DNA from: Salinicoccus sp. Bachu38
GTDB lineage: Bacteria > Bacillota > Bacilli > Staphylococcales > Salinicoccaceae
Assembly: GCF_038561955.2 (NCBI RefSeq)
Contig: NZ_CP138333.2
Location: forward strand, 558,001-622,000
Reading direction: 5' to 3'
Length of the DNA: 64,000 nt
Shown: positions 1 to 64,000 of the stretch, one piece after another
Layout: each line of letters opens with the position of its first letter
How positions within the stretch are numbered: the first letter of the stretch is position 1
Made by a program: the position numbers and the translations under genes
The notes under the pieces: model-generated
Seen by the model: the letters and a program-made list of their open reading frames with translations, nothing else
Told to the model about the DNA's origin: nothing
Databases searched by the model: none

Positions 1-135
1 CCCATGCTTTTTGATGGTGGTGATGTGACTGTCCAGATGTCCGATATGGATGTCGAGGATTACACATGACCGATAGGGACTGTCGATCAGCTTTTCAAAA
101 TCTTTCATGGAACGGATTGCAGGCAGGATTTTCAC
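1..135 (-). CDS. glpP: Glycerol-3-phosphate responsive antiterminator GlpP, N-terminal part
   Basis: Only the first 45 codons are present; the gene runs off the left edge. The start is GTG at 135-133, preceded by an AAGGTG ribosome site. The product begins MKILPAIRSMKDFEKLIDSP and continues with VILDIHIGHLDSH, the typical opening of the GlpP/YgcP family. GlpP proteins bind glycerol-3-phosphate and the glp mRNA leader, allowing read-through of glpFK/glpD terminators. Glycerol genes should lie to the left. Assignment is by recognised N-terminal sequence only. Confidence 0.8.
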   Translation of the reverse strand, partial: MKILPAIRSMKDFEKLIDSPYRSCVILDIHIGHLDSHITTIKKHG

Positions 136-226
136 ACCGTTGCACCTTCATTTCAAAATTATTATTTCATTTATCATAGAATAGATATGTAAAATTGTAT
201 AGTATTTGGAAATTCGGGTATAGATA

Positions 227-292
227 ATCACAATGTGGGCCATTGTGATGAAGAAGTTTTTTAGTGGACAGACCACTTCTCTATATTATAGT
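227..292 (+). promoter_or_regulatory. Promoter and dyads upstream of the nitronate monooxygenase
   Basis: A plausible sigma-A promoter is TGGACA (265-270), 16 bp, TATAGT (287-292). The inverted repeat AGTGG-ACAGA-CCACT (263-277) covers its -35. Further upstream a 9-bp perfect dyad, ATCACAATG (227-235) and CATTGTGAT (241-249), has a 5-bp loop and no T-run, so it looks more like an operator than a terminator. The regulator is unknown. Confidence 0.45.
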
Positions 293-336
293 AGAAATAC
301 GTCTGAAGGATACAGGAACAGAGGGGGTAGGGGCAA

Positions 337-1425
337 GTGAATATATCACGCAATAACGGGATGCTCAAAGAGCTGCTCGGGGTGGAGCATGCGATAATAC
401 AAGCACCGATGGCAGGGGGCATCACGACCGAAAAACTGGTGGGTGCCGTCTCCGAAGCCGGCGGGCTCGGCATGATCGGCGCAGGAGGAATGGATACAGG
501 TGCACTGCGCGATATGATCCATGCATTGAAAAGGAAGCATGAAGGGTCATTCGGTGCCAACCTGTTTGTACCATGGGACTTCAAAGTCACTGAAGAAAAT
601 GTTGCCGAGGCCTATGAAGCACTCAGGCCCCTGTATGAGCTCTTTGGTCTGGAGCAGGAATCTTTCACGCCGCCGGACTTGGAAGATGTCAAAATGAAGT
701 TCAACGCACAGATTGATGTCATCGTAGAAGAGAAGGTGCCTGTATGCTCTTTCATTTTCGGGATTCCGGAGAGCCATCACATCGAGCGCCTGAAAGAGGC
801 GGGTACGATCCTGATCGGCACTGCAACCACGGTCGAGGAAGCTGAAGCCATCGAGCGTGCCGGTTTCGATGCTGTCGTTCTGCAAGGGGCTGAAGCAGGC
901 GGGCACCGGGGGACATTTCTCAGCCCGGTCGATGACAGTCTGGTGGGCCTGATGAGTCTGATTCCGGAAGCGGCAGACCAACTCTCCATTCCGGTCATCG
1001 CAGCCGGCGGCATCATGGATGGACGCGGTGTCGCGGCCGCGAGGATACTCGGTGCAGCAGGGGTCCAGCTGGGTACGGCTTTCATCTCCACAGAAGAAAG
1101 TGGAGCGCATCTGGTACATAAGAATGCGCTGTCGGAAAATCGGCATATCCCGTCCGTATTGACCCGTGTCTTCACCGGGCGCGCTGCCCGGGCAATCAAA
1201 AACACATTCATCAGGGATATGGCCGAACATACGAAAAGCATGGTCGACTATCCTGTCCAACGGCGGCTGACCCAGCCGATACAGGATGCCTCCAAAGAGA
1301 GGAACAGTACAGAATATGCCATGCTCCTCGCCGGGCAGGGAAAGAGCATGGCGCGGACCATGTCAGCCGGCGAACTTGTGCGGCAGCTCGTGCTGGAGGC
1401 GAAGGAGTTTGGCGTGGAGGTATAG
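337..1425 (+). CDS. Nitronate monooxygenase (2-nitropropane dioxygenase family)
   Basis: A 362-residue FMN-dependent TIM-barrel enzyme that oxidises alkyl nitronates; the family also includes FabK-type enoyl-ACP reductases. The N-terminal QAPMAGGITT, the AEAGGHRGTF motif near residues 185-194 carrying the family histidine, and the phosphate-binding PVIAAGGIMDGRG stretch support the family. The GTG start is chosen because a G-rich ribosome site (GAGGGGG) ends about 8 nt upstream; an internal ATG at 361 would remove only 8 residues. The gene is monocistronic, divergent from glpP and closed by a bidirectional terminator. FabK activity is less likely since fabI is present in this window. Confidence 0.85.
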   Translation: MNISRNNGMLKELLGVEHAIIQAPMAGGITTEKLVGAVSEAGGLGMIGAGGMDTGALRDMIHALKRKHEGSFGANLFVPWDFKVTEENVAEAYEALRPLYELFGLEQESFTPPDLEDVKMKFNAQIDVIVEEKVPVCSFIFGIPESHHIERLKEAGTILIGTATTVEEAEAIERAGFDAVVLQGAEAGGHRGTFLSPVDDSLVGLMSLIPEAADQLSIPVIAAGGIMDGRGVAAARILGAAGVQLGTAFISTEESGAHLVHKNALSENRHIPSVLTRVFTGRAARAIKNTFIRDMAEHTKSMVDYPVQRRLTQPIQDASKERNSTEYAMLLAGQGKSMARTMSAGELVRQLVLEAKEFGVEV

Positions 1426-1513
1426 GCATGATGGGTTTTGAAGAGATGCGGAATGGCTTGAAGTACAATCCATTTAAATAGATGAAGCGCATAGTCCCAT
1501 CTGCTTCAACCAC

Positions 1514-1544
1514 AAAAAGACTCACCGCGACGGGTGAGTCTTTT
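1514..1544. terminator. Bidirectional terminator
   Basis: The arms AAAGACTCACC and GGGTGAGTCTTTT pair around a GCGAC loop. A-run and T-run flank both sides, so it can serve the nitronate monooxygenase (+) and the DUF2929 gene (-). Confidence 0.85.
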
Positions 1545-1551
1545 GCTATGA

Positions 1552-1749
1552 TTAATGATTATGCTGTGCTTCGTTCGTCTCGTCCGGCTTGAGCATGAAA
1601 TCCAGAACGATGATCGTCAATGTGACAAGTACTGCAAGCAGTACGCCGCTCCAGATATTGAGTGGTCCGCCGCCGCCAAGGCTGTTCAAAACGAAGTTGA
1701 CCATTTGAGTCAGCATGAGTGCCCAGATGAAACTGATGATATACTTCAT
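1552..1749 (-). CDS. DUF2929 (YjzD-like) small membrane protein
   Basis: A 65-residue protein with two predicted membrane helices (about residues 3-23 and 33-53) joined by a GGGGPLN turn, and a hydrophilic His-ending tail. GGAGG lies 7 nt before the ATG. It resembles the YjzD/DUF2929 family that is found near the fabH region in Bacillus and staphylococci. Function is unknown. Confidence 0.7.
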   Translation of the reverse strand: MKYIISFIWALMLTQMVNFVLNSLGGGGPLNIWSGVLLAVLVTLTIIVLDFMLKPDETNEAQHNH

Positions 1750-1890
1750 GGTCCTGCCTCCACTACATATTTATATAAGCTAATGATAACTTAAAACGTT
1801 TTCGATGTATAGTGCTAATCTCGAGCTTGAGGAACAAAAATAACCTTTTCACATAATAAGTCCCGAAGACGGTCATGAACACAAATTTAT

Positions 1891-1904
1891 TGTAACCGCT
1901 TTCA
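1891..1904 (+). promoter_or_regulatory. Catabolite responsive element (cre) upstream of opp
   Basis: TGTAACCGCTTTCA fits every fixed position of the CcpA-binding consensus TGTAANCGNTNNCA. It lies 30 bp upstream of the distal opp promoter (-35 at 1934), so activation or roadblock repression are both possible. Confidence 0.7.
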
Positions 1905-1933
1905 TATATAAACGTAAATAAATGGAAAATAAG

Positions 1934-1962
1934 TTGAAAACCACTATTCATTGGTGTATATT
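1934..1962 (+). promoter_or_regulatory. Distal oppD promoter
   Basis: TTGAAA (1934-1939), 17 bp, TATATT (1957-1962). It would give a leader of about 280 nt before oppD. Confidence 0.6.
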
Positions 1963-2009
1963 TAATTTCTGTAAATGCTCAAATATTGTTGCAATTCAAA
2001 AAACGGATA

Positions 2010-2038
2010 TTGCAAAATTTTTTTCAGGCACGTACAAT
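2010..2038 (+). promoter_or_regulatory. Proximal oppD promoter
   Basis: TTGCAA (2010-2015), 17 bp, TACAAT (2033-2038). It gives about 200 nt of leader before the oppD ATG. The rest of the 1750-2247 gap shows no credible gene; a weak CodY-like match lies at 2093-2107. Confidence 0.5.
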
Positions 2039-2247
2039 ATATGGAGACGAAAACATTGGAATATACTGGGTGTAAAGGTTCGGCGCATCAAAATTGTTCT
2101 GAATACTATTTCATTTTCAGGGCATGGGACGACGATTCCTTCATTCATCCATGCATATTCCAGGCGTCGACTGCAATGGTGCAGAGCATATCACACAAGA
2201 CAAGGCACAATCGATCAAGAACGAGGGGAAAGAATAGGTGAAAATAA

Positions 2248-3297
2248 ATGACTGAAAAGCTTTTAGAAGTGAATAACCTGAAGACTTCCTTCAAAATCGG
2301 CAGTGAGTACTTCCCGGCGGTGGATGATGTCTCACTCAGCATCCAGCCGAATGAAGTGCTTGCACTCGTAGGCGAGTCAGGCTCGGGAAAAAGTGCCACA
2401 GCATTCTCATTGATGGGACTGCATAGGAAAACCCGCATCGAAGGGGAGGTTAATTTCCAGGGGCAGAACCTTCTGAAACTGAACGAAGGCAAGATGAACA
2501 AGATACGTGGGGGCGACCTGGCGATGATCTTTCAGGATCCGATGACGGCGCTCAATCCACTGATGAAGATAAAGCAGCAGATTATCGAAACACTCAAGAT
2601 ACATAACACGAAAGCGAAAAACGAGAGGGAATCCTATGCTGTCGAACTGCTGGATCGCGTTGGCATTCCGCGTCCGGATCGGGTGGCCGAGGCATACCCG
2701 CATGAACTGTCGGGCGGCATGCGCCAGCGTGTCGTCATCGCAATCGCGATCGCCAACCGTCCGAAGCTGCTCATCGCTGACGAGCCCACGACGGCGCTCG
2801 ATGTAACAATCCAGGCCCAGATTCTCGACCTGATCCGCGAACTGCAGGATGACCTGAACTCAGGCGTCCTCCTGATTACGCACGATCTTGGCGTCGTGGC
2901 CGAAATGGCGGACCGTGTAGCGGTCATGTATGCCGGCCAGATCGTCGAAGTGGCACCGGTCCGGGAGCTCTTCAAGAACCCACAGCATCCATATACACGC
3001 TCACTTCTGAATTCATTGCCGACAGAAGCCATGCTGGGCAGCAAGCTGCATGTCATCCAGGGCGTGGTGCCGGCACTGAACAAGATGGACCGTACAGGGT
3101 GCCGCTTCGCTCCACGTATTCCGTGGGTACCCGCTTTTACACATGAGAAGAATCCAAAGCTCAGGGAAATTGCAGATGATCATTATGTGCGCTGCACCTG
3201 CTACAAGAACTTTTCTCTAGGTAGCGAAGCTCCCCAAAACATCGATGCAGAGGAATACCAGCTCGAAACAGGTGCCCGGGGAGGAAGCGTACGATGA
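2248..3297 (+). CDS. oppD: Oligopeptide ABC transporter ATPase OppD
   Basis: This 349-residue ATPase powers peptide import together with OppF. Walker A GESGSGKS (about residues 40-47), signature LSGGMRQR, Walker B LLIADEPTTALD and the H-loop THDLG are all present. The C-terminal oligopeptide/dipeptide domain is present but its usual Cys-rich element is altered (GCRFAPRI, then RCTCY), so a bound Fe-S cluster is uncertain. The gene overlaps oppF by 4 nt (ATGA). Order D-F-B-C-A differs from the B-C-D-F-A order of S. aureus opp3. Confidence 0.93.
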   Translation: MTEKLLEVNNLKTSFKIGSEYFPAVDDVSLSIQPNEVLALVGESGSGKSATAFSLMGLHRKTRIEGEVNFQGQNLLKLNEGKMNKIRGGDLAMIFQDPMTALNPLMKIKQQIIETLKIHNTKAKNERESYAVELLDRVGIPRPDRVAEAYPHELSGGMRQRVVIAIAIANRPKLLIADEPTTALDVTIQAQILDLIRELQDDLNSGVLLITHDLGVVAEMADRVAVMYAGQIVEVAPVRELFKNPQHPYTRSLLNSLPTEAMLGSKLHVIQGVVPALNKMDRTGCRFAPRIPWVPAFTHEKNPKLREIADDHYVRCTCYKNFSLGSEAPQNIDAEEYQLETGARGGSVR

Positions 3298-4223
3298 ATC
3301 TATTGGAAATAAAAGATCTTAAAGTCCACTATCCGATTAAGGGCGGCTTCTTCAATACGGTCAAAGACCATGTCAAGGCAGTGGATGGCGTCAGCATCAG
3401 CATTCCCGAAGGGACGACCTATGGCCTTGTCGGAGAATCCGGTTCGGGGAAGACGACGACAGGAAAGGCTGTCATGGGTCTCAACCATGTGACCAGTGGG
3501 GAAATCTTTTTCGATGGCCAGAAGCTCAACAGCAAGGGCAAGAAGGTGGATGTCAGGGATGATATCCAGATGATCTTCCAGGATCCCTATTCTTCGCTCA
3601 ATCCGCGGAAGCGCGTATTCGACATCGTCGCCGAACCGATCAGGAACTACCATAAGAAATCGAGGAGCGACCTGGTTCCGGAAGTACTGGGACTGCTCCA
3701 GCGTGTGGGTCTGCCGCCAGGTTCCCTCTACAAGTATCCGCATGAATTCTCGGGCGGACAGCGCCAGAGGATCGGGGTGGCAAGGGCGATCGCCCTGAAT
3801 CCGAAGCTGATCATCGCAGACGAACCGGTATCGGCACTCGACGTGTCGGTGCAGGCGCAGGTGCTCAACTTCATGCAGGACATCCAGCAGGATATGAATC
3901 TGACGATGATGTTCATCGCCCACGACCTCGGGGTTGTCCGTCACATGTGCCGGCATATCGGCATCATGTATCAGGGCCGTCTCGTGGAAGAGGGCAGGAC
4001 CGAAGAGATTTTCAAAAATCCGCAGCACATCTATACGAAGCGGCTGATTGCAGCGATTCCGGATACGGATGTGGATGAAATCGAAAACAATCTCGCATTC
4101 AGACAGATGGTCAAGGAAGAATATGATCGGAATTTTGCCGATCACCTTGATGAAGAGGGCAGAGCTTTCCCACTGCAATCCATTACGGAGACGCACAAAG
4201 TGGCGTTGCCGGTGAAAGGTTGA
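3294..4223 (+). CDS. oppF: Oligopeptide ABC transporter ATPase OppF
   Basis: The second ATPase of the importer, 309 residues. Walker A GESGSGKTT, signature FSGGQRQR and Walker B LIIADEPVSALD are intact, so both nucleotide sites of the OppDF dimer should be active. It starts inside the oppD stop region and is followed after 7 nt by oppB, consistent with one mRNA and translational coupling. Confidence 0.93.
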   Translation: MNLLEIKDLKVHYPIKGGFFNTVKDHVKAVDGVSISIPEGTTYGLVGESGSGKTTTGKAVMGLNHVTSGEIFFDGQKLNSKGKKVDVRDDIQMIFQDPYSSLNPRKRVFDIVAEPIRNYHKKSRSDLVPEVLGLLQRVGLPPGSLYKYPHEFSGGQRQRIGVARAIALNPKLIIADEPVSALDVSVQAQVLNFMQDIQQDMNLTMMFIAHDLGVVRHMCRHIGIMYQGRLVEEGRTEEIFKNPQHIYTKRLIAAIPDTDVDEIENNLAFRQMVKEEYDRNFADHLDEEGRAFPLQSITETHKVALPVKG

Positions 4224-4230
4224 TGAACAT

Positions 4231-5193
4231 ATGCTGAAATTTACGATTCGAAGACTGTTGATTACATTTCCGCAGCTTGTCGTTCTGAGTGTCCTTGTAT
4301 TCATAATGGGCTCCCTCATGCCCGGTGACGCACTGTCCGGGCTGATCGATCCGACGATCCCGGCTGAAGCGATTCAGGCAAGAAGGGAAGCACTCGGTCT
4401 CGACAATCCATGGTACATCCAGTACAGGGACTGGCTGTTCGCGATGTTCCAGGGTGATTTCGGAACTTCGATCTTCCACCAGCGTCCGGTGATGGATGTG
4501 ATCGGCGACCGTCTGATGAACACGGTATGGCTGTCACTGTTCTCCACAGTGCTGATCTACCTGCTCGGACTGCCGCTCGGACTTGTATCCGGCCGTTACA
4601 ACGACTCCCTGCTCGACAATGCAATTACTGGATATACATATCTCGGTTTTGCAACGCCGCAGTTCATTTTCGGTCTCGTCATACTATGGGTCTTCGGCTA
4701 TAACCTGGGCTGGTTCCCGACAGGGGGCTCCGTGGCACCAGGTCTTGAACCGGGCAGTATCGATTATATACTGAGCAAAATAAATCACCTTGTCCTGCCA
4801 AGTTTCGCAATCGCGCTGATCGGGCTGGTCGGCACGGTGCAGTACTTGAGAAGCGGCATCATCGAGACGAAGCAGAAGGACTTCGTCATCCTGGCACGTG
4901 CGAAAGGGGTCAAGGAGTCCGCCGTCTACAACAGGCACGTCTTCAGGAACTCCATACTGCCGATTGCAGCATTCTTCGGCTATGAGATCACTGCACTGCT
5001 TGGGGGTTCCATTTTCATAGAAATGATCTACAGCTACCCTGGCATGGGGCGCCTGTTCCTGGACTCCATTTCAACACGCGATTTCAGTGTTGCGAATGTG
5101 CTCATCCTGTTCTATGGATTCCTGGCCATCCTCGGTGCACTGATATCCGACATCATTCTGAGTATCGTAGATCCAAGGATCCGCATCAAATAG
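4231..5193 (+). CDS. oppB: Oligopeptide ABC transporter permease OppB
   Basis: A 320-residue integral membrane permease of the DppB/OppB type. It opens with MLKFTIRRLLITFPQL, a single N-terminal helix, then a periplasm-side loop (GLDNPWYIQYRDWL) and five further helices. The EAA loop LARAKGVKESAVYNRHVFRNS contacts the ATPases. Next to oppC (15 nt gap). Confidence 0.93.
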   Translation: MLKFTIRRLLITFPQLVVLSVLVFIMGSLMPGDALSGLIDPTIPAEAIQARREALGLDNPWYIQYRDWLFAMFQGDFGTSIFHQRPVMDVIGDRLMNTVWLSLFSTVLIYLLGLPLGLVSGRYNDSLLDNAITGYTYLGFATPQFIFGLVILWVFGYNLGWFPTGGSVAPGLEPGSIDYILSKINHLVLPSFAIALIGLVGTVQYLRSGIIETKQKDFVILARAKGVKESAVYNRHVFRNSILPIAAFFGYEITALLGGSIFIEMIYSYPGMGRLFLDSISTRDFSVANVLILFYGFLAILGALISDIILSIVDPRIRIK

Positions 5194-5208
5194 GAGGGAG
5201 CGTATAAA

Positions 5209-6333
5209 GTGAGCAATAGAAATGATTTCAATCAGAATTCCGGCGCCGGGCGCCGGGAAGAAGATGCAAATAAGGACAAAGCGCGTCTCCGCCAGCAGGA
5301 ACTGGATCGGCGCAGTACGGAAAGTGATGACAGGCCGAGAAATGGAGATCCATTCGAATCACATACGGATGATGACCATACTTATGAAAAGGGCGACATG
5401 GACATGAGCGTGAAAGCAGACCTGCCCCACGGGGCATCGGGTCATGGCGCCCTTGATTCGAAGAACCTGCCCCGCAGTACACCCGGTTGGAAGATCATCA
5501 TCCGGGAGGTGATTGCAGACAAGCTCGCACTGTTCTCGCTGATCATTTTCACGATCATTACAGCCTACGTATTCGGACTGACGATGTTCCTCGACAGGGA
5601 GGAAATCGTCATGGTGGACCTGTTTGCCATCAATCAGCCGCCTGACGAGACATTCAGGCTCGGTACGGACTATGGCGGCCGTGACATCTTCGGCCAGCTG
5701 ATCATCGGTACGAGGAACTCCCTTGCGATCGGCATACTCGTCACACTCATGAGTGTCGGTTTCGGCGTCGTCTATGGTGTGGTGTCCGGATATTTCGGTG
5801 GCCAGATAGACAATATTATGATGCGTATCGTCGACTTCTTCATGGTTCTGCCATTCCTGATGATCGTCATCGTATTTGTTACAATCTCACCTTCCTATGA
5901 CATCTTCACCTTCTCATTCATGATGGCGGCCTTCCTGTGGACAGGCACCGCACGGCTGGTGCGGTCACTTGCCATCCAGGAGCGTGAGCTCGACTATATC
6001 AGTGCATCGAAGACACTGGGCAGCTCGCATGGCAAGATCGTGTTCACCCAGCTCATGCCGAACCTGGTCGGAATCATCATCGTCAACGGCACATTGTCGC
6101 TTGCGGCGAATATCGGTATCGAATCGGGGCTGTCATTCATCGGCTTCGGTTTCCCGGAAGACTATCCTTCCCTCGGTACACTGATGGCCTATGCGACGAA
6201 TTCGCAGACACTGCAGCACAGACCGTGGATATGGGTGCCGGCGGCAATCATGATCCTTGTCCTCATGCTGTGTGTACGCAACATTGGCGAAGCGATGAGA
6301 CGCGCTGGGGATGCCAGGCAGCGTCAGGCATAA
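5209..6333 (+). CDS. oppC: Oligopeptide ABC transporter permease OppC with long charged N-terminus
   Basis: The second permease, 374 residues. Membrane helices start only at about residue 105; before that lies a hydrophilic extension rich in Asp, Arg and Lys (for example RREEDANKDKARLRQQELDR) that ordinary OppC proteins lack or have much shorter. The core has GTDYGGRDIFGQLIIGTR and the EAA loop ASKTLGSSHGKIVFTQLMPN. GTG is the start, with GGAGGG upstream. A hairpin after the stop separates it from oppA. The extension probably reflects salt adaptation or an added regulatory surface. Confidence 0.9.
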   Translation: MSNRNDFNQNSGAGRREEDANKDKARLRQQELDRRSTESDDRPRNGDPFESHTDDDHTYEKGDMDMSVKADLPHGASGHGALDSKNLPRSTPGWKIIIREVIADKLALFSLIIFTIITAYVFGLTMFLDREEIVMVDLFAINQPPDETFRLGTDYGGRDIFGQLIIGTRNSLAIGILVTLMSVGFGVVYGVVSGYFGGQIDNIMMRIVDFFMVLPFLMIVIVFVTISPSYDIFTFSFMMAAFLWTGTARLVRSLAIQERELDYISASKTLGSSHGKIVFTQLMPNLVGIIIVNGTLSLAANIGIESGLSFIGFGFPEDYPSLGTLMAYATNSQTLQHRPWIWVPAAIMILVLMLCVRNIGEAMRRAGDARQRQA

Positions 6334-6368
6334 TTTATAGGGTTCCAGTGAAATGGAACCTTATAAAT
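6333..6368 (+). terminator. Hairpin between oppC and oppA
   Basis: A 15-bp stem (ATTTATAGGGTTCCA with TGGAACCTTATAAAT, one G-T pair) and 6-nt loop begins at the oppC stop. It lacks a T-run, so it may act as a weak terminator or 3' stabiliser, separating oppDFBC and oppA levels. Confidence 0.55.
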
Positions 6369-6377
6369 GAAATGAAA

Positions 6378-6391
6378 TGTAAACGCTTTCA
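6378..6391 (+). promoter_or_regulatory. cre box upstream of oppA
   Basis: TGTAAACGCTTTCA is a full match to the CcpA site consensus, ending 36 bp before the extended -10 at 6428. Together with 1891-1904 it puts both opp transcription units under likely carbon control. Confidence 0.8.
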
Positions 6392-6402
6392 ATGAAATTA
6401 GT

Positions 6403-6436
6403 TATTTTCAAAAAATTAACAATTGAGTGTTATAAT
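6403..6436 (+). promoter_or_regulatory. CodY box and oppA promoter
   Basis: TATTTTCAAAAAATT (6403-6417) matches the CodY box AATTTTCWGAAAATT at 13 of 15 positions. It covers the -35 region of an extended -10 promoter, TG (6428-6429) plus TATAAT (6431-6436), whose -35 is poor. CodY bound here would block polymerase when branched amino acids and GTP are plentiful. The leader to oppA is about 190 nt and contains a hairpin (arms 6573-6580 and 6596-6603). Confidence 0.6.
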
Positions 6437-6629
6437 ACACATAAATTGAAAAAAATGCTTAACGCGATATTGATATTTCAGACAATTGTGATAACATTAT
6501 GTATAGACAGAGCTACATACGGCTTAAAAGGAATCAAGTGTATTACCATATTTTGGTACTAAGTTTCAGCCTTAAACTGAACTTGAGTATATATATCAGT
6601 TTATATTTTTATTACAGGGAGGAAATAAG

Positions 6630-8498
6630 ATGGGGAAATATTCGTGGTCCAAACTGATGTTTCTTACGATGCTGATCATGGTATTGGCGTTGGCTGCATG
6701 TGGCGGGGGCTCATCAGAGGAAACATCTGAAGAAGAAGGATCGGGTGACACAGGTTCTGATGAATCTACAGAAGAAGGTTCTGAAGAGGAGACGGAAGAA
6801 GGTTCCGGTGATTCCGCTTCAGGTGACGTATATAATTATGAGGACTTCAACAAGACAGCATCCAATGACGGTGAAGCGACAGGGGGAGGCACCCTCAACG
6901 TGGGTCTGACATCGGATACACCGTTCGAAGGTACACTCAACTTCAACCTCTACCAGGGGAACCCTGACTTTGAAGTCATCAGCCTTTTCGATGAACCATT
7001 GCTGACAATGGACGAGGACTTCCAGTTCACGAACGATGGAGCAATGACTTTCGAAGTCAATGAAGATGATAACACTGTAACGTTCACTCTCAATGAAGAT
7101 GTGACATGGCACGACGGTGAACCGGCCACAATCGAGGATTATGTCTACGCCTATGAAGTCATCGGGCACCCGGACTACCCGGGCATCCGTGGGGCGACGG
7201 ACGGCTTCACTCTGCTCGAGGGGTATAACGAATACAAAGCAGGAGAGGCGGATGAAATCTCCGGCATCGAAGTCATCGATGAGCAAACAGCAGTATTCAC
7301 TTACACTGAGCTTGCACCATCCCTGACAGCTGGTGGCTTCTGGTACTATCTGATGCCTGAACACCATTATGAAGGTGTCGAGATTGCAGACATGGCCGAA
7401 GCGCCACAGACACGTGAAAACCCGCTCGGTATCGGACCATACAAAGTCGACTCCATCACTCCGGGGGAAGCGGTTGTAATGTCCAAATTCGAAGACTACT
7501 GGAGAGGTGAACCGAACCTTGACGGTATAGAACTCAGCGTCGTATCTCCATCTTCTGTGGCGAATGCGATGGAAACAGGCGAGATCGATCTTGCGATCAA
7601 CTTCCCGACTGACCAGTTCCCGGATGTTTCAGAAATGGAAGGCGTGGAATGGTTGGCGAATATTGAAGGTGCGTACACTTACATCGGCTTCAAACTCGGT
7701 GAGTGGAATGAGGAAGAAGGACGTGTAGACTACAAGCCTGAAGAAATGAAGATGGGCGATCCTGAACTCCGTCGTGCGATGTGGCACGCGATGGACAACA
7801 CTGCTGTAGGTGAGCGTTTCTACAATGGTCTCCGCTGGAAGGCGACGACCCTGATTACGCCATACCATGCGAACTGGCATGATGACAGCATCGAGGTTCC
7901 TGAGTACGACCCTGAACAGGCGAACCAGATCCTTGACGAAGCAGGATATGAAGATACGGACGGCGACGGCTTCCGTGAAACTCCGGATGGCGAACCGCTT
8001 GAAATCAACTTTGCTTCAATGTCCGGTGGCGACACTGCAGAACCGCTTGCAAACTACTACATCCAGTCCTGGAAGGATATCGGCCTGAATGTACAATTGA
8101 CAAACGGCCGTCTGATCGAATTCAACACATTCTATGACATGGTCGAAAATGACGATCCTGAAGTGGACATCTATCAGGGCGCATGGGGTGTCGGTTCCGA
8201 TGTGGATCCTTATGGCCTCTATGGTCCGGATGTACCATTCAACTACCCACGCTATGCAACTGAAGAGAGCACACAGCTGATGGAAGAGGGCAACTCTCCG
8301 GAAGCATTCGATGTAGAGACAAGACAGGAAATCTACAACGAGTGGCAGGCGCTGATGGTTGAGGAAATGCCTGTAATACCGACGCTTTACAGAGCATTCA
8401 TGGTCCCTGTAAACGACAGAGTCGTCAACTACAGCATCGAGCTCGGCTTCAATGAAGAAAATGCACCTTACAACTGGGGTGTAACGGAAACGGAATAA
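6630..8498 (+). CDS. oppA: Oligopeptide-binding lipoprotein OppA
   Basis: A 622-residue extracellular solute-binding lipoprotein of the SBP_bac_5 family that delivers peptides to OppBCDF. The signal peptide ends in lipobox LAAC (Cys24). Residues 25-65 form a strongly acidic Ser/Glu/Gly/Asp linker, followed by the binding domain (TLNVGLTSDTPFEGTLNF onward; VTFTLNEDVTWHDGEPAT is the typical family segment). GGGAGGAAATAAG is the ribosome site. It is transcribed from its own promoter with cre and CodY sites and ends at a strong terminator. The overall acidity fits a protein working in a salty exterior. Confidence 0.93.
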   Translation: MGKYSWSKLMFLTMLIMVLALAACGGGSSEETSEEEGSGDTGSDESTEEGSEEETEEGSGDSASGDVYNYEDFNKTASNDGEATGGGTLNVGLTSDTPFEGTLNFNLYQGNPDFEVISLFDEPLLTMDEDFQFTNDGAMTFEVNEDDNTVTFTLNEDVTWHDGEPATIEDYVYAYEVIGHPDYPGIRGATDGFTLLEGYNEYKAGEADEISGIEVIDEQTAVFTYTELAPSLTAGGFWYYLMPEHHYEGVEIADMAEAPQTRENPLGIGPYKVDSITPGEAVVMSKFEDYWRGEPNLDGIELSVVSPSSVANAMETGEIDLAINFPTDQFPDVSEMEGVEWLANIEGAYTYIGFKLGEWNEEEGRVDYKPEEMKMGDPELRRAMWHAMDNTAVGERFYNGLRWKATTLITPYHANWHDDSIEVPEYDPEQANQILDEAGYEDTDGDGFRETPDGEPLEINFASMSGGDTAEPLANYYIQSWKDIGLNVQLTNGRLIEFNTFYDMVENDDPEVDIYQGAWGVGSDVDPYGLYGPDVPFNYPRYATEESTQLMEEGNSPEAFDVETRQEIYNEWQALMVEEMPVIPTLYRAFMVPVNDRVVNYSIELGFNEENAPYNWGVTETE

Positions 8499-8510
8499 AT
8501 TGCAGCACTG

Positions 8511-8542
8511 AAGCACTCATGCTTGGCATGGGTGCTTTTTTT
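8511..8542 (+). terminator. oppA terminator
   Basis: AAGCACTCATGC pairs with GCATGGGTGCTT (one wobble) around TTG and is followed by seven T. Confidence 0.9.
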
Positions 8543-8543
8543 G

Positions 8544-8587
8544 TTGTATGCAATTCTTAAATGTGATAAATTAGTACCTAGTGATAA
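8544..8587 (+). promoter_or_regulatory. fabHF promoter with FapR operator
   Basis: TTAGTACCTAGTGATAA (8571-8587) matches the FapR operator (TTAGTACCTGRTACTAA) well in the left half and less in the right half. It directly follows a candidate extended -10, TG-T-GATAAA (8562-8570), with TTGTAT at 8544-8549. FapR represses until malonyl-CoA accumulates. The same layout is seen at fabI. Confidence 0.75.
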
Positions 8588-8611
8588 TATGAGATTATAA
8601 GGTGTGGTCAA

Positions 8612-9574
8612 ATGAAAAATGTAGGAGTTTTGGGTCTGGGAAACTATGTACCGGAAAAGGTATTTACCAACCATGACTTTGAAAAGATACTTGATACGTC
8701 CGACGAATGGATAACAGAAATGACAGGAATCAAAGAACGCCGTTATGCCGAAGATTTGGATACAAGCGACATGGCCTATGAAGCGGCCAAGGAAGCGATA
8801 GAGAATTCAGGCGTCAAGGCTGAAGAAATCGATCTGGTCATCGTTGCGACTTCGACAGGGGACCACCAGTTTCCGACCGTTGCGACTACGCTGCAGAAGC
8901 GGCTTGGATTGAGGCCGGTACCGTCAATGGACCAGCTGGCAGCCTGCACAGGCTTCATCTACGCGATGGTCACAGCCCAGCAGTTCATCCAGACGGGGAC
9001 ATATGATCATGTGCTGGTGATCGGGGCGGACAAGCTGTCCAAAATCACCGACTTCAATGACCGTTCCACAGCAGTCCTGTTCGGTGATGGCGCCGGCGCT
9101 GTCGTCATGGGCGAAGTGGCGGAGGGCTACGGCATGCATTCCTTCGAACTCGGTAGCAACGGGCATGGCGGTCCGTACCTGTACGACGATGAAGAGAATG
9201 GCAACATCAGGATGAACGGCCGGGAAGTCTATAAGTTTGCCGTCAGGCAGATGGGGGAGTCCAGCGTCAATGTGACGGAGAAGGCGGGCCTGTCCAAAGA
9301 AGACATCGATATGCTGGTGCCGCACCAGGCGAACATCCGGATCATGAATGCAGCACGCGAACGCATGGGCCTGCCCGAGGACCGCATGAGTATAACCGTT
9401 GACAGATATGGAAATACTTCGGCTGCGTCAATACCGTTAAGTATCCATCATGAAGTTAAAAATGGTAGAATAAAGTCAGGAGACACCCTCGTTCTGGTCG
9501 GCTTTGGTGGCGGACTGACATGGGGGGCAATTTGCCTGACATGGGGAGACAATAAGGAGGAAACTCATGGATAA
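8612..9574 (+). CDS. fabH: 3-oxoacyl-ACP synthase III FabH
   Basis: This cytosolic enzyme condenses acyl-CoA primers with malonyl-ACP to start fatty acid synthesis; in staphylococci it prefers branched primers. It is 320 residues with the catalytic triad visible: Cys112 in ACTGF, His238 in PHQAN, Asn268 in GNTSA. It overlaps fabF by 8 nt (ATGGATAA), so the two are translationally coupled. A FapR operator precedes it. Confidence 0.96.
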
Positions 9575-10808
9575 GAGAAGAGTAGTAATTACAGGTATCG
9601 GTGCGTTGACGCCAATCGGCAATTCTGCGCCTGAAACCTGGGAGAATGCCCTCAAGGGAGTAAATGGTATCGATAAGATTACCCGCATCGACAACAGTGA
9701 ATATAACGTTCACGTTGCGGGGGAGCTTAAGGATTTCAATATTGAAGACTATATGGAGAAGAAGGAAGCGCGCCGCATGGACCGCTTTACCCAATATGCG
9801 ATGGTAGCATCCGACGAGGCGGTCAAGGACAGCGGTCTTGAAATCACGGATGACAACCGCGAGCGCATCGGTGTATGGATCGGTTCCGGCATCGGTGGCC
9901 TTCAGGCGCTCGAAGAAGGGTTCAGAGTAATGCATGAGCGTGGACCACGCAGAGTGAGTCCATTCTTCGTACCGATGATGATTCCGGACATGGCAAGCGG
10001 CCAGGTTTCCATCAAGCACGGACTGAAGGGCCCGAATGGTGCCACAGTTACTGCCTGCGCCACAGGTACAAACTCCATCGGTGAAGCATTCAAATTCATC
10101 GAACGCGGCCAGGCGGATGCCATGGTAACAGGAGGAACCGAAGCGCCAATCACCCGGATGGGGCTGGCAGGTTTCCAGGCCAACAAAGCCCTGACGACTG
10201 CAGAGGATCCAAACAAGGCCTCCCGTCCATACTCCGAGGACAGGGATGGATTCGTCATTGGTGAAGGCGCAGGAATCGTCATGCTGGAAGAACTCGAGCA
10301 TGCGAAAGCACGCGGTGCAAAAATATATGGTGAAGTGGTCGGCTATGGCACAACAGGCGATGCACACCATATCACGGCTCCGGCTGAAGAAGGTGAAGGC
10401 GGTGCCCGTGCAATGATTGAAGCGATGAAGGATGCTGGCATCAATCCTGATGAGATCGGCTACATCAACGGACACGGTACAAGTACACAGTACAATGACC
10501 TGTTCGAAACGATGGCCATCCGCAATGTATTCAAGGACCATGCCTACAATCTGCTCGTCAACTCCACAAAATCAATGACAGGGCACCTGCTCGGTGGTAC
10601 CGGCGGAATGGAAGCCATCATCACCGTACTCAGTCTGAGGGACGGCAAGGTGCACCCGACGATCAATCTGGACAATCCGGACCCGGAACTCGACTTGAAT
10701 TATGTAACAGAAGGTGCAGTGGAAGCGGATCTCCGCTACGCGATTTCCAACAGCTTCGGTTTCGGTGGGCACAATGCGAGCCTGGTATTCAAAAAATACG
10801 AAGCATAA
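9567..10808 (+). CDS. fabF: 3-oxoacyl-ACP synthase II FabF
   Basis: The elongating condensing enzyme of type II fatty acid synthesis, 413 residues. Cys164 in ACATGTNS, the first histidine in [10 protein letters not shown] (usually AHGTST, a conservative change) and the second in [10 protein letters not shown] form the active site. GGAGGAAACTC precedes the ATG. Second gene of the fabHF operon; ended by a strong terminator. Confidence 0.96.
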
Positions 10809-10818
10809 TATATAGATG

Positions 10819-10853
10819 AAGCCTGTTTTCCAGTGTGGAAAACAGGCTTTTTT
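10819..10853 (+). terminator. fabHF terminator
   Basis: A perfect 14-bp stem (AAGCCTGTTTTCCA / TGGAAAACAGGCTT) with GTG loop and T-run. Confidence 0.93.
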
Positions 10854-10871
10854 GCACCCTTGTGCATCCCT

Positions 10872-10991
10872 CTTGCAGTCGTAGCGCCTGCCACTGCGAA
10901 TTGGGGGCCTAACTTGCAGTCGCAACGCCTGCCACTGCGAATTGGAGGCCTAACTTGCAGTCGTAGCGTCTGCCGCTGTGAATTGGATGTC
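10872..10991 (+). repeat. 41-bp tandem repeat array A (3 copies)
   Basis: Three copies start at 10872, 10913 and 10954, exactly 41 bp apart. Each contains CTTGCAGTCG, then CTGCC(A/G)CTG and GAATTGG. The array fills the gap between the converging fabF and trpS genes and lies between their facing terminators. Orientation is the same as array F. Confidence 0.9.
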
Positions 10992-11010
10992 ACAAATTCT
11001 TTTCATGCAA

Positions 11011-11041
11011 CAAAAATGCGAGCAAGGGTAGCCCTGCTCGC
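11011..11041 (-). terminator. trpS terminator
   Basis: On the minus strand GCGAGCAGGG-CTA-CCCTTGCTCGC is followed by ATTTTTG. Confidence 0.85.
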
Positions 11042-11054
11042 CTCAATATGAAAT

Positions 11055-12071
<1,017 letters not shown>

Positions 12072-12086
12072 TTAGTCATTATATAT

Positions 12087-12115
12087 ATGATAATAAACTT
12101 CCGGCCTGCTTGCAA
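12087..12115 (-). promoter_or_regulatory. trpS promoter
   Basis: Minus strand: TTGCAA (12115-12110), 17 bp, TATCAT (12092-12087). Predicted leader is only about 25 nt. The rest of 12116-12340 is AT-rich and holds the spx promoter region: TATAAT at 12275-12280 with a weak -35, and an ATTAT-TAC-ATAAT dyad at 12174-12186. Confidence 0.55.
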
Positions 12116-12340
12116 TATGGACACACCGATGCTGATATTTAATATAACCATAATTTTTCTAAAAATTTGTGAGATTATTACATAATTCTCATTTTATTTT
12201 AATGTTCACGCTGTATAGTACAAAGTGTAAATAAAGTTTATACATCAATCCATCCAAGTTATATGAATCATGTTTATAATACAGATGAACCGGGTATAGA
12301 CTATTGTTACAAATCTTTTTAAAATTGGAGTGTGAGTTGT

Positions 12341-12739
12341 ATGGTAACACTTTTTACTTCTCCAAGCTGCACATCATGCCGTAAAGCGAAAGCATGGTTA
12401 CAAGAACATGAAATTCCTTATAATGAAAGAAATATATTCTCTGAACCACTTACATTGGACGAAGTGAAGTCCATTCTCAGAATGACTGAAGATGGCACAG
12501 ATGAAATTATTTCTACAAGATCCAAGACTTTCCAAAAACTTAATGTAGATATCGACAGCTTGCCAATGCAGGAACTTTACACATTGATCATGGAGAATCC
12601 AGGCCTTCTCAGAAGACCGATCATCATGGATGAAAAGCGTCTTCAGGTTGGTTACAACGAAGACGAAATCCGCCGTTTCCTGCCCCGTACAGTGAGAACT
12701 TTCCACTTGATGGAAGCCAAGCGTCTCGCTGAACTATAA
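12341..12739 (+). CDS. spx: Redox-responsive RNA polymerase-binding regulator Spx
   Basis: An ArsC-fold protein that binds the alpha C-terminal domain of RNA polymerase and redirects transcription under thiol stress. It is 132 residues. The redox switch Cys10-x-x-Cys13 (SPSCTSC), Gly52 region (TEDGTDEI) and RPI segment are present. The ATG at 12341 is preferred over the in-frame GTG at 12332 because it matches the family N-terminus MVTLFTSP. The adaptors MecA and YjbH are encoded nearby; in this family YjbH delivers Spx to ClpXP. Confidence 0.96.
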
Positions 12740-12782
12740 GCATATTTCCCCCCCAACAACTGATATAATACTTACGTTTGAG

Positions 12783-12817
12783 ATGCCCGCAGATTACTTG
12801 ATATCTGTGGGTATTTT
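12783..12817 (+). terminator. spx terminator
   Basis: ATGCCCGCAGAT pairs with ATCTGTGGGTAT (two wobble pairs) around an 8-nt loop, followed by TTTT. Confidence 0.7.
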
Positions 12818-12915
12818 GGCGTATAATGACATGACAATTCCAAAAGTGGTTTTACCTCATAAGAATAAGGTATAATATAAATAAGAATCATACTTGAAGG
12901 AGAGGAGTGAGAAGT

Positions 12916-13566
12916 ATGAGGATTGAAAGAATTGATGACTCGACGATCAAATTTTTCATTACCTACCAGGACATCGAGAATCGCGGATTTGATAGAGAAG
13001 ACCTATGGATGAACCGTAAACGTGGCGAAGAGTTCTTCTGGTCCATAATGGACGAAGTGAACCACGAGCATGAAGAAGATTTCTCAATGGAAGGGCCGCT
13101 ATGGATCCAAGTGCATGCCTATGACAAGGGGATTGAAGTGGTGGTTTCCAAATCTCAGGATGATAAACCATTCTCAACGGAGCAGACGCCTATGGATATA
13201 AATAATAATGATGTTGAACAGTTCCTTGAAAGCATTTCCGGAGACAAGGAAGAAATTGCACCAGTGACGAAAGAGCCGGTCATGGTGAAATTCAATGACT
13301 TTGAGGACCTTATCAAGTATGCACACGAAGTTGAAGTCGATGAAACGCAGTATGAAGACCTGCTCATCGTACACGAAGGCAGCTACTACTATCAGATTTT
13401 CTTCGACTATCGCATGGACTACATGGACATGGAGCGTATTGAAGCGAAGCTTCTCGAATACAGTTCTCCTGCAGAAGTATCCAGCATGGTGGTCGAGGAG
13501 TACGGTGAAATCATCATGAGCATCAACGTGAGAGCTCGAGTAAGAAGATTTTTTAAAGAAAAATAA
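12916..13566 (+). CDS. mecA: Adaptor protein MecA
   Basis: A 216-residue ClpC adaptor that selects substrates for proteolysis, classically ComK in Bacillus. The N-terminal substrate-binding part starts MRIERIDDSTIKFFITYQDI; the C-terminal ClpC-binding domain begins near residue 115 and ends with AEVSSMVVEEYGE. An acidic linker joins them. The ATG at 12916, eight nt after AGGAG, is preferred to the GTG at 12907. comK is in this same window, so the ComK-MecA-Clp circuit may operate. It is unrelated to the methicillin-resistance gene of the same name. Confidence 0.93.
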   Translation: MRIERIDDSTIKFFITYQDIENRGFDREDLWMNRKRGEEFFWSIMDEVNHEHEEDFSMEGPLWIQVHAYDKGIEVVVSKSQDDKPFSTEQTPMDINNNDVEQFLESISGDKEEIAPVTKEPVMVKFNDFEDLIKYAHEVEVDETQYEDLLIVHEGSYYYQIFFDYRMDYMDMERIEAKLLEYSSPAEVSSMVVEEYGEIIMSINVRARVRRFFKEK

Positions 13567-13585
13567 TTTACTTGAATCGAAAATA

Positions 13586-13632
13586 AATCAAAAACCCCCT
13601 TTTCTACCATATATAGAAGAGGAGGTTTTTTT
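13586..13632 (+). promoter_or_regulatory. Leader element of coiA, shared with the NERD gene
   Basis: The element runs AATCAAAA, 6 nt, TTTTC, 1 nt, ACCATATATAG, then a GAGGAGG ribosome site and T-run up to the ATG. About 36 of 47 positions match 48287-48332. AAAACCCCCTTTT is an exact AAAA-N5-TTTT box, the form bound by ComK in Bacillus. The segment can also fold into a hairpin with the ribosome site, partly acting as the mecA terminator. Confidence 0.55.
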
Positions 13633-14589
13633 ATGTTCATAGCAAACGACAGCAATGGTACAAGAATTACAGCGAACGAGGCACAAAAAGGGGCGGGATA
13701 TTTCTGCCCGGTATGCGAAGCACCCGTCACTTTCAAGGCGGGCAATATCAAGACGGCCCACTTTTCCCATCACAGGATCGTCGACTGCACCCGCTACCTT
13801 TACAAAAAGGAGTCGCTCCAGCATCTTGAAGCGAAGCACGATCTATATCAGGCATTGGACAGTCAGCACAGGGTCTCGATGGAGTACTATCTTCCCGAAA
13901 TCGAACAGATTCCCGATCTGCTGGTCGGCAAAAGGGCGCTTGAAATCCAGTATTCCGCCATTTCCCCGGAACTCATCACCGAGCGGTCGAAAGGATACCA
14001 TTCCCTCGGCATGGATGTCATCTGGCTCCTTGATGAGGCGGCCATCAAAAAGGCGGACGGCTGCATCATTCCCACGCACTTCCAGCTGTCCACGCTCTAT
14101 AATACTTCACTCTTCACCTATTCGAACCATCATAAGCGGCTGATGAAATGGGGGCTCAGGCATCACAGGGGAGGCAATCGCTGGACTTTCCATGCTTCAG
14201 AAATCGCTCCGCATGACCTGCTCGGCCTCCACCCCAGGGAACCTGTCCGGCCGCTTGCGCTCAAACAGGGGGACATCAGACGCATGATCCAGCGGGAACG
14301 CCAGCAGAAGAATCGCCTGAATCCGACACTTACATTCCTCTATCAGCTCTCCCTGGATTCCCGGAGTCTGCCACCACACCTGTGCATGAGTGTCGAGCCG
14401 GAGCGCTGGATACTGAACCCGCCGCTGGAATGGAAGCTGTATATCATGTATGGTCTGGAGAAGGGGACATTCGACTGGCAACAGTTCAGCCGCTTCATCC
14501 ATATGCGTGAAATACAGGCTGCGCCTCCGAAAGAGGAGGTGCTGAGGGCACTCCTGGCCGCCTATAAAATGTTATATATTTCACAATAA
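13633..14589 (+). CDS. coiA: Competence protein CoiA-like nuclease
   Basis: A 318-residue CoiA-family protein, needed in transformable Firmicutes for processing of incoming DNA during recombination. An N-terminal Cys pair (FCPVC) with AHFSHH suggests a zinc site. The central part has a PD-(D/E)xK nuclease pattern: IPDLLVGKRALEIQYS around residues 97-112. It sits between mecA and pepF as in Bacillus and staphylococci. The leader is shared with another gene of this window. Confidence 0.88.
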   Translation: MFIANDSNGTRITANEAQKGAGYFCPVCEAPVTFKAGNIKTAHFSHHRIVDCTRYLYKKESLQHLEAKHDLYQALDSQHRVSMEYYLPEIEQIPDLLVGKRALEIQYSAISPELITERSKGYHSLGMDVIWLLDEAAIKKADGCIIPTHFQLSTLYNTSLFTYSNHHKRLMKWGLRHHRGGNRWTFHASEIAPHDLLGLHPREPVRPLALKQGDIRRMIQRERQQKNRLNPTLTFLYQLSLDSRSLPPHLCMSVEPERWILNPPLEWKLYIMYGLEKGTFDWQQFSRFIHMREIQAAPPKEEVLRALLAAYKMLYISQ

Positions 14590-14657
14590 ACTTCGGTACT
14601 TGAAATTTCTGATGAATATTGAGAAAATTATATCATCAGACAAATGGAGGGGTAATT

Positions 14658-16457
14658 ATGTCAAAAGTCATTACACGTCAGGAACAGGAAGAAAAAAATA
14701 CTTGGAATCTTGAAACCATCTTCGAATCCGATGCAGCATTCGAAGAGAAATATAAAGAATTGGAAGGCCGCCTGGGGGAAGAGGAACGGTTCAAGGGCCA
14801 AATCGATTCACTGGATACACTCGCCGACGCGCTGGAGACGGAGCGGGAGCTGAGTGAAGAGATCGGCAGGCTGTTCGTCTATGCACACTTGAAGCATGAC
14901 CAGGATACATCCGACGACACATACAGTGCGCTGGAATCAAAGGCACGTACGCTCGTCGTCAAGTTCAATACCGCCTGGAGTTTCCTCGTACCGGAGATCA
15001 TGAAGGTCGATGAGGAGACGCTGGAAGAGTGGCGCAATGACCCGCGCCTCAGCGAGTTTTCCTTCGACCTTGAGAAGCTCAACAGGAAGCGCGCATACGT
15101 ACTCAGCGACAAGGAGGAGAAGCTTCTGGCACAGGCAGGGGAAGTCATGTCGAATCCGACTTCCACATTCGGCATGTTCAACAATGCTGATCTCGAATTC
15201 CCGGATGCGGTCGATTCCGAAGGCAACACACATGCGCTGACACAGGGCACGTACATCGATCTGCTCAAATCAAGCGACCGTGAATTGAGAAAATCGGCCT
15301 ATGAAAACCTGTACAGGACATACGGCGCCTACAGGAATACGCTCAGCCAGACGCTCCAGGGTGTCGTCAGCACACATGTATTCCAGGCCCAGGCACGCGG
15401 CTATGATTCCGCAAGGCATCAGGCGCTGTCCAACAACTTCATTCCGGAAGAAGTCTACGACAACCTTGTGAAGACGGTGAATGATCACCTGCACCTGATG
15501 CACCGCTATACGGAGCTCCGCAGGCAGATGCTCGGCCTCGACAAGCTCAAAATGTATGATGTCTATACACCGATGGTCAAGGATGTCGATTTCGAGATGA
15601 GCTATGAGGAAGCGAAGGACTGGATGCTCGCATCACTCGAGCCGATGGGTGAGACGTATGTGAACATCATCAAGGAAGGCCTCGAGAGCCGCTGGGTCGA
15701 TGTGTATGAGAATAAAGGGAAGCGGAGCGGCGCCTATTCCTCCGGCACATACGGCACGAATCCGTTCATCCTCATGAACTGGCAGGATAACGTAAACAAT
15801 CTCTTTACGCTGACACATGAATTCGGACACAGTGTCCACAGCTACTACAGCAGGCAGAACCAGCCTTCCAACACCTCCGGCTACTCCATCTTCGTCGCCG
15901 AGGTCGCCAGCAACTTCAACGAAGCACTGCTTGCAGACTACATGTTCAAAAATCTTGAAGATACGAAGAAGAAGCTCTATCTGCTGAATGAACAGCTCGA
16001 AGGATTCAGGGGCTCCGTCTTCAGGCAGACGATGTTCGCCGAATTCGAGCACAAGATCCACTCCATGAAGGAGGCGGGGGAACCGCTCACAGCCGGCAGG
16101 CTGAATGAAGTGTACGGGGAGCTCAACCGCAAGTACTTCGGTGACGCGGTCGACTATGATGACCATATCGAAGTCGAGTGGGCACGCATCCCGCACTTCT
16201 ATATGAACTATTATGTATATCAGTACTCCACCGGCTACGCGGCGGCCGCGAGCCTGTCCAAACAGGTGCTCGAGGAAGGCGATGCGACGGCGGAGCGCTA
16301 CATCAATGAATTCCTGAAAAAGGGATCGTCCGACTACCCGATCAACGTACTGAAAAATGCCGGTGTCGACATGACGACATCAGAACCGATCGAGAACGCC
16401 ATGAAGGTATTCGAATCACAGCTCGACCAGTTCGAGGCATTGCTCGAAGAAGTATAG
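14658..16457 (+). CDS. pepF: Oligoendopeptidase F
   Basis: An M3-family zinc metallopeptidase of 599 residues that cleaves short peptides in the cytosol, likely handling peptides imported by Opp. The zinc motif is HEFGH in FTLTHEFGHSVHSYYS, with the downstream glutamate segment VAEVASNFNEALL. The ATG at 14658 follows GGAGGGG; upstream in-frame codons have no ribosome site. Confidence 0.95.
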   Translation: MSKVITRQEQEEKNTWNLETIFESDAAFEEKYKELEGRLGEEERFKGQIDSLDTLADALETERELSEEIGRLFVYAHLKHDQDTSDDTYSALESKARTLVVKFNTAWSFLVPEIMKVDEETLEEWRNDPRLSEFSFDLEKLNRKRAYVLSDKEEKLLAQAGEVMSNPTSTFGMFNNADLEFPDAVDSEGNTHALTQGTYIDLLKSSDRELRKSAYENLYRTYGAYRNTLSQTLQGVVSTHVFQAQARGYDSARHQALSNNFIPEEVYDNLVKTVNDHLHLMHRYTELRRQMLGLDKLKMYDVYTPMVKDVDFEMSYEEAKDWMLASLEPMGETYVNIIKEGLESRWVDVYENKGKRSGAYSSGTYGTNPFILMNWQDNVNNLFTLTHEFGHSVHSYYSRQNQPSNTSGYSIFVAEVASNFNEALLADYMFKNLEDTKKKLYLLNEQLEGFRGSVFRQTMFAEFEHKIHSMKEAGEPLTAGRLNEVYGELNRKYFGDAVDYDDHIEVEWARIPHFYMNYYVYQYSTGYAAAASLSKQVLEEGDATAERYINEFLKKGSSDYPINVLKNAGVDMTTSEPIENAMKVFESQLDQFEALLEEV

Positions 16458-16469
16458 AAATTGGAAGAA

Positions 16470-16512
16470 ACTCCCGACCTTTGATCTTTTTCGATGGTCG
16501 GGGTGTTTTTTA
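16470..16512 (+). terminator. pepF terminator
   Basis: CTCCCGACC pairs with GGTCGGGGTG over a loop of about 16 nt and is followed by six T. Confidence 0.8.
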
Positions 16513-16587
16513 GTTTGAGCAATAAACTATACATGTACTATTTTTACATACAAGTTATACAGTGAATGCGTTTTCATTATGTCCATA

Positions 16588-16638
16588 TTGTGAAAAGCCA
16601 TTCAAAATGTTGTCTAGAGCCTTAAACCATGGTATATT
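16588..16638 (+). promoter_or_regulatory. RsaE promoter with respiratory-type upstream site
   Basis: TTGTCT (16610-16615), 17 bp, TATATT (16633-16638). Directly upstream lies TTGTGAA (16588-16594) with an imperfect inverted copy TTCAAAA (16601-16607). This resembles ResD/SrrA or Rex boxes, the known regulators of RoxS/RsaE, though the 6-bp spacing is not the usual 4 bp of Rex sites. Confidence 0.6.
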
Positions 16639-16645
16639 TTAGACA

Positions 16646-16749
16646 TGAAATTTTTATCACTGAAACATACCCCTTTGTTAAAACAGTGAAAAATTTCTCC
16701 CATCCCCTTTGTTTGAGCAGCACACTATAGAAGGTGTGCTGCTTTTTTA
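16646..16749 (+). ncRNA. rsaE: Small regulatory RNA RsaE (RoxS)
   Basis: The sequence closely matches the staphylococcal RsaE/RoxS RNA as recalled: GAAATTTTTATCACTG at the 5' end, ACATACCCCTTTGTT, then GTGAAAAATTTCTCCCATCC with the two C-rich seed motifs, and a GCAGCACAC/GTGTGCTGC terminator plus T-run. It lies between pepF and yjbH, the same neighbourhood as in S. aureus and B. subtilis. RsaE base-pairs through its UCCCC-type motifs with mRNAs of central metabolism and respiration. The 5' end is placed 8-9 nt after the -10. Confidence 0.92.
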
Positions 16750-16780
16750 TTTGCATTAGTTTAATCTGCATACATTTATG

Positions 16781-16816
16781 GCGCGGTGATCCTCATTGGA
16801 TTCCCGCGCTTTTTTT
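16781..16816 (+). terminator. Second terminator-like hairpin after RsaE
   Basis: GCGCGGtGATCC pairs with GGATTcCCGCGC over a 5-nt loop, then seven T. It lies only 31 nt after the RsaE terminator with no gene between, so it may be a back-up terminator or the end of a longer RsaE form. The remaining 16817-16937 shows nothing else recognisable. Confidence 0.7.
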
Positions 16817-16937
16817 GTGCAGTGGAACCCAACTGTACTTTCCACCAGACACATGGAACATATGATGTCCCCAAATTCCTCCAGAATATTAATCTCCTCT
16901 TCAAATACCCCATTGTCACAAATTCGACTTGACCAAC

Positions 16938-16980
16938 CGTGATATGCATCACGTTAAAAGATGTATTTAAAATATATAAT
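16938..16980 (+). promoter_or_regulatory. Crp/Fnr-type site and promoter of the ba3 oxidase operon
   Basis: CGTGATATGCATCACG (16938-16953) is an inverted repeat with GTGA-N6-TCAC, the Crp/Fnr half-sites. TATAAT is at 16975-16980 with no good -35. With a start near 16987 the dyad centre falls at -41.5, the classic class II activator position. A Crp-family regulator is encoded at the end of the cluster (20549-21250). Confidence 0.65.
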
Positions 16981-17034
16981 TAAATCAAGATAAATTTACG
17001 GGATCAACCGATAAAGGAGAAAGGGGAGAGCGGC

Positions 17035-17199
17035 ATGAAACGGAAATATACGAAACCGCCCTACACTACAGTATATGAACCTTCACAGGAGGAATTGGAC
17101 TCCCTGAAGGGAACTCTGTTTTCCACAGTCGTCTTTGTAGGCGGAACGATCATTTTATTCGTACTGTTGCTATTGATGTTCTACATGATGAGATTCTAG
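17035..17199 (+). CDS. Small single-helix subunit of the ba3-type oxidase
   Basis: A 54-residue protein: a polar N-terminus (MKRKYTKPPYTTVYEPSQEE) and one membrane helix (about residues 29-52). GGGGAG precedes the ATG. It stands directly upstream of subunit II (16 nt), the position of the subunit IIa family in ba3 oxidases of Thermus and Bacillales. The assignment rests on size, topology and context. Confidence 0.7.
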   Translation: MKRKYTKPPYTTVYEPSQEELDSLKGTLFSTVVFVGGTIILFVLLLLMFYMMRF

Positions 17200-17215
17200 A
17201 TGGGAGAGACAAGAA

Positions 17216-17686
17216 ATGAAAATGCACAGATTTGAAGAGATATGGCTCATATTTGGAGTGGCTGTCCTGGTCATTTCGATGGCGATTACAGGATACCAGG
17301 CATTTGCGCAGGGAATGGGGCCTCCAAGCCACAAGGAGACGATCGACCCGACCCAGGTGGAAAACACGGCACCGTTCGACAACCCGGGAGTCTACCAGAC
17401 CGGGGAGAATGAATATGAAGTGGTGATGGCGCTTCAGGCGTTCAGCTTTGAGCCCAGTGAAATCACCGTCCCGAAAGGCGCGGAAGTGACATTCATCATG
17501 ACATCGAAGGATGTCATCCATGGTGTCAGCGCACCGCATACGAACTTGAACACGATGGTTGTACCGGGACAGGTCCAGCGCATCACACAGACGTTCCATG
17601 AATCAGAGGAGTTTCTTCTGGTCTGTAACGAATACTGCGGAACCGGGCATCAGATGATGTCTGCGACCATAACGGTGGAGGAATAG
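17216..17686 (+). CDS. Cytochrome c oxidase subunit II, ba3-type (CuA)
   Basis: A 156-residue electron-entry subunit: one N-terminal helix (about residues 9-29) and an external cupredoxin domain. The CuA ligands are complete: His102 (VIHGVS), Cys137 and Cys141 (CNEYC), His145 and Met147 or Met148 (GHQMM). It takes electrons from a cytochrome c-type donor and passes them to subunit I. Gap to subunit I is 3 nt. Confidence 0.92.
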   Translation: MKMHRFEEIWLIFGVAVLVISMAITGYQAFAQGMGPPSHKETIDPTQVENTAPFDNPGVYQTGENEYEVVMALQAFSFEPSEITVPKGAEVTFIMTSKDVIHGVSAPHTNLNTMVVPGQVQRITQTFHESEEFLLVCNEYCGTGHQMMSATITVEE

Positions 17687-17689
17687 GCA

Positions 17690-19333
17690 ATGGCAAACAC
17701 ATTAGAGACGCACATGAAAAAGAACACCCTGCCACTGGTACACTTCTTTCTCGCATTCATCATGCTCCTCATCGGGGGCACACTCGGACTGCTGCAGGGG
17801 CTGAACCGGGGCGGCGTATTCGAACTCCCCGCCAGCTTCAACTACTACGAAGTGCTTACGCTCCACGGCATTCTGCTGATTCTGGCATTCACCACGCTGT
17901 TCACGAACGGCTATATGTATGCAGCAGTGAGGCATACGCTCGGCGAGCTGTCGAAAACGGTGAAGATCCTCGCCTGGTCAAGCCTTGCGAGCTTCCTGAT
18001 CGGCTCGGTGCTCGTCGTATGGATGGTGCTTGCCGGCGAAGCGACCGTCTTGTATACATTCTATCCGCCGATGCAGGCATCACCATGGTTCTATATCGGC
18101 CTCGTGTTCGTCGTACTGTGCATCTGGCTGGCCGGACTCGGCGTCTTCATCAGCGCCTTCCAGTGGAAACGCAGGAATAAAGGACAGCACCTCCCGATAC
18201 TCGCCTTCTTCGCAGTCGGCATCTACACGCTCGTCATATTCGGCAGCATCGGCGTAACCGTCGAAGTGCTCATGCTTATCCCTTGGGCATTCGGGTGGAC
18301 GGAAACCATCAACGTCATGCTCAGCCGCACACTGTTCTGGAGCTTCGGCCATACACTGGTCAATGTCTGGTACCTGGTTGCGATATCCGTGTGGTACACA
18401 ATCTTGCCGAGGATCATCGGCGGCCGCATCTTCAGTGACACACTTGCCAGATTGGTCGTCATCCTGATTGTGATCCTGAACGTACCCGGTGGCTTCCACC
18501 ACCAGATCGTCGACCCGGCGTTCTCCGAAGGACTCAAGTTCATGCACGTATTCATGAGCCTGTCCATCGCATTCCCTTCCCTGATGACGGCATTCGCCAT
18601 GTTCGCGGTGCTCGAACGTACGGGACGCAAGCGCGGCGGCCGCGGCCTCCTCGGCTGGCTATGGGTACTGCCTTGGGGCGACGTCCGCTTCCTCACCATC
18701 ATGATTGCGATGGTTTCATTCATCATCGGTGGTGCCGGCGGCATCGCACAGACGAACCACCAGCTTAACCAGGTCGTGCACAACTCGCTGTGGGTGGTCG
18801 GACACTTCCACATCACCGTCGGTGTGACCGTTGTGATGACATTCTTCGGACTTGTCTACTGGCTCATTCCGCACCTCTCAGGCCGTGTAATGACACCGTT
18901 CATCCACCATCTCGGCATGTTCCAGACGGCTGTCTGGACAATCGGCATGGCACTGATGGCGCTTTCCATGCACGCAGCCGGCCTGTTCGGCGCACCAAGA
19001 CGTACTTCCTATACGACATATGGGGACAGCGCCACGGCACTCGGCTGGGAGCCATACCTGTCCTTCCTGGCAACAGGCGGCACGCTGCTGTTCTTCGGTG
19101 TCCTGCTCATCGTCTACATCGTATTTCACCTGATGTTCTTTGCACCAAAAGGGGATACGGCGTTCATGGATTCCCGTGTTGAGAACAATGCACATCCGAC
19201 ACCAAAATGGACGGAGAACTGGGGACTATGGGTGATCGTAGCCATCCTCATCATCTCGATGGGCTACGTCGTACCACTTGTCGACCTGATCGAAAACGCA
19301 CCACCGGGCTCACCACCGCATAGAACCTGGTAA
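17690..19333 (+). CDS. Cytochrome c oxidase subunit I, ba3-type
   Basis: A 547-residue haem-copper oxidase core, reducing O2 to water and pumping protons. About 13 membrane helices are predicted. Haem and CuB ligands are seen in LTLHGILLIL, GGFHHQIVD (the CuB His-His pair) and VVGHFHITVG. The length, lack of a long C-terminal domain and partner subunits mark it as B-family (ba3) rather than caa3. Such enzymes have high oxygen affinity. Confidence 0.92.
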   Translation: MANTLETHMKKNTLPLVHFFLAFIMLLIGGTLGLLQGLNRGGVFELPASFNYYEVLTLHGILLILAFTTLFTNGYMYAAVRHTLGELSKTVKILAWSSLASFLIGSVLVVWMVLAGEATVLYTFYPPMQASPWFYIGLVFVVLCIWLAGLGVFISAFQWKRRNKGQHLPILAFFAVGIYTLVIFGSIGVTVEVLMLIPWAFGWTETINVMLSRTLFWSFGHTLVNVWYLVAISVWYTILPRIIGGRIFSDTLARLVVILIVILNVPGGFHHQIVDPAFSEGLKFMHVFMSLSIAFPSLMTAFAMFAVLERTGRKRGGRGLLGWLWVLPWGDVRFLTIMIAMVSFIIGGAGGIAQTNHQLNQVVHNSLWVVGHFHITVGVTVVMTFFGLVYWLIPHLSGRVMTPFIHHLGMFQTAVWTIGMALMALSMHAAGLFGAPRRTSYTTYGDSATALGWEPYLSFLATGGTLLFFGVLLIVYIVFHLMFFAPKGDTAFMDSRVENNAHPTPKWTENWGLWVIVAILIISMGYVVPLVDLIENAPPGSPPHRTW

Positions 19334-19357
19334 TCAATATGAAAGGAGGTCAACCGC

Positions 19358-19978
19358 ATGAAAAAGGATATCGTTTCTATCATAATCATTCTGCTGCTGG
19401 GAGGCCTCCTATTCTATATTTCCACAGACGGCTTCCGGATCTATACGATTGAAGCGGAACGCATTGAATCCCTGAAAAATGAAAAGCCCGATTTCCCGGA
19501 TGTGGACGTCATCGACAATAGGGGACGGGAGTATCCATTCGATGAATTCCGCGGCAAATACATCCTAATGACCTTCATCTATACATCATGCGAAACAGCC
19601 TGTCCAATGATGGAGGCGAACATGAAGGCAGTATACGACAATTTCAATGCCTCAGCCTACGGCGATGATCTTGTATTCCTGAGCACTTCGTTCGATACCG
19701 AACGCGATACTGTGGAGGTGCTGGACCGCTATGCGGACTACTTCGATGCCGACGGGGATACGTGGCGCATGCTCCGGGTGCCGGAAGCTCGGGACCTGGA
19801 TACAGTACTCGATACGTATGGGGTCACCGTCATCCCTGAAGGGGATACCGATTATCAGCACAACACGTCATTCTATCTGATCGGACCCGACGGACATCTC
19901 GTCGAGGTGCTCGACTACCGGGATATCGACGGGGCCGTCCGGGCGCTCGATAAGCATGTAGGGGAGGCGGCATCATGA
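19358..19978 (+). CDS. SCO1/SenC-type copper chaperone
   Basis: A membrane-anchored thioredoxin-fold protein of 206 residues that inserts copper into the CuA centre. It has an N-terminal helix (about 5-23), Cys78-x3-Cys82 (CETACP) and His168 (YQHNTSF), the three copper ligands of the family. It overlaps the next gene by 4 nt and lies in the oxidase operon. Confidence 0.9.
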   Translation: MKKDIVSIIIILLLGGLLFYISTDGFRIYTIEAERIESLKNEKPDFPDVDVIDNRGREYPFDEFRGKYILMTFIYTSCETACPMMEANMKAVYDNFNASAYGDDLVFLSTSFDTERDTVEVLDRYADYFDADGDTWRMLRVPEARDLDTVLDTYGVTVIPEGDTDYQHNTSFYLIGPDGHLVEVLDYRDIDGAVRALDKHVGEAAS

Positions 19979-20547
19979 AGCAGTTCTGGTATGGATTTGT
20001 ACTGTTCCTCTTCCTCGCACTGCCGCCCGTAAGGCACCTGCTCGAATCGATCATGGCATTCCACATGCACATGCAGATGCCGCTGCTGTTCGTCTCGGGA
20101 CTTCTGATGGCGCCATTCTTCATGAGGCGGTTCGCCAGCTTCTTCGACCGTTGGAATGGAAGTGGGCTGCCGGGGGTCATCCTCTTCCTCGTCATCGTTC
20201 TGTACTGGATGGTGCCGAAGGCGATGGATGAATCGCTTGAAATCATGGCGGTCGAAGCATTCAAATACATCTCGCTGCCATTTCTTGCCGGCGTCCCGCT
20301 CAGGGACAGCTGGTCCAGGGTCAGCAAGGCGACGGAAAGCGTCCTACTGCTTGTGCTCGCAATACTGTTCAGCATCATGGCCTACCTCTACATCTTCTTC
20401 GAGAGCACATTGTGCAACAATTACCTGCTCGTCGACCAGAAGACGGTCGGCTGGGGCTTCGCATTCTTCAGCCTATGCCTGATACTGTACCTTGTGCTGA
20501 CACTGTTCACAGACCAGTCCCAATACTACGACGAAGCGTCCACCTGA
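19975..20547 (+). CDS. Polytopic membrane protein of the oxidase cluster
   Basis: A 190-residue protein with five predicted helices. A conspicuous His/Met-rich motif, FHMHMQMPLL, lies near residue 30 and could bind copper, as in CtaG-type assembly factors; this is inference. The last gene of the oxidase operon, it starts inside the SCO stop (ATGA) and its final codons form half of the hairpin shared with the opposite gene. Confidence 0.65.
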   Translation: MKQFWYGFVLFLFLALPPVRHLLESIMAFHMHMQMPLLFVSGLLMAPFFMRRFASFFDRWNGSGLPGVILFLVIVLYWMVPKAMDESLEIMAVEAFKYISLPFLAGVPLRDSWSRVSKATESVLLLVLAILFSIMAYLYIFFESTLCNNYLLVDQKTVGWGFAFFSLCLILYLVLTLFTDQSQYYDEAST

Positions 20548-20564
20548 TTCAGGTGGACGCTTTC
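20533..20564. terminator. Bidirectional hairpin spanning two stop codons
   Basis: GAAGCGTCCACCTGA (20533-20547) pairs with TCAGGTGGACGCTTTC (20549-20564) over a single T. The two TGA stops of the converging genes are both inside the stem. Confidence 0.75.
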
Positions 20565-21250
20565 AAGTGTTCATTCAGATTCGGGAGGTGCACGACGAGA
20601 TAGCCGTCCGCATCCTCATTGATGATGTTCATTTTCTTGAAGTGTGTAATGTTGCGGCTCACCGTCTCCCGGGACGTGCCGATGATGTTGGCGATGTCCT
20701 GCTTCGTCAGGCGCGTCGATATACGGCTGTATGTCTCATCGATCACCTCGCCATGGTTCGTCAGCAGGCGTTCGAGCAGCAGCAGGATCTGCTTGTCCGT
20801 CGAATGGAAGATCTTGTCCTCGAGACGCTTCTGCAGATCCACGATCAGCTGCCCGAGCGTCCGGAACATCTTGATCGACACTTCCGGATGGTCCATCAGC
20901 AGCTGCTCGAAATCCTCCTTCGGGATGGTGATCAGCTCTGACGTCTCCGCAGTGATGGCATTCGCGGGATATGAATCATCCCGGAACAGCCCGTGGTGCG
21001 GGAACATCTCCCCCGACTGGAAGAAGTTCACGATCTGCTCCCTTCCCGAGGCATCATTGCGGTAGATCTTCACTTTGCCCGATGCGACAAAATAGACATG
21101 GTCCATCGGTTCACTCTGCATGAATATATGGGTGTTGCGATAGAACTTCCTCTGGTTTGAAATATCCACGATCAGTCCGAGCTCATCATCCGTCAGAGAA
21201 CGGAAAATCTCAATCTGAGCAAGCAGCTGTCCGAGATCGCTTCGCTGCAT
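20549..21250 (-). CDS. Crp/Fnr-family transcriptional regulator
   Basis: A 233-residue regulator: N-terminal cyclic-nucleotide-type beta barrel (about 10-120), dimerisation helix, and C-terminal winged helix with recognition helix TSRETVSRNIT. The R-E-x-x-S-R pattern is that of Crp proteins reading GTGA. It contains no cysteine at all, so it cannot hold an Fe-S cluster as Fnr does; the signal is unknown. A GTGA-N6-TCAC site precedes the adjacent oxidase operon. Confidence 0.88.
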   Translation of the reverse strand: MQRSDLGQLLAQIEIFRSLTDDELGLIVDISNQRKFYRNTHIFMQSEPMDHVYFVASGKVKIYRNDASGREQIVNFFQSGEMFPHHGLFRDDSYPANAITAETSELITIPKEDFEQLLMDHPEVSIKMFRTLGQLIVDLQKRLEDKIFHSTDKQILLLLERLLTNHGEVIDETYSRISTRLTKQDIANIIGTSRETVSRNITHFKKMNIINEDADGYLVVHLPNLNEHLKAST

Positions 21251-21330
21251 CTGTGATACCTCACTTTTCTTTTGGCTATATCATATCATATTGGCGGGGA
21301 GGACGGGTTGGGGCGGATGTAGCATGTCCT

Positions 21331-21361
21331 ACTTGCACCCGGAATCTGCACGACTGCAAGT
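21331..21361. repeat. Degenerate fragment of the 41-bp repeat
   Basis: ACTTGCACCCGGAA followed by CGACTGCAAGT looks like two oppositely oriented pieces of the 41-bp unit, making an ACTTGCA/TGCAAGT inverted repeat. It lies between tandem minus-strand genes, unlike the true arrays. Confidence 0.45.
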
Positions 21362-21383
21362 TCCCTTCATCTCTCTTCTTCCA

Positions 21384-21414
21384 CAAAAAAAGGGACACCA
21401 TCCCTGGTGTCCCC
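21384..21414 (-). terminator. yjbH terminator
   Basis: GGGACACCA-TCCC-TGGTGTCCC is a perfect 9-bp hairpin; on the minus strand it runs into TTTTTTT. Confidence 0.92.
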
Positions 21415-21441
21415 TCAAACTCAATTTTTAAAATAAAAATA

Positions 21442-22233
21442 CTATCTTCCAAGGGAAGATGTGCCACCCCGTATCTGGTAGTACATGCCATCTTCCGTTT
21501 CAACTTCTTCCACCAGCCTCTGCAGACGCAGCTTCTTGAGCTCGTTGAGCAGGAGGCCGGTCCGCCATTCGAAAACTGTCTTCAGTTCGTGGAAGCTGAC
21601 CACTTCATAGGATTCGATATAGTCGTAGATGCTCGGCAGCGGGTGTTTCTCTATCTCTTTTTCGATGAGTTCGTTGATGATGTAGGTGTATATATGGTAA
21701 GGATAGACCCCTTCTACTTTGACGCCTTCCGCCTCCACATCCCCCGAGAAGAAGATCATGGCGGGCAGTTCTTCGACGTCCATCTCACGGTAGACCATGA
21801 GATCGCGTTTCAACAGACTGCGCACTTCCTCGGAGTGTGCATCTGTTGTGAAAGCATTGACATCCAGGCCGGCGAGCCTGGCGCTTTCTTCCATGTGTGC
21901 GATTGTACATATATTTTTTGTCGGTACAATGCGATTGAGGACATAGCGCATGAATGCACGTGCCTTGTTGCGCCCCTGCACTTCTGCCGCCTTGTAGGCG
22001 AGCGCGATGTTGTCGATATCCGAGGTGGACTGGGCCTGGCATTTTGTGAGCACCTGCAATGATGGCGCCAATATCTTCTTTATCGTCACATGTCCGCGAT
22101 ATTCGAGCTGCAGCTTGTTGATGATCGGTTCCAGTGCGCGGCAGTCATCTGAGAACGGGTCGAAAAAGTAAAATATTTCGATATAATGGGATGTCGGTTC
22201 GAGTACGAGTGACTGTGTTCCAGTTCTATTCAT
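21442..22233 (-). CDS. yjbH: ClpXP adaptor YjbH (SpxH)
   Basis: A 263-residue DsbA/thioredoxin-fold adaptor that presents Spx to ClpXP. The N-terminal thioredoxin-like part has FDPFSDDCRALEP (a single Cys near residue 31, no CxxC), and the C-terminal helical region follows. Last gene of a minus-strand group CYTH-trHb-yjbH, 13 nt after the globin. Spx is about 9.5 kb away. Confidence 0.85.
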   Translation of the reverse strand: MNRTGTQSLVLEPTSHYIEIFYFFDPFSDDCRALEPIINKLQLEYRGHVTIKKILAPSLQVLTKCQAQSTSDIDNIALAYKAAEVQGRNKARAFMRYVLNRIVPTKNICTIAHMEESARLAGLDVNAFTTDAHSEEVRSLLKRDLMVYREMDVEELPAMIFFSGDVEAEGVKVEGVYPYHIYTYIINELIEKEIEKHPLPSIYDYIESYEVVSFHELKTVFEWRTGLLLNELKKLRLQRLVEEVETEDGMYYQIRGGTSSLGR

Positions 22234-22246
22234 GTCCTCACCCTGC

Positions 22247-22615
22247 TTAATCTATTGAATTCACCATATGGTTCGCTGTCAGTGTGTAACGTGCCATAAT
22301 GTATGTTTTCAATTCCTCTTCAAGCCCTACGTCATTCATTGCCCGATCCATGTTTTCAAGCCATGCATCCCGCGCTTCGGGCGTGATGCGGAATGGGGCA
22401 TGGCGCGCTTTCAGCATCGGATGGCCGTATTCCTCATTATAGAGGTTCGGTCCGCCGAGAAACTGTGTCTGAAAAAGCTTCTGCTTATAGGCCGTTTCAG
22501 TCAGGTCATCCGGAAACAGGTGGTTGATGCGCGTATCCTCTGCAACGTAGCTGTAGAAGATATCGATCATGCGATACAGCTTATCCTGTCCGATATCCTT
22601 AAATGGTATTGGCAT
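22247..22615 (-). CDS. Truncated haemoglobin (group II, YjbI-like)
   Basis: A 122-residue 2/2 globin. The proximal haem histidine is in KARHAPFRIT; the B-helix tyrosine in IDIFYSYV and the family opening are visible. Group II globins bind O2 and NO and are thought to protect from nitrosative stress; here the gene is fixed beside yjbH as in other Bacillales. ATG 22615 is chosen; GTG 22624 would add three residues. Its start lies within the end of the CYTH gene. Confidence 0.9.
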   Translation of the reverse strand: MPIPFKDIGQDKLYRMIDIFYSYVAEDTRINHLFPDDLTETAYKQKLFQTQFLGGPNLYNEEYGHPMLKARHAPFRITPEARDAWLENMDRAMNDVGLEEELKTYIMARYTLTANHMVNSID

Positions 22616-23201
22616 AGTTGTCACCCGATCTGATATCCTGCAGCTTATTGTAGAAGCGCTCGACTTTCGTCACTTCCTTCCGGCGGTCGATGCGGTATTC
22701 TTCAAGCAAGTTCAGGAAGTGCGTCTCTCCCTTGTCGTAGTTGTCCACTTCAAATTCCAGTTCGAAATCCTCGGTGTCGAGATAGCTGTTCTTGTCGAGC
22801 ACGAGCAATCCGTCCTTATAGGAGACTTCGCGCCGCTCGGTTGAAAGGGCGCCATATATCTTGAGCTGCGTCATGTCTATATTGAAACGTTCGAGTTCAC
22901 CGCGGATGAGCTCGGGCACTTCATCCATCCGGATGTTGCGGTCGAAATTCAGATCGCTCTCCACTTCACCGTGATATTCCATCACGCCTTTTTCCGTCGG
23001 CTCCTTCAGCGTCATAACCTGTTTTCCGCCTGCATCCCTGATCCTCAGCAGCAGGCGATTGTGTTTCATGCCAAGTTCCGGGGTATCTATATAGAAATTC
23101 GTCTGCACAACCGGCTGTGTGTCTTTGAACAGTGCTTCGTGCAGGCGTCCATATTCCTCCCCGGTCAAGAGGTTCTTAAATTCTATTTCGAGTTCTTTCA
23201 T
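22599..23201 (-). CDS. CYTH-domain triphosphate tunnel protein (YjbK-like)
   Basis: A 200-residue CYTH protein; the ExExK signature is at the very N-terminus (KELEIEFKNLL), with basic and acidic residues lining an eight-strand tunnel (TLKEPTEKGVMEYHGEVE). Family members hydrolyse inorganic triphosphate or bind polyphosphorylated ligands; the exact substrate is unknown. ATG 23201 lies 8 nt after GAGGAG. Confidence 0.85.
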   Translation of the reverse strand: MKELEIEFKNLLTGEEYGRLHEALFKDTQPVVQTNFYIDTPELGMKHNRLLLRIRDAGGKQVMTLKEPTEKGVMEYHGEVESDLNFDRNIRMDEVPELIRGELERFNIDMTQLKIYGALSTERREVSYKDGLLVLDKNSYLDTEDFELEFEVDNYDKGETHFLNLLEEYRIDRRKEVTKVERFYNKLQDIRSGDNYANTI

Positions 23202-23320
23202 CAGATCCACTCCTCAATGTATATTATCTTAAATTTGAAATGCAGTGTAAAGTAAACAGTTTCCAACGTTATCAAATGCAAGATACTATGGTAAAATAAA
23301 TTGCGCAAGGAGTGAAAATA

Positions 23321-23665
23321 ATGGATATATATGTAACGGAGATAAAATTTGAAGATGAGGCATTAAAATGCTACGCAGAAGAGGATACACAGGGACTGAA
23401 GGCAGCAGCACGCATGATCGTCGATTCCGATAACATGGCGTTCATATACATGCTGGACGACGGGGAAGAGTTCAGACGGGTTCACTTTGTAAAGGAAACA
23501 TGGTCCATGCTGAAGGCGCACCATGGCGCTGAAGTCATCCTCAATACGGATGTCATCCTGACGGATTTCTGGGATGAACTGGACTATCTGATTGAAAATA
23601 TCGAGGACAACAACAATTATGGGGAAGCATTTGAGAGTGCAGTCAAGGAAGAGTTCATACAATAG
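23321..23665 (+). CDS. Hypothetical acidic protein in the YjbL position
   Basis: A 114-residue acidic cytosolic protein with no recognised motif. It is divergent from the CYTH gene and 27 nt before relQ, where B. subtilis has yjbL. AGGAG is 8 nt before the ATG at 23321. Cotranscription with relQ and ppnK is likely. Confidence 0.7.
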   Translation: MDIYVTEIKFEDEALKCYAEEDTQGLKAAARMIVDSDNMAFIYMLDDGEEFRRVHFVKETWSMLKAHHGAEVILNTDVILTDFWDELDYLIENIEDNNNYGEAFESAVKEEFIQ

Positions 23666-23692
23666 AATGAATTTAGGACTGGAGTGTAAGTG

Positions 23693-24316
23693 ATGGAACA
23701 ATGGGAGAAGTTTCTTGCACCTTACAAGCAGGCTGTCGAGGAGCTCAAGATTAAATTGAAGGGGATGCGGCAGGATTATCAGCTCACGCGCCAGTCCTCT
23801 CCGGTGGAATTCGTGACGGCAAGAGTGAAGCCGGTACAGAGCATCATAGAGAAGGCGAGTGCACGCAATATCCCCTATGACCGCCTGCAGGAGGGCATGT
23901 ATGACATCGCCGGTGTCAGGATCATGTGCCAGTTTGTCGATGACATCGAGCTGATCTGCGCCCAGATCCGCAACCGGACGGACATGAAGGTGGTTGAAGA
24001 GCGTGATTATGTCGCCAATACGAAGGAGAGCGGCTACCGTTCCTACCACCTCATCGTGGAATATCCGGTGGAACGCATCGGCGGGGCGGTGACCATTCTC
24101 GCGGAAATCCAGATCCGCACACTGGCCATGAACTTCTGGGCGACGATCGAACATACGCTGAACTACAAATACAGCGGGGAATATCCGCCGGAAATAAAGA
24201 AGCGCCTCCAGAACGCGGCCGAAGCGGCCTACCTTCTGGACCAGGAGATGTCCGAGATCCGCGAAGAGATCCAGGATGCCCAGAAATACTATACGAAAAA
24301 GCGGAACATACGCTGA
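23693..24316 (+). CDS. relQ: Small alarmone synthetase RelQ (YjbM)
   Basis: A GTP/GDP pyrophosphokinase with synthetase domain only, 207 residues. It makes (p)ppGpp or pGpp. Motifs: YDIAGVRIMCQFVDDI, the G-loop region KESGYRSYHLIVEYP, and EIQIRTLAMNFWATIEH. No hydrolase, TGS or ACT domain. GGAG is 8 nt before ATG 23693. Neighbour of ppnK as in other Bacillales. Confidence 0.92.
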   Translation: MEQWEKFLAPYKQAVEELKIKLKGMRQDYQLTRQSSPVEFVTARVKPVQSIIEKASARNIPYDRLQEGMYDIAGVRIMCQFVDDIELICAQIRNRTDMKVVEERDYVANTKESGYRSYHLIVEYPVERIGGAVTILAEIQIRTLAMNFWATIEHTLNYKYSGEYPPEIKKRLQNAAEAAYLLDQEMSEIREEIQDAQKYYTKKRNIR

Positions 24317-24352
24317 TCCAATACAGACAAAGCTTGAGGAAGGTGTGGCTAT

Positions 24353-25147
24353 ATGAAGTTTTTCATCGTTTCCAAAGGAGACACCAAATCGAATGCATTG
24401 AAGGATAAAATGATGAACTACATGGTGGACATGGGGATGACACCCGATGAGAAGGCACCCGACATCGTCATTTCGGTCGGAGGCGACGGCACGCTGCTCC
24501 AGGCCTTCCACCGCTATCAGCACCTTCTTGATCATACTGCGTTCGTCGGTGTACATACAGGGCATCTCGGCTTCTATGCAGACTGGCTGCCGCAGGAAGT
24601 GGAGCGGCTCATCATCGCAATACAGAACGACGAATTCCAGGTCATCGAATATCCACTGCTGGAGACGATCATCCGCTACGAGTCGGAGGGCACGGAAACG
24701 CGCTATCTTGCGCTCAACGAAGCGACACTCCGGACCGACAACGGAACGACACTCGTCATGGACGTCGACATACGCAACCAGCACTTCGAACGGTTCAGGG
24801 GGGATGGCCTGTGCGTCTCGACGCCATCCGGCTCGACCGCCTACAACAAGGCGCTCGGCGGGGCACTGATCCATCCCTCCCTGGAAGCGATACAGATTAC
24901 GGAGATCGCCTCCATCAACAACCGGGTGTTCCGTACCGTCGGTTCGCCACTCGTCCTGCCGAAGCACCATACATGCCAGGTGCTGCCGGTGAACAGTGAA
25001 GTCTACCAGATGACGATCGACCATATCAACCTCGTGCACAAAGGCGTCAAATCGATCCAGTTCAGGGTCGCGGATGAAAAGATAAGGTTTGCCCGCTTCA
25101 GGCCATTCCCATTCTGGAAGAGAGTGCACGATTCCTTTATATCCTAG
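24353..25147 (+). CDS. ppnK: NAD kinase
   Basis: Phosphorylates NAD to NADP; 264 residues. The GGDG motif ([14 protein letters not shown]) and the [15 protein letters not shown] substrate loop are intact. In S. aureus an rluD-type pseudouridine synthase follows before mgtE; here it is missing and a terminator is present instead. Confidence 0.94.
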
Positions 25148-25151
25148 GGCG

Positions 25152-25176
25152 AAAGCACTGTCATGGTGCTTTTTTA
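25152..25176 (+). terminator. ppnK terminator
   Basis: AAAGCAC pairs with GTGCTTT over a 7-nt loop and continues into TTTT. Confidence 0.8.
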
Positions 25177-25221
25177 GTTTATGCATCCTTTTGAAAAAAT
25201 AATCCCACGGGTGGTGGCATC

Positions 25222-26595
25222 ATGGCTGATGTTGTAGAAATGACAGAAATGGAACGCGAATATGAAACATTGCTTGCCCATCTGAGGGAAGGGGAGATGG
25301 ATCCGTTCCGGGAGGCGTTCTTCGAACTGCACAATTATGAGCAGAGTGAATTCTACCTCGAGATCGAGGAAGCGGACCGTCAGACCATGTACCACTTCCT
25401 CAGTCCGGAGGAGGTGGCGGAGTTCTTCGACAGCCTGGAACTCGATCCAGAAGAGTATGACGAGCTGTTCGAGACGATGGATGCCCGGTATGCAGCAAGC
25501 ATGATCGGCGCAATGCAGTACGATAACGCCGTCGATATACTGAATGAAGTGTCGAAGGAGAAGCTCACTTCATTCCTGGCACTGATGGACCGCGCGGATG
25601 CACAGGAAATACGCAAGCTCATGAACTATGAAGTGGACACAGCCGGCGGTATCATGACGACCGAATTCGTCAGTGTCACCTCCCTCATGACCGTGCGGGA
25701 GGCCATGCGGCACCTCAAGCAGATGGCGCTTGATTCGGAGACGATCTACTATGTGTTCGTCGTGGATCCGGACCGGAAGCTTGCAGGGATCCTTTCCCTC
25801 CGTGAACTGATCATTGCGGATGACGACGCCTATATCGGCGATATCATGATCGAGCGTGTCGTATCCGCCCGGGTATCGGACGACCAGGAGGAAGTGGCCC
25901 GGATCATGCGGGACTACGACTTTCTTGCGATGCCGGTCGTCGACTACCAGGACCACCTGGTCGGCATCATCACGGCCGATGACATCATGGACGTCATGGA
26001 TGAAGAGGCCCACGAGGACTACTCCAGACTTGCCGGTATGAGTGAAATCGAGCCGGCCTCCGACTCTTCATTTTCCACAGCGAAGAAGCGGCTGCCCTGG
26101 CTCATCGGCCTGACATTCATGGGCATGGTCACGGCTGCGATGCTGACCACATTCGAGGACACGCTGGCCCAGGTCGCCGTGCTCGGTGCATTCATCCCGA
26201 TCATAGGCGGCATGGCCGGCAACAGCGGCACACAGTCGCTGGCCGTAGCGGTCCGCGGTATTGCGACCGGGGAAATAAAGGACACAAGCAAAATAAAACT
26301 GGCCCTCCGTGAGATGGGCTCGGGCCTCATCACCGGGCTTGTATGCGGCCTGATCATATTCGGCATCATTACACTCTTGTATGACTCGTCAATTCTTGGT
26401 ATCATCGTCGGAGTCAGTCTGCTGATTGCGATGACGCTGGCCACACTGCTCGGTACACTCGTGCCGCTCCTGATGAGCCGGCTGAACATCGACCCGGCAG
26501 TCGCCAGCGGGCCATTCATAACGACAGCAAATGACATCATCAGCCTGCTCGTTTATTTTTCGCTCGCGAACGCATTCATGTCGTATCTGTTATAA
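25222..26595 (+). CDS. mgtE: Magnesium transporter MgtE
   Basis: A 457-residue Mg2+ channel. Domains: N-terminal MgtE_N helical superhelix (about 20-130), two CBS domains (about 135-260) that sense cytosolic Mg2+, and five C-terminal helices with GGMAGNSGTQS near the pore. Followed after 10 nt by the antiporter gene, probably one transcript. Confidence 0.94.
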   Translation: MADVVEMTEMEREYETLLAHLREGEMDPFREAFFELHNYEQSEFYLEIEEADRQTMYHFLSPEEVAEFFDSLELDPEEYDELFETMDARYAASMIGAMQYDNAVDILNEVSKEKLTSFLALMDRADAQEIRKLMNYEVDTAGGIMTTEFVSVTSLMTVREAMRHLKQMALDSETIYYVFVVDPDRKLAGILSLRELIIADDDAYIGDIMIERVVSARVSDDQEEVARIMRDYDFLAMPVVDYQDHLVGIITADDIMDVMDEEAHEDYSRLAGMSEIEPASDSSFSTAKKRLPWLIGLTFMGMVTAAMLTTFEDTLAQVAVLGAFIPIIGGMAGNSGTQSLAVAVRGIATGEIKDTSKIKLALREMGSGLITGLVCGLIIFGIITLLYDSSILGIIVGVSLLIAMTLATLLGTLVPLLMSRLNIDPAVASGPFITTANDIISLLVYFSLANAFMSYLL

Positions 26596-26605
26596 GGAGT
26601 AACCT

Positions 26606-28465
26606 ATGGAACATGGACCATCTGTAGTATCATTGGCGATTGTCGTCCTGGCAGCACTGCTTACGCCAATACTGATCAGTCGCCTCAAAGTAAGTTTCCT
26701 CCCGGTCGTGGTTGCGGAGATCATCGTTGGGGTCATCATCGGAAAATCGTTTCTCAATATCGTCGATGCAAGTGACCCATGGCTGAACATCCTCTCCACG
26801 CTGGGTTTTATATTTCTGATGTTTCTCAGTGGGCTGGAGATCGACTTCGATGCCTTCACCCAGAAGTCATCCACCCAGAAGAAATCTAAGGTGCTCAAGC
26901 GGCCGCTGCCGAATACGCTCGTATTGACCAGCGGCATTTTCATCGGTATCCTGGCACTCAGCTTCCTGTTTGCACTGCTGATGCGGGGATTCGGAGTATT
27001 TGATGACATCTTCCTGCTTGTGATCATCATCTCGACAATCTCCCTCGGTGTCGTCGTACCGACATTGAAGGAGGCAAACCTGATTACGACACAGATGGGC
27101 CAGGTCATCCTGCTCGTCGCCGTCATTGCGGATCTCGCCACGATGATCATGCTGGCATTCTATTCCCAGCTGTACGCGGATGCCAGCCAGCCGATATGGC
27201 TGATGACGATCCTCGTCGGCTTTGCGATCCTGTTCTATCTGCTGGGACGGGTCATGAACCAGTCGCATTTCATCAAGCAGCTGAACAACGGCACGATGCA
27301 GATTGGTATCCGGGGCGTATTCGCCCTGATCATCATGCTGGTGGCACTTGCTGAAGGGGTGGGGGCCGAGAACATTCTCGGAGCCTTCATCGCCGGGTGC
27401 ATAGTCAGCCTGCTCAAGCCGGATCAGGACATCGTGCACAAGCTCGACTCCTTCGGCTACGGGTTCTTCATTCCCATCTTCTTCATCATGGTGGGCGTGG
27501 ACCTCGACCTGCCGTCGCTGTTCTCGGACAGCCGGGTATTCATCCTGATTCCGGTGCTGCTGCTCGCCTTCCTGCTCAGCAAGCTGATTCCGGTGATGGT
27601 GCTGCTCAGATATTTTGATGTCAAGCGTGTCACTGCGGCAGGGTTCCTGCTGACGTCGACACTGTCGCTCATCATCGCGGCAGCCGTCATCGCCGAGCAG
27701 ATCGGAATGATCACGAATGCAGAAAGCGGCATGTTCATACTGAGTGCCGTCATCGCATGCATCATCACACCGGTCGTCTTCAGGCAGCTCTATCCGGAAG
27801 GTGAAAATGAAGACCGCGTCATAAACGTGACGGTCTTCGGCAACAACCAGCTGACGGTGCCCGTGTCCCACAGCATCGCCGGCGGCCTGTATCATGTGAA
27901 GCTCGTCTTCCATAAGAACTATTCGGATTCCAGGGAGAAGAGTACTGAGAATCTGAGCTTCCATGAAATCCCGGAATATTCGGAGGAAGCGCTCGATGAA
28001 ATCGATGCATTCGATGCCGATATCGTCGTGCTCGGCGCCAATGATTCCGACATCAACTGGCGGGTGGCCAAGATGGCTGAGAAGCGGGGTGTCGAGCGCA
28101 TCATCTACCGCGTCGACGATCCGACGCAGGAACGTGCCGTCAAGGAACGCGGCTATGAACTGTTCTCGACGATGCTCAGCTCTAAAACGCTGCTGCGCGG
28201 CCTGATCGAATCGCCGAACATGATGCAGCTCCTCTCGGATGAGGAGACATCCATCTACGAAATCCAGATGAACAACTACCGTTATGATGAAATGCTGCTC
28301 CGGAACTTCCCGTTCACCGGAGACATCATCTTCCTGAGGATATTGCGCGGCCAGGAATCCCTCGTGCCGCATGGCGATACACCTCTGCATGTGGATGACC
28401 GCATCTTCATGACGGGAACAAGGGAATATGTGGAGGAGCTCAAGCGTGAGCTCGAACTCTATTGA
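26606..28465 (+). CDS. CPA2-type monovalent cation:proton antiporter
   Basis: A 619-residue antiporter: about 12 helices in residues 1-395 (Na+/H+ exchanger fold, with FLMFLSGLEIDFDAF and FIAGCIVSLL), then a cytosolic part with a nucleotide-binding-like domain (about 405-520) and a TrkA-C-like end. A K+ or Na+ efflux role, gated by a ligand, fits the family and a salt-tolerant organism. Sits between mgtE and fabI as in S. aureus. Confidence 0.88.
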   Translation: MEHGPSVVSLAIVVLAALLTPILISRLKVSFLPVVVAEIIVGVIIGKSFLNIVDASDPWLNILSTLGFIFLMFLSGLEIDFDAFTQKSSTQKKSKVLKRPLPNTLVLTSGIFIGILALSFLFALLMRGFGVFDDIFLLVIIISTISLGVVVPTLKEANLITTQMGQVILLVAVIADLATMIMLAFYSQLYADASQPIWLMTILVGFAILFYLLGRVMNQSHFIKQLNNGTMQIGIRGVFALIIMLVALAEGVGAENILGAFIAGCIVSLLKPDQDIVHKLDSFGYGFFIPIFFIMVGVDLDLPSLFSDSRVFILIPVLLLAFLLSKLIPVMVLLRYFDVKRVTAAGFLLTSTLSLIIAAAVIAEQIGMITNAESGMFILSAVIACIITPVVFRQLYPEGENEDRVINVTVFGNNQLTVPVSHSIAGGLYHVKLVFHKNYSDSREKSTENLSFHEIPEYSEEALDEIDAFDADIVVLGANDSDINWRVAKMAEKRGVERIIYRVDDPTQERAVKERGYELFSTMLSSKTLLRGLIESPNMMQLLSDEETSIYEIQMNNYRYDEMLLRNFPFTGDIIFLRILRGQESLVPHGDTPLHVDDRIFMTGTREYVEELKRELELY

Positions 28466-28473
28466 TGAAAATG

Positions 28474-28504
28474 GCGTGTACCCGATGGTCGGGTGCACGC
28501 TTTT
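28474..28504 (+). terminator. Terminator of mgtE-antiporter unit
   Basis: GCGTGTACCCGA pairs with TCGGGTGCACGC over TGG and is followed by TTTT. Confidence 0.85.
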
Positions 28505-28541
28505 CTGATGGAAGGCAATTATGCCCGAGCCATCTTTTTTG

Positions 28542-28585
28542 TTGCATTTCGTCCTGAAAAAATGTAGATTAGTAGTAGGTACTAA
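28542..28585 (+). promoter_or_regulatory. fabI promoter with FapR operator
   Basis: TTGCAT (28542-28547), 17 bp, TAGATT (28565-28570). TTAGTAGTAGGTACTAA (28569-28585) has both FapR half-sites TTAGTA and TACTAA at the right spacing and starts inside the -10. Confidence 0.85.
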
Positions 28586-28649
28586 TAACAAACGATAATT
28601 GGTAGTGTACACCGTTACGCACAATTAACAAAAAGGGAGTTTATGACTT

Positions 28650-29417
28650 ATGAATCTCGAAGGTAAAACTTTTGTCATCATGGGTGTTGCCAACAAGCGC
28701 AGTATCGCATGGGGCGCAGCGCGTGCACTCGATCAGATGGGTGCAAAGCTTGTATTTACAATTCTAAATGAACGTTTCAGACGTGAATTGGATAAAATTC
28801 TCGGAGATCTCGAAGGGGACCACGACATCATCGTCGAATGTGACGTGACGAACGATGAACAGGTCGAAGCGTCATTCAAGGAAATCGGCGAGAAGACAGG
28901 CGGCATCGATGGTGTCCTTCACGCCATTGCCTATGCAGGCAAAGACGAACTGCAGGGCGGCTACAGTGAGACGACAAGAGAAGGCTTCAAAAATGCCCTC
29001 GACATCAGCGCATACTCGCTCGCCGTCGTTTCCAAGCACGCCAAGACCGTCATGAACGAAGGCGGCAGCATCGTCACGATGACCTACCTTGGCGGCGAAC
29101 GCGCAATGCCGAACTACAATGTCATGGGCGTTGCCAAAGCGGCACTCGAGTCCAGCGTACGCTACCTGGCCCTCGACCTTGGCGAATCCGGAATCCGCGT
29201 CAATGCGGTATCAGCCGGCCCAATCCGTACACTGAGCTCTTCAGCAGTCGGGGACTTCAAGTCAATCCTCAAGGAAATCGAAGAACGTGCACCACTCAAG
29301 CGTAATGTCGACCAGCTTGAAGTCGGCAACACAGTGGCCTTCCTTCTCAGTAACCTCGCAAGCGGCATCACCGGCGAAGTGCTTCACGTAGACTCCGGCT
29401 ACCACATCATGGCATAA
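28650..29417 (+). CDS. fabI: Enoyl-ACP reductase FabI
   Basis: The last reduction step of fatty acid elongation; target of triclosan in staphylococci. 255 residues, SDR fold with GVANKRSIAWGAA dinucleotide loop and catalytic Tyr-x6-Lys (YNVMGVAK). GGGAG precedes the ATG. FapR-controlled together with fabHF. Confidence 0.95.
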   Translation: MNLEGKTFVIMGVANKRSIAWGAARALDQMGAKLVFTILNERFRRELDKILGDLEGDHDIIVECDVTNDEQVEASFKEIGEKTGGIDGVLHAIAYAGKDELQGGYSETTREGFKNALDISAYSLAVVSKHAKTVMNEGGSIVTMTYLGGERAMPNYNVMGVAKAALESSVRYLALDLGESGIRVNAVSAGPIRTLSSSAVGDFKSILKEIEERAPLKRNVDQLEVGNTVAFLLSNLASGITGEVLHVDSGYHIMA

Positions 29418-29430
29418 GATTATATGGATA

Positions 29431-29465
29431 GGACAGCATCCCTCCGGGGGTGCTGTCTTTTTTAG
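29431..29465 (+). terminator. fabI terminator
   Basis: GACAGCA and TGCTGTC enclose a G/C-rich loop and are followed by TTTTTT. Confidence 0.85.
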
Positions 29466-29480
29466 GATAAGGGAATATCA

Positions 29481-29790
29481 GAGGTCCAACTCTCAGTGGA
29501 AAATGTCCCGATTGCAAGTTAGGCCTTCAATTCCCAGTGGGGGACGTTTTGACTGCAAGTTGGACCTTCAATTCACAGTGGGAGGTGTTCCGACTGCGAG
29601 TTGGGCCTCCAATTCCCAGTGGGAGACGTTTCGACTGCGAGTTGGACCTTCAATTCCCAGTCGCAGTCATTCCGACTGCAAGTTAGGCCTCCAATTCCCG
29701 GTCGCAGTCATTCCGACTGCAAGTTGGGCCTCCAATTCACAGTCGCAGACATTCCGACTGCAAGTTAAACCGCCACTTCACAGGCGCAGA
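29481..29790. repeat. 41-bp tandem repeat array C (about 7 copies)
   Basis: GC(A/G)AGTT anchors at 29514, 29555, 29596, 29637, 29678, 29719 and 29760, always 41 bp apart. Units read GACTGCAAGTTGG, CCTCCAATTC, CAGTGGGAG or CAGTCGCAG. It lies between convergent fabI and yjcG-like genes and between their terminators. Orientation is opposite to arrays A and F. No other gene is credible in this 473-bp gap. Confidence 0.92.
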
Positions 29791-29832
29791 CAAAATGGAG
29801 GGGCCCCAGCGTCCACACCCCTCGGACAACAC

Positions 29833-29864
29833 AAAAAAGCCTGCCACCCAAACAGGGAAGCAGG
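29833..29864 (-). terminator. Terminator of the yjcHG unit
   Basis: Minus strand: CCTGC and GCAGG arms enclose a second short stem and lead into CTTTTTTG. Confidence 0.7.
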
Positions 29865-29890
29865 TTCACATTCTCAGTCTTTTCATTCGT

Positions 29891-30403
29891 CTATCCTTCG
29901 CCAAGCCTGTATGTTTCGTAGACTTGCCATACGCCGTTTTCCAGCTGGTAGAGGAGGCTGATCTTATCGAGCGTTTCCTTATGCTGGATGCCGATCATGC
30001 TCAGATGTCCGAAGATATCTTCGTACTCCTGTGTCGTCTGGCCCTGGGCGATTGTCAGGTGCGGGACGAATGGGTGTTTATTCTCTCCATAGAAGTCGCC
30101 GTTGTTTAATGAGTCGTGCAGGGATTGGAGTTCTTCATTCTTTTCTACCTTGAAATAGATGACAAGGGAATTCGGTGAAAAACTGGAAACCTTCTTGATC
30201 TCGATTTCAGTCGGCTTGTGTTGCTTTGCGACTTCCTTCAGATACTTCGCAATTTCCTCTTTTTCCGATTCATCCGCTTCGAAGCGGTCCTTGATCGTGA
30301 TGTGTGGGGGAATAAGTGCGTAGTGTGCATCATATCTTTTTCTATATTGATTCACTTTGTCTTGTAGTTCTTTGGATGGAAACATCGCTACCCCAAAATT
30401 CAT
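29891..30403 (-). CDS. 2H phosphoesterase / RNA ligase-like protein (YjcG family)
   Basis: A 170-residue member of the 2',5' RNA ligase (LigT) superfamily. The two HxT motifs are HITIKD (residues about 36-41) and HLTIAQ (about 115-120). Such enzymes act on 2',3'-cyclic or 2',5' phosphodiester ends; the native substrate is unknown. Paired with the esterase gene upstream, as yjcG-yjcH in B. subtilis. Confidence 0.85.
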   Translation of the reverse strand: MNFGVAMFPSKELQDKVNQYRKRYDAHYALIPPHITIKDRFEADESEKEEIAKYLKEVAKQHKPTEIEIKKVSSFSPNSLVIYFKVEKNEELQSLHDSLNNGDFYGENKHPFVPHLTIAQGQTTQEYEDIFGHLSMIGIQHKETLDKISLLYQLENGVWQVYETYRLGEG

Positions 30404-30469
30404 CGTAATTCCTCCCTACTTGATTATATAATTCATTATATCAAAGTTTTCTCAAAATACCACAATATT

Positions 30470-31195
30470 CTAACTAAGGAAGTGCCTCAGCGCCGGTTCG
30501 AGCTCAGGCTTCCAAGTCTTCCATATGTGGCCGCCCTCAAGCTCCCGGTATGTGTACTCCAGCATCTGTGTGGAGAGGTATTCGTTGAGTTCGCGGTTCG
30601 GTGTCAGGAAGTCGGCCTGTTCACCGGAAATCGTTTCGAAATCATCCTCCTCGAGGCCGATCGTATGATACAGATCGAGATGCATGAGTGACATCTGGGA
30701 TTTGAAGCGCTCGATGAATCCATCATCGACAAATGGGCTCAGGGCGAGCGCATTCGAGAATGTCGCCGGATATTTGGCCGCAACCGAAAATGCAAAGCTG
30801 CCCGCCATCGAATCGCCCATCAATGTGCGGGAGGTGCCGACTTTCAGTGTCGGGAAATTTTCATCGATCCAGCTGATGAGCTCCCTTGCGACGAAGGTCA
30901 CAAAGTCTTCGTGATGTTCTCCGTTCGGGTCGAAGTAGTCATAGCGCCAGTCGACGCTCGGGTAGGGCACCCCGACAATGATGGCGCGGTCGATCTCTTC
31001 GGCCTTCCTCAGTTTTTCATAGGCACGTTCGATCTGGCCATATCTGAAGAAGTCCTGCGAATCGAATGTGATCACCACCCGGTGTTTATAAAGGTCTGAA
31101 TAATTTTTTGGCAGATAGTATTGGATTTCATAAGTTTCTTCCAATGTCTCCGATTTGAAATCAATACTGTGTATCTTTCCTGGTGTCATGTCCAT
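30470..31195 (-). CDS. Alpha/beta hydrolase, esterase family (YjcH-like)
   Basis: A 241-residue cytosolic esterase of the enterochelin-esterase-like fold. The nucleophile elbow is GDSMAG (Ser about 128) and the C-terminal catalytic His is in LEGGHIWKTW. No signal peptide. Substrate unknown. Likely transcribed with the YjcG-like gene 66 nt downstream. Confidence 0.82.
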   Translation of the reverse strand: MDMTPGKIHSIDFKSETLEETYEIQYYLPKNYSDLYKHRVVITFDSQDFFRYGQIERAYEKLRKAEEIDRAIIVGVPYPSVDWRYDYFDPNGEHHEDFVTFVARELISWIDENFPTLKVGTSRTLMGDSMAGSFAFSVAAKYPATFSNALALSPFVDDGFIERFKSQMSLMHLDLYHTIGLEEDDFETISGEQADFLTPNRELNEYLSTQMLEYTYRELEGGHIWKTWKPELEPALRHFLS

Positions 31196-31261
31196 AATAA
31201 TACCCCCTCATGGTCATTTTACCAATAAGGGGGTATATTCGAAACATATATCATCTACAAA

Positions 31262-32821
31262 TCATCGATCGATGTTCTTAAGGTCCATATTGTACTCTTT
31301 TTCGTCTTCGAGGCGTTTCGGATAGTCGTAATGCCAGAAGTCTGCTTCCTTCACATCTGATGGATCGGGTGAATAGATGGCGAACTTTCCGGAGCCTTTC
31401 TCCTTCTTCTGACGCTCGAAATCCTTGAGGGCTGCAATCGCCGGCTTCTGCAGTATCAGTATGGCGATGACGTTGAGCCATGCCATCAGTCCGACACCGA
31501 GGTCACCCATGTCCCATGCAAGGCCTGCCGAGTTGATCGTACCGTAGAATACGGAAGCAATCAGCAGCACTCCGAGCAGGATCTTGGTGATCGGCCAGCG
31601 GCCGTGCGTCAGGTAGACGAGGTTCGTCTCTGCGATGTAATAGTATGCAAGGATGGTGGTGTAGCAGAAGAACAGCAGTGCAAATGAGATGAAGTAGGAA
31701 CCGAATCCTACGAAATCAACATCGAATGTCTCCTGGCCGCTGAACGCCCGGTCGAGGCCGGCCTGCGTATAGGCGACTGTACCGCCATAGTTCTCTTCAC
31801 CGTCCGGTGATACCTGATGGACGCCGCTGTCGACGATGAGTCCATCTTCCCCGTCGGAGACGTTGTACATGCCCGTCATGAGGATCATGAGTGCAGTTGC
31901 CGTACATACGAAAAGTGTATCGACATATACTGAGAATGCCTGGACGAGTCCCTGTTTTGCAGGGTGGGAGACTTCGGCAGCACCTGCTGCGTGTGGTCCT
32001 GTACCCTGTCCGGCTTCATTGGAGTAGATGCCGCGCTGTACGCCGATTGCGATCATCGCACCGACGATGCCGCCGAACTGCTGCTCCATGCCGAAGGCAC
32101 TTCTGAAGATGAGTCCGAACAGTGCCGGAACATCCTGGATGTTCATGATGACGACGATGATGGCGACGAAGACATAGATCAATGCCATGAATGGTACGAC
32201 GGCAGAGGCCACGCGTGCAATCGACTTGATGCCGCCGAAGATGACGAGGCCGACGAGTATGACGAGTGCAGCACCGATGACCCAGTGCGGCAGCGGGAAT
32301 GAATTCGTCATTGAGCCCGCGATTGAGTTGGATTGTATGCCCGGAAGCAGGAACCCTGTCGCAAGGATGGTCACCAGTGCGAATATTGCGGCATAGATCT
32401 TGCCGAGCTTGCCGCCGAGTCCTTTTTCTATGTAGTAGGCCGGGCCGCCACGATATTGGTTGTCTTCATTCTGCTTATAGATCTGGGCCAGTGTGGATTC
32501 GACGAATGCACTGCCTGCGCCCAGGAATGCGATGAGCCACATCCAGAAGATTGCACCGGGTCCACCGATGAATATGGCTGTTGCCACACCGACGATGTTA
32601 CCTGTACCGACACGTCCGGATAGTGATACCGCAAGTGCCTGGAAACTGGAAATGCCGACTGGTGATTTTTCCCCTTGGAACATCAGTCTGATCATTTCTT
32701 TGAAGTGTCTGATCTGGAAGAAGCGCATCCTCAGGCTGAAGTAGAGCCCGACAGCCAGAAGACCGTAAACGAGTGGTGAACTCCATACCAGACCATTCAG
32801 AAAATCTACGATTGTCTGCAT
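31262..32821 (-). CDS. Sodium:alanine/glycine symporter (AgcS family)
   Basis: A 519-residue amino acid:cation symporter with about 11 helices. Typical segments are SLSGRVGTGNIVGVATAI near the N-terminus and YSNEAGQGTGPHAAGAAE in the middle. Uptake of alanine or glycine with Na+ is the family role. A promoter lies at 32870-32898 on the minus strand. Confidence 0.9.
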   Translation of the reverse strand: MQTIVDFLNGLVWSSPLVYGLLAVGLYFSLRMRFFQIRHFKEMIRLMFQGEKSPVGISSFQALAVSLSGRVGTGNIVGVATAIFIGGPGAIFWMWLIAFLGAGSAFVESTLAQIYKQNEDNQYRGGPAYYIEKGLGGKLGKIYAAIFALVTILATGFLLPGIQSNSIAGSMTNSFPLPHWVIGAALVILVGLVIFGGIKSIARVASAVVPFMALIYVFVAIIVVIMNIQDVPALFGLIFRSAFGMEQQFGGIVGAMIAIGVQRGIYSNEAGQGTGPHAAGAAEVSHPAKQGLVQAFSVYVDTLFVCTATALMILMTGMYNVSDGEDGLIVDSGVHQVSPDGEENYGGTVAYTQAGLDRAFSGQETFDVDFVGFGSYFISFALLFFCYTTILAYYYIAETNLVYLTHGRWPITKILLGVLLIASVFYGTINSAGLAWDMGDLGVGLMAWLNVIAILILQKPAIAALKDFERQKKEKGSGKFAIYSPDPSDVKEADFWHYDYPKRLEDEKEYNMDLKNIDR

Positions 32822-32869
32822 AGTTATTTTCCCCTTTTCCCCTTTGTCTTGAAGATTCTGACAATATTT

Positions 32870-32898
32870 ATATTACTGTTACTTTATGCATTTGTCCA
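32870..32898 (-). promoter_or_regulatory. agcS-type gene promoter
   Basis: Minus strand TGGACA (32898-32893), 17 bp, TAATAT (32875-32870). Confidence 0.6.
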
Positions 32899-32977
32899 TA
32901 TAAATTTTATTTGATTATGTATTTTTATGATACACTGTATACACCTTTCAAAAATGTGAATGAAGGAGCAATTGAGT

Positions 32978-34075
32978 ATGACAAATAAAGTCTGGTTCCA
33001 AACCGGTATAGCAATCATCATAACGCTTTTGATCATCATGCTCGTCATCCGGGTCCAGGTCGTCTTCGAACCGGCATTGACGGTCGTAACGACAATATTC
33101 GTGCCTTTGCTGTTGGGCGGTCTGCTCTACTACATCACCGAGCCCATACAGCGCTTGCTGGAGAGGAGGGGAGTAGGCAGGCTCACGAGCATTCTGGCGG
33201 TCTTCGTCATAATACTGCTTGTGCTGACAGGTCTCTCCATGATACTCGTGCCGATGGTCACCCAGCAGGTCCAGAACCTGATTGCCCGGGCACCGGCGAT
33301 CCAGAACGACATCCAGGATCTCTTCAACGTCATCCTGTCCTATAGGGACCGCCTTCCGGTCGATCCCCAGCAGTATGTCCAGGATGCACTGGACCAGGGG
33401 TCACAGATGCTCTCCAACCTGGCGAGCAATGCATTTACCATCCTGACGAGTACGGTGAGTGTGCTGATCACACTCATTCTTGTGCCATTCTTCTTCTTCT
33501 TCATGCTGAAGGATCACGAGAAGTTCATTCCGTCCATGGTTTCCCCGTTCAGAGGGACACTGAAGCAGTTCATGACGGAAATGATGTACGACATCGACCA
33601 CACGCTGCGTGCATTCATACAGGGACAGATGCTGGTGAGTTTCATACTCTGCATCTTCCTCTATATCGGCTATGCACTCATCGGTCTGGATTATGCACTG
33701 CTGCTTGCGATATTCGCGCTCTTCATGAACCTGATTCCATTCATCGGTCCATGGGTCGCCTTCCTGCCGGCAGGGCTCCTTGCTGTCATCCAGGATCCGA
33801 TCCTGCTCCTATGGGTATCAGGCATCACGCTGGTCGCCCAGCAGATCGAAAGCAACCTGATCACACCGAACGTCATGGGGCAGACGCTCAAGCTGCACCC
33901 GCTGACAGTCATCACCGTCGTCCTCGCTGCAGGGAACATCGCCGGATTCATCGGCATGCTGATCGCCATTCCGACATACGCGGTCGTCAAGACGATCATC
34001 CAGAATATCTGGCGCTATCGCACCAATCTCAGAAAGACGATGCTTGCCAGGACAAACGACACTGGTCTCGAGTAG
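32978..34075 (+). CDS. AI-2E family transporter (PerM/UPF0118)
   Basis: A 365-residue membrane protein with about eight helices and the family segments PLLLGGLLYYITEPIQ and FIGPWVAFLPAGLL. Members were named for AI-2 export, but in Bacillales relatives act as Na+(Li+)/H+ antiporters; cation export would suit a halophile, which is inference. ATG 32978 is chosen, 9 nt after AAGGAG. Confidence 0.85.
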   Translation: MTNKVWFQTGIAIIITLLIIMLVIRVQVVFEPALTVVTTIFVPLLLGGLLYYITEPIQRLLERRGVGRLTSILAVFVIILLVLTGLSMILVPMVTQQVQNLIARAPAIQNDIQDLFNVILSYRDRLPVDPQQYVQDALDQGSQMLSNLASNAFTILTSTVSVLITLILVPFFFFFMLKDHEKFIPSMVSPFRGTLKQFMTEMMYDIDHTLRAFIQGQMLVSFILCIFLYIGYALIGLDYALLLAIFALFMNLIPFIGPWVAFLPAGLLAVIQDPILLLWVSGITLVAQQIESNLITPNVMGQTLKLHPLTVITVVLAAGNIAGFIGMLIAIPTYAVVKTIIQNIWRYRTNLRKTMLARTNDTGLE

Positions 34076-34084
34076 CAGCGGGAC

Positions 34085-34110
34085 GGGCGGGGGGAACCCC
34101 CGCCTTTTTT
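34085..34110 (+). terminator. Terminator after the AI-2E family gene
   Basis: GGCGGGGG-GAA-CCCCCGCC followed by six T. Confidence 0.93.
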
Positions 34111-34201
34111 AATGGAATCATTGAAAATAGAAGGACGGCACCGCTTGCAGTGTCGGGAAAATGGGTAAAAGGGATAGTAGAAGCCTATAGGGGATGATGT
34201 C

Positions 34202-34936
34202 ATGAAAGTCACCATTGTTGGAATGTGGAACAGCTTTCCGAACGGGACAGAGCCGACATCCGGCTATCTTGTGGAAAAGGACGGGGTCAGGATACTGATA
34301 GATGCAGGAAGCGGCATCGCGGGCCATATACAAAAATATATCAACATACATGACTTGGACTATATCATCCTATCCCACTATCATCATGATCACGCTGGGG
34401 ACGTCGAGGCCTTCATGCTGGCGCGGAAGGTGGCCCGGCAGCTGAGGCGTGTAGACAGGAATCTCAAAATCTACGGACCGGAAAGCGGAGCGACCGCCAA
34501 GGAGATCCGGCGGGCGAAATACAGCACTTTTCTGCCCGTACGGGCACAGAAGGTCTATACCATCGGGCCGTTCAAACTGGAATTCCATCGCAATGAGCAT
34601 ACTGTCGAAACCTATGCCATAAGGGTTACGGACAACAACGGCGCCGTATTCGTTCATACATCGGATACATGCTACCGCGGCAGCCTCGTCCGCTTCGCCT
34701 TCGGCGCAGACCTGCTCATCGTCGACAGCAAGTTGTACGAAGGATTTGATGGGAAAGTGGAAGGACATATGAACGCCGAAGAAGCCGGCCGGCTTGCATC
34801 CAAAGCAGATGCCCAGCTGACGATTCTCTCCAACCTCCCGCATCATGGAGAACAGGAAGTCTTGCTGGACAGCGCCAAACAGCATCCGACTGGCAGCATA
34901 AGATTGGCAGAAGCAGGAATGACAATTGAAATCTAG
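34202..34936 (+). CDS. MBL-fold metal hydrolase (YhfI/RNase Z-like)
   Basis: A 244-residue metallo-beta-lactamase-fold enzyme. HYHHDH (in LSHYHHDHAGD) provides the two-metal motif; further ligands are in HTSDTCYRG and the late LPHHGEQE. It resembles B. subtilis YhfI and RNase Z relatives but lacks an obvious exosite, so substrate is open. Monocistronic. Confidence 0.82.
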   Translation: MKVTIVGMWNSFPNGTEPTSGYLVEKDGVRILIDAGSGIAGHIQKYINIHDLDYIILSHYHHDHAGDVEAFMLARKVARQLRRVDRNLKIYGPESGATAKEIRRAKYSTFLPVRAQKVYTIGPFKLEFHRNEHTVETYAIRVTDNNGAVFVHTSDTCYRGSLVRFAFGADLLIVDSKLYEGFDGKVEGHMNAEEAGRLASKADAQLTILSNLPHHGEQEVLLDSAKQHPTGSIRLAEAGMTIEI

Positions 34937-34942
34937 AAGCGA

Positions 34943-34981
34943 AAAAGGTCTGGACACAGCTTGGTGTCCAGACCTTTTTTT
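34943..34981 (+). terminator. Terminator of the MBL gene
   Basis: AAAAGGTCTGGACAC pairs with GTGTCCAGACCTTTT over a short loop, then T-run. Confidence 0.93.
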
Positions 34982-35011
34982 GTTGTGTGGTGATGTTTTT
35001 GGAGCTGCTCC

Positions 35012-35135
35012 CGATTAATTCGCAGTGGGGGGTGTTTCGACTGCAAGTTAAGCCTCCAATTCGCAGTGGGGGGTGTTTCGACTGCAAGTTAAGCCTCCAA
35101 TTCGCAGTGGCAGTCATCCCGACTGCAAGATAATC
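35012..35135. repeat. 41-bp tandem repeat array D (3 copies)
   Basis: GCAAG anchors at 35043, 35084 and 35125. Units read CAGTGGGGGGTGTTTCGACT, GCAAGTTAAGCCTCCAATTC. It lies between the convergent MBL and ABC permease genes and is oriented as array C. Confidence 0.9.
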
Positions 35136-35160
35136 CTCAGCTCAACACTCCTTCCACCGA

Positions 35161-36723
35161 TCAGCCGACATCCCTTCTTCTGAACAGCAGCACGCCCACA
35201 CCCATCAGCACGATGCCGATGGCGACGACGATGCTCCAGGCTGCCCAGTCGATCGATTCCTTCGGTACTTCGGCCAGGTAATGGAATGGCGTCGCCATCC
35301 GCCATGCGTCATCCAGCCCGATGATGATGCCGAGATAGTTGACGAAGAAGGCATACAGCAGATAGAACCAGACGACGAAATGGAGGCGGGCGGAGATGCC
35401 GGTCAGCAGCATCGACAGGCCGACGAACAGGACGATGGCCCCGCCGTAGTTGATGGCGACAATCATATAGTCGCCGAGCGTCATGTCGATGCCCTCGACG
35501 CCCATGCTGGCGCCAAACATGCCGAGCATGGCCACTACGACACCGGCAAACCCGACGACCACCGCATAGATGCCGTGGGAGAGCAGCATCGTCCGGCGTC
35601 TGATGCCGGTACTCTCCAGCCATTCGAGCCGGCCGTGCTTCTCCTCCCGCAGTATGCGTCCGGAGATCATCAGTGCCGGAATGATGCCGATGATGGAGGT
35701 GATGAGCACGAGCACGCTGATGAACTGTGTGACGGGATCTTCGCCGGCAGCGGCCATGCTCTCTGCGAGGAATGCATTTTCATTGATGAAGGCATCGAGG
35801 TCGCCGAATATCGATCCGTACGAGGCACCGATCAGCACCATGCCGATGAGCCAGCTTGCAACGAGTATCTTCATGCTGCCCATCATCAGTCGCGGATAGG
35901 AACCGATGGAGCGCGGCTTTTTATTCATGGCGATGTTCAGATAGGCATCGTCGAGGTCCCTTCTGGAAAATAAAACCCACGCCAGGCCGAAGAGGAGGAC
36001 GGTGATGAGGGATGGCAGCAGCCAGACCACTTCGTTGCCAGCAAACGGCTCGAGCCGTGTCAGCCAGTTGTATGGCGAGACGACGGAGAAATCCGGGCTT
36101 GCCACATCGGTGATGGCACGATAGAGGTACAGGAGAAGCAGGATGGAAAGCGACACCCCGAACGTCCACTCCGATGCCGGGAGCAGCTGTGCGAATACGA
36201 GCGCTAGTGCATAGAACATCATGCCGAAGAGGCTGGTGCTGATGGCGTACAGCGCACTGCCGATGAATGTGAACGAGTCGTCCGGCGTCAGGAACAATCC
36301 GGCGAATATCACAAGGCCGAGGACTGCATTCATGCCGACACCGACAAGGAGCTGGGTCATGAAGATGGACTGGCGCGTAATACCTGCGCTGTTGACGTAT
36401 TCGATCAGCCCCTGGTCCTCCATCTTGCGGCTGACCGAATTGGCGATCATGACACCGAACAGTCCATGGATGACGCCCATGAATACGAGCATCTCATGAC
36501 TGAACATGACGGCGATCGTATAGGCACCTTCCGGCACGGGGCCGATCATCGCAATCAGCGCCGGATTATCCAGCGTCTCGCGGAGCACCTCGCGTTCTGC
36601 GGAATCGTCATACAGGCCAAGGAATGCATAGGGGACGATGAGTGTAAGGACACTGATGCCGATGATCCACAGAAGTATGCGGAACCAGGTGTCATCGAGT
36701 GTCAGCTTCAGGAAGTGTCTCAT
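35161..36723 (-). CDS. ABC exporter permease, duplicated ABC-2 type
   Basis: A 520-residue membrane protein made of two halves of about six helices, like the polyketide-antibiotic exporter permeases (COG3559). It overlaps the ATPase gene by 4 nt. With the ATPase and TetR gene it forms a tetR-ATPase-permease operon, the layout of drug efflux systems. Substrate unknown. Confidence 0.85.
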   Translation of the reverse strand: MRHFLKLTLDDTWFRILLWIIGISVLTLIVPYAFLGLYDDSAEREVLRETLDNPALIAMIGPVPEGAYTIAVMFSHEMLVFMGVIHGLFGVMIANSVSRKMEDQGLIEYVNSAGITRQSIFMTQLLVGVGMNAVLGLVIFAGLFLTPDDSFTFIGSALYAISTSLFGMMFYALALVFAQLLPASEWTFGVSLSILLLLYLYRAITDVASPDFSVVSPYNWLTRLEPFAGNEVVWLLPSLITVLLFGLAWVLFSRRDLDDAYLNIAMNKKPRSIGSYPRLMMGSMKILVASWLIGMVLIGASYGSIFGDLDAFINENAFLAESMAAAGEDPVTQFISVLVLITSIIGIIPALMISGRILREEKHGRLEWLESTGIRRRTMLLSHGIYAVVVGFAGVVVAMLGMFGASMGVEGIDMTLGDYMIVAINYGGAIVLFVGLSMLLTGISARLHFVVWFYLLYAFFVNYLGIIIGLDDAWRMATPFHYLAEVPKESIDWAAWSIVVAIGIVLMGVGVLLFRRRDVG

Positions 36724-37610
36724 GACTGTTCACGCCGATCTTCGTAGTAGCGCATGAATATGTCCTCGAGCCTCGGCGGCAGCGACTCGAGATGGCTCGG
36801 CTGATGGGGGGCGAGGGCCTGCAGGAAATCGCCGACCGCATCGTTGTCGACGCGCATATGAATCCCCGTATCCGTCACCTCATAGTCATGGACATAGGGC
36901 AGCGACTTGAGTGCACCGAGGTCCCCTTCCGCCTGGACGACATATTCGGTCCGTGTAATATGGCGCAGTGTTTCAAGGCGCCCGGTTTCGATGATCCGCC
37001 CTTCGCGGATGATGGCGATGCGGTCCGCCAATTTTTCGACCTCGGACAGAATATGGCTTGAGAGGAGGATGGTCCTGCCTTCATGCTTCGCCGCCGTCAC
37101 TTCTTCATGGAAAGTGCGTTCCATCAGCGGATCGAGGCCCGAAGTCGGCTCATCGAAGATGAGCAGCCGGGCATCGGAGAGGAAGGCGCATATCAGTGCC
37201 ACCTTCTGGCGGTTCCCCTTGGAGTAGGCCTTGCATTTCTTCGCTGTGTCGAGGCGGAAGCGCTCGACCAGCCGGTCCTTCCGCTCCGTATCCCTATAGC
37301 CCCTCACCTTCATGAAGAAGCGGATGACCTCTTCTCCCGTGAGGTTCCCCCACAGGTTGATGTCCCCAGGGACATAGGCGATGTTCTGCTTGTAGTGCCG
37401 ATTTTTATTTATCGGCGTCCCATCCATCAGTATTTCCCCGGCATCCGGAGTAAGCGCGCCGATGATCATGCGCAGCGTCGTCGATTTCCCGGCGCCGTTC
37501 GGACCGATGAAGCCGAAGATTTCACCCTCCCTGAGCTCGAATGATACATCATCTGCGGCGACCGTCTTGCCAAACCGTTTCGTCAGACCTTTCAGTTCAA
37601 GTACTGTCAT
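36720..37610 (-). CDS. ABC exporter ATPase
   Basis: A 296-residue ATPase. Walker A GPNGAGKST, a modified signature YSKGNRQKV (LSGGQ position), Walker B LLIFDEPTSGLDP, and H-loop LLSSHILSEV. The C-terminal extension is of the drug-exporter type. Overlaps both neighbours by 4 nt. Confidence 0.92.
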   Translation of the reverse strand: MTVLELKGLTKRFGKTVAADDVSFELREGEIFGFIGPNGAGKSTTLRMIIGALTPDAGEILMDGTPINKNRHYKQNIAYVPGDINLWGNLTGEEVIRFFMKVRGYRDTERKDRLVERFRLDTAKKCKAYSKGNRQKVALICAFLSDARLLIFDEPTSGLDPLMERTFHEEVTAAKHEGRTILLSSHILSEVEKLADRIAIIREGRIIETGRLETLRHITRTEYVVQAEGDLGALKSLPYVHDYEVTDTGIHMRVDNDAVGDFLQALAPHQPSHLESLPPRLEDIFMRYYEDRREQS

Positions 37611-38236
37611 TGTACTGCCTCCTTATAGTAGAGCTTGCGCATTGTCCCGAGATAGCCTTCGAACCGGTCGAAGTAGGCATCGATCTGTTCGAAGTCGATG
37701 CCCTCCGCCTCGAAGTGCTGCTCCATCTCCCTGATATAGCCGTCGAAAGTCCAGCGGATCATCTTCATCATCGTCTCCCGGTCGATATCCGGCCGGAACA
37801 GCCCCATGTCGACCTTCTCATACATTGCATCGAGGTTCGATTCCCGGAGTGCCTGCAGCGCCTGCTGGTAGTCCTCAAGCATTTCAGTCGCGTAGAACAT
37901 GTGGGTCACGAACTGCGACACTTCCGGATGCTGCATGAAATATTTGTGCTTGACCCGCGACAGCCTGGCCAGCCTTTCGATGAAGCCCTCCTCCTGGAGC
38001 CGGACCTGGTCGAGGAGATGGACGGTGAAATGATCGTAGGCATATTGCGCGGCACTCAGGTAGAGGGAATGCTTGCTGTCGAAATAGTAGTAGAGCATCC
38101 CCTTGCTGATGCCTGCAGCCTTCACGATGCGATTGGTCGATGCCTGCTTGTAGCCATGCTTCGAAAACTCGGCCATGGCAGTGGTCAGAATGTGATACTG
38201 CTGGGCGTCATCCAGCCTTTTGAATGGCTCTTTCAT
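37607..38236 (-). CDS. TetR-family repressor of the ABC exporter
   Basis: A 209-residue regulator with N-terminal helix-turn-helix (QASTNRIVKAAGISKGMLYYYF, about residues 33-54 with KG-LYYYF signature) and a C-terminal ligand domain. ATG 38236 is 6 nt after AAAGGAGGTG; further upstream in-frame codons lie inside the operators. First gene of the exporter operon and almost certainly autoregulated through two palindromes in its promoter. Confidence 0.9.
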   Translation of the reverse strand: MKEPFKRLDDAQQYHILTTAMAEFSKHGYKQASTNRIVKAAGISKGMLYYYFDSKHSLYLSAAQYAYDHFTVHLLDQVRLQEEGFIERLARLSRVKHKYFMQHPEVSQFVTHMFYATEMLEDYQQALQALRESNLDAMYEKVDMGLFRPDIDRETMMKMIRWTFDGYIREMEQHFEAEGIDFEQIDAYFDRFEGYLGTMRKLYYKEAVQ

Positions 38237-38252
38237 GGGCACCTCCTTTATA

Positions 38253-38302
38253 TTGACCAATCTGGTCAACTCCATTGTATTCCCATTGACCGGAGTGGTC
38301 AA
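38253..38302 (-). promoter_or_regulatory. Two TetR operators over the tetR promoter
   Basis: TTGACCAATCTGGTCAA (38253-38269) and TTGACCGGAGTGGTCAA (38286-38302) are 17-bp palindromes sharing TTGACC/GGTCAA arms, with centres 33 bp (three helix turns) apart. The minus-strand promoter TTGACC, 17 bp, TACAAT starts in the distal operator and the proximal one covers the transcription start. Confidence 0.85.
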
Positions 38303-38360
38303 TAACTTTTTACACATATGTTTTCGATATATGGATCAGCATAGAAAAAGGAGGACATTC

Positions 38361-39158
38361 ATGAATCCAATCGATTATCTTGTGGGGCAGGGGTTCAGGA
38401 TCACATCGGATCCGACCCGGTACAGAAGCGGCATATGGGGGAAGCGGGACTACACGTTGGACGGCTACAACTATGACACGTACTGCGGAGGCTATCACCG
38501 GGCATACGACCTCGCCAAGGCCCATCTGGCACCGGTGCCGGCGGTATGCGGCGGGGAGGTGGTCCAGGGCACGAACCGCCATGGCAACTTCGGGGGCACG
38601 GTGGTCGTTGCGAATAAAGCGCTCGGCATCCAGGTGATCTACGGACATCTCGCCCGGAACCTCAAAGTCAAAATCGGCCAGACCATCCGGCAGGGCGACA
38701 CTGTGGGGCTCCAGTCCAACACGAACTATGACAACGTCCCGATGGCGAGCCATCTGCACATCCAGTTCCAGAACTACGGCTACATTGCAGGGGAGCGCGC
38801 CTTTGTGTGCACCGGCATCAATCCGCTGAAAATAAACGTCTCGGAAGAAGGTGGTCCGGATACCTGGCTGTGGCAGGGGCACTTCACTGCAGACAGCCGC
38901 ATACGGATCCGTGACCATCCGTCGAAGCAGGCACCGTCCAGGGGCATCATCATCCCCGGGACGAAGGTCCGCTTCGACAGGCTCTATGTCAATGAAGGAC
39001 TGTGGTGGATTCGCATCACCGTAGGCGGGAAACAAAAATGCATCGCAGTCGGGGAAAAGCAGACGGGGGTCACTTTCCGCCGGGCGAACGCCCTGGGCCG
39101 GCTGTGGGGGAAGGCAGGTGGACTCGATACATCACGGGGCAAGAAAAAGAAGGGCTGA
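38361..39158 (+). CDS. M23 peptidase with SH3 cell-wall-binding domain, no signal peptide
   Basis: A 265-residue lysostaphin-like enzyme. The M23 domain holds HxxxD (HRAYD, residues about 48-52) and HLH (in ASHLHIQF), the zinc ligands of glycyl-glycine or DD-endopeptidases. From about residue 175 a bacterial SH3 domain follows (DSRIRIRDHPSKQ ... WWIRITVGG), as in staphylolytic enzymes. No signal peptide or membrane helix is seen, as for phage endolysins, yet no phage genes surround it. GGAGG is 6 nt before ATG 38361. Confidence 0.85.
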   Translation: MNPIDYLVGQGFRITSDPTRYRSGIWGKRDYTLDGYNYDTYCGGYHRAYDLAKAHLAPVPAVCGGEVVQGTNRHGNFGGTVVVANKALGIQVIYGHLARNLKVKIGQTIRQGDTVGLQSNTNYDNVPMASHLHIQFQNYGYIAGERAFVCTGINPLKINVSEEGGPDTWLWQGHFTADSRIRIRDHPSKQAPSRGIIIPGTKVRFDRLYVNEGLWWIRITVGGKQKCIAVGEKQTGVTFRRANALGRLWGKAGGLDTSRGKKKKG

Positions 39159-39183
39159 AGTCATTGACTTCAGCCCTTCTTTT
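39147..39183. terminator. Terminator after the M23 gene
   Basis: AGAAGGGCTGAAGTCA pairs with TGACTTCAGCCCTTCT, followed by TTT. The upstream A-rich stretch lets it work for the opposing gene too. Confidence 0.9.
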
Positions 39184-39187
39184 CATG

Positions 39188-39592
39188 TCATGTCCGCCGC
39201 TCTATGCGGGGCGAGGATTTTATTTCCCGGTCGAGCCTGTAGAGCAGGCGGTTGATTTCCACCTGGTTGATCGCTTCGACGATGAAATAGGCGATGATCG
39301 TGTAGACGGTGATGGCAGCGATAAGCAGGATGTTGTTCTGGATGACGCTGATGACGAGGGCCGGCATGATGACGAGTGCAATGAACGCAAGCAGCATGCC
39401 GAGGCGGTTTCCGTATATGGCACGCTGGGTGTCCCGAAGCTGCTCCGAATACTTCTGGTTGACACGTTCGAGGTCCACATTCCGGGCGTCCCGGTACACT
39501 TTGGTGATGTGGACATCGCCGCCGTACTCATCTTTTGTATAGCGCAGATCCATATGCGAGTTGTCCCATGTAAGATATTTGAAAAAAGCCAT
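39188..39592 (-). CDS. Two-helix membrane protein beside Tat/GMC module 1
   Basis: A 134-residue protein: charged N-terminal half (about 1-60), two adjacent membrane helices (about 65-105), short charged tail. ATG 39592 is 8 nt after GGGAG. No family recognised. It is divergent from the Tat-signal subunit gene; a protein of the same layout stands at the mirror position (47752-48186), so both may serve the modules. Confidence 0.65.
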   Translation of the reverse strand: MAFFKYLTWDNSHMDLRYTKDEYGGDVHITKVYRDARNVDLERVNQKYSEQLRDTQRAIYGNRLGMLLAFIALVIMPALVISVIQNNILLIAAITVYTIIAYFIVEAINQVEINRLLYRLDREIKSSPRIERRT

Positions 39593-39673
39593 TACTTTCA
39601 CTCCCATCAGTGTTTGCAATATTCTAATAATATTATATAATGAAATCATCTATTTATCAAAGGGGTGTTGATT

Positions 39674-40474
39674 ATGGCGGAAAAAGGACCAGATGAAAAG
39701 CAGTTTTCGAGACGTGATTTCCTCAAGACCACGGGGGTCGCGACAGGCGGCATCATAGGCGGCTCGCTGCTTGGTGGTTTCGTAGGATTCAACATGAACG
39801 GGGACTCTGGTGGAGACACGGCGCAGAATGACCAGGAGAGCGGTGGAGATATTGCGCAGGGACAGCAGGACCCGGGCAGAGTCTTCTTTCATAACGACGC
39901 AGAATTCGAAACGATTTCCCAGGCCATGGAGCGTATTTTTCCGGAAGATGACATGGGACCCGGGGCCATCACACTCGGCGCACCCTATTTCCTGGATATG
40001 CAGCTGGCAGGACAATACGGCAATAACACGAGGGAGTATATGCAGGGACCCTTCTATGCAGGGGAAACGACGCAGGGGTACCAGGCCCGCCTGAGACGGG
40101 CAGAACTGTTCAGGTTGGGCATCGAGCGTCTGAACGCCGAGGCCAACGAGCAGTTCGATGATGACTTCAGCAACCTCGACGGGGAGGATCAGGATGAGAT
40201 ACTGACAAGGTTCCAGGAGGGGGAAGCCGATCTCGGTGTACCCGAGGACACGGCGAAGCCGGAAGACTTCTTCGGGCTCCTGCGTTCGGCAACGATCGAA
40301 GGGGTCTATGCCGATCCGCTCTATCGGGGCAACCGGGGCATGGAAGGCTGGAAGATGAAGAACTTCCCGGGCCACCAGTACCAGTATATCGACAGGATAC
40401 AGAGTGACAGCATGGTCGAGATCGACCCACAACCACTATTTGGAGGGGATCATAATGGCAACGGAAATGGATAG
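39674..40474 (+). CDS. Gluconate 2-dehydrogenase subunit 3-like protein with Tat signal (module 1)
   Basis: A 266-residue small subunit. FSRRDFLKTTG near residue 11 is a clean twin-arginine motif followed by a hydrophobic stretch with many Gly. The mature part shows the GDH subunit 3 segment (ERIFPEDDMGPGAITLG ... YFLDMQLAG). In this family the small subunit carries the folded flavoprotein partner across the membrane. It overlaps the GMC gene by 20 nt. Confidence 0.88.
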   Translation: MAEKGPDEKQFSRRDFLKTTGVATGGIIGGSLLGGFVGFNMNGDSGGDTAQNDQESGGDIAQGQQDPGRVFFHNDAEFETISQAMERIFPEDDMGPGAITLGAPYFLDMQLAGQYGNNTREYMQGPFYAGETTQGYQARLRRAELFRLGIERLNAEANEQFDDDFSNLDGEDQDEILTRFQEGEADLGVPEDTAKPEDFFGLLRSATIEGVYADPLYRGNRGMEGWKMKNFPGHQYQYIDRIQSDSMVEIDPQPLFGGDHNGNGNG

Positions 40475-42185
40475 GGTGGATGTAGTTACCGTCGGTGTCG
40501 GCTGGACAGGCGGCATCGTGGCAGCAGAAGCGGCGAAGGCGGGTCTTCAGGTAGTCGGCCTCGAAAGAGGAAGGGAACGCGGCACCGAGGACTATCAGCA
40601 TATTCATGATGAGTACAAGTATGCAATAAGATATGAACTGATGCAGGATGTATCGAAGGAGACACTGACATTCAGAAACAGCCGTGACCAGCGTGCATTG
40701 CCGATGCGGCAGCTCGGATCCTTCCTCCTCGGGGAAAACCTGGGCGGCGCCGGGACACACTGGAACGGCCAGACATGGCGCTTCCTGCCATATGACTTCG
40801 AAATCCGTTCAATGACGGAGGAGCGGTATGGCAGTGAAAAGTTGCGCGACGACGACGGATACAGGGTTCAAGACTGGGGTATTACATACGACGAGCTTGA
40901 GCCTTATTTCGACCAGTTTGAAAAGACAGCCGGCATTTCCGGCGAAGAAAACCCTCTGAGTGGCCCACGCTCCAATCCATACCCGACGCCACCAATGATG
41001 AAGACACGCATTCTGGAAATGTTTGAGGAGGCATCCTCCAACCTGGGCTATGACCCGATCATGATGCCTTCGGCGAACTTGAGTGAACAGTTCGAGAACC
41101 CGGATGGACAGACCATCGCTGCATGCCAGTACTGCGGATTCTGTGAACGTTTCGGCTGTGAGTATGGGGCAAAATCCTCTCCGGAAGTCACAGTCATCCC
41201 GGCTGCAAGGGAGACCGGCAACTTTGAAGTGCGCACACACTCCAACGTCGTTGAAATACTGACGGATGAAGATGATGACAGCCAGGTCACCGGCGTAAGG
41301 TATGTCGACACGCGTACCGGGGAGGAATTCATCCAGCCGGCGGATGTCGTAGTGCTGAACAGCTATGTATTCAACAACTACAAACTGCTCAGGGTTTCAG
41401 ACATCGGCCAGCAGTATGATCCTGAAACCGAAGAGGGTACGCTCGGCCGCAACTACTGCTACCAGATCTTCGGGGGCGCGACAGGCTACTTCGACGAACA
41501 GTTCAATACGTTCATGGGGGCAGGTGCCCTTGGCATGGCATTCGACAACTATAATGGAGACAACTTCGACCACTCCGATCTCGATTTTCTCCATGGCGGC
41601 AACATGGCGATCACCCAGACCGGCAACCGTCCGATTGCGACGAATACGATCAGACCGGATACGCCATCATGGGGCAGCGAATTCAAGAAGGAATCCATCG
41701 AAAACTATACGCGTACACTGCGTGTCCAGGGACAGGGGGCATCCCTTCCGCATAAGGACAACTACATCGACCTTGATGATGAATATACTGATGCGTATGG
41801 TATACCGCTCGTCCAGCTGACGTACAACTTCACCGACCAGGACGTGTCCGCCCAGAAGTACCTTGCAGAAAAAGCGGCCGAAGTGGTCGAGGAGATGGGT
41901 GCTAATGAAGTCGTCGTCGATGCGGAGATCTCCGATTACAGCATCGTGCCATACCAGTCCACACACAACACCGGTGGCACGGTGATGGGGGACGATCCGG
42001 AAACGAGCGTGACCAACAATTGGCTGCAGCACTGGGACCGTGACAATCTATTTGTTGTCGGCGCCGGCAGTTTCGTCCATAATAGTGGGTACAACCCAAC
42101 TGCAACAGTCGGTGCGCTCGCCTACCGCTGTGCAGAAGGCGTAATCAGATTCGCTGAGGAAGGCGGACGTCTCGAAGAAGAATAG
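40455..42185 (+). CDS. GMC oxidoreductase with cysteine cluster (module 1)
   Basis: A 576-residue FAD enzyme. The FAD-binding loop is GVGWTGG near residue 13. ACQYCGFCERFGC is a Cys cluster like the Fe-S site of FAD glucose/gluconate dehydrogenase large subunits. The C-terminal His/Asn active-site region is HNTGGTVMG ... NSGYNPTATVGALAYR. No own signal: probably exported with the Tat subunit. The usual cytochrome c subunit is not encoded here, so the electron acceptor is unknown. GGAGGGG precedes ATG 40455. Confidence 0.88.
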   Translation: MATEMDRVDVVTVGVGWTGGIVAAEAAKAGLQVVGLERGRERGTEDYQHIHDEYKYAIRYELMQDVSKETLTFRNSRDQRALPMRQLGSFLLGENLGGAGTHWNGQTWRFLPYDFEIRSMTEERYGSEKLRDDDGYRVQDWGITYDELEPYFDQFEKTAGISGEENPLSGPRSNPYPTPPMMKTRILEMFEEASSNLGYDPIMMPSANLSEQFENPDGQTIAACQYCGFCERFGCEYGAKSSPEVTVIPAARETGNFEVRTHSNVVEILTDEDDDSQVTGVRYVDTRTGEEFIQPADVVVLNSYVFNNYKLLRVSDIGQQYDPETEEGTLGRNYCYQIFGGATGYFDEQFNTFMGAGALGMAFDNYNGDNFDHSDLDFLHGGNMAITQTGNRPIATNTIRPDTPSWGSEFKKESIENYTRTLRVQGQGASLPHKDNYIDLDDEYTDAYGIPLVQLTYNFTDQDVSAQKYLAEKAAEVVEEMGANEVVVDAEISDYSIVPYQSTHNTGGTVMGDDPETSVTNNWLQHWDRDNLFVVGAGSFVHNSGYNPTATVGALAYRCAEGVIRFAEEGGRLEEE

Positions 42186-42194
42186 GTGATATAA

Positions 42195-43103
42195 ATGGAT
42201 CCATACCAAAACCTGAGCGTCAGTCCGGTACACAAGAGGAAAGCCGATAAGAATAAAAAAGATGAAGAGAAGAAAGTCTCAGGTGGCTCCGGCGGTTCCG
42301 GCGGAGGAGATGGTGGCAACGGCCCCCGCAACCCGCAGGAGCCGGAAGAACCGAAGAAAAGGAAAAAAGTGAGTACCGAAGACCCATATGCACCACTTAT
42401 GGATCATATCGAGGATCTGCGGAGCCTGCTGATCAAGTCGGCAGTCGTCTTCGTCCTGTGGTTCTTCATCATATTCATGACTGTCAGCTGGTGGTTCCCG
42501 GTCGTCTCCAAGGGTGCAGACATCATCGTCCTCGGACCCTTCGAAGTCATCCGGTTCTACATCCGGACGTCGGCAGCCATGAGTCTCGGACTCAGCCTGC
42601 CGTTCATCTGCTGGTTCCTCTGGCAGTTCGTCCGGCCCGGGCTGGTCGACAAGGAGACCCAGTTCCTGAAAGGGTCGCTGCCTGTAATGCTCGGGCTGTT
42701 CCTGGTCGGCCTCTCATTCGGCTATTTCGTCGTCCATCCGATCAGCTACTTCTTTCTGATCCAGATGGGGCAGGTCAACTTCGACGTGCTCGTCACAGCC
42801 GATGAGTACATGTCATTCCTGCTGATCACAACGATTCCGTTCGGGCTGATCTTCCAGCTGCCGATTGTCGTTTTATTCCTTAATCATATAGAATTGCTCG
42901 ATTCCGATCTCATGAAGAAATCCAGAAAGTTCGCCTACTTCGGGCTGCTTGTCATCACCGCAATCATTGCACCACCCGATTTCTTCACGCATCTCATTAC
43001 ACTCCTGCCGATGATCGGATTGTATGAAATCAGCATCATCCTCGTCAGACGAAAAGAGAGGCGCACCGCACAGAAAGAGAAAGCCGAAGCGGAGGCAGCT
43101 TAA
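42195..43103 (+). CDS. tatC: Tat translocase TatC (module 1) with basic N-terminal extension
   Basis: A 302-residue six-helix TatC, the twin-arginine signal receptor. The core begins at about residue 65 (MDHIEDLRSLLIKS) and contains IRFYIRTSAAMSLGLSLPF and the FxxxE-type loop. The first 60 residues are a Lys/Gly/Ser-rich tail absent from common TatC proteins. Nine nt after the GMC gene, so dedicated to this substrate. No tatA is visible in the window. Confidence 0.9.
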   Translation: MDPYQNLSVSPVHKRKADKNKKDEEKKVSGGSGGSGGGDGGNGPRNPQEPEEPKKRKKVSTEDPYAPLMDHIEDLRSLLIKSAVVFVLWFFIIFMTVSWWFPVVSKGADIIVLGPFEVIRFYIRTSAAMSLGLSLPFICWFLWQFVRPGLVDKETQFLKGSLPVMLGLFLVGLSFGYFVVHPISYFFLIQMGQVNFDVLVTADEYMSFLLITTIPFGLIFQLPIVVLFLNHIELLDSDLMKKSRKFAYFGLLVITAIIAPPDFFTHLITLLPMIGLYEISIILVRRKERRTAQKEKAEAEAA

Positions 43104-43114
43104 TCTGACTCGGA

Positions 43115-43143
43115 CCAGGGGGGCCATGGGCCCTCCTTTTTTT
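43115..43143 (+). terminator. Terminator of module 1
   Basis: AGGGGGGCC-ATG-GGCCCTCCT followed by seven T. Confidence 0.88.
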
Positions 43144-43280
43144 GTTTGGGGGCCTTTGTTTTGGGAGTGGGGCAGTCCGGCTCCCCTCTCTCAAAAACAA
43201 ATCACACGCAAATCCCATATAATCAGTCAGTATTTGTTATAGTATAGGAAACGAGAAGGAATGGAAAAGGAGATGGAGAG

Positions 43281-44180
43281 ATGCAGAAAGTAAGAAAAGC
43301 GGTCATTCCGGCTGCGGGGCTCGGAACGCGGTTCCTGCCGGCAACGAAAGCGATGCCGAAGGAGATGCTGCCGATTCTGGACAAGCCGACGATCCAGTAT
43401 ATCGTCGAAGAGGCGGTGGAAGCGGGCATCGAGGATATCATCATCGTCACCGGCAAGCATAAGCGGGCGATCGAGGATCACTTCGACCATCAGATCGAGC
43501 TTGAGATGAATCTGAAAAATAAGGAGAAGTTCGAACTGCTGGAAAAAGTCGAGCATGCGACTGGACTGGCGAACATCTTCTATGTCAGGCAGAAATCCCC
43601 CAAAGGGCTCGGCCATGCCATACATACAGCCAGGCAGTTCATCGGCGACGAACCCTTCGCAGTCCTGCTCGGGGATGACATTGTAGACAATGAAGGCGGC
43701 ACACCTGCAATCGGCCAGCTGATCGAGCAGTATAACGCGTGCCAAAGTCCGATCATCGGGGTGAAGCAGGTGCCGAAATCCGAGACTTCCCGTTATGGGA
43801 TCGTGGAATTCGACCGGCAGAAGGGCAACCTGTACCATCTGTCCGACATGTTCGAGAAGCCGGCACCGGGTGTGACGGACTCCACACTGGCCATCATGGG
43901 CCGCTATGTCCTGACACCTGAAATATTCGACCACCTGGAAAAAGGGGAGGTCGGCGCCGGCGGAGAGATCCAGCTGACGGATGCGATCCGGGCAGTCGGC
44001 GAAGCGGGCGGCGATGTGCATGCCGTCGATTTCGAAGGACGCCGTTATGACGTAGGGGACAAGACCGGCTTCGTCAAGACGACGATTGAATACGCGTTGA
44101 AATCCGACATGAGGGATGAACTTTTGGAGTTCATGGCGGAAACATTGAAGAAGAACGAAAGCGCAAGCAGACAACAGTAA
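43281..44180 (+). CDS. galU: UTP-glucose-1-phosphate uridylyltransferase
   Basis: Makes UDP-glucose for glycolipid anchors and wall polymers. 299 residues, nucleotidyltransferase fold with [21 protein letters not shown] (split: [11 protein letters not shown] then ATKAMPKEM) and EKPAPG. In this genome it stands between the two mirror-image Tat/GMC modules; a functional tie to LtaA-linked glycolipid synthesis is through UDP-glucose. Confidence 0.95.
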
Positions 44181-44185
44181 AAATA

Positions 44186-44236
44186 AAAAGCGGCATGGCC
44201 TTGATCCATACAGGATGCAAAGTCATGCCGCTTCTT
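44186..44236. terminator. Bidirectional terminator between galU and tatC-2
   Basis: AAAGCGGCATG pairs with CATGCCGCTT; an inner TGATCC-type stem adds to it. A-run and T-run are on both sides. Confidence 0.85.
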
Positions 44237-45054
44237 TATTTTGCCGCTTCCATTTTCCGTGCTTTTTTCAACGCGCGCCTCTCCCTCAGCTTGACGAGGT
44301 AGATGCTGATTTCATATAGGACAATCATCGGCGCGACTGTAATAAGATGGGTGAAGAAGTCCGGTGGAACAATCAGTGCAGTAATGACGAGCAGGCCGAA
44401 ATACACATATTTGCGGACCTGCTTCATCAGTACCGAGTCGAGCAGCTCAATGTGGTGCAGGAAAAGGACGACGATCGGCAGCTGGAAGATCAGGCCGAAC
44501 GGCATCGTCGTCATCAGCAGGAATGACATGTACTCATCCGCCGTGACGAGGACATCGAAATTTTCCTCGCCCATCTGGATCAGGAAGAAGTAGCTGATCG
44601 GATGGACCACAAAGTATCCGAAGGAAAGTCCCGCGAGGAAAAGCAGGAACATGATCGGAAAATAGGACTTCAGAAACTGGGTCTCCTTTTCCACAAGACC
44701 GGGCCGCATGAACTGCCAGACGAAGTAGCAGATGAAGGGCAGGCTGAGCCCGATGCCGAGGGCTCCCGACGTCCGGATGTAGAACCGGATGACTTCGAAC
44801 GGGCCCCTGACGATCAAGTCGTGCCCCTTCGTCAGATAGGGGAACCAGTACTGGATCGTCAGGAAGATCAGCATGAAGAAGAAGACGAACACCACAGCCG
44901 ACTTGATCAGCATGCTTCTCAGATCACTGATGTGCTCGATCAGTGTCGCATCGGGCGTTTCGACGGTCACCTTCCGGCGCTTTTCCGCTTTTGTCATGCC
45001 ACCCTGTGCCGCTTCCTTGAGTGCCTCTTTCCTTGTGTTTTCATTATTGCTCAT
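44236..45054 (-). CDS. tatC: Tat translocase TatC (module 2)
   Basis: A 272-residue six-helix TatC closely related to the module 1 protein (shared IRFYIRTSGALGIGLSLPF, VHPISYFFLIQMG). The N-terminal extension is about 40 residues and basic. ATG 45054 follows AGGTGAG. It is the last gene of the mirrored module, 92 nt after the GMC gene. Confidence 0.9.
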   Translation of the reverse strand: MSNNENTRKEALKEAAQGGMTKAEKRRKVTVETPDATLIEHISDLRSMLIKSAVVFVFFFMLIFLTIQYWFPYLTKGHDLIVRGPFEVIRFYIRTSGALGIGLSLPFICYFVWQFMRPGLVEKETQFLKSYFPIMFLLFLAGLSFGYFVVHPISYFFLIQMGEENFDVLVTADEYMSFLLMTTMPFGLIFQLPIVVLFLHHIELLDSVLMKQVRKYVYFGLLVITALIVPPDFFTHLITVAPMIVLYEISIYLVKLRERRALKKARKMEAAK

Positions 45055-45146
45055 AGCGCTCACCTGTCATCCATTATAAATGCAGCAGGCATACACTTTC
45101 AGAAAAATGCATATGCCTGAATAATTCATCTTTCCGCTGAATAAAG

Positions 45147-46862
45147 TTAAGCGTCGACAAGCGGGCCGTTGTCATCGAGGTACTGCTCGATGCCTTCAGC
45201 TGCACGGTATGCCAGGGCACCGACCGTACCTGTCGGATTGTAGCCGCCGTTGTGCGGGAAGTTCGATCCGCCGATGACGAACACATTGTCTGCATCCCAC
45301 ATCTGGAGGTAGTTGTTGACGACGCTCGTTTCCGGGTCAGCCCCCATGATTGTACCGCCGACAATATGGTCGTTATGGGCGGGCAGTATATCAAAGTGCT
45401 CGCCGAGCTCGCTGCGGTTCTTGGATACCGGGTTCATTTCATCCAGTATCTCCTCGATGCGGTCCGCAATGTACTCGTGTACATTCCTGTCATGGTCGGT
45501 GACGTCATAGGTGACCCGGAGAAGTGGGCGGCCATAATCATCCGTGTATGTCGGATCGAGGGACAGGTAGTTGTTTACATAAGGGAGTGTGATCATCTGT
45601 GCCCATGCCCCTGCAGAGCGATTATATGCATTGATGGACTCATTCTTGAACTCGGCCCCCCAATTCTTCGTACCCTGGGGTACTGCATTCTCAAGGATTG
45701 GGCGCTTGCCCTGCTGTTTCATGGATATCGATCCGCCGTGGATGAAGTCGACATCCGAGTGGTCGAAGTTGTCATTGTTGTAGTCATCGATGGTCACCCC
45801 GAGGGCGCCGGCACCCATGGACATGTTGTATTCCTTGTCGAAGAAGGCGGTGACGGATGGCGTGATATGGAGACAGTAGTTCTTTCCGACTGCCCCGTCG
45901 CCTGTTTCAGGGTCATACGCCGTACCCAGTTCGGAGTGGAGCAGCAGTTTCGTATTGTTCGTCGTATGGCTTGTGACCACGACGACATCCGCCGGCTGGA
46001 TGTATTCGAGTTGGGTCCGCGGATCGATGTAGTGCACACCGGTCACTTCCCCGTCCTCCTTCAGTATTTCAAGGACATTTGCGTTCGTGCGCAGTTCGAA
46101 GTTGTCATGCTGCTTGGCGACCGGAATCGTTGTGACGATCGGAGAGGATTTCGCCCCCCATTCACAGCCGAATTTTTCACAGAATCCGCAGTACTGGCAC
46201 GCGGCGAGTGTCATGCCATCCGGATTCGTATATTGTTCCGACATGTTGCCGGCAGGTGTCCTGAACGGAGTGGCACCCGCCGCTTCACAGGCCGCCTTGA
46301 AATCCGAAAGGAGCGGCGTCATCTTCATCGGTGGTGTCGGATACGGTTTTCTGCGTTCCGGACCCATCGGGTTCTGCTCCCCGCTGATGCCGGCCGTCTC
46401 TTCAAATTTTTCATAATACGGCAGGAGCTCGTCATATGTAATGCCCCAGTCCTGTATCAGGTAATCGTCGGAAACTTTGTCCGGACCATATTTCTCCTCT
46501 GTCCGTGATTTCAGTTCAAAGTCGTATGGGTTATAGAACCATGTATCACCGTTCCAGTGGACACCACCACCACCAACATCCGTCCCGATCAGGAATGCAC
46601 CGAAGCGGCGCATCGGCAAAGCCTCCTCATCAAGCGCATTGCGGTAAGTGATGGTCTCCTTGGAAAGGTCCTGCATCATTTCGTGCCCGACGACATAGCG
46701 ATATTCATCGTGCGCAGTCAGATAGTCCTCCGTCGTCTTCTCGCGACCCCGTTCGAGACCGAGTACCTGCTTGCCGGATTTAGCAAGCTCGGCAGCGACG
46801 ATGCTTCCTGCCCAGCCCATGCCGACAACGACAACTTCCTTTTTATCGAGTGTTTCAGCCAT
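45147..46862 (-). CDS. GMC oxidoreductase with cysteine cluster (module 2)
   Basis: A 571-residue paralogue of 40455-42185, visibly similar throughout (shared NPYDFEL-type, QDWGITYDEL, TAGISGE, NPDGxTxAACQYCGFCE). The FAD loop is GMGWAGS; the Cys cluster ACQYCGFCEKFGC and C-terminal NGGYNPTGTVGALAYR are intact. Substrate probably a sugar or polyol, with divergence between the two copies suggesting different substrates. Confidence 0.88.
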   Translation of the reverse strand: MAETLDKKEVVVVGMGWAGSIVAAELAKSGKQVLGLERGREKTTEDYLTAHDEYRYVVGHEMMQDLSKETITYRNALDEEALPMRRFGAFLIGTDVGGGGVHWNGDTWFYNPYDFELKSRTEEKYGPDKVSDDYLIQDWGITYDELLPYYEKFEETAGISGEQNPMGPERRKPYPTPPMKMTPLLSDFKAACEAAGATPFRTPAGNMSEQYTNPDGMTLAACQYCGFCEKFGCEWGAKSSPIVTTIPVAKQHDNFELRTNANVLEILKEDGEVTGVHYIDPRTQLEYIQPADVVVVTSHTTNNTKLLLHSELGTAYDPETGDGAVGKNYCLHITPSVTAFFDKEYNMSMGAGALGVTIDDYNNDNFDHSDVDFIHGGSISMKQQGKRPILENAVPQGTKNWGAEFKNESINAYNRSAGAWAQMITLPYVNNYLSLDPTYTDDYGRPLLRVTYDVTDHDRNVHEYIADRIEEILDEMNPVSKNRSELGEHFDILPAHNDHIVGGTIMGADPETSVVNNYLQMWDADNVFVIGGSNFPHNGGYNPTGTVGALAYRAAEGIEQYLDDNGPLVDA

Positions 46863-46881
46863 TTCATTCGCCTCCTAGTGA

Positions 46882-47661
46882 TTAATGGGAAATGTGTGTA
46901 GAATTCGACTGCATTTCCTTCTCCACAAATCCTTCCTGTTCGATTTCCTCTCTGTAACTCATATATGCACCCGGGAACTTTTTCATCTCCCAGCCCTTCA
47001 TTTCAATGTTGCCCCCATACAGTGGATCAGCATAGGCGCCTGAAAGCGTGACAAGGCGCAGCTCCTCGAAGAAATCCCCGGCTTCGAGCCCCGGCAACTC
47101 CAGCTCGTTCTCCTGCATGCGGGTAAGGATCTCGTCCTGCTGTCCGCCTTCGAGTTCATAGAAGGGCACATCATGAGCGGATAACGCCTCTTCATTCATG
47201 AGACGCATCCCGTCCCGGAAAATATCCCTTCTGAGCGTCGCATACTGTGGACCCTGGAAGTCTGTGCCTTCCTTGAAGGGACCCTTCATGTACTCCCGTG
47301 CATTCGCACCATATCCGCCTGAAAGCTCATGGTCGATGAACCATGCGACTCCAAGCGCCTGGGCGCCCGGTCCATTATCATCTTCAGGGAAGATCCGCTC
47401 CGTCGCTGCTTCGATTATTTGGAATTCCTCCGGATTCTGGAAGAACTTATATGCACGTGTGAAGTTCTGCTGCTGGCTGCCGGAATCGGATCCCTCTGAA
47501 TCTCCCTGACTTCCGGTTTCGGGTTCATCAGTTGCCGGAGGCGCTTCATCACCGAGCAGCGATCCAAGGTATGTACCCGTTATAAGCGTTCCTGTGGCCA
47601 CACCCGACATCTTTAAGAAATTTCGTCTTGAAAAAGACTTTTCTGTTTCCTCGTTAGACAT
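46882..47661 (-). CDS. Gluconate 2-dehydrogenase subunit 3-like protein with Tat signal (module 2)
   Basis: A 259-residue paralogue of 39674-40474. SRRNFLKMSG is the twin-arginine motif; an acidic linker (about 45-70) precedes the family domain (ATERIFPEDDNGPGAQALG). Next gene, the GMC enzyme, starts 19 nt later. Confidence 0.88.
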   Translation of the reverse strand: MSNEETEKSFSRRNFLKMSGVATGTLITGTYLGSLLGDEAPPATDEPETGSQGDSEGSDSGSQQQNFTRAYKFFQNPEEFQIIEAATERIFPEDDNGPGAQALGVAWFIDHELSGGYGANAREYMKGPFKEGTDFQGPQYATLRRDIFRDGMRLMNEEALSAHDVPFYELEGGQQDEILTRMQENELELPGLEAGDFFEELRLVTLSGAYADPLYGGNIEMKGWEMKKFPGAYMSYREEIEQEGFVEKEMQSNSTHISH

Positions 47662-47751
47662 ATCCTCACCTCTATATTAGAATTGAATGAATGTTACATC
47701 TTTATGTCCATATATATTAAACCAAAACAAACCATCATACAAGGAGGAAAA

Positions 47752-48186
47752 ATGATGCCTGTCCCATTGACAAAAGCTTCCAGATATCTTTTCAAACCGA
47801 ATCCGAATGTCGGAATAAAATACAAGGAACACGACATCAGCGGAGAGAAGAGGGTGACGGAATTTCTCACGCCTCACAAACTGGAGGAACTGGATCCGGA
47901 AGCAAAGGAGCACCACCGTACATTCATCGGGGAAATCGATGAAGCGGTCCAGCAGCAGATGAAGCAGACAAGCTTCTACCGATATGTCGCCATCGCGCTG
48001 CTCATCCTTACCATCATCCTGCCAAGCCTGCTCCTCTTCTTTCTGGGCGGCAGCCACTGGGGGCTGATCGGCGGGGTCTATTATGCATTCTTCGCCTATA
48101 TCCTGGTCGAGGCCTACATCACGGCGAACAGGAATTATTTCGAGTACCAGCTCTATGAGAAGTTTGAAAACGAATATTTGAAATGA
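47752..48186 (+). CDS. Two-helix membrane protein beside Tat/GMC module 2
   Basis: A 144-residue protein with charged N-terminal half (about 1-75), two membrane helices (about 78-120) and a short polar tail. AAGGAGG precedes the ATG. Layout and divergent position mirror 39188-39592, though sequence similarity is slight. Function unknown. Confidence 0.65.
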   Translation: MMPVPLTKASRYLFKPNPNVGIKYKEHDISGEKRVTEFLTPHKLEELDPEAKEHHRTFIGEIDEAVQQQMKQTSFYRYVAIALLILTIILPSLLLFFLGGSHWGLIGGVYYAFFAYILVEAYITANRNYFEYQLYEKFENEYLK

Positions 48187-48286
48187 ACCGGCAGCCTTCT
48201 TGGCCTGTTTCCTGATTTCCAGGAGACGGATCAGGGGGCTGTCGCTTTTTATTTTATAGGAAGTGTAAAACTGCCCAAAAATAAAA

Positions 48287-48332
48287 AATCAAAATGGCGA
48301 TTTTCCACCATATATAGGATAGGAGGTGTTTT
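48287..48332 (+). promoter_or_regulatory. Leader element of the NERD gene, shared with coiA
   Basis: AATCAAAA, 6 nt, TTTTC, 1 nt, ACCATATATAG, then an AGGAGG ribosome site and ATG. The distance from AATCAAAA to ACCATATATAG is 12 nt, exactly as before coiA (13586-13632). This copy does not form the hairpin seen at coiA, so the conservation is of sequence. Confidence 0.55.
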
Positions 48333-49310
48333 ATGTTTTTGACGGATAGGAAGAAAACGAAGGAACTTAATTTTCACGAAGTGCTCGAACGGCGTGCGGA
48401 ATTGGAGGAAGGGGAGAAGAGACGGCTGAAGATGCTGCGCCAGGGATTCGAAGGTGAGCAGACATATGACCGGCTGTGGGATGAGGTCGGGCATGAACAG
48501 CTGCTGATCTTCCGCGATCTCTGGCTGAAGGTCGAGAATGCCACACTGCAGATCGATGCGCTGATAGTGGGCGAGGACCGGCTGATCGTCAATGAAATCA
48601 AGAACTACAGCGGCATGTACCAATACGGGAATGGCAGCTGGTCGGTCAATGGCTTCCAGATCTCAGAAGACCCGCTCGCCCAGGCCAGCCGGACCGCCGG
48701 CAAGCTCATCCGGTTGAAATATGGCGGCAGCCATCCATTCGATGTCGACAGGAAAGTCGCTTTCGTCAATCCGAACTTTAACCTCACCATCGATTCGGAT
48801 GAAAATGAAAAGCACATCGTCACCCGTTCGATGATGAAATACTACATGCGCGATATTGCGCGGCGGCATGCCGGCCCCAATGCAGCGGCCTTGTCGAATA
48901 CCATCCGGAACTTCATCATCGACGACCCGATGGCGACGCCGGAAGTGGAGGCGGGGCGGATCAGGACGGGATTGTATTGTGGACGGTGCGGCAGCTACAA
49001 ACTGACACTTGACCGTTACCGTTCACATTGTGGATCATGTGGTCATCAGGAAACAATCGAGTATCAAATTGTCAAAGCAATTGTTGATTACGCTTTATTA
49101 TTTCCGGAACAGCCGATTGAAAAAAGAAGTGTGGTCTGGCTTACCGGAAATCAACTCAATCCAAGAAGAATAGAGTTCAATATGAATAAATACTGCAGAC
49201 TCGTCAGACGTGGACGCCATTCTGCCTATGTGATCGATACAACTGATATCACGGAGTTGCTGAAAGTGAAAGGCTACAACTCAAAATATGAAAAGAGGAA
49301 AATAATATGA
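48333..49310 (+). CDS. NERD-domain protein with zinc ribbon
   Basis: A 325-residue protein. The NERD (nuclease-related) domain covers about residues 38-150 (GFEGEQTYDRLW, DALIVGEDRLIVNEIKNYSG with the E-x-K core). A Cys4 zinc ribbon follows at about 215-235 (CGRCGSYKL, CGSCGH). The C-terminal part is basic. Probably acts on DNA or RNA; exact role unknown. Sharing the coiA leader suggests a DNA-processing role in competence. Confidence 0.82.
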   Translation: MFLTDRKKTKELNFHEVLERRAELEEGEKRRLKMLRQGFEGEQTYDRLWDEVGHEQLLIFRDLWLKVENATLQIDALIVGEDRLIVNEIKNYSGMYQYGNGSWSVNGFQISEDPLAQASRTAGKLIRLKYGGSHPFDVDRKVAFVNPNFNLTIDSDENEKHIVTRSMMKYYMRDIARRHAGPNAAALSNTIRNFIIDDPMATPEVEAGRIRTGLYCGRCGSYKLTLDRYRSHCGSCGHQETIEYQIVKAIVDYALLFPEQPIEKRSVVWLTGNQLNPRRIEFNMNKYCRLVRRGRHSAYVIDTTDITELLKVKGYNSKYEKRKII

Positions 49311-49319
49311 GGTGAAGTG

Positions 49320-49440
49320 CTAACTCCCAGTGGCAGGCGTTCCGACTGCAAGTTGGACCTCCAATTCCCAGTGGGAGGCGTTCCGACTGCAAGTTGGACC
49401 CCCTAATTCCCAGTGGGAGGCGTTCCGACTGCAAGTTAAG
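49320..49440. repeat. 41-bp tandem repeat array E (3 copies)
   Basis: GCAAGTT anchors at 49348, 49389 and 49431; the last interval is 42 bp through one extra C. Units read CCGACTGCAAGTTGGACC, TCCAATTCCCAGTGGGAGG, CGTT. Between convergent NERD and capA-like genes; oriented as C and D. Confidence 0.9.
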
Positions 49441-49476
49441 CCCAGCCCAACCAACCCTCAATCCATCCCCACACAA

Positions 49477-49520
49477 AAACGCCCCAAAACCCAAGCTCTC
49501 ATCCCGGGTTTTGGGGCGTT
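49477..49520 (-). terminator. Terminator of the CapA-like gene
   Basis: AACGCCCCAAAACCC pairs with GGGTTTTGGGGCGTT; on the minus strand the T-run follows. Confidence 0.92.
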
Positions 49521-49527
49521 CCTCGTA

Positions 49528-50670
49528 TCACTCCAGATATTCTACGACTTCCAGCTCATCCGTGTACGACTGCATGTGCTCGCTGACATCCTGATAGACA
49601 CCATCGGCGTCCTCCAGTCCGTATTCATCGGCATCAGCCAGCGGAACCAGCTCGAAGTTGTCGTACTCCTCGCTGTGGACGTATGTCGGCATGAAGCGGA
49701 CGCCTTCGACGGTGGTCTCGCCCGTTCCCATCTTATGGTTCACATCGAATTCGATCACCCCGCCGAGCTTGGTATCGAGATCCTGCTGGGCACTGAAGAA
49801 GTTGGCAAGGGAGTAGGCGATGACGGTCTCCCCGCCGTCCTCCCGTTCATAGATGTCGACCGGCTGCAGCACGTGCGGGTGGTGGCCCAATATAATGTCC
49901 GCGCCGGCTTCTGCGATCTGCTCGAACTGCTGGACATGCTCATCACGCGGATACGGTTCATACTCGACGCCCTGGTGCATGCTGACGACCAGCATGTCGA
50001 CCTCATCCCGCAGATCCTCCATGTCGGACAGGATCGTCTCCATGTCGATCAGGTTCACGAGGTGATCCTCACCCTCCGGCACCGGGATGCCGTTCGTCCC
50101 ATACGTGTAGGCGAGGAATCCGACTTCGACGCCGTTCACATCCATGATCCGCTTCCGCTCCGCGTCCTCGGGACTCGTGTTCGCCCCGACATACTCGATC
50201 TCTTTCTCATTCAGGATATTGGCCGTGCGCTCCACGCCCTCCGTGCTCCGATCAAGCGTGTGGTTGTTGGCAAGCGACACGATGTCCGCATCGAAATACT
50301 CGAGCAGATCCGCCGCCTCAAGCGGCGCATTGAACGCCGGATAGCCGCTCAGGCGCAATGCCTCCCCGCCGATCGGCGTCTCCTGGTTCATGAACACGAG
50401 ATCCTGCTTCTGCAGGTACGGCGCCACCTCATCGACACGCGAGATGAAATCATAGCCCGATTCCGTCTCCACATCCTCGTACAGGTGGTCGTGGATCAGC
50501 ACATCCCCCGTCGCCGCGAAGCTGAACGATGTCTGGAAGTGGGTGTTGATCACATTATGTATCGTCTCCCCGGACACATGCGCAAGCTCCTTCTCGTATG
50601 TTTCGTAATCCGCGGCCTCCCCATTGCCGAACGGCAGGCTCAGCAGCACGAACATCAACACTTTCATCAT
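49528..50670 (-). CDS. CapA-family metallophosphatase-like exported protein
   Basis: A 380-residue protein with a short signal peptide (MMKVLMFVLLSLPFGNGEA). The CapA/PgsA fold shows ATGDVLIHDHLY, NQETPI, SLANNHTLDRS, MHQGVEY and GHHPHVLQPV, the metal-site pattern of calcineurin-like enzymes. CapA homologues take part in poly-glutamate capsule synthesis, but no pgs/cap genes are near, so the role is open. In S. aureus this place, next to ltaA, is held by ugtP. Confidence 0.85.
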   Translation of the reverse strand: MMKVLMFVLLSLPFGNGEAADYETYEKELAHVSGETIHNVINTHFQTSFSFAATGDVLIHDHLYEDVETESGYDFISRVDEVAPYLQKQDLVFMNQETPIGGEALRLSGYPAFNAPLEAADLLEYFDADIVSLANNHTLDRSTEGVERTANILNEKEIEYVGANTSPEDAERKRIMDVNGVEVGFLAYTYGTNGIPVPEGEDHLVNLIDMETILSDMEDLRDEVDMLVVSMHQGVEYEPYPRDEHVQQFEQIAEAGADIILGHHPHVLQPVDIYEREDGGETVIAYSLANFFSAQQDLDTKLGGVIEFDVNHKMGTGETTVEGVRFMPTYVHSEEYDNFELVPLADADEYGLEDADGVYQDVSEHMQSYTDELEVVEYLE

Positions 50671-50771
50671 ATATAAACACCCCATTGGAATTGAACTTCA
50701 GCGATAGCGCTTGCTTCCATTCTACCGCTTAATCCCCGGCTTGCCTACCAATTGCACAGGACCTTTTCAGG

Positions 50772-50815
50772 AAAATAAAAACCCTGCTTCCATTTGCGCA
50801 TGGAAACAGGAGTGT
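50772..50815 (-). terminator. ltaA terminator
   Basis: Minus strand CCTGTTTCCAT-GCGCA-AATGGAAGCAGG followed by GTTTTTATTTT. Confidence 0.88.
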
Positions 50816-50836
50816 ATGGTGTCGCGGATGTTTGAT

Positions 50837-52033
50837 TCAGCCCCGTGCCGCCCGCCAGTTGAACGAGAACAGCACAGCGTAGTAGGCGAATAGGACGGCG
50901 AAGATCAGGCCGCTCGCCATGAGGGTTGCGGTCACGGTGCCGAAGATGTCGGCCGTGAGCCCACCGAGCATCGGACCGATCATGGCACCGACGCCCTGGA
51001 CGGAACTGATGACGCCCCACGACTCCTCCTTCTGGCTGCTGGCGATCGTGCCGGCGAGGTATTTATTCCACGCAGGCAGCATGATGCCGTAGGCGAGTCC
51101 GATGAGGCTTGCGATGATGAAGATCAGCCACACCGTCTCGAGCGTGCTGAACCAGATGACGCCGCCGGCATAGATCAGGAATCCGCCGGTGATTACACTG
51201 CGCGTGAAGCGCTCGGTGTGGATATCGAGCGCACGGCTCAGCACCGTCATGCCGAATCCGACGATGCCGAAGACGAGCAGGATGAAAAAGGTATATTCGA
51301 AATAGTTCAGCTCGAGCAGCGTCGTGATGTATGTCGGCAGGACCGGCAGCAGCATGCCGACGCCGAGCCCCTGCAGCATGATGCCGGGCATGTTCCTCAT
51401 ATGGTGGCGCAGTATCTCCCATGTCTCACGAAGCGGCAGGCGCTGCTTGCGCCGGCCAGCCGTCTCGCCGTCCCGGGTCTGGACCTTGTAGTCGCCCGGC
51501 ATGACGAGGAAGACGATGAAGTTGATCAGGAACACCCCGGCCATCGCATAGACGGAAGCGGCATCGAATATGCCGATCAGGAAGTTCATGATGACCATGC
51601 CGGTACCGAGTCCGGACAGCCACGCGAAGAAGATGAGTCCCATCTCGCGGCCGCGGTTCTCGTCCTGGACGTTCGAGAGGGCGATGATCCATATCGGACA
51701 GACGCTGATGCCGAGCAGGCACGCCGCAATCAGCAGCACGTAGAAGCTCTGGTCGAACATGACCGTGACCATCGCCCCGATGCCGACGACATATGACAGG
51801 AACATCGTCCACCACGCGCCGATCTTGCGCATCAGGAAGCCGAGCCAGATGTTCGTCACGGCATCGAAGACGTAGTGCATCGTGATGACGGTGGCGGACA
51901 GGCTGAGCGATATGATGCCGATGGTCGGCAGTGCGGGCAGGTAGCTCAATATGAACATCCCCCGGACGATTTCCGTCAGGCAGAGGATGAAAGCGAGTTT
52001 CCAGAATCTTTTCTTATGATCATTGGTTGCCAT
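50837..52033 (-). CDS. ltaA: Glycolipid flippase LtaA (MFS)
   Basis: A 398-residue MFS protein of 12 helices. Segments closely follow S. aureus LtaA as recalled: EIVRGMFILSYLPALPTI, SVCPIWIIALSNVQDENRG, PGIMLQGLGVGMLLPVLPTY, YGIMLPAWNKYLAGTI, SWGVISSVQGVGAMIGP. LtaA moves the diglucosyl-diacylglycerol anchor of lipoteichoic acid across the membrane. Divergent from murE as in S. aureus, but the ugtP partner is not adjacent. Confidence 0.88.
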   Translation of the reverse strand: MATNDHKKRFWKLAFILCLTEIVRGMFILSYLPALPTIGIISLSLSATVITMHYVFDAVTNIWLGFLMRKIGAWWTMFLSYVVGIGAMVTVMFDQSFYVLLIAACLLGISVCPIWIIALSNVQDENRGREMGLIFFAWLSGLGTGMVIMNFLIGIFDAASVYAMAGVFLINFIVFLVMPGDYKVQTRDGETAGRRKQRLPLRETWEILRHHMRNMPGIMLQGLGVGMLLPVLPTYITTLLELNYFEYTFFILLVFGIVGFGMTVLSRALDIHTERFTRSVITGGFLIYAGGVIWFSTLETVWLIFIIASLIGLAYGIMLPAWNKYLAGTIASSQKEESWGVISSVQGVGAMIGPMLGGLTADIFGTVTATLMASGLIFAVLFAYYAVLFSFNWRAARG

Positions 52034-52192
52034 TGTGTCACCTTTTTAAAACATTATTTGATGGATAAAGCATATTTTATGGACTATTATATCATTGTTT
52101 GATGATACTGGGGGCGGTTCCATCTGTCAATTCCTACTATTAAAGACCACACTTCTATTGTATAATATAAAAGTTGAAAGGTGGCAGGAAAC

Positions 52193-53695
52193 ATGAATTC
52201 GAAGACTCTGATTTCCCTTCTGAAAATAAAAGAGGCATATGGGGATTTCCCGGAAACTGTGACAAACATAACGATGGATTCACGCGAAGTGGATGGACAC
52301 TCCGTATTCGTCGCGATCAGAGGCTACCAGGTGGATGGCTTCGACTTTATTCCACAGGCCATCCGGTCCGGCTGCCGGTTCATCGTCACAGATCGCCACC
52401 GGGAGATGCCGGAGGGCGTCGGGCTGCTCGTCGTCCGGGACCCGGAGAAGGTGGCCGCCCTGTTTGCGGAGTACATCTATGATTTTCCGCATGAAACCCA
52501 GACGATGATCGGGGTCACCGGAACGAACGGCAAGACGACCGTGGCGACGATGATCCACAATCTGAGCCGGGCACTCGGCAAGAACAGCGCCTATCTCGGG
52601 ACGAACGGGTTCATGCTCAATGAAGACCGCTACGGCAGCACGAACACGACGCCGGAGACGACGCGCCTGCACAAGCGCATCCAGGAGGCCCATGAGCGGG
52701 AGACGGAAGTGTTCACGATGGAGGTGTCGTCGCATGCCCTCGGGCTCGGGCGCACATTCGGCATCGACTATGACATCACGATCTTCACGAACCTGACGCA
52801 GGATCATCTCGATTTCCACAATACGATGGATGAGTACGGCTATACGAAGGGCCTCCTGTTCTCCCAGATGGGGCACAACATGAAGGACCGCAAATACATC
52901 ATCCTCAACCAGGACGATCCATGGGCGGCGCGCTACAGCAGGATGACGCCGCACGAAGTGATCACCTACGGCATGACTTCTGAAGCGGACTTCCATCCGA
53001 CGGATATAGAAGGGACGCTCGAAGGCTTCAACTTCACGCTCAATACGCCGGAAGGCGCCTTCCATGTCGATTCGCCGTACATCGGCCACTTCAATATACA
53101 GAACCTGATGTGCGCCATCATCAGCGAATGGCTGCAGGGGTACCGGCTGCCCCGCATCATCGGCGCCGTCAGTGACATGGCACCGGTCGAAGGGCGCCTT
53201 GAAGTGCTGGACAAGACGCTGCCGATCGACATCATCATCGATTTCGCCCATACGCCGGACGCACTGGACAAGATCATAGATACAATCGAGCCCTTCGTCA
53301 CCCAGCGTCTGATCTTCCTCGTCGGCATGACCGGCGAGCGTGACCTGTCGAAGGCCCGTGAAATGGGGCGCATATCCACGCGGGCGGACGTGGCGATCTT
53401 CACGCCGGACAATCCGGCCAATGACGACCCAAGGATGCTCGTCGAGGCACTCGAGGCGGGTGCGGCGCATGACAGCTACCATTCCTTCACGGACCGCACG
53501 GAAGGCATCGAATACGCCATCGACATCGCGGAGCCCGGCGACACGGTGGTCCTCGCATGCAAGGGCCGCGAGCCGTACCAGATCATGGAGGACTATGTGA
53601 AGGTGCCGCACCGCGACGACCTGATCGCACTGGATAGGGCCTACCGCAAATACCGGAGGGATGAATATGTTACAGATACAGACATCCATCAATGA
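52193..53695 (+). CDS. murE: UDP-MurNAc-tripeptide synthetase MurE, L-lysine type
   Basis: Adds L-lysine to UDP-MurNAc-L-Ala-D-Glu. 500 residues, with ATP loop GVTGTNGKTTVATMI and the specificity motif DNPANDDPRMLV, the lysine form of S. aureus rather than the DAP form DNPR. ATG 52193 is preferred to the GTG 52181. A TATAAT -10 lies at 52161-52166. It overlaps the next gene by 29 nt. Confidence 0.95.
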   Translation: MNSKTLISLLKIKEAYGDFPETVTNITMDSREVDGHSVFVAIRGYQVDGFDFIPQAIRSGCRFIVTDRHREMPEGVGLLVVRDPEKVAALFAEYIYDFPHETQTMIGVTGTNGKTTVATMIHNLSRALGKNSAYLGTNGFMLNEDRYGSTNTTPETTRLHKRIQEAHERETEVFTMEVSSHALGLGRTFGIDYDITIFTNLTQDHLDFHNTMDEYGYTKGLLFSQMGHNMKDRKYIILNQDDPWAARYSRMTPHEVITYGMTSEADFHPTDIEGTLEGFNFTLNTPEGAFHVDSPYIGHFNIQNLMCAIISEWLQGYRLPRIIGAVSDMAPVEGRLEVLDKTLPIDIIIDFAHTPDALDKIIDTIEPFVTQRLIFLVGMTGERDLSKAREMGRISTRADVAIFTPDNPANDDPRMLVEALEAGAAHDSYHSFTDRTEGIEYAIDIAEPGDTVVLACKGREPYQIMEDYVKVPHRDDLIALDRAYRKYRRDEYVTDTDIHQ

Positions 53696-53906
53696 TGTCA
53701 CGATGCCGGTGTTCATTTTCCCGCACGAAGAACGGAACACGTGCATCGTCAGCATACCGGATATGAACTTCAGCCTGGAATACAGCCGGACGCTCAGTGA
53801 AGCGGACCAGGCCGAGGAGATCGTCCTCCATCTGTTCAATGTGATGGATGAGGCGGAATGCGAAGCAGTCGCGCGTGACATTACCCGAGCAACCTCTACA
53901 AAGTAA
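53667..53906 (+). CDS. Hypothetical small acidic protein between murE and prfC
   Basis: A 79-residue cytosolic protein with no motif recognised. It starts inside the murE end (ATG 53667, GGAGGG 7 nt upstream) and stops 10 nt before prfC, so it is translationally coupled in a murE-x-prfC operon. Confidence 0.75.
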
Positions 53907-53916
53907 GGAGAAAATT

Positions 53917-55473
53917 ATGGATTTCACTCATGAAATAGAAAAAAGAAAGACGTTCGCCATCATCTCGCACCCGGATGCCGGGAAGACGACGCTGACGGAG
54001 AAGCTGCTGCTCTTCGGCGGTGCCATCCGCCAGGCAGGGACGGTCAAGGGGAAGAAGGGCGGCAAGTTCGCCACTTCCGACTGGATGAAGGTGGAGCAGG
54101 AGCGTGGCATCAGTGTCACAAGTTCCGTCATGCAGTTCGACTTCGACGGCTATAAGATCAACATCCTGGATACCCCGGGGCACGAGGACTTCTCTGAGGA
54201 TACGTACCGCACACTGATGGCAGTCGACTCCGCCGTCATGGTCATCGATGCCGCAAAAGGAATCGAGCCGCAGACGCTGAAGCTCTTCAAAGTCTGCAAG
54301 ATGCGCGGCATTCCGATCTTCACGTTCATCAACAAGCTCGACCGTGTCGGCAAGGAGCCGTTCGAACTGCTCGAGGAGATCGAGTCCACACTCGAAATCG
54401 AGACGTACCCGATGACGTGGCCGATCGGCATGGGGCCAAGCTTCTTCGGCATCATCAACCGCAAGGACCGCGCGATCAACCCGTACCGCGAAGCGGACAA
54501 GCTCGCACTTGATGACGACTATGAACTGAAGCAGGACCACCCGATCGCTGAAGACGAAGCATTTCAGACCGCAGTCGATGAGTTCATGCTCGTCGAGGAG
54601 GCGGGGGACGCCTTCGACCGCGACAAGATTTCAAGAGGGGACCTGACGCCGGTCTTCTTCGGTTCCGCACTGTCCACGTTCGGCATCGAGGAATTCCTCG
54701 ATACGTATGTCGACTATGCGCCGATGCCGACACCAAGGAAGACGAAGGAGGAGTCGCAGGTCGCACCGACGAACGAAGACTTCAGCGGCTTCATCTTCAA
54801 GATCCAGGCCAACATGGACCCGCGCCACCGCGACCGCCTGGCATTCATGCGCGTCGTCTCCGGCAAGTTCACGCGCGGCATGGAGGTCACCCTGGCCCGC
54901 ACCGGACGGAAGACGAAGGTCAACCGGGCGACGATGTTCATGGCCGATGATACGGAGACCGTCAACGAGGCATACGCCGGCGACATCATCGGACTGTACG
55001 ACACCGGCAACTTCCAGATCGGCGATACGCTCTATGACGGTCAGAAGGTCGACTTTGAGGATCTGCCGCAGTTCACGCCGGAGATGTTCATGAAGGTGTC
55101 TGCGAAGAACGTCATGAAGCAGAAGCACTTCTACAAGGGCATCGAACAGCTCGTGCAGGAGGGTGCCATCCAGTACTACAAGACGGTGCACACGAACCAG
55201 CCGATACTCGGTGCCGTCGGGCAGCTGCAGTTCGAAGTGTTCGAACACCGCATGAAGAACGAATACAACACGGACGTCATCATGGAGCCGATCGGCAAGA
55301 AGCTTGCCCGCTGGGTGGAGAACGAAGATGCCATCACGGATGCGATGAGCACGTCGCGCTCGAACCTCGTGCTCGACCGCTACGACAACCAGGTCTTCCT
55401 GTTCGAGAACGAGTTCGCCATGCGCTGGTTCAGCGAGAAGTATCCCGAAATAAAACTCTATACGCTGCTGTAG
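53917..55473 (+). CDS. prfC: Peptide chain release factor 3
   Basis: A 518-residue GTPase that recycles RF1/RF2 from the ribosome. G1 [14 protein letters not shown]3 DTPGHEDFS and G4 NKLD are intact, followed by elongation-factor-like domains II and III. ATG 53917 follows AAGGAG. Last gene of the murE operon. Confidence 0.95.
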
Positions 55474-55539
55474 CATTTATACTTTACTTTGGCCGTCACA
55501 TCGTCTATATTTAGGAATGTAATGGAAGTGGACGTACAC

Positions 55540-55686
55540 CTTTTCATCGGAAAAGGGGAGTAACGAATGGGGCGACCCATCAATGCATCGTCATGACGGA
55601 TGAATCCCGGTGCATTGAGCAATACATCGTATTGTATCGTGAGACCTTGACCGTATGCCTTTTTGGCATGCGATCAGGGTCTTTTT
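55540..55686 (+). ncRNA. yybP-ykoY manganese riboswitch with terminator
   Basis: The conserved loop GGGGAGTA (55555-55562) and the downstream GAGACC (55641-55646) are the hallmarks of the Mn2+-sensing yybP-ykoY class. The GAGACC strand also enters a terminator, GACCTTGACCGTATGCC with GGCATGCGATCAGGGTC, followed by TTTTT (55643-55686). Mn2+ binding should prevent the terminator and switch on the terC gene 32 nt downstream. The 5' limit is approximate. Confidence 0.9.
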
Positions 55687-55717
55687 GCGTTCATATCAAC
55701 TTTTAGGAGGAAATACT

Positions 55718-56521
55718 ATGGATTTTGCGATAATTTTGGAGTACGCATGGGTGCTCGTCGTCCTGATCGTGCTTGAAGGGCTGCTTGCTGCAGACAACGC
55801 AGTCGTACTTGCCGTAATGGTCAAGCACCTGGACCGGAAACGCCGGAAGAAGGCGCTGTTCTACGGCCTGCTCGGTGCGTTCGTCTTCCGGATGATCGCC
55901 ATACTGCTGCTCGTCTGGCTCGTCCAGTGGTGGTGGATGCAGGCACTCGGTGCGCTCTACCTGTTCTACGTATCGATCTCCCACCTCATCAAGCTGAGGC
56001 AGGGGGAGAAGGAACCGGAGGAACCGACGGCCGGCACGGAAGGCATCGCGCTGGACGAAGCGAAGAAGAAGGGCGGCGGATTCTGGTTTACAGTATTCAA
56101 GGTGGAGCTTGCGGACATCGCATTTGCCATCGATTCGATACTTGCAGCCGCAGCCATTGCGCTCGCCCTGCCTGAAGTCGGCGGAGACTTCTTCGGCGTC
56201 AATGCCGGACAGTATACCGTAATGCTCATCGGTGGCCTGATCGGGGTCATCATCATGCGGTTCTTCGCCACATGGTTCGTCGAGCTGCTCAACCGGAAGC
56301 CGGGACTCGAAGTGGCGGCATTCATCATCGTCGGCTGGGTCGGTGTGAAGCTTGCGGTGCTGACTCTGGCGCATGATGCGATCGGCGTCATACCGCATGA
56401 CTTCCCGCATTCCACAACATGGAAGCTGATCTTCTGGGCGGTCATGGTGATCATCATTTCAGCCGGCTGGTTCCTGAGCAAGGATGAAGGCCACGGTAAA
56501 AAAGTGGAAAGCAATTATTAA
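55718..56521 (+). CDS. TerC-family membrane protein, probable manganese exporter
   Basis: A 267-residue membrane protein with about eight helices. The acidic membrane motifs LEGLLAADNAVVLAVM and VELADIAFAIDSI are the TerC metal-site signatures. Bacillus relatives (YkoY, YceF) export Mn2+ to metallate secreted enzymes. Regulation by the Mn riboswitch in front supports this. AGGAGG precedes ATG 55718. Confidence 0.9.
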   Translation: MDFAIILEYAWVLVVLIVLEGLLAADNAVVLAVMVKHLDRKRRKKALFYGLLGAFVFRMIAILLLVWLVQWWWMQALGALYLFYVSISHLIKLRQGEKEPEEPTAGTEGIALDEAKKKGGGFWFTVFKVELADIAFAIDSILAAAAIALALPEVGGDFFGVNAGQYTVMLIGGLIGVIIMRFFATWFVELLNRKPGLEVAAFIIVGWVGVKLAVLTLAHDAIGVIPHDFPHSTTWKLIFWAVMVIIISAGWFLSKDEGHGKKVESNY

Positions 56522-56565
56522 AATCTCTATAATGAGTGGTACAAAACAGTTAGGAGGGGTCGCCT

Positions 56566-58176
56566 TTGGAAAGATCGGAGAAGCACATCATTCCAAAAGA
56601 TAGATATCGCCGGAAGCGGAGAATGTTTGCAGGCGATGATTCAGAACGCATGGATGGATCGGACCAGGAACAGTCACCACAGGAAAATATGACGGATGGA
56701 CGAAATCCCCTTTCATCGGAACCACAGAATGACAGAGTCGAACCTCAGGCAGCTTCAGACAATACAGAAGAGAGACCGGCCGCAGCCAGGCGGCGTGAAA
56801 ATGAACCGGCACCGGAAACGGAACGGGAATATGCCCCCGGTGAGGAAGGGTACAGGGATCGGAGCGCGCCCGCCAGCATGGGCGGCACTGTCGGCATGAC
56901 CCCGGGTGAGGATGATGCGGATCGCCCTGCAGGCAATGATGGCAGCGGCGACGGCAATGACGGCAACAGGCGCCGGGGCTGCCTCGGCGGTTTCCTGCTG
57001 CCCTTCATCGCAGGCCTCCTCGGTGCACTCGTCATGCTCCTCCTGTTCAACTTCATGAACGATGGTGGAGGCAGCGGCAACAGCGGTGAAGATGCAGCCG
57101 ACGAGAGCGTCTCCGAGGAGAACCAGCAGGAGATCGAGGACATCAAGAACCAGCTCCAGGAGGAGAGCGGCAACACGGACAAGCAGGTCTCCGACACGAC
57201 GGCCGCCATACAGAAGGCGAAGCAGTCGGTCGTTTCGATCATCAACCTGCAGAGGGTCGGTGAAATCGTACCGGGCCTCCAGGAGACGCCTGAGAGCGAG
57301 CCGGAAGAAGCGGGCACCGGTTCCGGTGTCATCTACAAGCTGACTGACGAATATGCCTACATCGTCACGAACAACCACGTGGTGGACGGCGCGACGGAAC
57401 TCCAGGTCAACCTTGAAAGCGGAGACCAGCTGAGCGGTGAGATCGTCGGCACCGACCTCTGGACGGACCTTGCAGTCGTCCGGGTCGAGCGCGGCAACAT
57501 CGACAATGCCATCGACTTCGGCAACAGCGACCAGCTGCTCGTCGGTGAGACGGCCATAGCGATCGGTTCGCCGCTCGGCCAGGCCTTCTCGGGCTCCGTG
57601 TCCCGGGGGATCATCTCCGGACTCGACCGGAGCGTCCCTGTCGACATCGATACCGACGGCAACTATGACTGGGAGGCGAACGTGATCCAGACGGATGCCG
57701 CGATCAATCCCGGAAACTCCGGCGGTGCACTGGTCGACCAGAATGGTGACCTGATCGGCATCAACTCCATGAAGATCAGCATGCCGACGGTCGAAGGCAT
57801 CGGCTTCGCCATTCCGGTGAACGAAGTCGAGCAGATCGTCACGCAGCTCGAGGAGAATGGCGAAGTGCAGCGTCCTTACCTCGGTGTACTCCTCCAGGAC
57901 CTGTACACGGTCCCGGCAGAAGTGCTGGTCAATGAAATGAACCTGCCGGATGACGTGAACTCGGGCGTCATCATCAGCCATGTCGAAGAAGGGACACCGG
58001 CGGACGCAGCGGGGCTTGAAGCGCTTGACGTCGTCGTGTCGCTGGACGGCAATGAAGTGCAGAACATGATGGAACTCAGGAAATACCTGTACTACGAAAA
58101 GGCACAGGGCGAAGAGATGCAGATCGAGTATTACCGCGATGGAGAACTGCAGCAGACGACAGCGACATTGGAATAG
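56566..58176 (+). CDS. htrA: HtrA/DegP-type membrane serine protease
   Basis: A 536-residue quality-control protease. A long polar cytosolic tail (1-140, rich in Glu, Arg, Pro), a membrane helix (about 145-167), an acidic extracellular linker, the trypsin-like domain with His271 (NNHVV), Asp301 (DLAVV), Ser385 (GNSGG), and one PDZ domain at the end. TTG is the start, supported by AGGAGG 8 nt upstream; no ATG fits better. Same neighbourhood (prfC-htrA-ktrB) as S. aureus. Confidence 0.92.
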   Translation: MERSEKHIIPKDRYRRKRRMFAGDDSERMDGSDQEQSPQENMTDGRNPLSSEPQNDRVEPQAASDNTEERPAAARRRENEPAPETEREYAPGEEGYRDRSAPASMGGTVGMTPGEDDADRPAGNDGSGDGNDGNRRRGCLGGFLLPFIAGLLGALVMLLLFNFMNDGGGSGNSGEDAADESVSEENQQEIEDIKNQLQEESGNTDKQVSDTTAAIQKAKQSVVSIINLQRVGEIVPGLQETPESEPEEAGTGSGVIYKLTDEYAYIVTNNHVVDGATELQVNLESGDQLSGEIVGTDLWTDLAVVRVERGNIDNAIDFGNSDQLLVGETAIAIGSPLGQAFSGSVSRGIISGLDRSVPVDIDTDGNYDWEANVIQTDAAINPGNSGGALVDQNGDLIGINSMKISMPTVEGIGFAIPVNEVEQIVTQLEENGEVQRPYLGVLLQDLYTVPAEVLVNEMNLPDDVNSGVIISHVEEGTPADAAGLEALDVVVSLDGNEVQNMMELRKYLYYEKAQGEEMQIEYYRDGELQQTTATLE

Positions 58177-58183
58177 ATTACAG

Positions 58184-58209
58184 GCACCGGCCACTGGCCG
58201 GTGCTTTTT
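58184..58209 (+). terminator. htrA terminator
   Basis: GCACCGGCCA-C-TGGCCGGTGC with TTTTTA after it. Confidence 0.92.
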
Positions 58210-58264
58210 ATTATGAATAGCGGAAGGTGAAAGAGGGTACTGTAAAAGCAATTACGAAGCCGTC

Positions 58265-58294
58265 TTGACACAGGTGTTGCACCTGCGTGATAAT
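58265..58294 (+). promoter_or_regulatory. ktrB promoter with palindrome in the spacer
   Basis: TTGACA (58265-58270), 18 bp, GATAAT (58289-58294). The spacer holds CAGGTG-TTG-CACCTG (58271-58285), a perfect 6-bp inverted repeat beginning right after the -35. Position suggests an operator. Confidence 0.65.
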
Positions 58295-58351
58295 GAAGTG
58301 TATTTTTGAAAATATGATGCGAAACGCGTGCATTTGAAAGAAGGGGTTGCA

Positions 58352-59707
58352 ATGTTCAAGTGGCTGGAGCGCTTCATGGATTCCCTCAGTCCACAACGCG
58401 GTATATTTCTGTATTATCTCATCGCATTGATGCTGGCGAGCGTGCTGCTCAGCCTGCCGGTCCTCTATCGGGGAGACAAGGATACGGCGCTGATCGACAC
58501 CATCTTCGTCGCTGCATCCGCACTGTCGGTCACAGGACTGACTTCGGTCAATATTTCGGAGACCTTCAATACATTGGGGTATTTTGCAATCATGCTGATC
58601 ATGAACTTGGGCGGCATCGGCATCATGGCGATGGGAACGATGGTATGGGTGCTGTTCGGGCGCCGCATCGGCCTTCGGGAACGCATGCAGATTGCAGTCG
58701 ACAACAACCAGTATAAATTTTCGGGTGCAGTCAAACTTGTGCTCGAGATCATCAAGGTGCTGCTGGCGATTGAAGCGATTGGCGCGTTCATGTATGTCAC
58801 CTACTTCATGGTCGAGTCTAATGATATATACTATTCGCTCATGCACGGCATCTTCCTGTCCGTGTCCGCCACGACCAACGGCGGGATGGATCTGTTCGGC
58901 GACTCCCTGCTCGGGTTTGAAGAAGCCTACATACTGCAGGTGCCGGTGATGATACAGATCATGCTCGGAGCCATCGGATACCCGGTGCTGATCGAAGTGA
59001 GGAACTATTTGAGCAAGCACCATAAGAACTTCCGTTTTACCCTGTTCGCCAAGCTCACGACACTGACATATGCGGGACTCTTCTTCCTCGGTGCGTTCTT
59101 CATTTTCATCATGGAATCGCAGAACTATTTCGTCCGCGATTCGTGGTTCAAGACGATGATGAACAGCATGTTCGCCTCCGCGACGACGCGGAGCGGGGGA
59201 CTGACGACCGTCGATCCCAGCCTGTTCAGTGATGCCACCCAGCTGATGATGAGCGCCTTCATGTTCATCGGCGCCTCACCGAGTTCCGCCGGCGGCGGCA
59301 TCCGGACGACGACATTCGCGATACTGATCCTATTCCTGGTCGCATTCAGCCGCGGCCGTACGGATATCCGGATATTCAACCGGGAGATTGCGAAGGAGGA
59401 CCTGCACCGCGCATTCGCCGTCATCACGCTCGCGGTGTTTCTCGTCTTCGGCGGTGTCATCTCCGTCGTCCTGTTCGAGGACAGCCGCTTCGACCTGATC
59501 GATGTCATCTTTGAAGTGAGCAGCGCATTCGGAACGTGCGGACTGTCCACCGGCATCACCGATGAGCTGTCCACACCGAGCAAGGTGGTCGTCATGATCT
59601 TCATGTTCATCGGACGGATCGGGTTCATTTCATTCCTGTTCACCATGGCCGGCCGTCAGAAGGAACTGCCGTATCACTTCCCTAAAGAGCGCATTCTGAT
59701 CGGTTAG
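58352..59707 (+). CDS. ktrB: Potassium uptake protein KtrB (TrkH/KtrB family)
   Basis: A 451-residue K+ channel subunit with four pore repeats; selectivity Gly positions lie in ALSVTGLTSV, SATTNGGMDLFG, ATTRSGGLTTV and AFGTCGLSTG. It works with a cytosolic KtrA-type regulator, not encoded here. K+ uptake is the first response to osmotic upshift. ATG 58352 follows AAGGGG. Confidence 0.92.
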   Translation: MFKWLERFMDSLSPQRGIFLYYLIALMLASVLLSLPVLYRGDKDTALIDTIFVAASALSVTGLTSVNISETFNTLGYFAIMLIMNLGGIGIMAMGTMVWVLFGRRIGLRERMQIAVDNNQYKFSGAVKLVLEIIKVLLAIEAIGAFMYVTYFMVESNDIYYSLMHGIFLSVSATTNGGMDLFGDSLLGFEEAYILQVPVMIQIMLGAIGYPVLIEVRNYLSKHHKNFRFTLFAKLTTLTYAGLFFLGAFFIFIMESQNYFVRDSWFKTMMNSMFASATTRSGGLTTVDPSLFSDATQLMMSAFMFIGASPSSAGGGIRTTTFAILILFLVAFSRGRTDIRIFNREIAKEDLHRAFAVITLAVFLVFGGVISVVLFEDSRFDLIDVIFEVSSAFGTCGLSTGITDELSTPSKVVVMIFMFIGRIGFISFLFTMAGRQKELPYHFPKERILIG

Positions 59708-59735
59708 ACCATTTCCAATGAAAGGAGGGAGCGCC

Positions 59736-60590
59736 ATGCAGGAATTTTTCAGCGTCAGCCTCATCCTGACCCAGCACATCAACCGTCGGCTCGGCAAGCA
59801 GCCCGGCGTCACACTGTCCAAAGTCTCCCGGTACAAGCGTGGATTATCATTCGAAGAGAACAACCACATCCTCCTGTGTGACCTTGGCGGGACGCTCGGC
59901 ATCGATATGGAATACATCGCACCGCGCAACCCGTCCATCACCAGCATGAACTACATGGGCTACAATTTCGGCGTCTTCAACCATAAGGATATATCGAACA
60001 TTTCCCATCTGCGTCGGACGATGAGCTTCTCCAACTTCCCTTGGATGACCTGCAACATCACCCATCCGATGACGAAGGAGCCCTTCTTCGGCGAACCGTA
60101 CGAAGTCTACATCGTCAACGGCATGAAGCTCGCCATCCTCGGGGGATATGCCGGCAGCTTCCGCCCCGAAGCGGAGAAGAAGCATCCGACACTGCACGTC
60201 TCATCACTCAGCAGCTCGGTCAAACGCTGGCTTCGCTACATCTACGACACCGACGATCCCGACTATGTCATCGTCTGCATCTCCGATGCCGATGACGAAA
60301 TCAGTGCCATCATCAAGGACATGGAAGGCGTCGGCCTCCTCATCACCGGCAGCTGTGACGATGAGGAGCTCGAGGAGGACGAACACGAAACCTTCACCGC
60401 CAACGATGACCAGAACATCCCGAGACACCACCATCACCACAACGGCAAGGTCATGCACGTCGAGCTCAACTTCAAGACCCGCACCACAACCTACGAATAT
60501 TTGAGTCATTCCGTTTCCCGCATCGACCACTCCGTCTCCCAGCTCTCGGAAGATCACCGCATGCTCGACCTTGTGCACTACCATCTATAA
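59736..60590 (+). CDS. Degenerate 5'-nucleotidase-like (calcineurin fold) protein
   Basis: A 284-residue cytosolic protein. The order of segments recalls the N-terminal domain of UshA-type 5'-nucleotidases: LCDLGGTLGIDMEY where DxHG is expected, MNYMGYNFGVFNHKDISN where GNHEFD is expected, then FPWMTCNI and IVNGMKLAILGG. The metal ligands are mostly missing, so catalysis is doubtful. Near the end are an acidic run and a stretch of five His. AAAGGAGG is 7 nt before ATG 59736, 28 nt after ktrB. Confidence 0.6.
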   Translation: MQEFFSVSLILTQHINRRLGKQPGVTLSKVSRYKRGLSFEENNHILLCDLGGTLGIDMEYIAPRNPSITSMNYMGYNFGVFNHKDISNISHLRRTMSFSNFPWMTCNITHPMTKEPFFGEPYEVYIVNGMKLAILGGYAGSFRPEAEKKHPTLHVSSLSSSVKRWLRYIYDTDDPDYVIVCISDADDEISAIIKDMEGVGLLITGSCDDEELEEDEHETFTANDDQNIPRHHHHHNGKVMHVELNFKTRTTTYEYLSHSVSRIDHSVSQLSEDHRMLDLVHYHL

Positions 60591-60609
60591 TATATGTATG
60601 AAAATGAAG

Positions 60610-60647
60610 AGCAGCAGCTCCCCTTGATAGGGGGCTGCTGCTTTTTT
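60610..60647 (+). terminator. Terminator of the ktrB unit
   Basis: AGCAGCAGCTCCCC pairs with GGGGGCTGCTGCT over a 6-nt loop, then T-run. Confidence 0.93.
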
Positions 60648-60666
60648 GCAGGTTGAAGGAGGAGTG

Positions 60667-61090
60667 GGCGGCCCAACTCGCCATGGTGACGGCTGCGACT
60701 GTGGATTAGGCGCCCAACTTGCACCCGGAACGGCTGCCACTGAGAATTGGACGTCCAACTTGCACCCGGAACGGCTGCCACTGAGAATTGGACGCCCAAC
60801 TTGCACTCGGAACTGCCGCGACTGTGAATTAGACGTCCAACTTGCACTCGGAACCGCTGCGACTGTGAATTGGATGCCCAACTTGCAATCGGAACCGCTG
60901 CCACTGCGAATTAGCCGCCCAACTTGCAACAGGAATCACTGCGACTGAGAATTAGACGTCCAACTTGCAATCGGGACTGCTGCCACTGTGAATTGGACGC
61001 CCAACTTGCAATCGGAACTGCCGCGACTGAGAATTGGACGTCCAACTTGCACCCGGAACGGCTGCCACTGTGAATTGGACGTCCCAACCC
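60667..61090 (+). repeat. 41-bp tandem repeat array F (about 10 copies)
   Basis: G(A/G)ATT anchors at 60703, 60744, 60785, 60826, 60867, 60908, 60949, 60990, 61031 and 61072, a strict 41-bp period without indels although units differ at several positions. Each unit has TTGGACGTCCAA (a 12-bp palindrome when perfect), CTTGCACCCGGAAC and GCTGCCACTG. Between convergent genes and between facing terminators. Orientation as array A. Confidence 0.95.
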
Positions 61091-61117
61091 GGACCCACCC
61101 TCGCAATCCGTCCAACC

Positions 61118-61173
61118 AAAAAAAGGCCACCCCCAGCACACTGCATAACCGCAGCCGCTGAGGGTGGCCTTCA
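61118..61173 (-). terminator. Minus-strand terminator after array F
   Basis: AAGGCCACCC and GGGTGGCCTT close a long structured loop; on the minus strand TTTTTTT follows. The remaining 61174-61328 has one hairpin (61235-61256) and no gene. Confidence 0.8.
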
Positions 61174-61234
61174 TCTCTATTTATAAAATCTATAAAAAAT
61201 CAACGGACGTCCTTGTAATCTATAATCATATATC

Positions 61235-61256
61235 GATATTGCCACACGGCGATATC
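61235..61256. other. Hairpin in the 3' region of the DUF2187 gene
   Basis: GATATTGCC-ACAC-GGCGATATC, a 9-bp stem with one wobble and no T-run on either strand. It could stabilise an mRNA end. Confidence 0.4.
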
Positions 61257-61328
61257 TGTCATACATACCCCTTAAGAAAAACTTTCATACATCCCGATTG
61301 CCGGACGCCTCTGTCGATCGCTAGAGAA

Positions 61329-61517
61329 CTACTCTTCGATGATCTTGTACCTTTTGTGGTTGACTACTGTCTTTTCAAACATTTCGTGTTCGTCGAAGCT
61401 ATCGTTGATTGTGATGTCGACGATGACTGAGTTTTCGTTCACTTTCTCGACTTTTCCTCTCATGCCGTCAAACTCTACAATGTTTCCAACTTTCGCCGCC
61501 TCTACTTCTACTTCCAT
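61329..61517 (-). CDS. DUF2187 (YkvS-like) small protein
   Basis: A 62-residue protein with KVGNIVEFDGMRGKVEKVNENSVIVDI, the SH3-like barrel of DUF2187. The start ATG 61517 is 8 nt after GGAGG. Function unknown; KOW-like folds often bind RNA or proteins. Own promoter upstream. Confidence 0.82.
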   Translation of the reverse strand: MEVEVEAAKVGNIVEFDGMRGKVEKVNENSVIVDITINDSFDEHEMFEKTVVNHKRYKIIEE

Positions 61518-61548
61518 GCAACATACCTCCACAACAATGATGTAAGAC

Positions 61549-61576
61549 ATTATACTACATTTTGTAAAAATTTCAA
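61549..61576 (-). promoter_or_regulatory. DUF2187 gene promoter
   Basis: Minus strand TTGAAA (61576-61571), 16 bp, TATAAT (61554-61549). Confidence 0.75.
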
Positions 61577-61690
61577 TCCCTAGTGCGTAAATAGGAAAAA
61601 TAAAAAGTAACCGCTTACACTCCAAGCCTTCAAAAAGCCGGATACGGCAGCGTCCTTCAGAGACGCCCGGTACCCGGCGCATTCACACTA

Positions 61691-62182
61691 TTATTCTGTA
61701 CGCGCACTGCCAGATTCAACCGGCTGGCGGTCCGCTTCACGAGCGTCACCTGCGGCAGTCATGGAAGCATCACTTTCTACCTCAGCCCTAGAATCAAACG
61801 GTTCAGACGCAACATCCCTCAAAACATCACCATCGTCCGTGGCGCTGCGCTTCTTCAGCTTCTGATTGCGTTTCTTCGGCTGCGCACTCTCCGCGACGAT
61901 CTTGCGTGCCTTCTTCACTTTCTTCTTATCCTTCTTGATCTGTTTCTCAAGATCGAACGGATGATACATTTCCCGCTCGATCATATAGTCGGCGATGCGG
62001 GCATGCTGGTTCAGTGCCTGCGACAGCTGGCGCTTCAGAATTTCCCGCACTTCCGGGGAAATGGTTTCCGTCAGTGCAACGGCATAGGCACGGACGGTGG
62101 CTTTGGACGAGACGAGCAGCTCTGTGGCGATGAGCTCATCCCGCTTCTTGCCGGCATGATCCAAAATATCTTCGAATTCCAT
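61691..62182 (-). CDS. Coat F-domain protein with charged C-terminal tail
   Basis: A 163-residue protein. Residues about 5-85 fit the CotF-like four-helix domain (HAGKKRDELIATELLVSSKA ... ALNQHARIADYMIEREMYHPFD). After a Lys-rich segment comes a disordered acidic tail. GGGAGG is 7 nt before ATG 62182. Coat F proteins belong to spore coats in Bacillus, but this group does not sporulate, so another role is expected. Paired with the next small gene upstream. Confidence 0.75.
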   Translation of the reverse strand: MEFEDILDHAGKKRDELIATELLVSSKATVRAYAVALTETISPEVREILKRQLSQALNQHARIADYMIEREMYHPFDLEKQIKKDKKKVKKARKIVAESAQPKKRNQKLKKRSATDDGDVLRDVASEPFDSRAEVESDASMTAAGDAREADRQPVESGSARTE

Positions 62183-62242
62183 TGTTTGGCCTCCCTGGGT
62201 CCTGGTCTCACTTTTATACACTCAGACTTGCATATGATACAT

Positions 62243-62449
62243 CTATGGCAATAGTGCTTCTATTTCATCAATCGCTTTCTCGGAAATCTGCTTTTCCTTG
62301 CGCAGCAGTTTCCTGAGCTCCGGATCCTCCACGATGGAATCCATCATGTGGGCTTTCAATAAAGTCGACCGGCGCAGCGTCGTCACTTCATGGAGTTCCA
62401 GTGTCTCGTGGACACCGAGTTCAAGGTCGATCTTGTCTTTTTTGGCCAT
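62243..62449 (-). CDS. Small CotF-associated helical protein
   Basis: A 68-residue all-helical protein (ELGVHETLELHEVTTLRRST ... DPELRKLLRKEKQ). It resembles the short companion of CotF-like genes. ATG 62449 follows GAGGAGG. Cotranscription with the CotF gene 60 nt downstream is likely. Function unknown. Confidence 0.65.
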   Translation of the reverse strand: MAKKDKIDLELGVHETLELHEVTTLRRSTLLKAHMMDSIVEDPELRKLLRKEKQISEKAIDEIEALLP

Positions 62450-62549
62450 GGTTTGCCTCCTCAATTCACTCTATGGCACTAGAATACCATGACTGGGGAA
62501 AATAGACACCATGGGACGCAATAGAAATAATATTCTAACAACTTAATCA

Positions 62550-63029
62550 TCACTCCCCATCATACATCGCCCGAAGTGTCCGCCGTGCCGACGCCCGCCA
62601 GTTCTTCACACTCGATACGCTGAAGCCCGTCACAGCAGCAATCTCGCGCACACTGTAGCCCTTCAGAGTGTAGGCGAGCCACACCCGCTCATGCTCCCCG
62701 AGCAGCCCCCGCGCACTCTCCAGTTCCATCATATACAGGCTGTCCATGCGCCCGCCGACCGATTCCGCCAGCAGATCATCTGCAGTCACGCTGACTGCGT
62801 TCGTATAGCGGGAGACCCTGCGTATCTCATCGATCAGCCGCTGGTAGATCCGCGTATAGACGAACTGCGACTCCGTCGCCCCCTTCGCCGCAATGTCATC
62901 AAAAGTGGAAAGCGCATTGTACACCGCCATGCGGCCCACCTGCATGTAGTCATCCTGGTCGAACTGGATGCTGAGGCGCTTCATGATGCTGTAGATCATC
63001 GGTTCATAGTCCTTTATCTTCTCGTTCAT
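62550..63029 (-). CDS. Small sigma-70 family factor, divergent from comK
   Basis: A 159-residue sigma factor with region 2 (YEPMIYSIMKRLSIQFDQDDYMQVGRMAVYNAL split over residues 8-40) and region 4 with helix-turn-helix (YSVREIAAVTGFSVSSVKNW, about 124-143); no region 3. The size and the place beside comK recall SigH/ComX-type competence factors of Firmicutes, but the link is inference. Confidence 0.8.
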   Translation of the reverse strand: MNEKIKDYEPMIYSIMKRLSIQFDQDDYMQVGRMAVYNALSTFDDIAAKGATESQFVYTRIYQRLIDEIRRVSRYTNAVSVTADDLLAESVGGRMDSLYMMELESARGLLGEHERVWLAYTLKGYSVREIAAVTGFSVSSVKNWRASARRTLRAMYDGE

Positions 63030-63148
63030 GCCATCGTCCTGTGACGCATCGATACATCTTTTATTTCCGGATAACTGTATCGTAGAATAAAAACCCGCCT
63101 ACGGCACCCGGGCCTCCGCCCCGAAACAGGCCCCTAATAATAGTTAAG

Positions 63149-63207
63149 TTAACATTTAATTAAATATTGTTAATATTATGTTATATAAAGTGAAGTTAGG
63201 GTATAAT
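63149..63207 (+). promoter_or_regulatory. comK promoter region with AT-rich dyad
   Basis: TTAACA (63149-63154) and TGTTAA (63168-63173) flank an AT-only core containing TTTAATTAAA. TATAAT follows at 63202-63207 without a good -35, as expected for an activated promoter. AAAGGGG precedes the comK ATG. Confidence 0.5.
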
Positions 63208-63237
63208 TGAGGTTGCAACTACATAAAGGGGTGAACC

Positions 63238-63762
63238 ATGTTTACGACACCATCATTGAATCCGGGTCTCTGCTACATCGAACCCGTCCGGCATGCGGAG
63301 TTCCTGTGCCAGGCGGTCTACCACGGCGAGGCGCCGCAACCATCACACAAGCCGACAGAAGCACTGATCGACGAGCTGCTCATCTACTATTACGGGACGA
63401 ACCTCGCGGCGCGGCGGGCCCATCTGAAAGCGGCGCATGCCATCCACCGCATGGGCCCGATCGTCATCGACGAGCGCATCCAGTTCGTCCTGTTCCCGAT
63501 TACGACGAGCCGCGCGCGCAATCCATTCTGGATCAATCTCCACCATTTCCTCATGTGCCAGCCGGCAGGGGAGGGGATGACCGATATCCACTTCAATCAT
63601 GGTATGATGAAGTCGGTAGCGGCCGACTACAATTTTTGCGAGAAGCAGTATGAAAAGGCGCTCCGGGTGCTGGACCGCTCGACGAAGATCCGGGAACAGA
63701 GCGCACTCTACATCACACGGCAGCTTCAAAGGAACGGTCAGGGCGCAGATTTCAGCAGATAA
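63238..63762 (+). CDS. comK: Competence transcription factor ComK
   Basis: A 174-residue ComK-family protein. IVIDERIQFVLFPITTSRARNPFWI and the following VTFSNG-like DIHFNHGMMKSVAADYNFCEKQYEKA correspond to the conserved core of B. subtilis ComK (IMVDPSNQIFLFPTLSS..., ELPISYNSFENQ). ComK activates DNA-uptake genes through AAAA-N5-TTTT boxes. Its degrader adaptor MecA and the effector CoiA are in this window. Confidence 0.85.
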   Translation: MFTTPSLNPGLCYIEPVRHAEFLCQAVYHGEAPQPSHKPTEALIDELLIYYYGTNLAARRAHLKAAHAIHRMGPIVIDERIQFVLFPITTSRARNPFWINLHHFLMCQPAGEGMTDIHFNHGMMKSVAADYNFCEKQYEKALRVLDRSTKIREQSALYITRQLQRNGQGADFSR

Positions 63763-63838
63763 TTTATTTTTCTGTATATTATAACTTTTCATTTTAGGTA
63801 ATCTTTAGCATAATGATAATGTGAACGGAGGATGCGAC

Positions 63839-64000
63839 ATGAAGATTCTGATGGCCGGCGGCATATATATCGATCAGAGTGGAAATGCAGCTTCGTTCAT
63901 CGGCGGGCATGAAGTGGCGGTACTGACCGCCACCCATTCCCGCCACACCGTTCATCTACATACGAATCTCAGTTCCGAATCGACGGAACAGACGAAGGAA
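63839..64000 (+). CDS. Unidentified protein, N-terminal part
   Basis: 54 codons are present up to the right edge, starting MKILMAGGIYIDQSGNAASF. GGAGG precedes the ATG. No family is recognised from this piece. The short gap from comK contains no terminator, but a -10-like GATAAT lies at 63815-63820. Confidence 0.6.
   Translation, partial: MKILMAGGIYIDQSGNAASFIGGHEVAVLTATHSRHTVHLHTNLSSESTEQTKE

Follow-up and report, generated by a model that had tools for sequence, protein, structure and literature searches.

The window, a stretch of 64,000 nucleotides from the genome of Salinicoccus sp. Bachu38 (one contig, 2.62 Mb), carries two mirrored sets of four genes on either side of a gene that is presumably galU, for UTP-glucose-1-phosphate uridylyltransferase (43281..44180, + strand), a neighbour outside the module. 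Each set, labelled A or B, encodes a small two-helix membrane protein (2-TM protein), a subunit 3 with a Tat signal, a GMC enzyme and an accessory TatC. Set A consists of 2TM-A (39188..39592, − strand, in an open frame from 39649), sub3-A, of the gluconate-2-dehydrogenase subunit 3 family and with the Tat signal FSRRDFLK (39674..40474, +, alternative start at 39665), GMC-A, an FAD-dependent GMC oxidoreductase with a four-cysteine cluster whose gene overlaps the 3' end of sub3-A (40455..42185, +), and TatC-A (42195..43103, +), identified by Pfam and by alignment of its signal pocket and followed on its 3' side by a terminator-like hairpin and T run (43117..43144, +). Beyond galU lie TatC-B, the second accessory TatC (44236..45063, −, with a possible start at the ATG at 45054), GMC-B, a GMC oxidoreductase of an older B clade with the same four-cysteine cluster (45147..46862, −), sub3-B, with the Tat signal FSRRNFLK (46882..47661, −), and 2TM-B, the B-type two-helix membrane protein (47752..48186, +). 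An inverted repeat between the converging galU and TatC-B genes (44179..44242), with two 25-nt arms that are 80% complementary and spaced by 14 nt, may be a terminator. For sub3-A and 2TM-A the more likely starts are the ATG at 39674 and position 39592, respectively, since by eye a ribosome-binding-like sequence lies directly 5' of both. All eight genes and their strands, as obtained from open reading frames and Pfam, agree with the mirrored layout described in an earlier, sequence-only reading of this DNA.

Pfam searches place the subunit 3 pair in PF13618 (3.9e-29 and 2.4e-27), the GMC pair in GMC_oxred_C (3.9e-19 and 1.3e-21) and TatC-A and TatC-B in the TatC family (2e-48 and 1.4e-48); both accessory TatCs also exceed the cut-offs of PF00902 (165.4 and 165.9 bits against 25.1) and of TIGR00945 (149.2 and 149.9 against 132.7). 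Among PDB sequences, GMC-B is related by phmmer to the large subunit of fructose dehydrogenase (7w2j, 2.1e-27) and to a Burkholderia glucose dehydrogenase (1.6e-23). The motif C-x2-C-x2-C-x4-C, with all four cysteines invariant across nine aligned GMC proteins, falls, in the alignment with fructose dehydrogenase, close to that enzyme's Fe-S cysteines, in agreement with the Fe-S-type cysteine clusters noted earlier, the Fe-S cluster itself being predicted; the Fe-S ligands of BcGDH are known (PMC6719666, in part), and the cysteines reported here fall in the matching loop with a different spacing. Measured against the fructose/glucose dehydrogenase complexes, the module thus offers a GMC catalytic subunit with predicted Fe-S cysteines and a small subunit with a Tat signal (PF13618), although subunit 3 had no sequence match among the solved small subunits. 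A multihaem cytochrome c has no counterpart between 36 and 52 kb, where no real gene contains CXXCH and the single match lies in a 37-aa open frame, and on this point the earlier reading holds.

Genome-wide, TIGR01409 (E <= 1) recognized Tat signals in sub3-A and sub3-B only, and PF10518 added a single match (E 1.5) in a 36-aa frame, both being models that miss some substrates. The GMC subunit has no recognized Tat signal, and subunit 3 carries one, which reads SRRDFLK or SRRNFLK in all copies whose N-terminus was called (32 of 33) and likewise in sub3-A of the window. Each set would most likely encode an exported two-subunit flavoenzyme. Subunit 3, as the sole bearer of a Tat signal, may take the signal-less GMC protein across the membrane with it, the "hitchhiker" route used by fructose and FAD-glucose dehydrogenases, and electrons would pass from FAD to the predicted Fe-S cluster and on to an acceptor for which the module has no gene. 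The source genome has three TatC genes and two convincing Tat signals, so its TatCs may outnumber their substrates.

The 2-TM proteins are less easily placed. Neither reaches the cut-off of a Pfam family, and direct comparison of 2TM-A with 2TM-B gave no match (E 0.04); they join into one family through their relatives. Four positions of the 2-TM protein are invariant, R63, P77 and E106 included. The AlphaFold2 model of 2TM-A (pLDDT 83.5) has a short strand hairpin followed by two long helices, and no fold in the PDB matched it at E <= 0.001. A 2-TM gene stands beside TatC-A in 29/31 genomes, both gaps being at contig ends, and was found beside 2/26 fetched outgroup loci.

The earlier reading had seen no TatA partner and had suggested looking for tatA and further tatC genes elsewhere in the genome. 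No TatA-like ORF is present in the window (a weak match, E 0.13, was discarded because the protein is not TatA-like), so that TatA is not encoded beside TatC as in a minimal TatAC system of the Bacillus type. The genome search located a third, housekeeping TatC at 2,067 kb, adjoining the one TatA that was detected genome-wide (G000:C1:2068075) and a gene that we take to be rex. The same economy of TatA is seen in the host family, sampled with 33 genomes of six genera: one TatA was detected in 32 of them and two in none. Nosocomiicoccus massiliensis (G018), a draft of 93% completeness, has an accessory TatC and yielded neither TatA nor housekeeping TatC, perhaps merely through missing sequence. 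Among 41 stretches searched (the window and 40 fetched family loci, processed with a simple ORF caller and then clustered), the 36 that hold an accessory tatC contain no tatA, and a profile search of the ORFs of at least 35 codons in all 41 disclosed no hidden TatA in the module. Outside the family, tatA lies between the GMC gene and tatC in 16/16 tatC-linked loci, and among the 38 listed genomes of another Bacilli family, f4, at least two TatA occur in 23/23 that bear GMC and one in 13/15 that do not. From the outgroup position of tatA and these counts, the host family most likely lost the tatA of the module, in which case both accessory TatCs must rely on the housekeeping TatA. The two private export systems that had been envisaged are thus at odds with a housekeeping tatA-tatC locus that holds the only TatA detected; the earlier reading had itself named a housekeeping TatC exporting both enzymes as evidence to the contrary, and of this the locus, at least, is present.

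The association of these TatCs with this kind of cargo extends well beyond the host family. In a survey of the class Bacilli, in which the best three GMC and best seven TatC candidates of each genome were scored, GMC was found at E <= 1e-60 in 59/398 genomes, and at least two TatC were present in 47/59 GMC-bearing against 51/339 GMC-less genomes; in f4 the corresponding figures were 22/23 and 2/15 of the listed genomes (p 2.5e-7), genomes being counted as independent in both comparisons and those with no TatC at all being listed only in part. TatC lies beside GMC at 15/16 outgroup loci of f4, at 1/1 of f54 and at 0/9 of f23 (26 loci, flanks of 1.5 kb). A linkage so widespread makes an export role of these TatCs likely. 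The nine f23 loci (L095-L097, L099-L104) show a subunit 3 and GMC pair with no TatC within 1.5 kb, and such a pair can hence exist without a linked TatC.

Within the host family GMC-A is found throughout, and GMC-B in 9/33 genomes, five of which are Salinicoccus with GMC-B adjoining TatC-B. In the other four (G002, G003, G006, G007), the Jeotgalicoccus species J. aerolatus, J. coquinae, J. meleagridis and J. nanhaiensis, 2TM-B, sub3-B and GMC-B stand together, and the flanks that were fetched contain no TatC. Conversely, TatC-B occurs in 13 genomes and cassette B is absent from 8 of these: three are Salinicoccus in which TatC-B stands at galU and is followed immediately by the next conserved gene, and in five g4 genomes (L037, L039, L041, L043, L045) TatC-B, with a full signal pocket, lies at an unrelated locus with no oxidoreductase nearby, adjoining genes that are presumably gcvP (glycine decarboxylase) subunits. 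TatC-A is not strictly tied to its cargo either, since three genomes (G011, G015, G016; loci L038, L044, L046) have lost sub3-A and GMC-A from the site and keep TatC-A and 2TM-A beside galU. A rule of one TatC per enzyme was considered and discarded, as several genomes hold three to five GMC and one accessory TatC. Two further kinds of GMC gene were seen: Nosocomiicoccus-type loci (L047:5099-8581 and L049) carry two in tandem, the second strongly diverged (branch about 0.44), and several family genomes (L052, L053, L054, L056) have a third, deeper GMC and subunit 3 type that is unlinked to TatC.

Both accessory TatCs have the N-terminal extension noticed previously, of 66 and 39 residues compared with 11 in the housekeeping TatC, although its description as basic is weak because the charge is mixed (14 K+R and 11 D+E in the longer, 8 and 6 in the shorter). 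In the pocket in which TatC holds the twin-arginine signal, E. coli H12, E15, F94, Y100 and E103 are the contacts, and E103A serves as a non-binding control (PMC13323110, in part). TatC-A and TatC-B of the window both show H, D, F, V and E at these positions, as does each of the family's 33 intact accessory TatCs, E15 being replaced by D and Y100 by V. In the 18 genomes without TatC-B, TatC-A is always acidic at 15 and 103; in the 13 with TatC-B, the acid at 15 is gone from 11 TatC-A copies and that at 103 from six as well, leaving 20/31 TatC-A pockets intact, whereas TatC-B is acidic at both positions in 13/13. The two genomes that have TatC-B and yet an intact TatC-A are the window genome and its nearest relative, S. 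luteus (96% identity in GMC-B). The strong cases are six Salinicoccus copies, with Q, A/S, Y, x and N/Q/K at 12/15/94/100/103, in which H12 has in addition given way to Q and F94 to Y. Five g4 copies have H, A, F, I and D/E, and these may still read signals, because E15G alone merely slowed the growth of E. coli (PMC3712464, in part).

A tree built from three housekeeping proteins encoded nearby covers 28/31 genomes (too few of these genes were available for G026, G027 and G030, of which G027 is one of the two intact-pocket exceptions); on it, three changes are required to explain the degenerate state and four to explain the presence of TatC-B. An independent-pairs test of pocket change against TatC-B gave three pairs for, none against and one tie (p 0.25), and the association, with about three origins, is thus suggestive but below significance. 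Nine of 110 conserved mapped columns are changed in the degenerate set, and six of these nine lie in pocket regions, against 9/101 of the unchanged columns (p 1.6e-4, in a post hoc test in which column 15 had itself defined the set). It could be argued that TatC-A, once TatC-B is present, is a redundant copy in slow decay and that its residue changes reflect relaxation with no specialization; the degenerate copies do sit on longer tree stems, and their dN/dS is somewhat above that of TatC-B in 4/5 pairs. We regard this as possible but doubtful, because their open frames are full-length in 11/11 genomes, their dN/dS is only 0.08-0.13 (0.03-0.10 for TatC-B, five pairs each), and the positions corresponding to E. 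coli 205, 211 and 215 are the same in degenerate and intact copies.

The mirror itself had been taken for an inverted duplication that has since diverged, to be judged by a phylogenetic comparison of the copies. Identity between the A and B paralogues is 73% for TatC, 55% for GMC and 47% for subunit 3, the inverted DNA arms amount to 699 nt at 75% across tatC and 215 nt at 73% within GMC, and closer relatives of both copies exist in other genomes. In a tree with outgroups (15/26 outgroup loci used, family rows of seven loci omitted), GMC-A groups with the GMC of f4 (100/98) and a clade of A and B is rejected (AU p 0.0026), so that the split of the GMC copies predates their divergence from the GMC of another Bacilli family. 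The comparison is less decisive for TatC: in the rooted tree (nine family loci and L087 omitted, the N-terminus being missing from the frame used) A and B are joined in the best topology (98/94), and the rival rootings A+f4 (AU p 0.076) and B+f4 (p 0.49) are not rejected; the best topology corresponds to a TatC duplication inside the family. The first trees had excluded rows shorter than 230 aa for TatC, 500 aa for GMC and 200 aa for subunit 3. The GMC tree, synteny and identity lead us to reject a recent inverted duplication, and with cassette and TatC copies that occur apart in relatives the pair is old and probably mosaic, the mirror at galU being probably an assembled pair. An ancient duplication of the whole module (2-TM protein, subunit 3, GMC and TatC) before the split between the host family and f4, with later losses and moves, a mirror that is their remnant and two TatCs that are both ordinary dedicated receptors, would fit the existence of A and B types for all four gene kinds and the TatC rooting with f4 that the data tolerate. 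We consider it unlikely, since the best TatC tree joins the very copies that the GMC tree separates, and since cassette B and TatC-B each occur without the other. That the housekeeping TatC exports both enzymes while the accessory TatCs serve another role is improbable, for although a complete housekeeping tatA-tatC is present and three genomes retain TatC-A after losing the cargo genes linked to it, the accessory TatCs are linked to and co-occur with this cargo across the Bacilli and have intact pockets in TatC-B and most TatC-A.

The explanation that we favor, with moderate confidence, is that the locus encodes exported flavoenzymes whose linked TatCs share one TatA and, in the family, are starting to divide the recognition of signals. 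The ancestral module would probably have been sub3-GMC-tatA-tatC, an arrangement that persists in f4, with the linked TatC acting as receptor for its cargo, and both accessory TatCs would now work with the single housekeeping TatA. In most relatives that have both, TatC-B, which keeps the twin-arginine pocket, may have taken over signal reading, and TatC-A would be altered there but intact as a gene and under constraint. Since neither the window genome nor S. luteus has an altered pocket, the proposed division of labor is read from the other relatives.

A bolder extension, in our view quite unlikely, is a mixed Tat receptor in which TatC-B reads the twin-arginine signal and TatC-A is a "blind" structural subunit, asymmetry arising from two TatCs and one TatA; the 2-TM protein would be a further partner replacing the lost tatA, and the window would represent a stage before the roles split. 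It is conceivable that the two TatC paralogues would form one mixed complex, given that TatC works as an oligomer (PMC5102672, in part) and that three TatCs whose sites are not equivalent make up a trimer in the E. coli core (PMC13323110, in part). Where there is a single tatC gene, the number of signal-reading TatCs per working Tat complex is difficult to establish, and paralogue pairs in which one partner alone has altered its recognition pocket, apparently several times, are natural test cases for it; several TatCs served by one TatA, together with the inferred loss of tatA from the module, make a further case. This receptor pattern across relatives is what deserves specialist attention, and the exported group of GMC and subunit 3 proteins without a cytochrome subunit is wide in Bacilli and little described. 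In the open-licence literature we found no description of the TatC pair or of its one-sided pocket pattern, and nothing useful on the double TatC of haloarchaea as a parallel.

Compared with known systems, the enzyme resembles fructose dehydrogenase and the Burkholderia FAD-glucose dehydrogenase in its GMC subunit with a cysteine cluster in the matching loop and, as far as the genes suggest, in a small Tat-signal subunit that enables hitchhiking (PMC6719666, in part). It differs from these Gram-negative FAD dehydrogenases in having no nearby cytochrome c, another cysteine spacing, a linked TatC and a 2-TM protein. The f4/f54 operon sub3-GMC-tatA-tatC shares the cargo pair and likewise has a TatC linked to it, but it keeps tatA and is single, not paired around galU, and the 2-TM gene is rare at outgroup loci. 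As with TatAd-TatCd and TatAy-TatCy of Bacillus, there is more than one TatC per genome and a TatC is linked to its likely substrate, oxidoreductases also adjoining some tatC operons of Bacilli; in Bacillus, however, each TatC has its own TatA (PMC3827258, in part), whereas the host family has a single detected TatA for two to three TatCs, and the signal pocket of one of the TatC paralogues is often altered. In E. coli, whose pocket residues were those compared here, the Tat core is an asymmetric TatA1B2C3 assembly that owes its asymmetry to TatA and TatB (PMC13323110, in part), while in Salinicoccus and its relatives an asymmetry, if real, would come from two TatCs.
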